Below, in pieces: positions 1 through 33,335 of a stretch of DNA of 33,335 bases (position 1 is the first letter of the stretch; every line of letters starts with the position of its first letter). Source of the DNA: Candidatus Uhrbacteria bacterium CG10_big_fil_rev_8_21_14_0_10_50_16. GTDB taxonomy: Bacteria > Patescibacteriota > Patescibacteriia > UBA9934 > UBA11717. The position numbers and the translations under genes are program-made. The stretch is from positions 72,645 to 105,979 of the forward strand of contig PCYM01000010.1 in the NCBI GenBank assembly GCA_002774875.1, in the 5' to 3' direction. Below the pieces are notes generated by a model. That model did not search any database and had not been told where the DNA came from. It was given only the letters and a program-made list of their open reading frames with translations.

Positions 1-16
1 GGCGACGTATTTAGAT

Positions 17-52
17 GTTTCAAAACACCGACGATCGTCGCATATTTGAAAC
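17..52. repeat. 36-nt dispersed palindromic element, copy 1
   Basis: The element has the symmetric build GTTTCAAA, four unpaired bases, the perfect palindrome CGACGATCGTCG, four unpaired bases, TTTGAAAC. A second copy at 14517-14552 differs at only two positions, both in the right-hand four-base spacer and next to it. It lies upstream of the recG promoter and outside any gene. Its length and GTTT/GAAAC ends resemble a CRISPR repeat, but no second repeat or spacer follows, so it is a solitary element. A protein-binding site or a small mobile palindrome is more likely. Confidence 0.85.
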
Positions 53-65
53 ATTGATTAATTCA

Positions 66-96
66 CCTATGTCGGGGGCGATTCAAACGACCATAG
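66..96. other. Stem-loop upstream of recG
   Basis: CCTATG-TCG on the left pairs with CGA-C-CATAGG on the right, giving nine base pairs with one bulged base around a loop of about a dozen bases. It is followed by AATTTTCAT, a weak T tract. It could be the terminator of a gene lying left of the window or part of the 36-nt element's surroundings. Confidence 0.4.
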
Positions 97-174
97 GAAT
101 TTTCATAAATGACAAGAAAAGAGACAAAGAGTCGAATCTAGAAATAGTACGTTCTTAGAGATCTCTTGAGAGTC

Positions 175-183
175 TGCTAAAAT
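175..183 (+). promoter_or_regulatory. Extended -10 promoter of recG (leaderless)
   Basis: TGC-TAAAAT is an extended -10 box ending six bases before the recG ATG at 190. With the usual 6-8 base distance to the start site, transcription would begin at or within a base or two of the start codon. No Shine-Dalgarno sequence precedes the ATG, which fits a leaderless message. Confidence 0.6.
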
Positions 184-189
184 AGGCGC

Positions 190-2244
190 ATGCTCAACGA
201 TCTCGTTACCAATCTCCCCGGGATTGGACCAAAACTCAATAAGGCCTACGCCTATCTTGGAATACAGACCATTCGGGATTTGTTGTTTGCGTTTCCTTTG
301 CGTTATGAGGACTACAGGGAGGTCAAAGGGATTGCAGACGTGGAGCCCGGTGCAGCGACGACCATTAAGGGAACGGTGACGTCGGTCAGGTCTCGTAGGT
401 CTCCGCGGAAAAAGATGGTTCTCACGGAGGCGACGATCGAGGACGGTACGGGTACCATCTTGGCTGTGTGGTTCCATCAGCCCTACATTGCCAAGATGCT
501 CAAAACGGGAGACTATCTCTCGCTTTCCGGGAAGATCGACGATGGATACGGTCTTTCCATTGTTAACCCACAATTTGAAAAATGTTCTCCAATGAGCCAG
601 ACGATGCACACGGGTCGGCTAGTGCCGATTTACTCCACGGCAGGACAAATGGCACAGAAAGGGCGCCGCGGGGTGGTTCAGCAGGCGCTGGCAGCCTCTG
701 GGGAGCTGGAGGAGTGGCTCCCATCGTGGGTGATGAGCCGCTATGATCTCCATGCATTAAAGGACGCAGTCCCTGTTTTGCATTTTCCGGAGGCACAAGA
801 CGCGTGGCAGAAGGCAGTGCGACGAATGAAGATGGGGGAGTTGGTATTACATCAATTAGGACACGTGCAGGCAAAGAAGCTGATTGAGCTATCTGTGGCG
901 CGGGTAATTCCGTTTCAAGAATCTCGGATACAATCATTGGTTGCCTCTTTGCCGTTTGCTCTTACGGGCGCACAGAAAAAAGCCGTGTTTGCGGCATTAA
1001 AGGACTTGGAGTCGGGCAGACCCATGCATCGACTTTTGGAGGGAGACGTGGGGGCCGGCAAGACCGTGGTTGCGGCAGCCGTGATTGATCACGTGGTTGC
1101 CTCTGGCCTACAAACAGCGTACCTGGCGCCTACAGAAATTTTGGCGGTTCAACAGGCGATGAGCCTGTTAGAGACGTTGGGGGATCGTGCTTCGGTGGCG
1201 TTGTTGACGAGTGGATATCAGGAGTTGAATGGGGTGACATCTACACGCAAGCAGGTGCTAGATGCGATTGTAGATGGACGAGTGAATGTGATTGTGGGTA
1301 CGCACGCGCTTTTGTCGGGCGACGTGCAGATACCGGATTTGTCCCTCGTGATTATAGACGAGCAACATCGTTTTGGCGTGGATCAACGCAAAAAACTATT
1401 GTTGCCCGATGCACACGGGAGCACACCGCATCTGTTCTCTATGACAGCCACACCAATACCTCGTACGCTTGCCATGGCTCTGTACGGAGACATGAGTATC
1501 TCTATTCTCGATGAGTTGCCACCCGGGCGCGGAGCGGTGGAGACGGTGTTGTTGCGTCCAGAACAAGATGCGCAAGCGTACTCACTCATTGGAGAGAAAA
1601 TTCGTCAGGGCGAGCAGGCATTTGTGGTCTGTCCATTTATTGAGGAGTCCGAGAGCTCTGATGCGGAGTCGGTTACAAATCTTGTTCAGAAGCTTCGAGA
1701 GGGGATACTCAATGTGTTCACCATTGAGGCGTTGCACGGAAAAATGAAGTCCAAGGAAAAAGAGGAAGTGATGCGTCGATTCCGATCTGGCGAGATTCAC
1801 ATTTTGGTGGCAACGACGGTTATTGAAGTTGGCGTGAATATTCCCAATGCAACAACGATCTTTATTGAGGGTGCCGAGCGGTTTGGTTTGGCGCAGTTAC
1901 ATCAGTTACGCGGTCGTGTGCGGAGATCCAGCGCCACGGCGACGTGTTTTTTGCACCCAACGTCCATGAGCGGCACAACCAAGGAACGTCTGAGGGCAAT
2001 GGTGGATTTTGATAACGGGTTCCAGCTTGCGGAGATCGATTTAAGATTGCGAGGGCCGGGAGACAAATACGGAACACGACAATCGGGATTGCCGGAGTTT
2101 GAATTTGCAAGCTTGGCAGATCATGCCCTGATTGCACAAGCACGTGAGATCGCTGAGCAGATACTAGACGAGGATCCAACGTTGGAGCACTACACGCAAT
2201 TGGCCATAGAATTTGAGCGATTTACCGAGCGTCTACGTGGGTAG
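190..2244 (+). CDS. recG: ATP-dependent DNA helicase RecG
   Basis: RecG is a monomeric superfamily 2 helicase that reverses stalled replication forks and branch-migrates Holliday junctions. The 684-residue protein is of usual length. An N-terminal helical segment (about 1-45) is followed by the OB-fold wedge domain (about 55-150) that splits the fork. The motor has Walker A GDVGAGKT at 285-292 and the RecG-typical DEQH box at 390-393, then TATPIPRTLA and the second RecA-like lobe with QLRGRVRR. The start at 190 is supported by an extended -10 box directly upstream; no ribosome site is visible. The gene stands alone and ends before a hairpin at 2285-2312. Nothing looks truncated. Confidence 0.97.
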   Translation: MLNDLVTNLPGIGPKLNKAYAYLGIQTIRDLLFAFPLRYEDYREVKGIADVEPGAATTIKGTVTSVRSRRSPRKKMVLTEATIEDGTGTILAVWFHQPYIAKMLKTGDYLSLSGKIDDGYGLSIVNPQFEKCSPMSQTMHTGRLVPIYSTAGQMAQKGRRGVVQQALAASGELEEWLPSWVMSRYDLHALKDAVPVLHFPEAQDAWQKAVRRMKMGELVLHQLGHVQAKKLIELSVARVIPFQESRIQSLVASLPFALTGAQKKAVFAALKDLESGRPMHRLLEGDVGAGKTVVAAAVIDHVVASGLQTAYLAPTEILAVQQAMSLLETLGDRASVALLTSGYQELNGVTSTRKQVLDAIVDGRVNVIVGTHALLSGDVQIPDLSLVIIDEQHRFGVDQRKKLLLPDAHGSTPHLFSMTATPIPRTLAMALYGDMSISILDELPPGRGAVETVLLRPEQDAQAYSLIGEKIRQGEQAFVVCPFIEESESSDAESVTNLVQKLREGILNVFTIEALHGKMKSKEKEEVMRRFRSGEIHILVATTVIEVGVNIPNATTIFIEGAERFGLAQLHQLRGRVRRSSATATCFLHPTSMSGTTKERLRAMVDFDNGFQLAEIDLRLRGPGDKYGTRQSGLPEFEFASLADHALIAQAREIAEQILDEDPTLEHYTQLAIEFERFTERLRG

Positions 2245-2284
2245 GGTGACATTACTGTACAAGGGGATCTGTAGAAAATGTTGT

Positions 2285-2312
2285 AAACACTATTGACAAA
2301 ATAGTGTTTTTT
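2285..2312 (+). terminator. recG terminator hairpin
   Basis: AAACACTAT pairs perfectly with ATAGTGTTT around a seven-base loop and runs into a T tract. The stem is AT-rich, so it may be a moderate terminator. The loop carries part of the TTGACA -35 box of the next gene, so the terminator and the promoter of the cassette overlap. Confidence 0.6.
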
Positions 2313-2321
2313 AGGTAAACA
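2293..2321 (+). promoter_or_regulatory. Consensus promoter of the 73-aa cassette gene
   Basis: TTGACA at 2293-2298 is followed by a 17-base spacer and TAAACA at 2316-2321. The same 17-base spacing recurs before every GC-rich accessory gene in the window. Confidence 0.55.
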
Positions 2322-2358
2322 GTGCGAGCTACATTCCGTGGCGATGAGAGGAGAGAAG

Positions 2359-2580
2359 ATGACGCAGCCGATTTACCTGATGGGCCTGCAGAACATGGCC
2401 GAACGTGATGTGCAGGAGGGGGATCAAGGGATCCGTGTGGTGTCCATGGCGCCGCGCGACGGGGTCCCTCGGGGTATCCTGGTCCTCCGTCACGCCGGAA
2501 CGCTCTACCGTGCGATCTTCCATGGTCGGTGTCCGTTACACGTACCCGATCGGCTCCCCGAAGGCCTCAAGCTGATCTGA
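2359..2580 (+). CDS. Small hypothetical protein, GC-rich cassette
   Basis: I do not recognise this 73-residue protein. It has no membrane segment or signal peptide and reads as a small, soluble, basic-acidic mixed polypeptide ending PEGLKLI. I chose the ATG at 2359 because GAGGAGA lies just upstream at proper distance; the earlier GTG at 2338 would place this ribosome site inside the gene. Its third codon positions are far richer in G and C than recG or radA on either side. It has its own promoter (2293-2321) and a strong terminator (2595-2642), so it forms a single-gene unit between convergent housekeeping genes. It may be a horizontally acquired gene; function unknown. Confidence 0.65.
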   Translation: MTQPIYLMGLQNMAERDVQEGDQGIRVVSMAPRDGVPRGILVLRHAGTLYRAIFHGRCPLHVPDRLPEGLKLI

Positions 2581-2594
2581 CGACCCCTGTAAAC

Positions 2595-2642
2595 AACAAG
2601 GACCCCTGCGGCCTTGTCGGTTTGCGGGGTCCTTGTTTTTTA
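2595..2642 (+). terminator. Rho-independent terminator after the 73-aa gene
   Basis: AACAAGGACCCC pairs perfectly with GGGGTCCTTGTT, twelve base pairs, followed by a run of T. On the other strand the same hairpin lies just beyond the end of the thymidylate synthase gene and may help end that operon, although its T tract there is poor. Confidence 0.9.
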
Positions 2643-2648
2643 TAAACC

Positions 2649-4157
2649 TTACGAATGTAAAATGAGAGGATGATCTTGCGTGTAGGGAACGTTGAGCTTT
2701 ATGGCGTGTTCGGCTTTTTGTAACTCATGACCTAGATCAAGTGCATGACCCACCTGGGAGATAAGGCTCATTTGTGCGATTTTGAGAGAGAGCTCGCGCG
2801 CGGTGGAGGATTGGTACTCTCCAAGTACGGCACCGTCAGGTCCTTGATGCTCCGCAATAATCTTTCCGTCTGTAATGCGAATGAGGAATGCCCCACGCGG
2901 ATCGGCCATGGACGCGTCCCAGACTTTTGCAGGTGGTCGCTCTACAATGGCGCAGTCGATGAGTTTCTTTGCATGATCAAAATCACCTTCATAAATATGC
3001 GCACTCACAGATTGAATACAGAGTGCGCCTCGTTCAAATCCGGTCTCCTCGGCAATCTGTTGATGCATGGCAATCAGTCCAAACGCATTCGGAATCGCCG
3101 CTTTAAAAATATCGTGACTGCGGAAGGTGGCAAACAGATTGACCTTGCCCTCCGACTGTAGCGCTTGTACAGACACAAGACACGGTGTGTCGACGGTGGC
3201 AAAGGTATCAATAGGTGGGACAAAGGTGATTCCAACGCCGCGTCTAGAATCAGGACTACGCTTTAAGTTTCCAATAATACAATGAGCAATCTGATCGATC
3301 GGTTCCATTCCGCTCTCGTCGGCCCACGCCCGCAAGCGACTCCCGTACGTATAGGAAACTCCTTCTTTTACGGACGACTCCATGAACACTTTATGGTACT
3401 GCTCAACGGCCTCACGTGTTACACCGATAGTCTCTTTCAATTCATTTGGCCAGTCGTCGGGAACATTGGTAGGGAAGAGGCCAGGCTCGTTCTCGATGAC
3501 CCATTGCATACCGGGTAATTCACGTTGCTCCATACCGTACTGAGTGCCCTTAACCGTTCCGTAGCGCATAATATGGAAGATCACCTGTAACCAAACGTCG
3601 AGGACGGTTTTGCCGCGTAGTGTAAATCCAACATCTTCGCGTGGGAAGGTTTCCACAACGCGGGGAGCGGGAGGGTCAAATGCCACGGGTTCCATGTACG
3701 GCACGCCAGCCTCTATTGGTAGGTGATCCACGGCTTCTCGGAGTTGATATTGGGAGAGATCGAGGAGGGTCACGTTTTGACGGATTGTTTCGATCACTGC
3801 GGGTGTAATCTCAGGTTCAATTTGAAATTCTGTCCCTTTTATCACTCCGTCTTCACTCACACCACTTTTCCAAAGCGCCTGAATCAAATTCGATCCACTT
3901 TTGCCAAACGGAGATTGCGAGAGAGGGCCAAATCCCCAGAGGGCGAGCGTGCGAATGTGCGGATTGAGCGCAAGATTTCGCAACAGGGGATTGACGCCTT
4001 GTCGCGAATAAAGCGTGCCAATGAGTGCGGCTTTATTGAGAAGATCCGGTACAGCCGTTGTAGCAACATCCATTTTATTCCACACGGTACAAAATCCAAC
4101 GCTGGCAGTGAGTGAGCCTTGGAGCACGGGGTATTTGTCCGGTAAAAAAAGTTCCAT
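2649..4157 (-). CDS. Thymidylate synthase with N-terminal MtrA-like domain
   Basis: The protein makes dTMP from dUMP using methylene-tetrahydrofolate or a related folate. The C-terminal half (about 190-502) carries the ThyA fold in its divergent archaeal form: SRR near 304-306, the nucleophile in PCL (Cys326), RSHD at 346-349, PNAFG at 356-360 and HIY at 387-389. The N-terminal 150 residues resemble the MtrA subunit of methanogen methyltransferase (GFCTVWN, then NPHIRTLALWG), but I see no histidine where MtrA binds the corrinoid. At 502 residues it is about twice a bacterial ThyA. It starts one base after the radA stop and ends the minus-strand operon. Family call is firm; the cofactor and the N-terminal role are inferred. 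Confidence 0.85.
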   Translation of the reverse strand: MELFLPDKYPVLQGSLTASVGFCTVWNKMDVATTAVPDLLNKAALIGTLYSRQGVNPLLRNLALNPHIRTLALWGFGPLSQSPFGKSGSNLIQALWKSGVSEDGVIKGTEFQIEPEITPAVIETIRQNVTLLDLSQYQLREAVDHLPIEAGVPYMEPVAFDPPAPRVVETFPREDVGFTLRGKTVLDVWLQVIFHIMRYGTVKGTQYGMEQRELPGMQWVIENEPGLFPTNVPDDWPNELKETIGVTREAVEQYHKVFMESSVKEGVSYTYGSRLRAWADESGMEPIDQIAHCIIGNLKRSPDSRRGVGITFVPPIDTFATVDTPCLVSVQALQSEGKVNLFATFRSHDIFKAAIPNAFGLIAMHQQIAEETGFERGALCIQSVSAHIYEGDFDHAKKLIDCAIVERPPAKVWDASMADPRGAFLIRITDGKIIAEHQGPDGAVLGEYQSSTARELSLKIAQMSLISQVGHALDLGHELQKAEHAIKLNVPYTQDHPLILHS

Positions 4158-4158
4158 A

Positions 4159-5445
4159 TTAAGCAGGAGATTTAATCTGTTTTACAAGGTCTCGCACAGT
4201 TTTGATGCGTGTGTGATCTACGATGTTCTTGATTCCAAGTCGTGTAGCCTCCTTGGTACGCCTGTCTTTTTGATGCGCGGGCCGTACCTCACCTCCCAAT
4301 CCAACCTCACCAAACACAACACTCGACGGCATGCCGATGTCTAATCGTGATCCAATAAGTGCTGCACACACCGCTAAATCGGCGGCAGGCTCCTTGGTTT
4401 GCATGCCTCCCACCACATTAACATAGACGTCCTGTCCTGCAAACGAGACGCCTCCATGCTTCTCCAGAATAGCGAGGAGCATCTGCATTCGGTTGGTGTT
4501 AAATCCAGACGATCGGCGCACCGGAGTGCCGTAGCTAGACGTGTTGACGAGCGCTTGAATCTCCAACAAAAAAACGCGTGATCCCTCTAATGTACATGTA
4601 AGAATGGTTCCAGGTGTACCCGCGCTATCTTGTACAAAAAGCTCAGATGGGTTTTCTACACCTTGGAGTCCCTTGGAGGTCATCTCAAAAACACCTACCT
4701 CATCTGTGGCGCCAAAACGATGTTTGGTGGCACGTAACAGGCGATAGCTATGCTCCGTGTCTCCCTCAAAACTTAGCACGGTGTCTACCATGTGCTCCAA
4801 CATTTTAGGACCCGCAATGGATCCATCTTTGGTAATTTGACCTACGAGGATCACCGGGATGTTGGTCTCCTTGGCAAGTGCGACAAGTTGCGCAGTGGCG
4901 GCGCGCAAATGTGTGGGTGTGCCGGCAGTCGCGTCGTGTTCTTGAGTGGTGATGGTCTGAATGGAGTCCACGATCACAAGGGAAGGCGTGTGCTTTTTGA
5001 TCGCACTCAAAATAGGTTCAACCTGGGTCGATGTGACAATTTTGAGTTCATCTACGTTGAGATGAAGACGATCAAAACGTAATTTAAGTTGAGAAGGGGA
5101 TTCCTCGCCTGCCACATAGAGAACGCCTTTCATAGACCCGGCCAGTTGACTCAACAAGGTTGATTTTCCAATCCCTGGTTCGCCGGCAATAAGGATCGCC
5201 TGACCAGGTACAATGCCGCCCGATAACACACGATCAAGTTCTGAGATCTTGGTAGGCGTGCGCTCTACGGAGGACTCGGTGATTTGATCAAAACCAACAA
5301 CCGCTGCAGGGGCGGCCGCGGTTTTTGAAGATGTGGCCGCAGGGGACGCTCCTCCTTCGTCGGTAATTGACCCCCACTTACCACACTCGGTACAGCGTCC
5401 GGCCCACTTCATAAATTGTGTGTCGCAATGGGTGCAACAAAACAT
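4159..5445 (-). CDS. radA: DNA repair protein RadA
   Basis: RadA is a RecA-like branch-migration ATPase that extends strand exchange in recombinational repair. The 428-residue protein has the N-terminal zinc finger (Cys4, Cys7, Cys18, Cys21), an alanine-rich linker, Walker A GEPGIGKST at 88-96, Walker B LVIVD near 156-160, and a C-terminal Lon-protease-like domain from about 260. The signature KNRFG motif reads KHRFG at 241-245, an Asn to His change in the family-defining motif. It begins one base after the stop of the pilin-like gene and is followed one base later by thymidylate synthase, so translation is probably coupled. No ribosome site precedes it. Confidence 0.96.
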   Translation of the reverse strand: MFCCTHCDTQFMKWAGRCTECGKWGSITDEGGASPAATSSKTAAAPAAVVGFDQITESSVERTPTKISELDRVLSGGIVPGQAILIAGEPGIGKSTLLSQLAGSMKGVLYVAGEESPSQLKLRFDRLHLNVDELKIVTSTQVEPILSAIKKHTPSLVIVDSIQTITTQEHDATAGTPTHLRAATAQLVALAKETNIPVILVGQITKDGSIAGPKMLEHMVDTVLSFEGDTEHSYRLLRATKHRFGATDEVGVFEMTSKGLQGVENPSELFVQDSAGTPGTILTCTLEGSRVFLLEIQALVNTSSYGTPVRRSSGFNTNRMQMLLAILEKHGGVSFAGQDVYVNVVGGMQTKEPAADLAVCAALIGSRLDIGMPSSVVFGEVGLGGEVRPAHQKDRRTKEATRLGIKNIVDHTRIKTVRDLVKQIKSPA

Positions 5446-5446
5446 A

Positions 5447-6817
5447 CTAGTGGGCAGAATTTGCCGCTCTGTTTAATTCTTGCTGACGTGTCCAAAGACA
5501 TGTACCCGTCTTAAGATCAAATCGAAGGCAGGAAACAATTTGCTCCTCGTAGTTAACGGCACAGGCGCTGCTTTCACCTGTAATGGTGTACTCCACTTCG
5601 TCGCCCGTTGGATTATGACAAATACTGTTTGGCTTAAGCATGGCTCCAACGGTCCAGTCACAATTTTTAACGGAGGATTGTTTGCCGTTGTACTCGTAAT
5701 ACCAAGGCTGGAAGTAGGATCTGCAGAATCCAAGGTTCTTCATGGCCCACTCAAGCTTGACCTGACAATCCAGGTCGGTGATGTTACGTTCGTCTTGATC
5801 GTTGCAAATGACGCCAACGCTGTATCCGGTTTCATACGGACAACGACGTTCGGTACTCCCGGCTGCGAGGCCTGCCATGAGGTCTACGAATTGATTCTCA
5901 TCAAGTTTTAGCCTTTTCATTTCCTGCTCTGCATGACTTGTAAACTTAAAGCCGGAGTCATAGTCACCCTCAATATAATTGTAGGAATCGGGTAGGGGGT
6001 TACAGGTGATCTCTCTACAAACACCGTTCTTAGCCAAACAATTGTCATAAAACCGCTTCATGGTTTTCTTGGGGTCAGCAAAAGCGGCAATAACCTGAAT
6101 GTGATTTTTTCCTTGTGTATTTTTTTTGAGTTCAATTGCAGCGTTTTGAATCCACTGCACCATATCCTCGTAAACAAGCGAGCTCCCGGTTCCAAGACGC
6201 GTGTCGATGTTCGGATTTCTGACGGATTCTCCTGTATCCGGATCCACAATAAATTGAATATCTGCCGCATGCACCAGTTCACCTTCTGAATTCTGAATAT
6301 CTGTGTGAACGACGGATGCACCTTCGACCAGCGCTCTATCAAGAGGTGGAACTTTCTTGACGGTGTCGATACTCAGCGAATTCATTGCGGTAATAAATGG
6401 ATTTATAAAGGTAAGAAAGACCGTTGCCGTGAGCAAGAGAAGAAGGCCGATGGAGGCGTTTTTGATGCGGGCCTGTGCGCGAGTAATACCACCTACCGTA
6501 GACCCGATCATCCACTCCACACCGCCAATCATAATAAGAACGATGGTAAAGATGATTCCGGCTCCCAGGCCATATCGGAACACGGCGTTGATGTAGCGGC
6601 CAATGGTGGTTACACAGACGTGATGAGGATCACAGTCGTCTTGAGCAGCGTCACCCGTAATGAGAACACTTCCCTTAAAATCAAATCCCGGAATCGGCAC
6701 CTGAAAAACTGGCTCGTATACAGGCACGGGCTCATCATATTGCGCAAAGACAACGAGCGGACCACTGAGAATGCCGAGGTTAAGCGCGAGAAGGGCAATG
6801 AGAAGAAAACGTTTCAT
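5447..6817 (-). CDS. Secreted two-helix pilin-like (TrbC/VirB2-type) protein with Cys-rich C-terminus
   Basis: A signal peptide (1-25, ending VFAQ) is followed by a short exported stretch and two hydrophobic helices at about 83-104 and 121-141, joined by GGVEWMIGSTVGGITRAQARIKNA-like polar loop typical of TrbC/VirB2-type pilins common in CPR genomes. Unlike a plain pilin of about 120 residues, this one continues with a 300-residue domain that should face the outside and holds twelve cysteines; two more lie before the first helix. The gene directly upstream encodes a DsbA-like thiol oxidoreductase, which would suit folding of these disulfides. No type IV secretion ATPase is encoded in the window. 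It may be a surface or secretion-channel component; exact role unknown. Confidence 0.7.
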   Translation of the reverse strand: MKRFLLIALLALNLGILSGPLVVFAQYDEPVPVYEPVFQVPIPGFDFKGSVLITGDAAQDDCDPHHVCVTTIGRYINAVFRYGLGAGIIFTIVLIMIGGVEWMIGSTVGGITRAQARIKNASIGLLLLLTATVFLTFINPFITAMNSLSIDTVKKVPPLDRALVEGASVVHTDIQNSEGELVHAADIQFIVDPDTGESVRNPNIDTRLGTGSSLVYEDMVQWIQNAAIELKKNTQGKNHIQVIAAFADPKKTMKRFYDNCLAKNGVCREITCNPLPDSYNYIEGDYDSGFKFTSHAEQEMKRLKLDENQFVDLMAGLAAGSTERRCPYETGYSVGVICNDQDERNITDLDCQVKLEWAMKNLGFCRSYFQPWYYEYNGKQSSVKNCDWTVGAMLKPNSICHNPTGDEVEYTITGESSACAVNYEEQIVSCLRFDLKTGTCLWTRQQELNRAANSAH

Positions 6818-6820
6818 AGG

Positions 6821-7462
6821 CTAGAGCGCTTGAATTGCGGCGCGGATGCCGGTAACGGTAAGAGGGCCTGTGTAGAGGGTTCCATTAATGAACAGGGTAG
6901 GCGTAGAGGTAATTCCAAGCGCGATCGCTTCATCTAGCGTGTGTTGCACAATCGGTCGCGTGACGTCGGAAGCCATACAACCTGCAAAGGTGCTGCCATT
7001 GAGGTTTAGCTGTTCTGCAGCAGATTGCAATTGATCTGCGTTGAGTGTTACAAGCGCAGAAAAGAGATAATCATGAAATTCCCAAAAACTCCCCTGGTCT
7101 TGTGCACAGCGTGCGGCCATAGCAAGTGTGAAGGCGTCTGGGTGAGCTTGGACGTTGGGTGCATCTTTCCAGATGAGTCTTCGCTCATTTGGCGCTTCGG
7201 CAATGAGTGTCTCTAGGTCTGCTTCCAATGTTTTACAAAGCGGGCAGGAATAATCGCCGAATTCAACAAGTGTCACGTCGGCATTTTCGTAACCGCGAAT
7301 AGGGTCAAGAAACGTCAAAATAGGTTCTTCCAATGTTTCCGGGACCTCTACAACGGGCGTGACCTTCAGGGCAGAATCTGGCAAGAGCACTAAAACGAAC
7401 ACCGTGAGAATGGTGAGGGCGAGGATACTTGTGACACCGAGAAAGAGGAGTTTGCGTCCCAT
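6821..7462 (-). CDS. Membrane-anchored DsbA-like thiol oxidoreductase
   Basis: The protein should oxidise or isomerise disulfides in exported proteins. It has an N-terminal membrane anchor (about 5-28) and a thioredoxin-fold domain with the active site CPLC at Cys73-Cys76, a helical insertion (about 105-170) as in DsbA/DsbG-type proteins, and the cis-proline loop TSTPTLFING near the C-terminus. At 213 residues it matches the usual size of Thioredoxin_4 family members in CPR. It begins one base after the propeller gene and is followed after three bases by the cysteine-rich pilin-like gene, its probable substrate. No DsbB or VKOR partner is seen here. Confidence 0.9.
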   Translation of the reverse strand: MGRKLLFLGVTSILALTILTVFVLVLLPDSALKVTPVVEVPETLEEPILTFLDPIRGYENADVTLVEFGDYSCPLCKTLEADLETLIAEAPNERRLIWKDAPNVQAHPDAFTLAMAARCAQDQGSFWEFHDYLFSALVTLNADQLQSAAEQLNLNGSTFAGCMASDVTRPIVQHTLDEAIALGITSTPTLFINGTLYTGPLTVTGIRAAIQAL

Positions 7463-7463
7463 A

Positions 7464-8702
7464 TTAGCGTAGTCTTAGTCGTTGGAGTGTTCCGGACTTA
7501 TCATCTTGGTAGAAGAGGATCGATCCGTCGTCACTCACCTGTAGATTAGACATGCTTGGACCGTCTTCTGGCTCTGCAATAGGCAGGGCAACGCCTGTGC
7601 GTGTGTCGACTCTATAGACGACGTCTGGGAGGCCAAAGGCGAGTGATCGTTGCAAACCAGATCCAGGAGGGAGATTCTTGGGAACCGCGCAATAAGCGGT
7701 GGTGGCGTCGGAATACGTGCATTTATCGGCCCATGTGTTGATGGCGAGGCTGCGTCGATTGTCTCCAAGTGTTTGACTGGTTCCATCGACCAACCAGAGT
7801 TGTGGCTGGTAATTGCTGGTTGGACCGTTAGTGCTGTAGAGAATTTGTGATCCGTCGTTGCTCCAAAGAGGTTCAAAAGAAAACCCTTCAATCACAAGAC
7901 CTGGAAAGTTCTCTTGATTTTTTCCAATTGGCAGAATCTGTTTGCGACCAAATCCGCTCACGAGCGCCCCTGTGTCGGAGAAGGCAACCACTTGATCGTT
8001 TGGCGACCAGCTGACATCTACTTTGCTTGCGTTGTTTCCAAGTGCTGCAATGGTCTGCGCCTGGGAACCATCGCTTTGTGCAATTACAAGCCAGCGGTTA
8101 CCCGGGTCTGCTCCGACACTTTTTGCAATAATTTGATCCGAGCTGTTGGGCGCAAATTGGAAATCCTCCCAGTGCGTCGGAAGTGTACTTGTTTTGCCTG
8201 TTTGAAGATCGACGGTTACATTGGCGCCGTCAGGAAACTCTAAAATTGCTTTGTTAGTGTCTGGATTCCATAGGACGTTGTCGGCATTCGGGAATGCCGT
8301 CGGGAGGATAGAAAGAATGTTCCCGTCTGCATCGACGCGATAAAATTTGCCATCATGCGGATCGTAATAACTTAATGTGGATCCGTCACCGCTTAATTTT
8401 GGGTCAATCACGCTCGTAAGAGTGAGTTTTGTTACTTGTGTGAGCCCGCCTGCAGCAACCGTTGTGGCACCAGGGAGAATGCCTCCCGTTGTACCGGTTG
8501 TAGGAGGAACTTCCACCGGCCGATCTCCTGCAGCGCCGGATCCTGGAAGTGTGGAGCCTGGTTGTTGATCAGAAATGGCTGGTGAGGTGGAGGGCGGCGC
8601 AACAGGCCCGCGAAAAAAAGTGATATAAAGAAGGTAACCGATACCGGTCACAACGATTAGGAAGCCGAGAACGACCAGGATTTTTTTGAGACGAAAGGAC
8701 AT
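7464..8702 (-). CDS. Membrane-anchored TolB/WD40-like beta-propeller protein
   Basis: A cytoplasmic MSFRLKK start, one transmembrane helix (about 8-30) and a Pro/Gly/Thr-rich linker (31-90) lead to an exported propeller. The repeats carry blade signatures such as LSGDGSTLSYYDP, WSPNDQVVAFSD, WSNDGSQILYST and VSDDGSILFYQDD, as in TolB and PD40-type propellers. Such proteins bind peptides, sugars or partner proteins; no catalytic residues can be named. It sits between a small membrane protein and the DsbA-like gene, with one base spacing to both, and so appears to belong to the envelope part of the operon. Specific function unknown. Confidence 0.75.
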   Translation of the reverse strand: MSFRLKKILVVLGFLIVVTGIGYLLYITFFRGPVAPPSTSPAISDQQPGSTLPGSGAAGDRPVEVPPTTGTTGGILPGATTVAAGGLTQVTKLTLTSVIDPKLSGDGSTLSYYDPHDGKFYRVDADGNILSILPTAFPNADNVLWNPDTNKAILEFPDGANVTVDLQTGKTSTLPTHWEDFQFAPNSSDQIIAKSVGADPGNRWLVIAQSDGSQAQTIAALGNNASKVDVSWSPNDQVVAFSDTGALVSGFGRKQILPIGKNQENFPGLVIEGFSFEPLWSNDGSQILYSTNGPTSNYQPQLWLVDGTSQTLGDNRRSLAINTWADKCTYSDATTAYCAVPKNLPPGSGLQRSLAFGLPDVVYRVDTRTGVALPIAEPEDGPSMSNLQVSDDGSILFYQDDKSGTLQRLRLR

Positions 8703-8703
8703 A

Positions 8704-9201
8704 CTAATTGAGCGGGTTTAAGAGATCTGCAGTGGTTGCTATGACCATGAGAAAGAATGCGAACGGCGCGATCTGTATGATGAGGATAATGACGGCGATA
8801 AATAGCATACTCCACGCCGCGATGATCCCGAGACGTTTTGTAAACGTAAACGGCCGCATTTTTTTTGAGTCAGGGAGCATTTTAAACGGATTCGTCTCGG
8901 TAAATCGGATATGCCGTAGTGGGAGACTCTGTAACGCGTTCATGGAGGCCATTCCGCGGATAAAGAGGAGTCCAAGCGAGATAGGAACCGTGGCCAACGA
9001 AGCAACATCGCCAGCAATGGAGCTGGAAAAAAGACGATCCAAAGAGATACGCAACTGCTCCATTTTATCGGCAGGAGGTGCGTCTTCTTGCTTCCTTGGG
9101 GGAGTAGGTGGTGCGTTGCGCCGAGAGGCCACGCGATTTGCATGAAATCGTCCAGCTGCTTCCGCCTGATTTGCGGTTGGTTGTGACTCCGTTGATGCCA
9201 T
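8704..9201 (-). CDS. Small membrane protein, hypothetical
   Basis: This 165-residue protein has a charged, proline-rich N-terminal half (about 1-60), an amphipathic or hydrophobic stretch around residues 60-90 and a strong C-terminal hydrophobic region (about 125-160, GIIAAWSMLFIAVIILIIQ and onward). I placed the start at the ATG at 9201; an in-frame GTG at 9210 lies inside the clpC terminator stem and is unlikely. It is the first gene of the minus-strand operon and is followed after one base by the propeller gene. There is no ribosome site, only the T tract of the preceding terminator. No family recognised. Confidence 0.6.
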   Translation of the reverse strand: MASTESQPTANQAEAAGRFHANRVASRRNAPPTPPRKQEDAPPADKMEQLRISLDRLFSSSIAGDVASLATVPISLGLLFIRGMASMNALQSLPLRHIRFTETNPFKMLPDSKKMRPFTFTKRLGIIAAWSMLFIAVIILIIQIAPFAFFLMVIATTADLLNPLN

Positions 9202-9202
9202 A

Positions 9203-9240
9203 AAAAACACGGTAAACTGCTTTCAGTCTACCGTGTTTTT
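9203..9240 (-). terminator. Terminator overlapping the clpC stop codon
   Basis: AAACACGGTA pairs perfectly with TACCGTGTTT around a fourteen-base loop, flanked by A and T runs that work on the minus strand. The clpC stop codon (9228-9230) lies on the edge of the stem and the ATG of the following membrane-protein gene (9201) directly abuts the T tract. The near-symmetric A and T runs make it possibly bidirectional. Confidence 0.85.
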
Positions 9241-11693
9241 GTCTGAAGGTCGATCTGTCCGTTGTTGATAGAAAGCATAAAATCTTGTGTGTCCGGTTCA
9301 TTGAGCAAATGATCGGCAATGAGTGTTGCGACGAGGTCCTCAACACGCTGTCGAATGTTGCGCGCGCCGGCGAGATCTCCTTGGCTCTGTTCCACAATGT
9401 GCTGCTTTACGGCCTGGTCCCATGTAAGATGCCGTGCGTCTTGGGCCATATGCGTTTGCAGCTGTTTGAGCTCGCGTTCGGCAACGGAGACCAGGTGTCG
9501 CTGCGTAAGCGGATGAAACACGCCGATGCTGTCTATACGGTTGATGAGCTCTGGTCGCATACTTGTTTGTAAGATGCGCCGTACGTCTGACTCCGTAAGA
9601 TCTGCCGCGTTGAATCCAATCGCTCCGTTGAGGAACTGTGTCGACCCAATGTTGGATGTTAGGACGACGAGCGTGTGCTTAAACGAGATAACGCGTCCGG
9701 TGGCGTCTGTCAACTCGCCGTTTTCCAGAATCTGCAGCAAGAGATTGTGAATATCTGGGTGTGCCTTCTCAATCTCATCGAACAAGACCACGCTGTGCGG
9801 TTTCTTCTTTACCTGGTCCGTTAAGAGTGCTTCGTCGCGATACCCAACGTAGCCAGGAGGGGACCCAATGAGTTTTGAGATGGAATGACGCTCTACATAT
9901 TCGCTCATGTCAATGCGAATTAATGCATCTTTGGTGAGGTACACCTGTTCGGCTAATTGCTTGGCAAGTTCACTTTTACCTGTGCCACTCGGTCCTACAA
10001 AGAGGAAGCTGGCGAGCGGTCGCTGATGTGTATGAAGACCCGTTTTTGCGCGTCGCACATGGCGAGCTACTTGCTCGACGACCTCGTGTTGACCGTAGAT
10101 GACACGTTTTAGTTTTTGTTCAATACGTTTAAGATGTGTGCGATCTCCCTGCAAGAGCCCCGTTACACGTATCCCGGTTTTCTTTTCTAACACGCGGGCG
10201 ATGGTGGCGACGTCCACAACTCCAAGTTGTTGTTGCTTGGCTTCGGCCTCCGCCGTTCCGATTTTCGATTCGAGATCCGCTTCTTGCTCCTTATGGAGAC
10301 TTGCGTCCAAATAACGCTCCTCCATAATGGCGTCACGTTTTTTTGTGCGCACGGTTTGCAAAGATTTCTCCAGCTGCTTCCATGCGGTTAATTTTGGTGA
10401 TCGATCCGCAACGGTGAGTGTGGCAGCTGCCTCGTCAATAAGATCAATAGCTTTGTCTGGTAGTTGGAGCCCGGGGAGATAGCGTTCGCTCGCCTCAACC
10501 GCATACACGAGCGCCTCATCCGTAATGGACACCTGGTGGTACGTCTCATAGACAGGACTAATGCCTCGGAGGATCTTAATGGCCTGCGCGCGTGTTGGCT
10601 CGTTAACGGTAATGGATTGAAAGCGTCGCTCGAGCGCCCCGTCTTGCTCAATATGTTTTTTGTATTCAGCAGGCGTTGTTGCACCAATGCAATGAATCCA
10701 TCCGCGAGCCAGTGCTGGTTTTAAGAGATTGGCGGCATCTAAAGAACCGGACGCCGACCCTGCACCGACGATCATGTGCACTTCGTCAATAAAAAGGATG
10801 ATGTCGTTACTATCCCGCACTTCCTCGATGATTTGTTTGAGACGGCCTTCAAACTCGCCCCGATACATGGTGCCGGCAATAAGAGACCCAAGATCCAAAG
10901 AGAAGAGACGCTTGTTGAGGAGCACGGGTGGCACGTCGCCCATGACGATTTTACGAGCGAGTCCTTCTACGATTGCCGTTTTGCCCACACCCGGCTCTCC
11001 TACAAGAATGGGATTATTTTTTGTGCGACGTGAGAGAATTTCCATGACGCGTTGAATCTCGGAATCGCGTCCGATGACTGGGTCAAGTTGTTGTGATTCT
11101 GCGGTGAGCTCGGTAGCGAAAAATTCGAGGGCGGATCCATCTGGCTGATCGTCGAGGCCGAGTTCCGAAATGTCCACATCCTCTGAGAGGGAGGGCTTGG
11201 CTTCATGCGCATGAATTTGCACATGTGGAAATTGTTGGGTACCACGCAGAAGAACCGCAAGTTGACTGCGTAGCTCTTCGATGTTGACGTTAGACGTTTG
11301 CAAAAACTGGACGAGCTCCTTGCTGCTCACCTGCAAGATACCGGCAATGAGATGTTCGGTTCCAATGTGGTGATGCTCATACATCGAGGCAGAGAGGACC
11401 GCCTTCTCCAGGACACGTTTAGATGTCTCGGAAAGCTGTGGAAGTCGTGTGGATGGCAGACGTTTTGACTCAGAAATGTCCTCTGGCGCGCCAACAAATG
11501 CCCCAAGTGAGGCGGAATCGAGTTGCGCCTTTCTAAGCAGTTCTGCTCCCACGGACCCTTTCTCTGTCGCGGCACTCCACAATAAGTGTTCAGGTGCGAT
11601 GGTGTTGCTTCCAACCTCAATACTTAACAAAAGCGCACGTGTGAGGACATTGCGTAGGTGAGAGGTAAATTTGTCTACAAGGTCGTTGTTCAT
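9228..11693 (-). CDS. clpC: ClpC/ClpA-type AAA+ unfoldase
   Basis: This is a Hsp100 protein that unfolds substrates and feeds them to ClpP. The 821 residues contain the paired Clp-N repeats (about 1-150), AAA1 with Walker A GEPGVGKT at 232-239 and Walker B ILFIDE near 299-304, a short coiled middle region (about 435-490) as in ClpC, and AAA2 with GPSGTGKS at 567-574 and VVLFDE near 635-640. The loop GAIGF at 690-694 matches the ClpP-binding position, which separates it from ClpB. No clpP is in the window. It follows htpX on the same strand after a 23-base gap, and ends in its own terminator. Together with lemA, htpX and rseP it points to envelope and protein quality control. Confidence 0.93.
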   Translation of the reverse strand: MNNDLVDKFTSHLRNVLTRALLLSIEVGSNTIAPEHLLWSAATEKGSVGAELLRKAQLDSASLGAFVGAPEDISESKRLPSTRLPQLSETSKRVLEKAVLSASMYEHHHIGTEHLIAGILQVSSKELVQFLQTSNVNIEELRSQLAVLLRGTQQFPHVQIHAHEAKPSLSEDVDISELGLDDQPDGSALEFFATELTAESQQLDPVIGRDSEIQRVMEILSRRTKNNPILVGEPGVGKTAIVEGLARKIVMGDVPPVLLNKRLFSLDLGSLIAGTMYRGEFEGRLKQIIEEVRDSNDIILFIDEVHMIVGAGSASGSLDAANLLKPALARGWIHCIGATTPAEYKKHIEQDGALERRFQSITVNEPTRAQAIKILRGISPVYETYHQVSITDEALVYAVEASERYLPGLQLPDKAIDLIDEAAATLTVADRSPKLTAWKQLEKSLQTVRTKKRDAIMEERYLDASLHKEQEADLESKIGTAEAEAKQQQLGVVDVATIARVLEKKTGIRVTGLLQGDRTHLKRIEQKLKRVIYGQHEVVEQVARHVRRAKTGLHTHQRPLASFLFVGPSGTGKSELAKQLAEQVYLTKDALIRIDMSEYVERHSISKLIGSPPGYVGYRDEALLTDQVKKKPHSVVLFDEIEKAHPDIHNLLLQILENGELTDATGRVISFKHTLVVLTSNIGSTQFLNGAIGFNAADLTESDVRRILQTSMRPELINRIDSIGVFHPLTQRHLVSVAERELKQLQTHMAQDARHLTWDQAVKQHIVEQSQGDLAGARNIRQRVEDLVATLIADHLLNEPDTQDFMLSINNGQIDLQTKTR

Positions 11694-11716
11694 GGGTGGG
11701 CGTTAGAAGTCTGATC

Positions 11717-12586
11717 TTACAGCATTTCTCGTAAACGTCGAATGCGCTCCTCGGCTGGAGGATGGGTGGAGAGCAGGTTGCTGAATGCTTCCGACTTGAA
11801 CGGATTACTGATAAACAAGTGTGCCGTTGCATGATTCACGCGTTTAAGCGGCTGAGGATCGGTGCTAATTTTCTCAAGGGCTGAGGCGAGGCCCTCTGGA
11901 TAGCGTGTGAGAAGAGCACCGGACGCATCAGCTAAAAACTCACGTTTGCGGCTCACGGCAAGCTTGATAAGTTGACCAATGAGTGGCGCGACAATGAGTA
12001 ATACGAGCGCGATAATAAATCCGAAGTTATTGTCTTCTCGTTGATTGGATCGTCGACCCATACTGCCCCAGTGGAACATGTCGGCTAAGAGCGCCATGGT
12101 TCCAATAAGGACGACCACGACGGTCATGAGGAGGATGTCGTAGTTACGCACGTGAGAAAGTTCGTGGGCAATGACGCCTTCCAGTTCGTTTTTGTTGAGC
12201 CGTTCCAAGAGACCAGTGGTGACGGCGACGACCGCGTGCTCTGGGTTGCGTCCGGTGGCAAACGCGTTCATGGCGGAGTCGTTAATGATGGCCACACGTG
12301 GCATGGGCACGCCTGCGGTAATGGCAAGGTTTTCGACGATGCGGTAGAGCTCGGGATTGTCTGTCTTTTCAATTTGCTTAGCACCAGAAGATGCGAGCGC
12401 AATTTTATCGCTGGCAAAATAACTCACCACGTTCCCTCCAATGGAGAAGATGGCGGCAAGGGCAAGACCTCCGGCAACATCTCCCGTGTACTGACCATAC
12501 GCCCAGCCAAATGCCAATAGTACCAGCACAGCAATGGTCATGAGGAGAACGGTTTTACGTTTGTTGGAAGCAATTTCGTTGTACAT
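11717..12586 (-). CDS. htpX: Membrane zinc metalloprotease HtpX
   Basis: HtpX cleaves damaged or misassembled membrane proteins at the cytoplasmic face. The 289-residue protein has two N-terminal helices (about 13-31 and 36-56), the zinc-binding HELSH at 141-145, a further hydrophobic pair (about 150-170 and 190-210), and the third zinc ligand in KREFLADASG near 215-222. Length matches the family. In many bacteria it follows lemA directly. Here lemA is upstream on the same strand but a 464-base stretch with hairpin repeats separates them. No clear promoter or ribosome site stands before its ATG, so it may still be read from the lemA promoter. Confidence 0.95.
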   Translation of the reverse strand: MYNEIASNKRKTVLLMTIAVLVLLAFGWAYGQYTGDVAGGLALAAIFSIGGNVVSYFASDKIALASSGAKQIEKTDNPELYRIVENLAITAGVPMPRVAIINDSAMNAFATGRNPEHAVVAVTTGLLERLNKNELEGVIAHELSHVRNYDILLMTVVVVLIGTMALLADMFHWGSMGRRSNQREDNNFGFIIALVLLIVAPLIGQLIKLAVSRKREFLADASGALLTRYPEGLASALEKISTDPQPLKRVNHATAHLFISNPFKSEAFSNLLSTHPPAEERIRRLREML

Positions 12587-12646
12587 ATCTTGTAAAAACT
12601 CTGTTGGTCATCCCGAGCTAGGCCGCATTATTCATCACACTTGAAT

Positions 12647-12720
12647 CCTTCGCCGAACGCGCTCATCTTCGGACATGCGTGTTTTGAGAATTGCGCTCGG
12701 CACATGGCTCTAAATAATCC
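12647..12720. repeat. Diverged copy of the 91-base hairpin repeat
   Basis: It begins with the same CCTTCGCCGA and keeps ATCTTC, CATGCGT, GTTTTGAGA and a GCTC segment in the same order as the two intact units at 12831 and 12931, but with many substitutions and a poorly defined end. By eye about two thirds of positions match over its first 65 bases. It looks like an older copy. Confidence 0.5.
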
Positions 12721-12830
12721 ACAAGGAGTCGTCGCCGTACCAGTGTATTGCCTGCGTCTGCTAAAGACTGGGTCGACGTCCAACACGGATTGTTTAGAAG
12801 CAACGTACCTCGCTCCTACATTGCCAGAAT

Positions 12831-12921
12831 CCTTCGCCGAGGATCCTTATCTTCAAACACATGCGTTTTAAGAGTACTCGCAGGCTCATACTTTAAAACA
12901 CACGTGTTCTCGGGGGCGAAG
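12831..12921. repeat. 91-base hairpin repeat, copy A
   Basis: The unit opens with CCTTCGCC and closes with GGCGAAG, which are complementary. Inside, CAAACACATGCGTTTTAAG near the left end pairs imperfectly with CTTTAAAACACACGTGTTC near the right end, leaving a loop with GAGTACTC. The RNA or single-stranded DNA would fold into one long, interrupted hairpin. It is repeated exactly 100 bases downstream as copy B with about three differences. Confidence 0.9.
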
Positions 12922-12930
12922 ACCTTGATT

Positions 12931-13021
12931 CCTTCGCCGAGGATCCTTATCTTCAAACACATGCGTTTTAAGAGTACTCGCAGGCTCATACTTTAAAACA
13001 CATGTGTTCTTGGGGGCGAAG
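12931..13021. repeat. 91-base hairpin repeat, copy B
   Basis: This unit matches copy A at all but about three positions, and the changes (ACGTG to ATGTG, TCG to TTG) keep or improve the pairing of the arms. The nine bases between copies differ from the repeat itself. Copy B ends 30 bases before the lemA stop codon at 13051, so on the minus strand it is the first structure after lemA and could act as a terminator, RNA-stability element or processing site. Confidence 0.9.
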
Positions 13022-13050
13022 GGCTAGATGAGATCACCTGTAATGAATCC

Positions 13051-13611
13051 CTAGAACTTCACCTGCACATTCTCACGTTCCTCTTCTGTGGCTCCAAAGA
13101 ATTCGTACTTCTTAAAGCTAAGGGCGCCTGCGATCAACACGCCAGGAAACTTTTGAATCGCCGTGTTAAAGTCGCGAACTTGCCCGTTGTAGAAACGTCG
13201 AGATGCTTGCAATTTGTTCTCGGTGTCGGACAACTCACGTTGCAACTCCAAAAAGTTTTCATTGGCGCGTAAGGCGGGGTAGTTTTCTGACAGGGCGAAG
13301 ATGGACTTGAGTGTGCCGGAGAGCGTATTCTCTGATTCGGCGATCGCCTTAGGATCTTTGGATGCCTGTGCCGTCATGGCAGCAGCACGGGCTTTGACCA
13401 CAGCCTCGAGGGTCTCTCGCTCGTGAGAGGCGGCACCCTTTACGGTTTCTATGAGGTTTGGGATGAGGTCGTGTCGACGCTTTAACTGTACATCTATGTC
13501 AGACCACGCCTCATCCACACGGTTACGTTTGGTAATGAGAAGGTTGTAAAACACGAGTGTTGCGAGCCCGAGAACAATGATTAGGCCAAAAAGGAAGATG
13601 ATGGCGTACAT
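13051..13611 (-). CDS. lemA: LemA family protein
   Basis: LemA proteins are membrane-anchored helical bundles of uncertain function, commonly paired with htpX and thought to act in envelope homeostasis. The 186-residue protein has an N-terminal helix (about 2-22), then the family hallmark RNRVDEAWSDIDVQLKRRHDLIPNL-type region (about 28-55), followed by long coiled segments and the conserved AYNGQVRDFN-like motif here read as FYNGQVRDFNTAIQKFPG (about 140-157). Length is typical. The promoter lies at 13660-13688 and overlaps the start of the divergent PMM-like gene. The downstream region with hairpin repeats separates it from htpX. Confidence 0.95.
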   Translation of the reverse strand: MYAIIFLFGLIIVLGLATLVFYNLLITKRNRVDEAWSDIDVQLKRRHDLIPNLIETVKGAASHERETLEAVVKARAAAMTAQASKDPKAIAESENTLSGTLKSIFALSENYPALRANENFLELQRELSDTENKLQASRRFYNGQVRDFNTAIQKFPGVLIAGALSFKKYEFFGATEEERENVQVKF

Positions 13612-13659
13612 AGACTTGACTTGATTAGTAGGGGCTAAACTTATAAACTTATTTTACTG

Positions 13660-13688
13660 ATTTTAGCAAAATAATGCACCTATGACAA
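13660..13688 (-). promoter_or_regulatory. Promoter of lemA
   Basis: On the minus strand TTGTCA (13688-13683) is followed by a 17-base spacer and TAAAAT (13665-13660), with TG one base before the -10 box. The -35 box lies inside the first codons of the divergent PMM-like gene, so the two promoters may interfere. The predicted 5' leader is about 40 bases. Confidence 0.6.
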
Positions 13689-14461
13689 TACCTGAAGGTT
13701 TGGCGGATAAACGTGTGTTCGTTTTTGATCTCGATGGAACCCTTGCGCGAAGTAAGACGCCAATGGATGAGGAGATGAATCAAATTCTTTCCCAATTGTT
13801 AAAAAAACGAGAAGTGGCAATTATTGGAGGTGGTTGGTTTCCTGTATTTAAGTGGCAATTGCTTGATCAACTCACTTGTGGACCCGAGGAGTTGAAGCAT
13901 ATGCACCTTATGCCCACGTCTGGCTCGCGATACATCAACTACGCTCATGGAGAATGGACATCCGTGTATGCGCTAGAGCTCGATAAGGAAGAACGATCTC
14001 GGATTATGGATGCATTTGATAAAGCGTTTAAAGAGATCAACTATCAACAACCAGATAAAGTTTACGGCGAAGTGATAGAGGATCGGGGGACACAAATTAC
14101 GTATTCAGCTTTAGGACAGCAGGCGCCTGTAGATGAAAAGGAGGCGTGGTCTGGATCAGAGCAGGATCGTCGTCGTGAGATTGTTGCTGTCATGAAACCG
14201 TTACTGCCTGAGTTTGAAATCAAAATCCCTGGAACCACGTCGATTGATATTACACGAGAAGGTGTTGATAAAGGCTACGGTGTGGAGCAGTTGAGTAAAC
14301 AGTTGGGGATCCCTGTGGGGGACATGGTCTTTTTGGGCGACGCGCTGTATGAAGGAGGAAACGATGAGCCGGTAAAGAGGACGGGGATTCAAACCATTGC
14401 GGTTGCCAACCAAGAGGAGACAAAACAAATTCTCCGCGCGGCGCTTGCAGAAATGGAATAA
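13682..14461 (+). CDS. HAD-family phosphomannomutase-like phosphatase
   Basis: The 259-residue protein has the HAD nucleophile motif DLDGTLA (Asp16 and Asp18), an IIB-type cap, and a C-terminal FLGDALYEGGNDEP motif with the metal-binding aspartates. The sequence RGTQITYSALGQQAP in the cap region resembles the eukaryote-type phosphomannomutase (PMM) family, which converts mannose-6-phosphate and mannose-1-phosphate for GDP-mannose synthesis. It could equally be a sugar phosphatase of that family. The start at 13682 has no ribosome site; an AATAAT box six bases upstream suggests a leaderless message, but weakly. It is a single gene, divergent from lemA and closed by a terminator. Confidence 0.85.
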   Translation: MTIPEGLADKRVFVFDLDGTLARSKTPMDEEMNQILSQLLKKREVAIIGGGWFPVFKWQLLDQLTCGPEELKHMHLMPTSGSRYINYAHGEWTSVYALELDKEERSRIMDAFDKAFKEINYQQPDKVYGEVIEDRGTQITYSALGQQAPVDEKEAWSGSEQDRRREIVAVMKPLLPEFEIKIPGTTSIDITREGVDKGYGVEQLSKQLGIPVGDMVFLGDALYEGGNDEPVKRTGIQTIAVANQEETKQILRAALAEME

Positions 14462-14465
14462 CACA

Positions 14466-14496
14466 AAAACACTCACGCTGGTCGTGGGTGTTTTTT
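14466..14496 (+). terminator. Terminator of the PMM-like gene
   Basis: AAAACACTCACG pairs with CGTGGGTGTTTT with one G-T wobble around a five-base loop and is followed by six T. It starts five bases after the stop codon. Confidence 0.9.
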
Positions 14497-14516
14497 ATAG
14501 GTGATTGCAATAGGAA

Positions 14517-14552
14517 GTTTCAAAACACCGACGATCGTCGTATGTTTGAAAC
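14517..14552. repeat. 36-nt dispersed palindromic element, copy 2
   Basis: This copy matches the one at 17-52 except for C to T and A to G changes in the segment before TTTGAAAC. The outer arms GTTTCAAA and TTTGAAAC and the central palindrome CGACGATCGTCG are unchanged. It lies between the terminator of the PMM-like gene and the promoter of rseP, in a non-coding gap, as copy 1 lies before the recG promoter. Confidence 0.88.
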
Positions 14553-14635
14553 CTATCGTTTCTATTTACAATTCACCAGCTACCATTCCCTATTTCCCAT
14601 AACTCCTCTCCCATCTACCAACCATCCCCCTCTTT

Positions 14636-14644
14636 TGCTATACT
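14636..14644 (+). promoter_or_regulatory. Extended -10 promoter of rseP (leaderless)
   Basis: TGC-TATACT ends nine bases before the rseP ATG at 14654. No -35 box stands out, as is usual for extended -10 promoters. The predicted start site lies within about three bases of the ATG, and no ribosome site is present. Confidence 0.6.
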
Positions 14645-14653
14645 GCCCTCACT

Positions 14654-15733
14654 ATGATAACTGCCCTGATCTTTATTGCGGTCCTTGCTGTTTTGGTGCT
14701 TGCCCATGAATTTGGGCATTTTGCGGTTGCTAAGTGGTCTGGCATGCGCGTGGATGAATTTGGATTCGGCTTTCCGCCAAAACTCTTTGGGATTAAACGA
14801 GGAGAGACGGAGTACACCATCAACCTCATTCCTCTTGGTGGGTTTGTAAAAATTCACGGCGAGAGTGGAGAAGAACGAGACGACCCGCGCAGCTTTGCAT
14901 CAAAGTCTATTTGGAAGCGATTTTTGGTACTGGTGGCAGGTGTGACGATGAACGTCTTGTTGGCTTGGGTTCTCTTATCCGCAGGATTTATGGCAGGGCT
15001 CCCAACAGCGATAGACGGTGGAGACTTTGCAGGTGGAAATGTGAAAGACGAGCAGGTGCAGATTACGTACGTGCTGCCAGGATCACCCGCAGAAGAGGTG
15101 GGTCTCGTGTTGGGAGACCGAGTGTTATCCGTAAACGGTCAGTCGGTTATCGACGCTGCACAGACACGCGAGTTGATTGGACTTGCGCAGGCGGGTGAGG
15201 AATTAGAACTTGTGATTGCGCGTACCGGTGAAGATCAATCACGCACTATTATGGTGGCGCCCGTGCAGATCGAGGAAGGACTGATTGCCATTGGAACACA
15301 ACTCACCACGGTGGGGTATGTGAGTTTTCCTCCACACCTTGCCTTGTTGAATGGCGCAACGAGTACCGCAAACATGGTGGCAATGACGGCCGTGGGATTC
15401 TGGGATTTACTTGGACGCCTCGTGACGGGTAAAGGGTTGGGTGGGGACGTGTCAGGTCCTGTGGGCATTGCTGTACTCACGGGTCAAGTGGCGGATCTCG
15501 GGTTTGTTTACTTGCTCAACTTTGCAGCTGTGTTGTCTGTGAACCTGGCGATCCTTAACATCTTGCCGTTCCCTGCACTGGACGGTGGTCGTGTCTTTTT
15601 CTTGCTCATTGAGTTGATTCGTCGCAAACCGGTTACGCCTAAGTTTGAGGCAACGGTGCACGCAGCTGGGTTTGCGATGTTGATGATTCTGGTTGTTCTG
15701 GTAACCTACAAAGACTTGTTACGGTTTTTCTAA
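14654..15733 (+). CDS. rseP: Site-2 intramembrane protease RseP
   Basis: RseP cuts transmembrane segments, classically to release a sigma factor, and clears signal-peptide remnants. The first helix carries HEFGH (His18, Glu19, His22), the zinc site. GFGFPP and the GGFVKIHGE segment follow. A PDZ domain covers about 115-200 (VLPGSPAEEVGLVLGDRVLSVNG). The third zinc ligand is in the late helix motif NILPFPALDGGR near 302-313. Length of 359 residues is usual for the short, one-PDZ form. It leads a plus-strand operon with pheS 20 bases downstream. No sigma or anti-sigma gene is nearby, so the substrate is unknown. Confidence 0.96.
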   Translation: MITALIFIAVLAVLVLAHEFGHFAVAKWSGMRVDEFGFGFPPKLFGIKRGETEYTINLIPLGGFVKIHGESGEERDDPRSFASKSIWKRFLVLVAGVTMNVLLAWVLLSAGFMAGLPTAIDGGDFAGGNVKDEQVQITYVLPGSPAEEVGLVLGDRVLSVNGQSVIDAAQTRELIGLAQAGEELELVIARTGEDQSRTIMVAPVQIEEGLIAIGTQLTTVGYVSFPPHLALLNGATSTANMVAMTAVGFWDLLGRLVTGKGLGGDVSGPVGIAVLTGQVADLGFVYLLNFAAVLSVNLAILNILPFPALDGGRVFFLLIELIRRKPVTPKFEATVHAAGFAMLMILVVLVTYKDLLRFF

Positions 15734-15753
15734 GCATTTGATGACTGTCTGTT

Positions 15754-16803
15754 ATGGAAGACTTCTCCTCCCAACTTTCCAACCTCACTGCGCAATTTCA
15801 ACAAGATCTTGCAGCGGTTCTTACAAGTGATAACGTGGAAACATTACGTATTCAGTACTTGGGTCGCAAGAGTCCGTTTCAGGATGTCATGCGATCTCTT
15901 AAAGATGCGTCTGTCGATCAGCGTAAAGAGTTGGGGCAAGCGGCCAACAAAGCAAAACAAGACATAGAAGCGGCGATTGAGGCAAAAGAAACGGCGATTG
16001 CCAATCAGCGATTTGAGCGACTTGGCACCGACGAACGGATTGATATTACGTTGCCAGGCGAGAAGGGACCTGAGGGTCATTTGCATATGACCACGCACGC
16101 CATTCGAGATATTGCGAAAATTTTTGAGCATATTGGGTTTACACAGGTGCGACACCCAGAGATCGATTGGGAGTGGTATCCGTTTGATGTGTTGCGCATT
16201 AACGCAGATCACCCAGCTCGTGATAATTGGGAGACGTTTTTTTTGGACACGCCGGCGGATACAAAAAAAGGCAAGATGGTGTTGGTGCCGCACGTGTCTA
16301 ACGGTCAGGTACGAGAGATGGAACGGGGAGAATTACCGATTCGCTCCATGAACATTGCCAAGACCTACAGGCGACAGTCAGACGTGAGTCACGTGCCGAT
16401 GTTTCATCAATTTGAAGGGTGGATTATTGACAAGGGAATTCGACTCACAGACCTTAAGGGCGTGATGGAGTATTTTGTAAAGGAGTATTTTGGCGAGGAT
16501 CGCGAGATTCGTTTGCGACCTCATCATTTCCGTTTTACGGAGCCGTCCATGGAGCTGGATATTTCCTGCGGTCTCTGTGCAGGTAAGGGATGCTCTATGT
16601 GTAAGGAGGGTTGGGTGGAATTAGGCGGTGCCGGCATGATGCATCCGGATGTGTTGCGCGCGGGTGGCGTGGATCCAGAAGTGTACTCTGGCTTGGCGTT
16701 TGGTTGGGGTGTGGAGCGCACGCTTTCCATGAAGGCGGGGCTCAACATTGCGGACTTGCGGACGATGTATAAGAACGATGTACGATTCCTTGAGCAATTC
16801 TAG
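15754..16803 (+). CDS. pheS: Phenylalanine-tRNA ligase alpha subunit
   Basis: PheS carries the class II catalytic core that charges tRNA-Phe; it works as an alpha2beta2 enzyme with PheT. The 349-residue protein has an N-terminal coiled arm (about 1-90), motif 2 in the region MNIAKTYRRQ and motif 3 in GLAFGWGVERTLSM near the C-terminus. A CGLCAGKGCSMC insertion before the GGAGMMHP segment contains four cysteines, as in Bacillus PheS, and may bind zinc. The ATG at 15754 has no ribosome site; translation probably follows from rseP. pheT begins two bases after its stop codon. Confidence 0.97.
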   Translation: MEDFSSQLSNLTAQFQQDLAAVLTSDNVETLRIQYLGRKSPFQDVMRSLKDASVDQRKELGQAANKAKQDIEAAIEAKETAIANQRFERLGTDERIDITLPGEKGPEGHLHMTTHAIRDIAKIFEHIGFTQVRHPEIDWEWYPFDVLRINADHPARDNWETFFLDTPADTKKGKMVLVPHVSNGQVREMERGELPIRSMNIAKTYRRQSDVSHVPMFHQFEGWIIDKGIRLTDLKGVMEYFVKEYFGEDREIRLRPHHFRFTEPSMELDISCGLCAGKGCSMCKEGWVELGGAGMMHPDVLRAGGVDPEVYSGLAFGWGVERTLSMKAGLNIADLRTMYKNDVRFLEQF

Positions 16804-16804
16804 T

Positions 16805-19216
16805 ATGAATATTTTAGCGCCCTATAGTTGGATCAAAGCCTTCCTGCAAACGGAGTTTACTCCAGAGGATTATGCGAAGCAGATTGCGCTTGTTGGAAAC
16901 GAGGTAGAACATCAAATGCGTGCGGACGTCCATATGGGACCCCACGTGGTGGTTGGAAAAATTTTAGAGGTACACCCGCATCCAAACGCCGATAAGCTGC
17001 GACTTGTGCTCACGGAAATTGCACCCGGAGAGAAGAAGCAGATTGTGTGTGGCGGGTCGAATCTTCAGGCGGGACAAATTGTGGCCGTGGCATTGCCTGG
17101 AGCCGTGGTGTCTTGGCATGGAACGGAAGAGGTGGAACTCAAAGAGACACAAATTCGTGGTCAGGAAAGTTTTGGGATGATTTGTGCTGCGGAGGAAATT
17201 GGGTTTCCAAAATTGTCTGATGGAGAGAAAATTTGGGATTTGTCAGAAATAATTCCAGATGCTCTTGTGGGGACGTCGCTTGCCAAGGCGCTTGAACTGG
17301 ACGGTGAGATTATTTTTGATATCGAGCAGACCACCAATCGACCAGACGGCATGAGTATTGTGGGGCAAGCACGTGAGGCCTATGCGGCTATGCTTGGAGA
17401 GTTTGATGATCCGCTCACACAACCGCCGGTTTTGCCGTCACCTACCAGCCCGACACAAAATGTGTTGAGTGTACATGTAGATGACCACAAATTGTGTCCA
17501 CGCTATATGGGTGCCGTGTTGGAGGTGACGGTTGGTCCGTCTCCTTGGTGGATTCAGCGTCGTCTACTCCTCGCGGGTGCAAAACCGATCAATAACGTAG
17601 TGGACGTCACGAACTATGTGCGTCTCGAACTAGGGCAACCTTTACACACGTTTGATTACAATAGAATTGTAGGTGGTACGATTGTTGTGCGTTCTGCCAA
17701 ACAAGGAGAAGTGATTACGGCATTAGATGGAGAAGAATACACGCTCACACCTGGGATGCTGGTGATCGCCGACGCAGTAAAGTCAGTAGCGATTGCGGGT
17801 GTGATGGGAGGATTGGAAACAGGTGTTACAAAAGATACCACGAAAATTGTCTTAGAGGCGGCCACCTTTGACCCGTTGTCGATTCGTTCCACATGGCGCG
17901 TGCTCAACCTCCAGTCTGACTCACAGACTTTGTATGAGAAAGGTGTGTCTGCTGAGTTGCCGGCTTATGGATTGGCGCGTGCCATTGAATTGTTGCAGGA
18001 GGTTGCTGATGCAAAACTTGTATCCGCCGTGCAAGACGCACGTGTTTCAGAATATGTTCCAAAAACATTTATTCTACGCCCAGAACGCGTGAATCAACTT
18101 ATGGGTGTCGCCTTGGATGTGGAGGTGCAAACGGGCATGCTCAAACGCCTTGGGTTTGAGGTGAGTGAGGCCACGGGCGAGGTGAACGCGTTTTCAGTGC
18201 GTGTTCCATTTTGGCGTGATATGGACATTGAGGCAGACGTGGACCTAACAGAAGAGATCGCTCGTTTGTATGGCTATGCCAATATTCCGTCTACCTTGCC
18301 AACGGGAGCAATCCCACGTCGCGAGCGGGATGTATTGCTGGACCGCGAGAATGAGATCAAGGATGTACTCGCAGGCGCTGGTTGGACGGAGGTGTATGCC
18401 AACTCGTTTATCGATCCTGCAGATCTTACCAAGGCGGGGTTTGATGCTGATACCGCACTTGCGTTGGAGAACCCACTGACGGAAGAGTCTGTTATGCGAC
18501 CAACGCTGATGCCGACCATGCTCCGCACGCTCCAACAGAACGAATTACATCCAACAGCCGAACGACTCTTTGAATTGCAGCGTGTCTACCTCTCACGAAA
18601 GGGAGATTTGCCGGAAGAGCGCTCGATGCTTATGGTGAGTGTGATGGCTGACAAAGCAGGTGAACACCTTTTTAGAACGATGAAAGGAGTATTGGATACA
18701 CTTTGTGATCATTACCATGTTAGCTATCGATTAACACGTGAGGACGTGGGAGAGCAATATCACCCTGGGCGGTCGGCTTCCGTGTGGGTGGGCGGTGTAC
18801 GTGTGGGAACCATTGGAGAAGTTCATCCTCTTATCCATCGGGCATTTGGCATTGATCGACACGTGGCTTTATTGGAGATGGACTTACCGGCATTGGAGGC
18901 GCATCTTAAGCTCACACCTACTTATGTAGAGCCGTCGGCGTTTCCATTTGTCTATCGCGACTTGGCGATTTTGGTGGACGAAGCGGTGGAGTACGGTGAC
19001 GTGCAGGAGACTATGCGATTGGCGTCGAGCTTACTGCAAGATGTGGAGCTGTTTGATCTCTATCGTGGGACGCAGGTGCCAAGCGGCAAAAAATCCCTCG
19101 CCGTACATTTGGAATTCTCTGCAGATAAGACGCTTACGTCTGAGGAAGTAGATGTGGAAATGAAGCGGCTTGTTGAGACACTTACCAATCAATTCTCCGC
19201 TTTTGTTAGGGAATAG
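16805..19216 (+). CDS. pheT: Phenylalanine-tRNA ligase beta subunit
   Basis: PheT binds tRNA and edits mischarged Tyr-tRNA-Phe. The start at 16805 gives MNILAPYSWIKAF and 803 residues, close to Bacillus PheT; an upstream in-frame ATG at 16748 lies in pheS and is unlikely. Domains in order: OB-fold tRNA-binding domain (about 40-150, ILEVHPHPNADKLRL), B3/4 editing domain (about 210-380), B5 (about 400-480), the catalytic-like domain, and the FDX-ACB anticodon-binding domain (about 705-803, FPFVYRDLAILVDEAV). The junction with pheS is TAG-T-ATG with no ribosome site, pointing to coupled translation. Confidence 0.97.
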   Translation: MNILAPYSWIKAFLQTEFTPEDYAKQIALVGNEVEHQMRADVHMGPHVVVGKILEVHPHPNADKLRLVLTEIAPGEKKQIVCGGSNLQAGQIVAVALPGAVVSWHGTEEVELKETQIRGQESFGMICAAEEIGFPKLSDGEKIWDLSEIIPDALVGTSLAKALELDGEIIFDIEQTTNRPDGMSIVGQAREAYAAMLGEFDDPLTQPPVLPSPTSPTQNVLSVHVDDHKLCPRYMGAVLEVTVGPSPWWIQRRLLLAGAKPINNVVDVTNYVRLELGQPLHTFDYNRIVGGTIVVRSAKQGEVITALDGEEYTLTPGMLVIADAVKSVAIAGVMGGLETGVTKDTTKIVLEAATFDPLSIRSTWRVLNLQSDSQTLYEKGVSAELPAYGLARAIELLQEVADAKLVSAVQDARVSEYVPKTFILRPERVNQLMGVALDVEVQTGMLKRLGFEVSEATGEVNAFSVRVPFWRDMDIEADVDLTEEIARLYGYANIPSTLPTGAIPRRERDVLLDRENEIKDVLAGAGWTEVYANSFIDPADLTKAGFDADTALALENPLTEESVMRPTLMPTMLRTLQQNELHPTAERLFELQRVYLSRKGDLPEERSMLMVSVMADKAGEHLFRTMKGVLDTLCDHYHVSYRLTREDVGEQYHPGRSASVWVGGVRVGTIGEVHPLIHRAFGIDRHVALLEMDLPALEAHLKLTPTYVEPSAFPFVYRDLAILVDEAVEYGDVQETMRLASSLLQDVELFDLYRGTQVPSGKKSLAVHLEFSADKTLTSEEVDVEMKRLVETLTNQFSAFVRE

Positions 19217-19217
19217 T

Positions 19218-19595
19218 ATGAAAATCTACGTCGCACATTCTCGCGCATTTGATTTTGTTGCGGATCTCTATAAACCAATACGAGAAAGCGCTTTGAATTC
19301 GCAGTATGAATTTGTGCTTCCACATGAATCATCAGATGAGCCGTTTGCATCAAAGGGTTTCTTGAAAGACGAAGCCTATGCGATGGTTGTCGAAGGGTCT
19401 TTTCCTTCTACGGGGCTGGGTATTGAACTTGGTTGGGCGGATGTCTACAACGTTCCTATTATCTGCTTCTATAAACAGGGTACAAAGCCTTCCGGATCAC
19501 TCTTTGCCGTAACGGATCGAGTGATTGAATATAGAGATCAAACGGAATTAATACAGGAGATGGAAAAACAACTTGCAATTATAAAACGAGCCTAG
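19218..19595 (+). CDS. Nucleoside 2-deoxyribosyltransferase-like protein
   Basis: This 125-residue protein starts KIYVAHSRAFDF and ends its core with STGLGIELGWADVYNVPIICFYKQG. The same layout, a KIY(V/L)A strand followed by a later G-ElG-A segment and a hydrophobic strand, is seen in nucleoside 2-deoxyribosyltransferases, which exchange bases between deoxyribonucleosides. I cannot confirm the catalytic residues; a non-catalytic nucleotide-binding relative is possible. It begins one base after the pheT stop (TAG-T-ATG), so it is probably co-translated with the operon. The stop codon lies in the loop of its terminator. The in-frame ATG at 19170 lies within pheT and was not used. Confidence 0.6.
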   Translation: MKIYVAHSRAFDFVADLYKPIRESALNSQYEFVLPHESSDEPFASKGFLKDEAYAMVVEGSFPSTGLGIELGWADVYNVPIICFYKQGTKPSGSLFAVTDRVIEYRDQTELIQEMEKQLAIIKRA

Positions 19596-19606
19596 GGCTC
19601 GTTTTT
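19584..19606 (+). terminator. Terminator of the rseP-pheS-pheT operon
   Basis: AAACGAGCC pairs perfectly with GGCTCGTTT around the three bases TAG, which are the stop codon of the last gene. A T tract follows. This places a nine-pair stem directly over the end of the coding sequence. Confidence 0.92.
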
Positions 19607-19694
19607 GGATGGGGTGATTTTAAACAGATCGTCTATAAAAAGGTGTCGACCCAACCGCGAGTGCGGAAGGGCCGAGAAGGTGTAGGAATCGGCG

Positions 19695-20126
19695 TCAGGT
19701 GCGGGACAGCCTGAGCGGACGACGCATGCGCATCACGTGGATGTAGGCCCACCAGCCGATCTGCGGCAGATCCCATCCTGCAGAGGCTGCGCTGTTGTGG
19801 ACCATGACCGCCGCCTCTTGCGGCGCTGTGCCTCTCTCCAGCTCCCATCGCATCTCCTCCAGATACAGAACGGCCACCATCTTCTGGATCGCCCAGGGTG
19901 GCAGGTGTTCCTTCTTGTGCTGGAAGAAGCGACGTCCGGCCGCCTCTCCAAAGAAGGCTACGAGCGCCGTGCGTACCGCCTCGGCTGCCGAATCCAGACC
20001 GTGCGACTGGCGTTGGATGAGCTGTTGCTCCACTCCCGCGGGGGTGAAGGTGTAGAAGTTGTGAACGTAGGCGCTAATCGTCGTGGGCCCGTACGGAGCT
20101 CTGTGAATCTGTTCGAGCAGGCTCAT
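19695..20126 (-). CDS. Hypothetical protein, GC-rich cassette
   Basis: I do not recognise this 143-residue protein. It has no hydrophobic segment long enough for a membrane helix and shows helical stretches with many Ala, Glu, Arg and Gln (about 40-105). It ends with a very basic run, HVMRMRRPLRLSRT. A strong ribosome site (AAGGAG, three to six bases before the ATG) and a promoter (20173-20201) precede it. Its GC-rich codon choice contrasts with pheT and dnaE nearby. It is the first of three such genes in the 19630-21790 island. The terminator is not obvious: 19630-19690 holds GC-rich inverted segments but no clean hairpin. Confidence 0.65.
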   Translation of the reverse strand: MSLLEQIHRAPYGPTTISAYVHNFYTFTPAGVEQQLIQRQSHGLDSAAEAVRTALVAFFGEAAGRRFFQHKKEHLPPWAIQKMVAVLYLEEMRWELERGTAPQEAAVMVHNSAASAGWDLPQIGWWAYIHVMRMRRPLRLSRT

Positions 20127-20161
20127 GGGTACTCCTTACGGCTTGAGCCGCGTTGGTGGTT

Positions 20162-20202
20162 GTTTCAAAAACACCCTACACAAATCGTTGCGATAGGTCA
20201 AG
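20162..20202. repeat. Possible degenerate copy of the 36-nt palindrome
   Basis: The stretch starts GTTTCAAAAACACC, matching the left arm of the 36-nt element with one extra A, and goes on with ATCGTTGCGATA, which matches ATCGTCGCATA of copy 1 with one change and one extra base. The right arm is degraded. It overlaps the promoter of the 143-residue gene. The match is by eye and may be chance. Confidence 0.35.
20173..20201 (-). promoter_or_regulatory. Promoter of the 143-aa cassette gene
   Basis: On the minus strand TTGACC (20201-20196), a 17-base spacer and TAGGGT (20178-20173). The leader of about 40 bases ends in the AAGGAG ribosome site. Confidence 0.5.
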
Positions 20203-20243
20203 GGTTTCTGACCCAAGAGGTGAGTCTATAGGAAGTATTTTTT

Positions 20244-20281
20244 AGAAAAATTTCACCCCCAGCGCCGAGCGGCGTGGGGGT
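20244..20281 (-). terminator. Terminator of the 289-aa membrane protein gene
   Basis: On the minus strand ACCCCC, an inner CGCCG/CGGCG pair and GGGGGT form a 27-base GC-rich hairpin followed by GAAATTTTT. It starts five bases after the stop codon at 20286. Confidence 0.88.
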
Positions 20282-20285
20282 ATCG

Positions 20286-21155
20286 TCAGTTGGTGGAAGC
20301 CTCGATCTCCCGGACTCGACAATCGAGCTCGGCGAAGATCGTGTGATCGTCTGGTACGCGTTGATCTCGGAGCATGGTCCGGGCCATCTCCAGGAGATCG
20401 AGCGTTACCTCTGGTTCTTCTTGTGTGTGGCCAGTGAGCTGGTTCAAGAAGACCAGTATGGCGCGCTGCTTGAGGCTTTCGCTGACCTCGGTCAGAAGCA
20501 CGCAGGCAAGCAGTTGCACCATCCCAAACACAGTGCTCCCGATCAGGACTTCGTAGCTCTCCAGTGGATTCTCGTGGAACGGTTCCGCAGCGATGTCGAA
20601 CACCCGGTTCCAGGTAGACGCTCCGGTGTCGACCGAGCGCCCGAACTCCATGTAGCTCCCGTTTTCCACGAACAGCGGTTGCCCGTAATGGACGCGAGTA
20701 TGCCAGTTGGTCTCTCGGAGACGCTTACCCCCCTTGGGGCCCACGACTTCCATGATGCGAACAAACCCGTCGAACCCTCGCTCAAAGTGTGCAACCAGCG
20801 TCGCTTTGTTCTTGCTTTCCTCCAGGGTCTCGTTGTCGGAGAGCGGTTCGGGCGACCCGTGCTCGTGCGCGCTGTTCACCATGTCCGTCCAGACCGTCAT
20901 GTGCGCCACCGCACGCTTGGCATCGAGGTACTTCTTGAACGCCGGCTTGAGCCAGAACCAGACAACAGAAGACGCAAGAGTGGCGACCAGGAAACAGACG
21001 ATCCGAGCATCCGGGTAGGTCACCATGCCCCAGGAACTCACAATGAGCATAATCATGCTCGCCACTTCGCCCGCAAAGATCCAATAGAGGGTACTAAGCG
21101 AGGACCTCTTGAGGTTCTCACGTGTTTCCAAACATTTGTCGCAGTTGCGGTTCAC
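20286..21155 (-). CDS. Hypothetical membrane protein, GC-rich cassette
   Basis: The 289-residue protein is not one I recognise. I chose the GTG at 21155 because GGAGG lies four bases upstream; the longer frame to 21290 has only a TTG start and runs over the promoter. The N-terminus has a Cys pair in NCDKC, then two helices near residues 22-45 and 52-72, a large polar domain (about 80-225) and a further hydrophobic stretch (about 228-250, STVFGMVQLLACVLL). The polar middle would be a soluble domain. Its promoter (21187-21215) is divergent from that of the 138-residue gene. It has its own GC-rich terminator. Confidence 0.65.
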   Translation of the reverse strand: MNRNCDKCLETRENLKRSSLSTLYWIFAGEVASMIMLIVSSWGMVTYPDARIVCFLVATLASSVVWFWLKPAFKKYLDAKRAVAHMTVWTDMVNSAHEHGSPEPLSDNETLEESKNKATLVAHFERGFDGFVRIMEVVGPKGGKRLRETNWHTRVHYGQPLFVENGSYMEFGRSVDTGASTWNRVFDIAAEPFHENPLESYEVLIGSTVFGMVQLLACVLLTEVSESLKQRAILVFLNQLTGHTQEEPEVTLDLLEMARTMLRDQRVPDDHTIFAELDCRVREIEASTN

Positions 21156-21186
21156 AACGCCTCCAATGCGGGAAGATTCCCACTTC

Positions 21187-21215
21187 TGTTTATCATGTAA
21201 CGTGTGGATTGTCGA
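21187..21215 (-). promoter_or_regulatory. Promoter of the 289-aa cassette gene
   Basis: On the minus strand TCGACA (21215-21210), a 17-base spacer and TAAACA (21192-21187). Spacer length and the TAAACA box match the promoter at 2293-2321. Confidence 0.5.
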
Positions 21216-21237
21216 TAAGACATCAGGAAGGATTGGG

Positions 21238-21266
21238 TTGCAATAAACAGGGAAGTGCCGTAAAAA
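21238..21266 (+). promoter_or_regulatory. Promoter of the 138-aa cassette gene
   Basis: TTGCAA at 21238-21243, a 17-base spacer and TAAAAA at 21261-21266. The start site would leave a leader of about 30 bases carrying the TAGGAGG ribosome site. Confidence 0.5.
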
Positions 21267-21304
21267 GATAAGGGTAGTTGATCTTTGCAATTAGGAGGTG
21301 CCTC

Positions 21305-21721
21305 ATGACCAAGAAGAAGCCACGGAAGGTCCTGCCACTTACCGAGCAGGAACAGAGAAGGAAGAACCTGCTGGAGACGATCCGCTGGTTTGCGGATCAG
21401 CCCAGGCAATCATGGCAGGATCCGTTTGTCGTGGAGGAAGTCCGTGAGTTTGCGGATGGAGTCATGATTGTCCAAACATCCGACGGCAGGTTTACGATCT
21501 TCCTGAGCCTGGAGCGAATTCGTTTTGTGGAAGGTTTGTTCTTTCACCGAGCGAGTAGGAGAGTGGATCTGCCTGAAAATACCGGGTTGATCATGGCCAA
21601 GCCAACTCACAAAGCCTGGCAGGATGTTCTTGTCTACGCCAAGGAATCGCTGACCACATCTCAAGGGCCTGTTCCTTGGCATCCGTACGGGCTCTCAAGG
21701 CCAAGTGTTTTCACATGTTGA
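21305..21721 (+). CDS. Hypothetical protein, GC-rich cassette
   Basis: The 138-residue protein is unknown to me. A very basic N-terminus (TKKKPRK) is followed by a helical segment and a small beta-rich core (about 45-80, DGVMIVQTSDGRFTIFLSLERIRFVEG). No membrane segment is seen. The ATG at 21305 was chosen because the near-perfect ribosome site TAGGAGG lies seven bases before it; an upstream in-frame start at 21278 would cover that site. It is divergently arranged with the 289-residue gene, each with its own promoter. The terminator at 21757-21790 closes the three-gene GC-rich island. Confidence 0.65.
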   Translation: MTKKKPRKVLPLTEQEQRRKNLLETIRWFADQPRQSWQDPFVVEEVREFADGVMIVQTSDGRFTIFLSLERIRFVEGLFFHRASRRVDLPENTGLIMAKPTHKAWQDVLVYAKESLTTSQGPVPWHPYGLSRPSVFTC

Positions 21722-21756
21722 TCTCTAGAGAGGGCACGCGCCTTTTCTCCCACACA

Positions 21757-21790
21757 AGGGCGGCCCACTCCGGGGTCGCCTTCCTATTTT
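21757..21790 (+). terminator. Terminator of the 138-aa cassette gene
   Basis: AGGGCGGCCC pairs with GGGTCGCCTT-side bases (ten pairs, two of them G-T wobbles) around a six-base loop, followed by CCTATTTTATT. Confidence 0.7.
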
Positions 21791-21801
21791 ATTGAAGCCT
21801 G

Positions 21802-21832
21802 TTGATAAGGCTGCGCCCGTGCGTGTTATACT
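21802..21832 (+). promoter_or_regulatory. Promoter of the 88-aa membrane protein gene (leaderless)
   Basis: TGT-TATACT (21824-21832) is an extended -10 box ending eight bases before the ATG at 21841. A TTGATA (21802-21807) sits 19 bases upstream of the hexamer. No ribosome site lies between, so the message is probably leaderless. Confidence 0.6.
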
Positions 21833-21840
21833 GTCTTTAT

Positions 21841-22107
21841 ATGATTTCTACGCTCGAAATTCTTTGGATCGTGCTGGCGTTCTGTGCGCTGTGGATGACG
21901 GCCTTTGTGTGCTGGGCTATTTACCACATTGCTATGGTCGCTCGCAATATTCACCTGGTGTTGGACGAGGCTAAACAGGCGCTTCATCAAATCGAAAACG
22001 CCATTACCGGCGTTAAGGAAAAGATGGAACATCATGCGACGCTTCTGGATCCGCTTATTGCACTTGCGGGGCAGGCAATTAAAAACCTAAAACATAAAGA
22101 TGACTAA
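21841..22107 (+). CDS. Small membrane protein with coiled C-terminus
   Basis: The 88-residue protein has one long N-terminal hydrophobic helix (about 5-30) followed by an amphipathic helix or coiled coil (about 33-70) with repeated spacing of Leu, Ile and Val. This layout resembles DUF948-type small membrane proteins, but the match is only in shape. It is the first gene of a two-gene unit with the lipoprotein gene, which begins one base after its stop (TAA-T-ATG). The start at 21841 is set by the promoter; an earlier in-frame ATG at 21802 would precede the -10 box. Confidence 0.65.
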   Translation: MISTLEILWIVLAFCALWMTAFVCWAIYHIAMVARNIHLVLDEAKQALHQIENAITGVKEKMEHHATLLDPLIALAGQAIKNLKHKDD

Positions 22108-22108
22108 T

Positions 22109-22555
22109 ATGCATAAAACAATCGGAATCGCAGCAACCCTCGGGATGCTTGTTCTCATGGGTGCAGGTTGCACAACCGGAAACACGGTGTCGGCAGACAT
22201 TACTGTACCTCCTACTGTGGAGGAAGGCGCAGACTTTCCAATCCTGGTACGTGTTACAAACAACTATGCAGAGGCAAAAAACCTTAAGAGCATCAAGTTT
22301 GATTCAGACATCTTTAAGGGACTGTACATGAACGACTCCGTGCCGGAGGAAGATGATTGGAATTCTGCTGCGGATGGATCCTACACATCGTTCTACGACC
22401 AGTTAGTTGTGTCGCCAGGTTCCTCGCGCGACGTGACCCTGAATATGAATGCCTTGTGGGAGGGGGATTATTTGGGAAACATGGAGATCTGTTTTGAAGG
22501 AGTGGAGCCATGTCTTTTGGAGACCACATCCGTCCGTGTGACCGCTGCACAATAA
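22109..22555 (+). CDS. Putative lipoprotein
   Basis: The 148-residue protein opens with a signal sequence ending VLMGAGC, a plausible though not classical lipobox, with Cys about 21 as the lipidated residue. The rest is predicted to be exported and beta-rich, with phrases such as FPILVRVTNNYAEAKNL and VSPGSSRDVTLNMNALWEGDY that resemble Ig-like or CARDB-type domains of surface proteins. Two further cysteines (ICFEGVEPC) may form a disulfide. It is coupled to the upstream small membrane protein through TAA-T-ATG and ends before a clear terminator. Specific role unknown. Confidence 0.7.
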   Translation: MHKTIGIAATLGMLVLMGAGCTTGNTVSADITVPPTVEEGADFPILVRVTNNYAEAKNLKSIKFDSDIFKGLYMNDSVPEEDDWNSAADGSYTSFYDQLVVSPGSSRDVTLNMNALWEGDYLGNMEICFEGVEPCLLETTSVRVTAAQ

Positions 22556-22576
22556 ACGTGTTCAATAAAATGAGAG

Positions 22577-22610
22577 ACGAGCAGACTATGGTTTGCTCGT
22601 TTTTGTTTTA
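22577..22610 (+). terminator. Terminator of the lipoprotein gene
   Basis: ACGAGCA pairs with TGCTCGT around a ten-base loop, followed by TTTTTGTTTT. Confidence 0.88.
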
Positions 22611-22644
22611 AAAAGGATCAACACAGAAGGTAGATTCACGCCCG

Positions 22645-22673
22645 TTGATTCAAGCGGTTGAATGAGGTAAAAT
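22645..22673 (+). promoter_or_regulatory. Promoter of dnaE (leaderless)
   Basis: TTGATT (22645-22650), a 17-base spacer and TAAAAT (22668-22673) ending six bases before the ATG at 22680. Transcription would start at the start codon itself. Confidence 0.65.
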
Positions 22674-22679
22674 CCTCCC

Positions 22680-25600
22680 ATGCAACCCTCAGATTTTGTT
22701 CATCTTCACACGCATTCCTATTACTCATTACTTGGCGCTCTTCCAGGACCAGACGCTCTGGTGAAGCGTATTAAGGCGCAGGGTGGGAATGCTCTTGCTA
22801 TTACCGATAACGACGCACTTTATGGCGCCGTCGATTTTTATCAAAATGCACAGGCAAACGATGTTCAGCCAATTATTGGAGTGGATGTACACGTGGCACC
22901 AAACGGGCGTCATCAAAAACGTGCGCGCGTGGATAAACATTCCTGGCGATTTGTGTTGCTCGCGGAGACACTCGAGGGGTATGAACATCTATTAAAATTG
23001 ACGAGTCAAAGTTACTTGGAGGGGTTCTACTACACCCCGCGTGTGGATGATGAGCTGCTACAAGAGATGCACGGTGGTCTTATCGGATTGTCCGGTGGTA
23101 TGGGAGGGGAGATCCCAACGCTTCTAAAACAAGGGGACCGAGACAAGGCATATGCAGCGGCAAAACGGTATGCGGATTTGTTTGGGCCGGATGGCTTTTA
23201 TATTGAGGTGGTCTATCGGCCGGACGATGGCGATCAAGAAAAGGTTAACGGATTGTTGATTGAGTTGGCGCAAGATCTGGGGCTCCCGCTCGTGGCAACA
23301 TCCAACAGTTTTTATTTGAATGCAGATGATCACGAGGGATGGGAGGCGATGTTGTGTATTCAAAAAGGTCAGACGTTGGAGGAATACAGACGCATGTCGG
23401 GAGTGGATATTAACCTACAGCTTGCGGATCCAGAAAAGATCATCGAGGCGTTTAAACACGTTCCGGAGGCCATTGTTAATACGCGCAAGATCGCGGACCG
23501 TTGTAAGGTGACGATCGATTTAGGAAATAACTACTTGCCACATTTTGAAGTGCCTGGTGGAAAGAACGATAGTGATTATTTGCGGGAGCTCTGTGAAATT
23601 GGACTTGGGGAGCGCTATGGAGAACGAACGGAGGAGATTAACGAGCGTTTTGAATTTGAACTTACGACCATTAATAAAATGGGATTCGCATCGTACTTTT
23701 TGATTGTGCATGATTTTGTTTCCTACGCAAAAAAGAAGGGTATTTTAGTGGGGCCGGGGCGTGGATCTGCGGCGGGATCAATCATTGCCTATGTGCTACA
23801 AATCACGGATGTAGATCCGATTAAATACGATTTGCTGTTTGAGCGATTTTTGAACCCGGATCGTATTTCGATGCCGGATATCGACTTGGACTTTGCCGAT
23901 TCCAGGCGGGGAGAGGTGTTGGAGTATGTGCGAGATAAATATGGTGCAGACCACGTGGCGGGTATTGTAACGTTTGGAAAAATGATGCCAAAGGCGGCTG
24001 TGCGAGACGCGGCGCGCGTGCTGGGACTCACGTTCCCCGAGGCGGATCGGATTTCTAAACTCATGCCAAACCCGGTGCAGGGCCGCTACATGCCAATTGC
24101 CGATGCCGTTAAGAATCACATTGAATTGCGCAACGACTATCAAGTGGATCACATGACCAAACGTGTGGTGGATTTGGCGGCAAAGATTGAGGGGGCGCCG
24201 CGACACACGTCACAACATGCGTGTGGCATTGTGATTAGTCGTAAGCCTCTTGTAGAGTATGTGCCGATTCAGGCGTCGCAACACGAGGATTTGGATTATG
24301 TGAGTATGTATTCTCTGGGGCCTGTGGAGGCCGCCGGTTTGGTAAAGATGGACTTTTTGGGGCTGTCCAACCTTACGATTATTGAGCAGGCATTGGAGAT
24401 TATTGAGGGTGTCCACGGAGTAATTGTGGATATTGAGCACCTGCCGTTAGATGATGCAAAAACGTATGAGTTGCTAGCCCGCGGAGAAACGACGGGTGTG
24501 TTTCAATTGGAGTCGGAGGGGATGAGGCGGTACTTGATTGAGCTTGTTCCAACACAGTTTGAAGACATTATGGCGATGTGCGCGCTCTATCGACCGGGGC
24601 CGTTATCTGCCGGGATGGTGCCGCAATATATCAATCGAAAGCATGGGCGTGAGAAGGTAGTATATGACCACCCACTCATGGAAAAGATCCTCAAGGAGAC
24701 ATACGGGGTGACTATCTATCAGGAGCAGATCATGAGAATCTCGCGCGCGCTTGCCGGGTTTACGGGAGGTGAGGCAGACACGCTGCGTAAAGCCATGGGA
24801 AAAAAGAAACGCGATGTGCTGGAGAAGATGAAGGCGTTGTTTGTGGAGGGGTGTCGCAAAAATGGTGTCGCCATTAAAACAGCTAACAAGATTTGGCACG
24901 ACTGGGAGGGATTTGCCGACTACGCGTTCAATAAATCGCACACCGCCTGTTATGGCATGATCGCCTACAGAACGGCGTATTTAAAGGCGCATTACCCGTC
25001 GGAGTTTATGGCGGCGGTCATGAACTCGGATGCCGGGAACGTGGACCGTATGAATATTGAGGTACAGGAATGTCAGCGTATGGGGATTAAGGTTTTGCCA
25101 CCAGACGTTAACGAATCGTATAAGGGATTTGGTGTGGTGGGTGAGGATCGGAAAATTCGATGGGGATTGGTGGCGATTAAAAATGTGGGAGAGGATATCG
25201 CGGCGGTGATTGTGCAGGAGCGTAAGGAGCACGGAGACTACAAAGATTTAAGTGATTTTATTACGCGCTTGCATTCACGAAATTTTAATCGCAAGTCGCT
25301 GGAGGCATTGATCATGGCGGGTGCGCTGGATCGCTACGGAGACCGTGGCGTGTTATTGGCCAATCTTGATCGCATGCTGCGGTTTAATAAAAAAGTTCAG
25401 CAAGACAGGGAACGTTCGCAGGGAACGTTGTTTGATGTGGCGCCAGATATGGAAGTGAATCAATTGCTATTGTCGCCCGCCCCCGAGGTAGCCCGGTCCA
25501 CGCGGTTGGAATGGGAACGTGAGTTGTTGGGTATTTATGTAAGTGAGCATCCCTACACGGCTTACGCAGAAGCATTGAAATCCTATGTTGTTCAACTATG

Positions 25601-26219
25601 TGACATTGAACACAAAAATGATAAGGACCCCGTAAAGGTAGCAGGGGTTGTGTCGGTGATAAGAGAGATTCTCACAAAGAAGGGAGATGCTATGGCGTTT
25701 GTTCGGGTTGCCAATGGCGAGAGCGATATAGAAATTGTCGTGTTTCCTAGAACATTTGCACAACATAAGGAACATATTGTAGAAGGAAGACTCGTGGTGG
25801 TTTTGGGAAAAGTTTCGGAACGGGAGGGACAGTCCAAATCTGTGATCGCAGACAGTGTGGCGTGTTTTGCCGAGGACGATGTGCAGGGAGTCGTGAATAT
25901 GATGCACGACGGCATGTGGGTGGCGGAGGACGTGCATGAGAGCGTTATGAAACAGCGGAAGGAAAGCCGGCCAAAGGAAGCGAGCGTGATAATTGATCTT
26001 GTGCAGGCCCCGACGGAGGATCAAATTAATGGGTTACGATCGCTGTTTCAGCAAAAGCCAGGGCCTGTTCCGGTACACTTTTCTGTGGAGGCGGGCGGCC
26101 AGAAACAGCGTATCCAAACCGAGTACAGTATCTCCCCTACAAACGCGATTGTGGATGCGATTGGTGTGATTGTGGGAAAGGGGAATGTGCGTGTGGTAGA
26201 ACCGGAGAAAATGGGATAA
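22680..26219 (+). CDS. dnaE: DNA polymerase III alpha subunit DnaE
   Basis: This is the replicative polymerase. The 1179 residues begin with a PHP domain (HLHTHS near 8-13, then DNDALYG). The palm has the paired catalytic aspartates in PDIDLDFAD (about 399-407) and a third in VKMDFLGL near residue 558, matching the positions in E. coli. Helix-hairpin-helix DNA binding follows in the later part. QGTLF at 914-918 fits the beta-clamp-binding pentapeptide and sits where E. coli alpha has its own. An OB-fold covers about 995-1075 (VAGVVSVIREILTKKGDAMAF). Single gene with a leaderless-type promoter. The length and order are those of the DnaE1 group; nothing is missing. Confidence 0.98.
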   Translation: MQPSDFVHLHTHSYYSLLGALPGPDALVKRIKAQGGNALAITDNDALYGAVDFYQNAQANDVQPIIGVDVHVAPNGRHQKRARVDKHSWRFVLLAETLEGYEHLLKLTSQSYLEGFYYTPRVDDELLQEMHGGLIGLSGGMGGEIPTLLKQGDRDKAYAAAKRYADLFGPDGFYIEVVYRPDDGDQEKVNGLLIELAQDLGLPLVATSNSFYLNADDHEGWEAMLCIQKGQTLEEYRRMSGVDINLQLADPEKIIEAFKHVPEAIVNTRKIADRCKVTIDLGNNYLPHFEVPGGKNDSDYLRELCEIGLGERYGERTEEINERFEFELTTINKMGFASYFLIVHDFVSYAKKKGILVGPGRGSAAGSIIAYVLQITDVDPIKYDLLFERFLNPDRISMPDIDLDFADSRRGEVLEYVRDKYGADHVAGIVTFGKMMPKAAVRDAARVLGLTFPEADRISKLMPNPVQGRYMPIADAVKNHIELRNDYQVDHMTKRVVDLAAKIEGAPRHTSQHACGIVISRKPLVEYVPIQASQHEDLDYVSMYSLGPVEAAGLVKMDFLGLSNLTIIEQALEIIEGVHGVIVDIEHLPLDDAKTYELLARGETTGVFQLESEGMRRYLIELVPTQFEDIMAMCALYRPGPLSAGMVPQYINRKHGREKVVYDHPLMEKILKETYGVTIYQEQIMRISRALAGFTGGEADTLRKAMGKKKRDVLEKMKALFVEGCRKNGVAIKTANKIWHDWEGFADYAFNKSHTACYGMIAYRTAYLKAHYPSEFMAAVMNSDAGNVDRMNIEVQECQRMGIKVLPPDVNESYKGFGVVGEDRKIRWGLVAIKNVGEDIAAVIVQERKEHGDYKDLSDFITRLHSRNFNRKSLEALIMAGALDRYGDRGVLLANLDRMLRFNKKVQQDRERSQGTLFDVAPDMEVNQLLLSPAPEVARSTRLEWERELLGIYVSEHPYTAYAEALKSYVVQLCDIEHKNDKDPVKVAGVVSVIREILTKKGDAMAFVRVANGESDIEIVVFPRTFAQHKEHIVEGRLVVVLGKVSEREGQSKSVIADSVACFAEDDVQGVVNMMHDGMWVAEDVHESVMKQRKESRPKEASVIIDLVQAPTEDQINGLRSLFQQKPGPVPVHFSVEAGGQKQRIQTEYSISPTNAIVDAIGVIVGKGNVRVVEPEKMG

Positions 26220-26358
26220 ACTGTAGGTGATGCAATGGTTTACTCTTATTGATCCTCTCTCAGGTTCCCTCCGCGTGTCCTCACGAGTACGCCAGTAAGA
26301 CCCCGGCAAAAACGTAGCCTTCCTGATGGCGCACGCAGTACAGACACAATGTTTTTTG

Positions 26359-26386
26359 CCTACTTTTTGGCGAAACAAAAAGTAGG
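26359..26386. repeat. Perfect 11-bp inverted repeat after dnaE
   Basis: CCTACTTTTTG and CAAAAAGTAGG are perfectly complementary around GCGAAA. It lies in the 212-base gap between dnaE and the next gene, where no coding sequence can be supported. No T tract follows on the plus strand, so it is not a standard terminator. It might be an operator, an RNA hairpin with a GNRA-like loop, or a remnant of a repeat. Confidence 0.7.
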
Positions 26387-26431
26387 GGGAGAATAAAATA
26401 ATGATATGTTGTTTTTATCTCGATAAATTCT

Positions 26432-27601
26432 ATGTCCTTCAAATCAAAACCGCTCAAAAAAACTCCAAAAAAAAACGTACCTGTATTGCCGTCCGTACGA
26501 TTGTATCGCAGAATCGCGGCAGGATTTTTAAGCGTCACGGCTATTTTGCTTATTGTGGTTCTCTATCTTGCAACCGTGCAGGCAACCATCCACGTTAAGA
26601 CACAAGAAGAAGCCGTGTCGCGTGAGTTTGTGGTACGAGTTGCCACGGAGCCTCAGGCAAGTGAGGATGTTCCAGGTGCCGTGTTTGTGGTTACCAAGGA
26701 AGAGTCGCGTACATTTGAGACGGAGGGTGAGGGCGAGGAGATGCCTGCAAAAGCAAATGGGATTGTAACGATCTTTAACGACTCATCTATCTCGCAGCCG
26801 CTCATTGCAACCACGCGATTGCTGAGTGAGACGGGTGTGTTGTTCCGCATTGTTGAGGGTGTAACGGTGCCGGCCAATGGATCTGTACAGGTGGAGGCGC
26901 GTGCAGATTTGGAAGGAAAAGATGGCGAGATTGGACCATCCCGATTTACCATCCCAGGATTGAACGCGGCAAAGCAGGAGGTGATCTACGCCACGAGTGA
27001 ACAGGCTATGACCGGTGGATCGGTTTTACGTAAAGAAATTACGTTAGAAGATTTAGACAAAGCACAGACGACCCTTGCCGATGAACTAGAGACCGAGTTG
27101 GACACACAGTGGCGGGAGCAGATTTCCGGTCAATTGGATGGTGTCACCATCCTGCGTGAGGTACTGGACAAGCGATCAGACACGGAGCCGGGCAATGAGG
27201 TGGGGACGTTTACCATCTCAACGATCATTCGTTTTACGGGAATCTATTATGACTCACTGCGATTGCAACAGATTGCCGAACTTAAACTTCAAGAGCATGT
27301 CCCAAGCGGGCAGGTGTTGACGCATGTGAATACGGAAGAGATGGTGGTGGCCCACAATCGACACGATGCAGATAACGGTACCGCACATTTTGATGTAACG
27401 GTGCCGGGCGTTGCGGTGCTTAAGGCAACGGCGGATATTTTGAATAAAGAGAATCTCATTGGACTGACGGCCGCTGAGGCAGAGTCATTTTTGGAGAAGA
27501 ACGAGACGATTCGTGATGCGCAAGTAGAACTAAAGCCATTTTGGGTGCACAAAATTCCAAAACTCAAAGATCATATTACGATCGATATTTTGCAGGAGTA
27601 G
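26432..27601 (+). CDS. Membrane-anchored baseplate-J-like domain protein
   Basis: The 389-residue protein starts with a basic, Lys-rich tail, one transmembrane helix (about 30-50) and a large exported part. Residues about 120-195 (TRLLSETGVLFRIVEGVTVPANGSVQVEARADLEGKDGEIGPSRFTIPG) match the layout of the baseplate-J/gp47 family, here in a form known from CPR membrane proteins, not a phage tail gene. No other phage gene is nearby. It is followed after one base by the HIT gene (TAG-T-ATG). No ribosome site precedes the ATG and no clean promoter could be assigned. Role probably in the cell surface. Confidence 0.65.
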   Translation: MSFKSKPLKKTPKKNVPVLPSVRLYRRIAAGFLSVTAILLIVVLYLATVQATIHVKTQEEAVSREFVVRVATEPQASEDVPGAVFVVTKEESRTFETEGEGEEMPAKANGIVTIFNDSSISQPLIATTRLLSETGVLFRIVEGVTVPANGSVQVEARADLEGKDGEIGPSRFTIPGLNAAKQEVIYATSEQAMTGGSVLRKEITLEDLDKAQTTLADELETELDTQWREQISGQLDGVTILREVLDKRSDTEPGNEVGTFTISTIIRFTGIYYDSLRLQQIAELKLQEHVPSGQVLTHVNTEEMVVAHNRHDADNGTAHFDVTVPGVAVLKATADILNKENLIGLTAAEAESFLEKNETIRDAQVELKPFWVHKIPKLKDHITIDILQE

Positions 27602-27602
27602 T

Positions 27603-28015
27603 ATGTCTTGTGCGTTGTGTGATACTCGGATGCAGAAAGGATCACAAATTGTTTGTGAGACGGATTTGGTTTTTGTGATGGTTAATTTTGAACCGGTAAA
27701 AGATCCACACGTTATGGTGCTTCCAAAACGATGCCTTTCTGATATGCGGCTACTCAGTTTGGAAGAATCGTTTGCTTTGTTTCAGATGTGTGATCGAATC
27801 ATGGACGGGATGGAGCGTGAGTTGGACGAATCGCCCATGATGATGGTAAACGGTGTCGGATTTAGGACGCAACCGCAGCACCTCCATATTCATATTTTAC
27901 CGAGTAAATATCCGCTGCGAGGTTTATTGGTGGCAAGCGAAAATAGACCTGAGCGAAGACGTGCCACAAATGAGGAGCTTGTAAACATGGCTGATCGTGT
28001 AAAACGATTTATCTA

Positions 28016-28016
<1 letters not shown>
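27603..28016 (+). CDS. HIT family protein
   Basis: HIT proteins hydrolyse or transfer nucleoside monophosphates, using a histidine triad. The 137-residue protein has QHLHIHILPSK near its C-terminal third, the HxHxH active site, and an N-terminal Cys pair (CALC at 3-6) typical of zinc-containing HINT-like members. A strand motif VMVNFEPVKDPHVMVLPKR fits the nucleotide-binding fold. It is coupled to the gene upstream by one base (TAG-T-ATG), and its own stop overlaps the ATG of the broken Nudix gene (TAATG). The exact substrate cannot be read from sequence. Confidence 0.88.
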
Positions 28017-28441
<425 letters not shown>

Positions 28442-28460
28442 AGCGACAACAAGTAAATAA

Positions 28461-28500
28461 AAACACGCAGCCCCGAACCAGTTGGTCGGGGCTGACGTCG
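28461..28500 (-). terminator. Terminator of the lytic transglycosylase cassette
   Basis: AGCCCCGA pairs with TCGGGGCT with inner CCA/TGG pairing, and on the minus strand GCGTGTTTTTATTTA follows. Its order of blocks (ACGTC, CCCCG, CCA, CTGG, CGGGG) is shared with the hairpin at 31925-31951. Confidence 0.9.
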
Positions 28501-28560
28501 TTTTGGATTTCTGCACTTGAAACGTGTGCAGAGACGTGCGCCCTCTACCATGGGGGAGAG

Positions 28561-29553
28561 CTATTTCGTCCCGTCGTTGCGGGGGTCCCATCCGGGGATA
28601 TCCTCGGGCTGGACTCGGTCCAGCCTCACCAAGGGCTCCCCCTTGAGCGCACGCGTCATCATGACCACGCACGCCAGGACTCGCGGGACGTACACCCGTG
28701 GCTTCATACCGCCGGTGTAGGCGAGCCACGGACGCAGGTCCGTGACGCTGGGGAGGCGCTTTCCGCGCTTCCACCCGGCCTCACGAGCGTCCCGGCGGAC
28801 GCCTCCCACCCCCTCGTTGTAGGCGAGGAGGCCATGGGCGCGACTGCCGAGCCTGCGCTCATAGTCGTCCAGCACCATGATCCCCACGAGCATGTTGTGC
28901 TCGGGGTTGGTCTTGTGTTCCATCGCCGTCATTGGCAGATGGAGCATGATGGCGGCCGGCCGCACGTGCCGGCTCACGCTGATGTTGGTGAGCTGCATCC
29001 AGCCGCGACCGCCCATGCGGTCCTTGGCGGCCATGTTGCAGCCCTCACTCTCATGCAGGGCGATGCCTGCAATGAGAGCGGCCGGGTAGAGCGTCATGCT
29101 CTCGGCCCGGCGGAACATCTCCATCTGCTGGAGGCAGCGCTCCGCGCCGGTCCTCCACGCCCCGTTTCCCACGTACGTGTTGTATTCCTCCAGTACGTGG
29201 GGGAGGATGTCTTTGCTAAATCCGCGGAGCTTGCTACGCTCCGCCCGCACCACCGCCACGTGACGCGGCTCGGTCGGGTTGACCACGGGGACGCGGATGT
29301 CCTCCATGGTGTCGCCCGACCAGTTGATGATCCTGGGTGTGGCCAGGATCGTGCCGCCGGCCACCATCGCCCATGCGGCGCCGGCGATCATACCGCGACG
29401 GAAGTCCGGAGACCTCCGCGCGGCGCTCCGTGTGGCGACCACGGTGTGGGACCAGGTCCACGACACCGCGATCACCAATCCGTATACGCCCAACTTGCTC
29501 ATCCGCCAGGCGAACGAGCCGAAGCGCTGCACCAGACCCAGGAATCGCTCCAT
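28561..29553 (-). CDS. Lytic transglycosylase-like protein, GC-rich cassette
   Basis: The protein should cut the glycan strands of peptidoglycan. In its 330 residues, two hydrophobic helices near 19-38 and 54-73 anchor it to the membrane. The SLT/lysozyme-like domain (about 150-260) has the catalytic Glu168 in ALHESEG, GWMQLT at 184-189 and AYNEG at 244-248, the three signatures of the family. It starts 8 bases after GGAGGA, with a consensus promoter (29622-29650) and a terminator (28461-28500). Its codons are strongly GC-rich compared with thrS and dnaE. Orientation and isolation match the other cassettes. It may serve cell-wall remodelling, export or attack on neighbouring cells; the catalytic call is firm, the role is not. 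Confidence 0.85.
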   Translation of the reverse strand: MERFLGLVQRFGSFAWRMSKLGVYGLVIAVSWTWSHTVVATRSAARRSPDFRRGMIAGAAWAMVAGGTILATPRIINWSGDTMEDIRVPVVNPTEPRHVAVVRAERSKLRGFSKDILPHVLEEYNTYVGNGAWRTGAERCLQQMEMFRRAESMTLYPAALIAGIALHESEGCNMAAKDRMGGRGWMQLTNISVSRHVRPAAIMLHLPMTAMEHKTNPEHNMLVGIMVLDDYERRLGSRAHGLLAYNEGVGGVRRDAREAGWKRGKRLPSVTDLRPWLAYTGGMKPRVYVPRVLACVVMMTRALKGEPLVRLDRVQPEDIPGWDPRNDGTK

Positions 29554-29621
29554 GGTGTCTCCTCCTTCTCAGTGGTGAATTGGCCCCGTTAAGCAAGCAA
29601 TTTGCCTATTGGGAACGTCCC

Positions 29622-29650
29622 TTTATACCACAAAAACAGCCTTTTGTCAA
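29622..29650 (-). promoter_or_regulatory. Consensus promoter of the lytic transglycosylase gene
   Basis: On the minus strand TTGACA (29650-29645), a 17-base spacer and TATAAA (29627-29622), the closest match to a sigma-70 consensus in the window. The leader is about 60 bases and ends with GGAGGA. Confidence 0.75.
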
Positions 29651-29854
29651 CCCTGCCATCTAGCCCTTATTTGTCGTCGCGGGCTTACAAGGATGTGATG
29701 CTGCAGTGAGCTTGATTCGTCGTCATTGCGAGTTTCACAAAGTCACAATAAGGCCAGATCCGGCTCCGCCGGACAATCATCCTTATTAAACAAGATTCTG
29801 CAAACGATCTATTTATGCTTTCTCCCTCCTTTTTACACAAAACCCGAGGAATAA
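29651..29854. other. Non-coding gap with a degenerate repeat-like patch
   Basis: No gene is supported. GTCGTCATTGCGAG at about 29719-29732 resembles the common bacterial dispersed repeat that begins CGTCATTGCGAG, and TCCGGC-TCC-GCCGGA near 29758-29772 is a short perfect hairpin. Neither continues into a full element. Confidence 0.35.
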
Positions 29855-29883
29855 TTGCTCATAATCGTATCCTCTGTTATGCT
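29855..29883 (+). promoter_or_regulatory. Promoter of the thrS leader
   Basis: TTGCTC (29855-29860), a 17-base spacer and TATGCT (29878-29883), with TG one base before the -10 box. The start site would be near 29890, giving the T-box leader of about 240 bases. Confidence 0.55.
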
Positions 29884-29889
29884 TATTCC

Positions 29890-30115
29890 ATCAGCGACGA
29901 GGAAAGACACGTTCCCTCAACCCAGCGTCACAGAGAGAAGAGCCCTGGCTGCAAGCTTTTTACGCATGGTGAGTGTGGATACTCCTTTCTGAGTTGATAT
30001 CAAGTAAGCGGCTGCCTCCAAGTAATGGATGTGGCAATTCGGGTGGAACCGCCTCAAACGATGCTTTGGCAACGTGGGGTCCCGATCCTTCACAGTAATG
30101 TGGAGTTTTATTTTT
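29890..30115 (+). ncRNA. T-box riboswitch leader of thrS
   Basis: The T-box core AATTCGGGTGGAACCGC lies at 30036-30052 and contains TGGAACC, which pairs with the free NCCA end of uncharged tRNA. Upstream are the stem I marks CAGAGAG (29928 region) and GGCTGCAAGC in a loop closed by AAGAGC/GCTTTT. An ACT (Thr) triplet at 29981-29983 is a candidate specifier, not proven. TCGGG of the T-box can pair with CCCGA at 30080-30085 for the antiterminator. A terminator hairpin (30088-30115) follows just before thrS. The expected effect is to allow thrS transcription when tRNA-Thr is uncharged. T-boxes are best known from Firmicutes and relatives, so one here is notable. Confidence 0.85.
30088..30115 (+). 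terminator. Conditional terminator of the T-box leader
   Basis: CTTCACA pairs with TGTGGAG (one G-T wobble) around the tetraloop GTAA, followed by TTTTATTTTT. It ends 16 bases before the thrS ATG. The stem begins three to four bases after the CCCGA antiterminator strand and does not clearly overlap it, so how the two exclude each other needs folding. Confidence 0.8.
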
Positions 30116-30131
30116 CACACACGGACTCTCT

Positions 30132-31883
30132 ATGAGTGATCAAAATCACTTGGACGCTCTGCGCCATTCTGCGGCCCACTTACTTGCCGCCGCCGTCTTG
30201 GAACTCTACCCAGACGCTAAGCGCACCATCGGTCCGTCTATCGAAAACGGGTTTTATTATGATTTTGAATTCTCGTCGCCCATTACGGACATGGATCTTA
30301 AGCGGATCGAGAAGCAGATGAAGAAAATCATCAACACGTGGGGTGAAGGATTCTCACATCGGAGCGTGACACCAGACGAGGCACGGGCTGAATACAAAAA
30401 TAATCCCTACAAGTTGGAGTTGGTCGATCAGTTTACGGGCGAGGGTCAGAACCTCACGTTTTACAAAGTAGGGAATTATGAGGATTTGTGTCGTGGTGGG
30501 CATTGTGAGCATCCAAAGGAAGAACTCAAGCACTTTAAACTTATGTCGCTGGCGGGTGCCTATTGGCGAGGAGACGAAAAAAATGCCATGCTGACACGCA
30601 TTTATGGCACCGCGTTTGCCACGCAGGAAGCATTGGACGCGTACCTACACATGTTGGAGGAGGCAAAAAAACGAGATCACAGAAAGCTTGGAAAAGAGTT
30701 GGGGCTGTTTGCCTTTTCTGATCTCGTGGGGCCCGGTCTCCCCTTATTTACGCCAAAAGGAGCAACGATTCGCCGTTTGTTGGAGGATTACGTGTGGGAC
30801 CTCATGCGACCATTTGGGTACGAGCGCGTGGATATTCCTCACATGGCCAAGGCGGACTTGTATAAAACAAGCGGTCATTGGGACAAGTTTACGGACGATA
30901 TTTTCCATGTGAGCAGTAAAAAATCGGACGAGCAGTTTGTCATGAAGCCGATGAACTGCCCGCATCACACGCAGATTTACGCAAGCGAACAGAGATCCTA
31001 CAGAGACCTTCCTCTCCGATTTTCCGAGGTTACCAAAGTGTACAGGGACGAGAACACGGGGCAGTTGCAAGGGTTGTCTCGCGTGCGATCCATTACACAG
31101 GATGATGCACACGTGTTTTGCCGCATAGATCAAGTCAAAGATGAGGCGCGAGCCATTTATCAGATCGTTCAAGCGTTCTATAAGACATTCAACATGCCAT
31201 TGGACGCGCGATTGTCCTTGTCCGATCCAAGCCAGCCGGATAAGTACCTCGGTGAGCGATCCGTTTGGGAGACATCGGAGGGGATGTTGCGAGAGCTATT
31301 ACAGGAGTTTGGTGTGGCATTTGAAGAGGTACAAGGTGAGGCGGCGTTTTATGGTCCTAAGATCGACTTTGTGGCTAAGGATGCGATCGGCCGTCCGTGG
31401 CAGCTAGCAACGATTCAACTCGACTTTAATTTGCCAGAGCGATTCCAGTTGGAATACGTAGATGAACACGGCGAGAAGGTGCGGCCAGTAATGGTGCATC
31501 GCGCCATCTCGGGATCACTTGAGCGGTTCATGGGCGTGTTGATTGAACATTATGCGGGAGCGTTTCCGTTGTGGATTGCGCCTGTACAAGTGCGCGTGGC
31601 AAGCGTCAGTGAGGTGCATAAAGATGCGGTGAGCCAGCTTGTGCGTGATCTTAAAGCCGCGGGTGTGCGAGCCGAGGCAGATGTGTCCGATGCTACGGTG
31701 GGCGCCAAGATTCGTAACGCTTCCAAGATGAAGATTCCCTATACCATTATTTTTGGAGATAAGGAGTTAGGTGGGGAGGCGTTCCACGTGCGCGTGTTTG
31801 GAGAAGAGGAGGAACAGGTGATAGATCAAACCTCTTTGGCGGAACAGATTCTCAAAACGTCCAAAGAACAGCGGGGCGTGTAA
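30132..31883 (+). CDS. thrS: Threonine-tRNA ligase lacking the TGS domain
   Basis: ThrS charges tRNA-Thr. The 583 residues start directly with the editing domain: HSAAH (about 12-16) and CRGGH near residue 120 supply the HxxxH and CxxxH metal and editing residues. The N-terminal TGS domain of about 60 residues found in E. coli ThrRS is absent. The class II core has MNCPHH (zinc Cys), DDAHVF (zinc His) and VMVHRAISGSLERF (zinc His and motif 3). The C-terminal anticodon-binding domain covers about 480-575. The ATG at 30132 lies directly after the T-box leader terminator. Regulation by tRNA-Thr charging is inferred from that leader. Confidence 0.97.
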   Translation: MSDQNHLDALRHSAAHLLAAAVLELYPDAKRTIGPSIENGFYYDFEFSSPITDMDLKRIEKQMKKIINTWGEGFSHRSVTPDEARAEYKNNPYKLELVDQFTGEGQNLTFYKVGNYEDLCRGGHCEHPKEELKHFKLMSLAGAYWRGDEKNAMLTRIYGTAFATQEALDAYLHMLEEAKKRDHRKLGKELGLFAFSDLVGPGLPLFTPKGATIRRLLEDYVWDLMRPFGYERVDIPHMAKADLYKTSGHWDKFTDDIFHVSSKKSDEQFVMKPMNCPHHTQIYASEQRSYRDLPLRFSEVTKVYRDENTGQLQGLSRVRSITQDDAHVFCRIDQVKDEARAIYQIVQAFYKTFNMPLDARLSLSDPSQPDKYLGERSVWETSEGMLRELLQEFGVAFEEVQGEAAFYGPKIDFVAKDAIGRPWQLATIQLDFNLPERFQLEYVDEHGEKVRPVMVHRAISGSLERFMGVLIEHYAGAFPLWIAPVQVRVASVSEVHKDAVSQLVRDLKAAGVRAEADVSDATVGAKIRNASKMKIPYTIIFGDKELGGEAFHVRVFGEEEEQVIDQTSLAEQILKTSKEQRGV

Positions 31884-31924
31884 AGGAACAAAAGTTGAAT
31901 ACAAAAAAATATAGGAGAAACGAA

Positions 31925-31951
31925 GACCCCGGAGCCAGCTGGCCCGGGGTC
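31925..31951 (-). terminator. Terminator of the 214-aa cassette gene
   Basis: GACCCCGG pairs with CCGGGGTC with an inner GCCAGCTGGC palindrome, followed on the minus strand by TTCGTTTCTCCTATATTTTTTT. It can also serve thrS from the other side, though the T tract there is poor. Confidence 0.88.
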
Positions 31952-31989
31952 GACGTGTGTTTGGGTTGGTGCGGGATCTGGTCGCAGCT

Positions 31990-32634
31990 CTAGCTGTTTG
32001 CGATCCCGATCATGTTGACGAGGGCGCGCAGGTCCGGTCCGAGGAGCTCCCGAATCGGATCGGACAGCGCATGACCCGGGGTGCGCTCGATGTAGCGCAG
32101 ACCGCACTGCATCCTCATGAGCATCGCCATCTCCTCCTTCGTGATCTCGCTTACGCGGATCTGGTATCGACCCACAATCAGGTAGACGTAGAGGAATTGA
32201 ACCTCTAGCTCGATCCGCGCCGCGCCGATGGACCCAGAGTGGATGAACTCATTATTCGTGTAGTTGATGACCTTGTCGATCATCCCAATCGCTACGGAGT
32301 ACGCCTCGTCCCTCAGAGGGACGAGGATTCGCAAGAGGTCCCACAGCGGTTCCGCGTGGGTCTTGATCGCGGAGCGGTGGGCGGGATTGCGGAAGTCGGC
32401 GGTTCGCAGGCCGCTGATCACAATCTCCAGCTGCGACAGGGCAAGGATGACGGCCTGGCGCTTGATGCGCATCATCTCTTGGCGCAGGTTGAGAGCGCGG
32501 TCGGCGACCGAGGTGGGGCCGTTGGCCTTCTGACGTCCCGGCCACAGCTTGAAGGTGTAGTAGCCCCCCATGGACATGATGATCATGGGGATCCAGTGCT
32601 TGTTTAACCATTCGAAGATATCGGACCAGCTCAT
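31990..32634 (-). CDS. Hypothetical membrane protein, GC-rich cassette
   Basis: The 214-residue protein is unknown to me. One N-terminal helix (about 10-30, HWIPMIIMSMGGYYTFKLW) is followed by a mostly helical soluble part with a basic stretch after the membrane. I chose the ATG at 32634 because GAAGGAG lies five bases upstream; the GTG one codon earlier is possible. Its promoter is TTGACA, 17 bases, TATCTA at 32752-32724, and a GC-rich terminator follows. Codon choice is GC-rich as in the other cassettes. It lies between thrS and the gene that runs off the right edge. Confidence 0.65.
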   Translation of the reverse strand: MSWSDIFEWLNKHWIPMIIMSMGGYYTFKLWPGRQKANGPTSVADRALNLRQEMMRIKRQAVILALSQLEIVISGLRTADFRNPAHRSAIKTHAEPLWDLLRILVPLRDEAYSVAIGMIDKVINYTNNEFIHSGSIGAARIELEVQFLYVYLIVGRYQIRVSEITKEEMAMLMRMQCGLRYIERTPGHALSDPIRELLGPDLRALVNMIGIANS

Positions 32635-32723
32635 CACAGACTCCTTCGGGACGCACCCGATGGTGGGGACGCACCCCTAGTGTCTTCTCACGCGCAGACG
32701 ATTTTCTGCCGCAAGTTGCGTTA

Positions 32724-32752
32724 TAGATACATGTTCGAGCATCTTTTGTCAA
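32724..32752 (-). promoter_or_regulatory. Consensus promoter of the 214-aa cassette gene
   Basis: On the minus strand TTGACA (32752-32747), a 17-base spacer and TATCTA (32729-32724). The predicted leader is about 80 bases long and GC-rich near its end. Confidence 0.65.
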
Positions 32753-32768
32753 TGGGGGTCCTCAAACC

Positions 32769-32792
32769 AAAAACCCGCGTGTGCGGGTTTTT
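32769..32792 (-). terminator. Terminator of the gene at the right edge
   Basis: AAAAACCCGC and GCGGGTTTTT are perfectly complementary around GTGT. It works on both strands and lies seven bases after the stop codon of the gene at 32800. It also separates this gene from the promoter of the 214-residue cassette. Confidence 0.93.
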
Positions 32793-32799
32793 AAAATGC

Positions 32800-33335
32800 T
32801 TACTCTACATTGTTCTTGAGGAAGTTGGCAAATCCCATGGTGAGATTTTTTCCATCTTCACGTTGCAAGTACACTGTTGGTTTTCCGGAACTGTTCTTGC
32901 GAATCGCTTTAATGGTCATTGTCCCTTCCATCTCCTTACCACGACCATCTTTTACGCCGTCGAGCACTTGACCTGCAAGACCACTTATCCAATCCACAAA
33001 ACCTTCCTGCTCCTCTAGCATGTCAAAGGCCACTTCTGGTGAGACGGACTCCGCTGCAATCGTTCCGATAATTGAGTTGATCTCTTGCGGCCATGTATTA
33101 ATCAACTCTTGTACGGTATTGACCTCTTGGAGGTCCTCAATAGATAATTCGGCTTCCTCTGGCGCAATCGCAGGCATCTCCTGTGTTTCTGCGAGCTCTT
33201 CTGGATTTAACTCTGTGGCTTCCTCCACGCGTTTTGCACGTCCAGCCACGCGACCTGGGGTAACCTCATAGGAGGCACCACGGACTTGTGTTGTTTCTGG
33301 TGATGTTGCGGCTGATCGTTGCGCGAGCTTTTCTC
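32800..33335 (-). CDS. Hypothetical acidic protein, 5' end outside the window
   Basis: The frame stays open to the window edge, so the start is beyond 33335. At least 178 residues are visible: EKLAQRSAATSPETTQVRG and on through VAGRAKRVEEATELNPEELAE. The middle is rich in Glu (PEELAETQEMPAIAPEEAELSIEDL), then helical, and the last 50 residues look like a small beta-rich domain (GTMTIKAIRKNSSGKPTVYLQREDGKNL). No membrane segment is seen. A GTG at 33249 is an internal codon, not a supported start. No family recognised. Its AT-leaning codons match the core genes, not the cassettes. Confidence 0.7.
   Translation of the reverse strand, partial: EKLAQRSAATSPETTQVRGASYEVTPGRVAGRAKRVEEATELNPEELAETQEMPAIAPEEAELSIEDLQEVNTVQELINTWPQEINSIIGTIAAESVSPEVAFDMLEEQEGFVDWISGLAGQVLDGVKDGRGKEMEGTMTIKAIRKNSSGKPTVYLQREDGKNLTMGFANFLKNNVE

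Follow-up and report, generated by a model that had tools for sequence, protein, structure and literature searches.

What makes six single genes in one stretch of an Uhrbacterium genome look alike, and does that likeness mark a class with a history and a role of its own? The organism is a tiny bacterium, probably symbiotic, whose assembled genome (G000) comprises 896 kb in 10 contigs. The window, by which we mean the whole stretch of 33,335 nucleotides that was analysed, is G000:C10:72645-105979. The initial annotation described six self-contained, GC-rich single-gene cassettes, each with its own ribosome site and promoter and most with a terminator, and took them for one acquired or lineage-specific class, possibly moved as single units. 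We compared them with the rest of the genome, with the congener G001 (Candidatus Uhrbacteria UBA11717) and with other members of the order. Their features are as follows.

2293..2321, plus strand: promoter TTGACA-17-TAAACA of gene 2359, with the TTGACA kept in the congener G001
2349..2353, plus strand: ribosome site AGGAG of gene 2359
2359..2580, plus strand: gene 2359, rich-class orphan, 73 aa, GC3 0.73
2582..2639, plus strand: intrinsic terminator of gene 2359, -27.6 kcal/mol
19695..20126, minus strand: gene 19695, rich-class orphan, 143 aa, GC3 0.76
20132..20138, minus strand: ribosome site TAAGGAG of gene 19695
20173..20201, minus strand: promoter-like TTGACC-17-TAGGGT of gene 19695
20246..20282, minus strand: intrinsic terminator of gene 20286, -21.4 kcal/mol
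20286..21026, minus strand: gene 20286, rich class, 246 aa from ATG 21026, GC3 0.75; start uncertain, as the ORF extends to 21290
21238..21266, plus strand: weak promoter-like TTGCAA-17-TAAAAA of gene 21305
21293..21298, plus strand: ribosome site AGGAGG of gene 21305
21305..21721, plus strand: gene 21305, single gene, ribosome site and terminator present, core-like GC3 0.60
21727..21790, plus strand: intrinsic terminator of gene 21305, -29.5 kcal/mol
28452..28504, minus strand: intrinsic terminator of transglycosylase gene 28561, nearly identical in G001
28561..29553, minus strand: gene 28561, rich-class lytic transglycosylase, 330 aa, GC3 0.87, SLT domain and N-terminal hydrophobic segments
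29561..29567, minus strand: ribosome site AAGGAGG of gene 28561
29622..29650, minus strand: promoter TTGACA-17-TATAAA of gene 28561
31913..31955, minus strand: intrinsic terminator of gene 31990, -24.3 kcal/mol
31990..32634, minus strand: gene 31990, rich-class orphan, 214 aa, GC3 0.85
32641..32646, minus strand: ribosome site AAGGAG of gene 31990
32724..32752, minus strand: promoter TTGACA-17-TATCTA of gene 31990

Within the window, the common build holds for most of the six but not for all. Five of them have GC3 values (0.70-0.87) above those of all 23 other genes (0.37-0.60), the lowest being gene 20286, at 0.70 over its full ORF; gene 21305, at 0.60, does not share the high GC3 ascribed to it. 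The AGGAG-type ribosome site is present in genes 2359, 19695, 21305, 28561 and 31990, and none is convincing in 20286. Strong hairpins followed by a T-run (-21 to -30 kcal/mol) end five genes, as had been claimed, the exception being 19695. A perfect TTGACA precedes genes 2359, 28561 and 31990, and one with a single mismatch precedes 19695; the matches at 20286 and 21305 are weak, and several -10 boxes in the window agree with the consensus at just three of six positions, so that finding a spacer of exactly 17 nt at every one of the six genes, as reported, depends in part on which boxes are chosen. Gene 21305 is the least secure member of the class, and 20286 also fits less well.

The difference in coding style extends well beyond the window. 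A two-model codon gene caller, written for this analysis, was run on the window and on other stretches of the genome, and in the resulting sample of 537 kb, about 60% of the genome, GC3 was sharply bimodal. About 395 genes lay below 0.62 and 52 at 0.66-0.97, and in a 412-gene set almost none fell between 0.62 and 0.70. The 395 genes with GC3 <0.62 and the 52 with GC3 >=0.66 are referred to here as core and rich genes, and the rich class makes up about 10% of the genes in this genome. A close co-directional upstream gene is missing for 42 of 46 rich genes, which are thus nearly always monocistronic. Ribosomal-protein genes have a GC3 of 0.34-0.56, make the opposite codon choice and avoid rich-class codons. 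The rich style is therefore not the one this cell uses for high expression; it sets rich genes apart from the bulk as well as from highly expressed genes. GC1 and GC2 are also raised in rich genes, and lysine is halved. Ahead of the -35 boxes of rich genes, GC is core-like at 0.43, and in the leaders it is 0.54; as the upstream flanks are not GC-rich, local GC-biased conversion is disfavoured. Four rich genes start 128-148 nt from a tRNA gene (L051, L053, L012, L021); insertion beside tRNA genes was nevertheless rejected as a general rule, since the overall enrichment is not significant.

The two classes also differ in the signals in front of their start codons. When start codons were picked with no credit given for a ribosome site, an SD motif was found upstream of 22 of 49 rich genes (45%) compared with 9 of 381 core genes (2%; p=1.2e-16), in agreement with the initial annotation, which had noted that core genes lack such sites. 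TTGACA precedes 20 of 49 rich genes (41%) and 20 of 192 core genes that come first in their operon (10%; p=3e-6), and the 17-nt spacer, whatever its standing in the weaker window promoters, is present in 15 of 17 strong rich-class promoters genome-wide. A -10 box lying 4-10 nt before the start codon is the mark of a leaderless message. Such a box was found in 57 of 192 core first genes, where about 15 were expected from control positions, and in 1 of 49 rich genes. Genes 190, 14654 and 22680 are leaderless-looking core first genes within the window. The first genes of core operons therefore look leaderless and the rich genes appear SD-led, which would amount to two initiation modes split by gene class within one reduced genome. 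An organism whose own 16S had lost the anti-SD was considered and rejected, since CACCTCC is present.

Uniformity of build recurs not only genome-wide but across the order. Median GC3 of the rich genes is 0.69-0.89 in Uhrbacteria genomes whose core medians are 0.31-0.67, the two classes being present even at core values of 0.31-0.39, with excess SD motifs in most; these medians are rough, since some samples span only 20-40 kb and the cut-off tracks the core median. Two genomes whose gene calls looked unreliable (G222, G023) were excluded. In other orders of the class Patescibacteriia, rich genes numbered none in G034, none in G066 and one in G033. Rich genes are located at operon borders, and the rich gene that occupies an equivalent junction (around dnaE; recG/2649) varies from genus to genus. 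Between genomes, rich sets correlate at 0.95-0.98, but a shared fine codon dialect was rejected: this correlation stems from picking GC-rich genes, and the ratios of C- to G-ending codons show no consistent agreement.

Comparison with the congener points to gain and loss of single units. Of nine testable rich genes, five are in place in G001 and four are missing, compared with 93 in place and 14 missing among 107 core genes; the five in place imply that many rich genes are not recent arrivals in the congener. Gene 2359 has an orthologue at the same recG/2649 junction (53% amino acid identity, GC3 0.89), and 20286, whose product bears a weak likeness to Pfam 8xMP, has one with 76% identity. The protein of 19695 is 99% and 94% identical to two G001 pieces and has no counterpart in the other relatives searched. 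The genes are thus not conserved in place across all relatives, the clearest case being 31990, which has no relative in 29 other genomes and whose site in G001 is empty: there thrS is separated from the following gene by 93 nt, and the neighbour's terminator is intact. At this one empty site no transposase, target duplication, terminal repeats or attC-like element was seen. Genes 20286 and 31990 had no match in IMG/VR in a scan reaching close relatives, and no donor or vehicle was found, the scan of genome contigs likewise reaching close relatives. The empty site shows directly the gain or loss of a single unit, in line with the initial proposal, and an acquisition from outside the lineage has no donor to point to.

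Sequence divergence between the two congeners differs markedly by class. Fourfold sites differ at 57% in core genes and at 19% in rich orthologues; the median pS and pN/pS are 0.71 and 0.14 for core genes and 0.23 and 0.55 for rich genes (n=7 rich; p=1e-6 for pN/pS). Near-identical tracts cover 30% of the aligned bases in rich genes compared with 5.5% in core genes (p=0.002). Tracts of this kind, 100-800 nt long, occur at window positions 30651-31360 and at other loci amid synonymously saturated core sequence, thrS included, and probably reflect short-tract recombination between species. The divergence data fit recombination, fast protein change and possibly synonymous constraint, among which 7-9 pairs do not discriminate.

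The transglycosylase is the sole rich family of the window that is found widely, and it spans two families of the order. Its SLT domain (PF01464) scores 46 bits against a cut-off of 21.3 (E 4.6e-12). The gene occupies the same site in G001 and adjoins mreB in two genomes of that family; in another family it stands next to ychF in three genera, and in a fourth genome a different core gene is its neighbour, the names mreB and ychF being our reading of the neighbours' sequences. Its GC3 is 0.66-0.87 throughout, though that of ychF itself is 0.32-0.53, and identity falls to 25-47% inside the order. Judged from these sequences, the family has evidently diversified within Uhrbacteria while remaining GC-rich. 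Its tree is partly resolved and groups G020 with G027, apart from G007, which belongs to the same genus as G027; this mixing of genera suggests some horizontal movement. The alignment of the G000 and G001 genes is a mosaic in which hundreds of near-identical bases, the terminator included, lie amid diverged stretches. No match was found in plasmids, phages or IMG/VR, the viral scan reaching close relatives.

Most rich proteins are shorter than 200 aa and belong to no Pfam family. Those with domains include the SLT transglycosylase, an M23 peptidase, a fusion of sigma-70 region 4 with alpha-CTD, and a possible response regulator, and lipoprotein signals are found in 5.6% of rich compared with 0.4% of core proteins. 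The fusion is a 453-aa protein joining sigma-70 region 4 to an RNA polymerase alpha C-terminal domain (L015:260-1621, G000 contig 5), with a partial relative in G001. Large lipoproteins carrying MopE-type metal-binding repeats (PF11617), as many as 16 of them, occur in G000 (L072:13393-16467, contig 3; GC3 0.91), G014 (L041) and G027 (L071), and the MopE-repeat and Asp-rich lipoproteins resemble those of other Gram-negative bacteria. Two secreted rich proteins (L054:4800-5405, L018:4539-5936) resemble outer-membrane barrels by eye; searches for domains and solved structures gave no support to this reading, and Omp85 is absent from 13 Uhrbacteria. Single-sequence structure predictions were poor for both 31990 (pLDDT 55) and 19695 (pLDDT 52). 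The idea that the lipoprotein machinery is missing was rejected, as Lgt was found in 21 of 21 genomes and LspA in 20 of 21.

Taken together, the evidence supports the initial interpretation of a uniform cassette class, and we consider its best explanation to be a pool of accessory genes, each a self-contained unit, that recombines and extends through the order, with partner and surface functions likely enriched (rough probability 0.55). Against this stand the lack of any donor or vehicle in the scans, the five of nine testable rich genes that are in place in the congener, the near-identical tracts in core genes, and the small number of orthologues (7-9). Placed at a core-operon border, a unit would bring its own sigma-70-type promoter (17-nt spacer), SD leader, GC-rich frame and, in most cases, intrinsic terminator, and would therefore work wherever it is inserted. 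Uhrbacteria would take up DNA from one another and, through recombination, acquire, lose and exchange such units; the GC-rich style would persist over long times, either because GC-rich partners keep renewing it or because selection maintains it. Many products (transglycosylase, M23 peptidase, MopE-repeat and other lipoproteins, the sigma-alpha fusion) would act on the envelope or on a partner cell; the function of the class, as read from its domain-bearing minority, may perhaps be to deal with such a partner. It is unlikely, though the strongest of the alternatives, that the rich genes are instead recent, unadapted imports from GC-rich neighbours or hosts, one gene each, with GC3 declining with age and a uniform build arising because only fragments that bring a promoter, ribosome site and terminator function. 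Raised GC1 and GC2 alongside GC3 and halved lysine are expected of genes from a GC-rich genome, the GC3 of the class is heterogeneous (0.66-0.97), the MopE-repeat and Asp-rich lipoproteins are like those of other Gram-negatives, and individually transferred Patescibacteria genes are reported in PMC12455944. Import without adaptation accounts for the raised GC1-GC3, but not for the long residence in AT-richer genomes of a transglycosylase that is still GC-rich beside ychF after such divergence; the core-like GC upstream of the -35 boxes and the lack of Pfam families for most members also speak against it.

Selection for translation under other conditions, whether inside a partner or during a distinct life phase, would account for that persistence. 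In the bolder version, which we regard as doubtful, some ninety one-gene cassettes, as DNA or as messages, would move into a GC-rich bacterial partner and be read by its polymerase and ribosomes, their signals and codons being tuned to it, as a bacterial counterpart of T-DNA. The decoupling of the style from genome composition across the order, its unlikeness to the style of the cell's ribosomal-protein genes, the distinct initiation mode, the one-gene units, the sigma-alpha fusion and the barrel-like proteins in the absence of Omp85 would all suit such a system. However, no transfer machinery, border or delivery route was identified, the barrel reading lacks database support, and C- versus G-ending codon preferences are not common to the rich sets of different genomes; with a normal anti-SD, Lgt and LspA, the cell could use the rich genes itself. 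Native genes for a particular phase such as attachment, in which a second translation regime favours SD-led, GC-rich messages, would explain two initiation modes in one genome and the enrichment in lipoproteins and wall enzymes, but leave the sporadic presence and the raised GC1 and GC2 unaccounted for, and we hold this to be less probable still. Strong promoters and ribosome sites might also suggest native genes whose codons are optimised for high expression, or an artefact of the caller or of contamination. We give these very little credence, since ribosomal-protein genes have lower GC3 and opposite codons, the cassettes lie inside contigs amid core genes, the same build recurs in independent genomes, and the SD excess persists without an SD bonus in start choice.

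To our knowledge, hosts and host-directed genes are unknown for most Patescibacteria. A signature that combines the GC3 residual, the SD motif and the 17-nt promoter against a leaderless-looking core yields a list of candidate symbiosis genes for an uncultured order, a fast-evolving class of about 10% of all genes, and makes the proposal that they are read in a partner testable. The composition of the rich class is possibly also a clue to the identity of that partner.

In the part of the literature searched, such a class was not found described. The available part of PMC12455944 reports single genes exchanged mostly among Patescibacteria, the transfers being inferred from donor-recipient similarity; single-gene exchange is its common point with the rich class, and within that part no GC-rich SD-led class is described and Uhrbacteria are not named. 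Prophages and plasmids offer no ready parallel, as three of the proteins had no viral homologues (in a viral scan reaching close relatives) and the transglycosylase had none in plasmids or phages either, and nothing at the one empty site, that of 31990, resembled a transposon or island. Integron cassettes are likewise one-gene orphan units gained and lost singly, but they are usually promoterless and stand in arrays at attI, whereas rich genes are scattered and carry their own promoters, with no promoterless attI/attC array. Agrobacterium T-DNA shares with the host-directed proposal that bacterial genes bear another cell's expression signals and codons, there those of plant genes, and differs in that for the rich genes neither transfer machinery nor a border was identified. 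The horizontally acquired class III codon-usage genes of E. coli are AT-rich, lie clustered in islands and phages, and include many with surface functions. Like them, the rich genes are a sporadic minority class with likely surface functions and with codons unlike those of the bulk and of highly expressed genes; unlike them, they are GC-rich single-gene units, initiated differently from a leaderless-looking core, and found order-wide.
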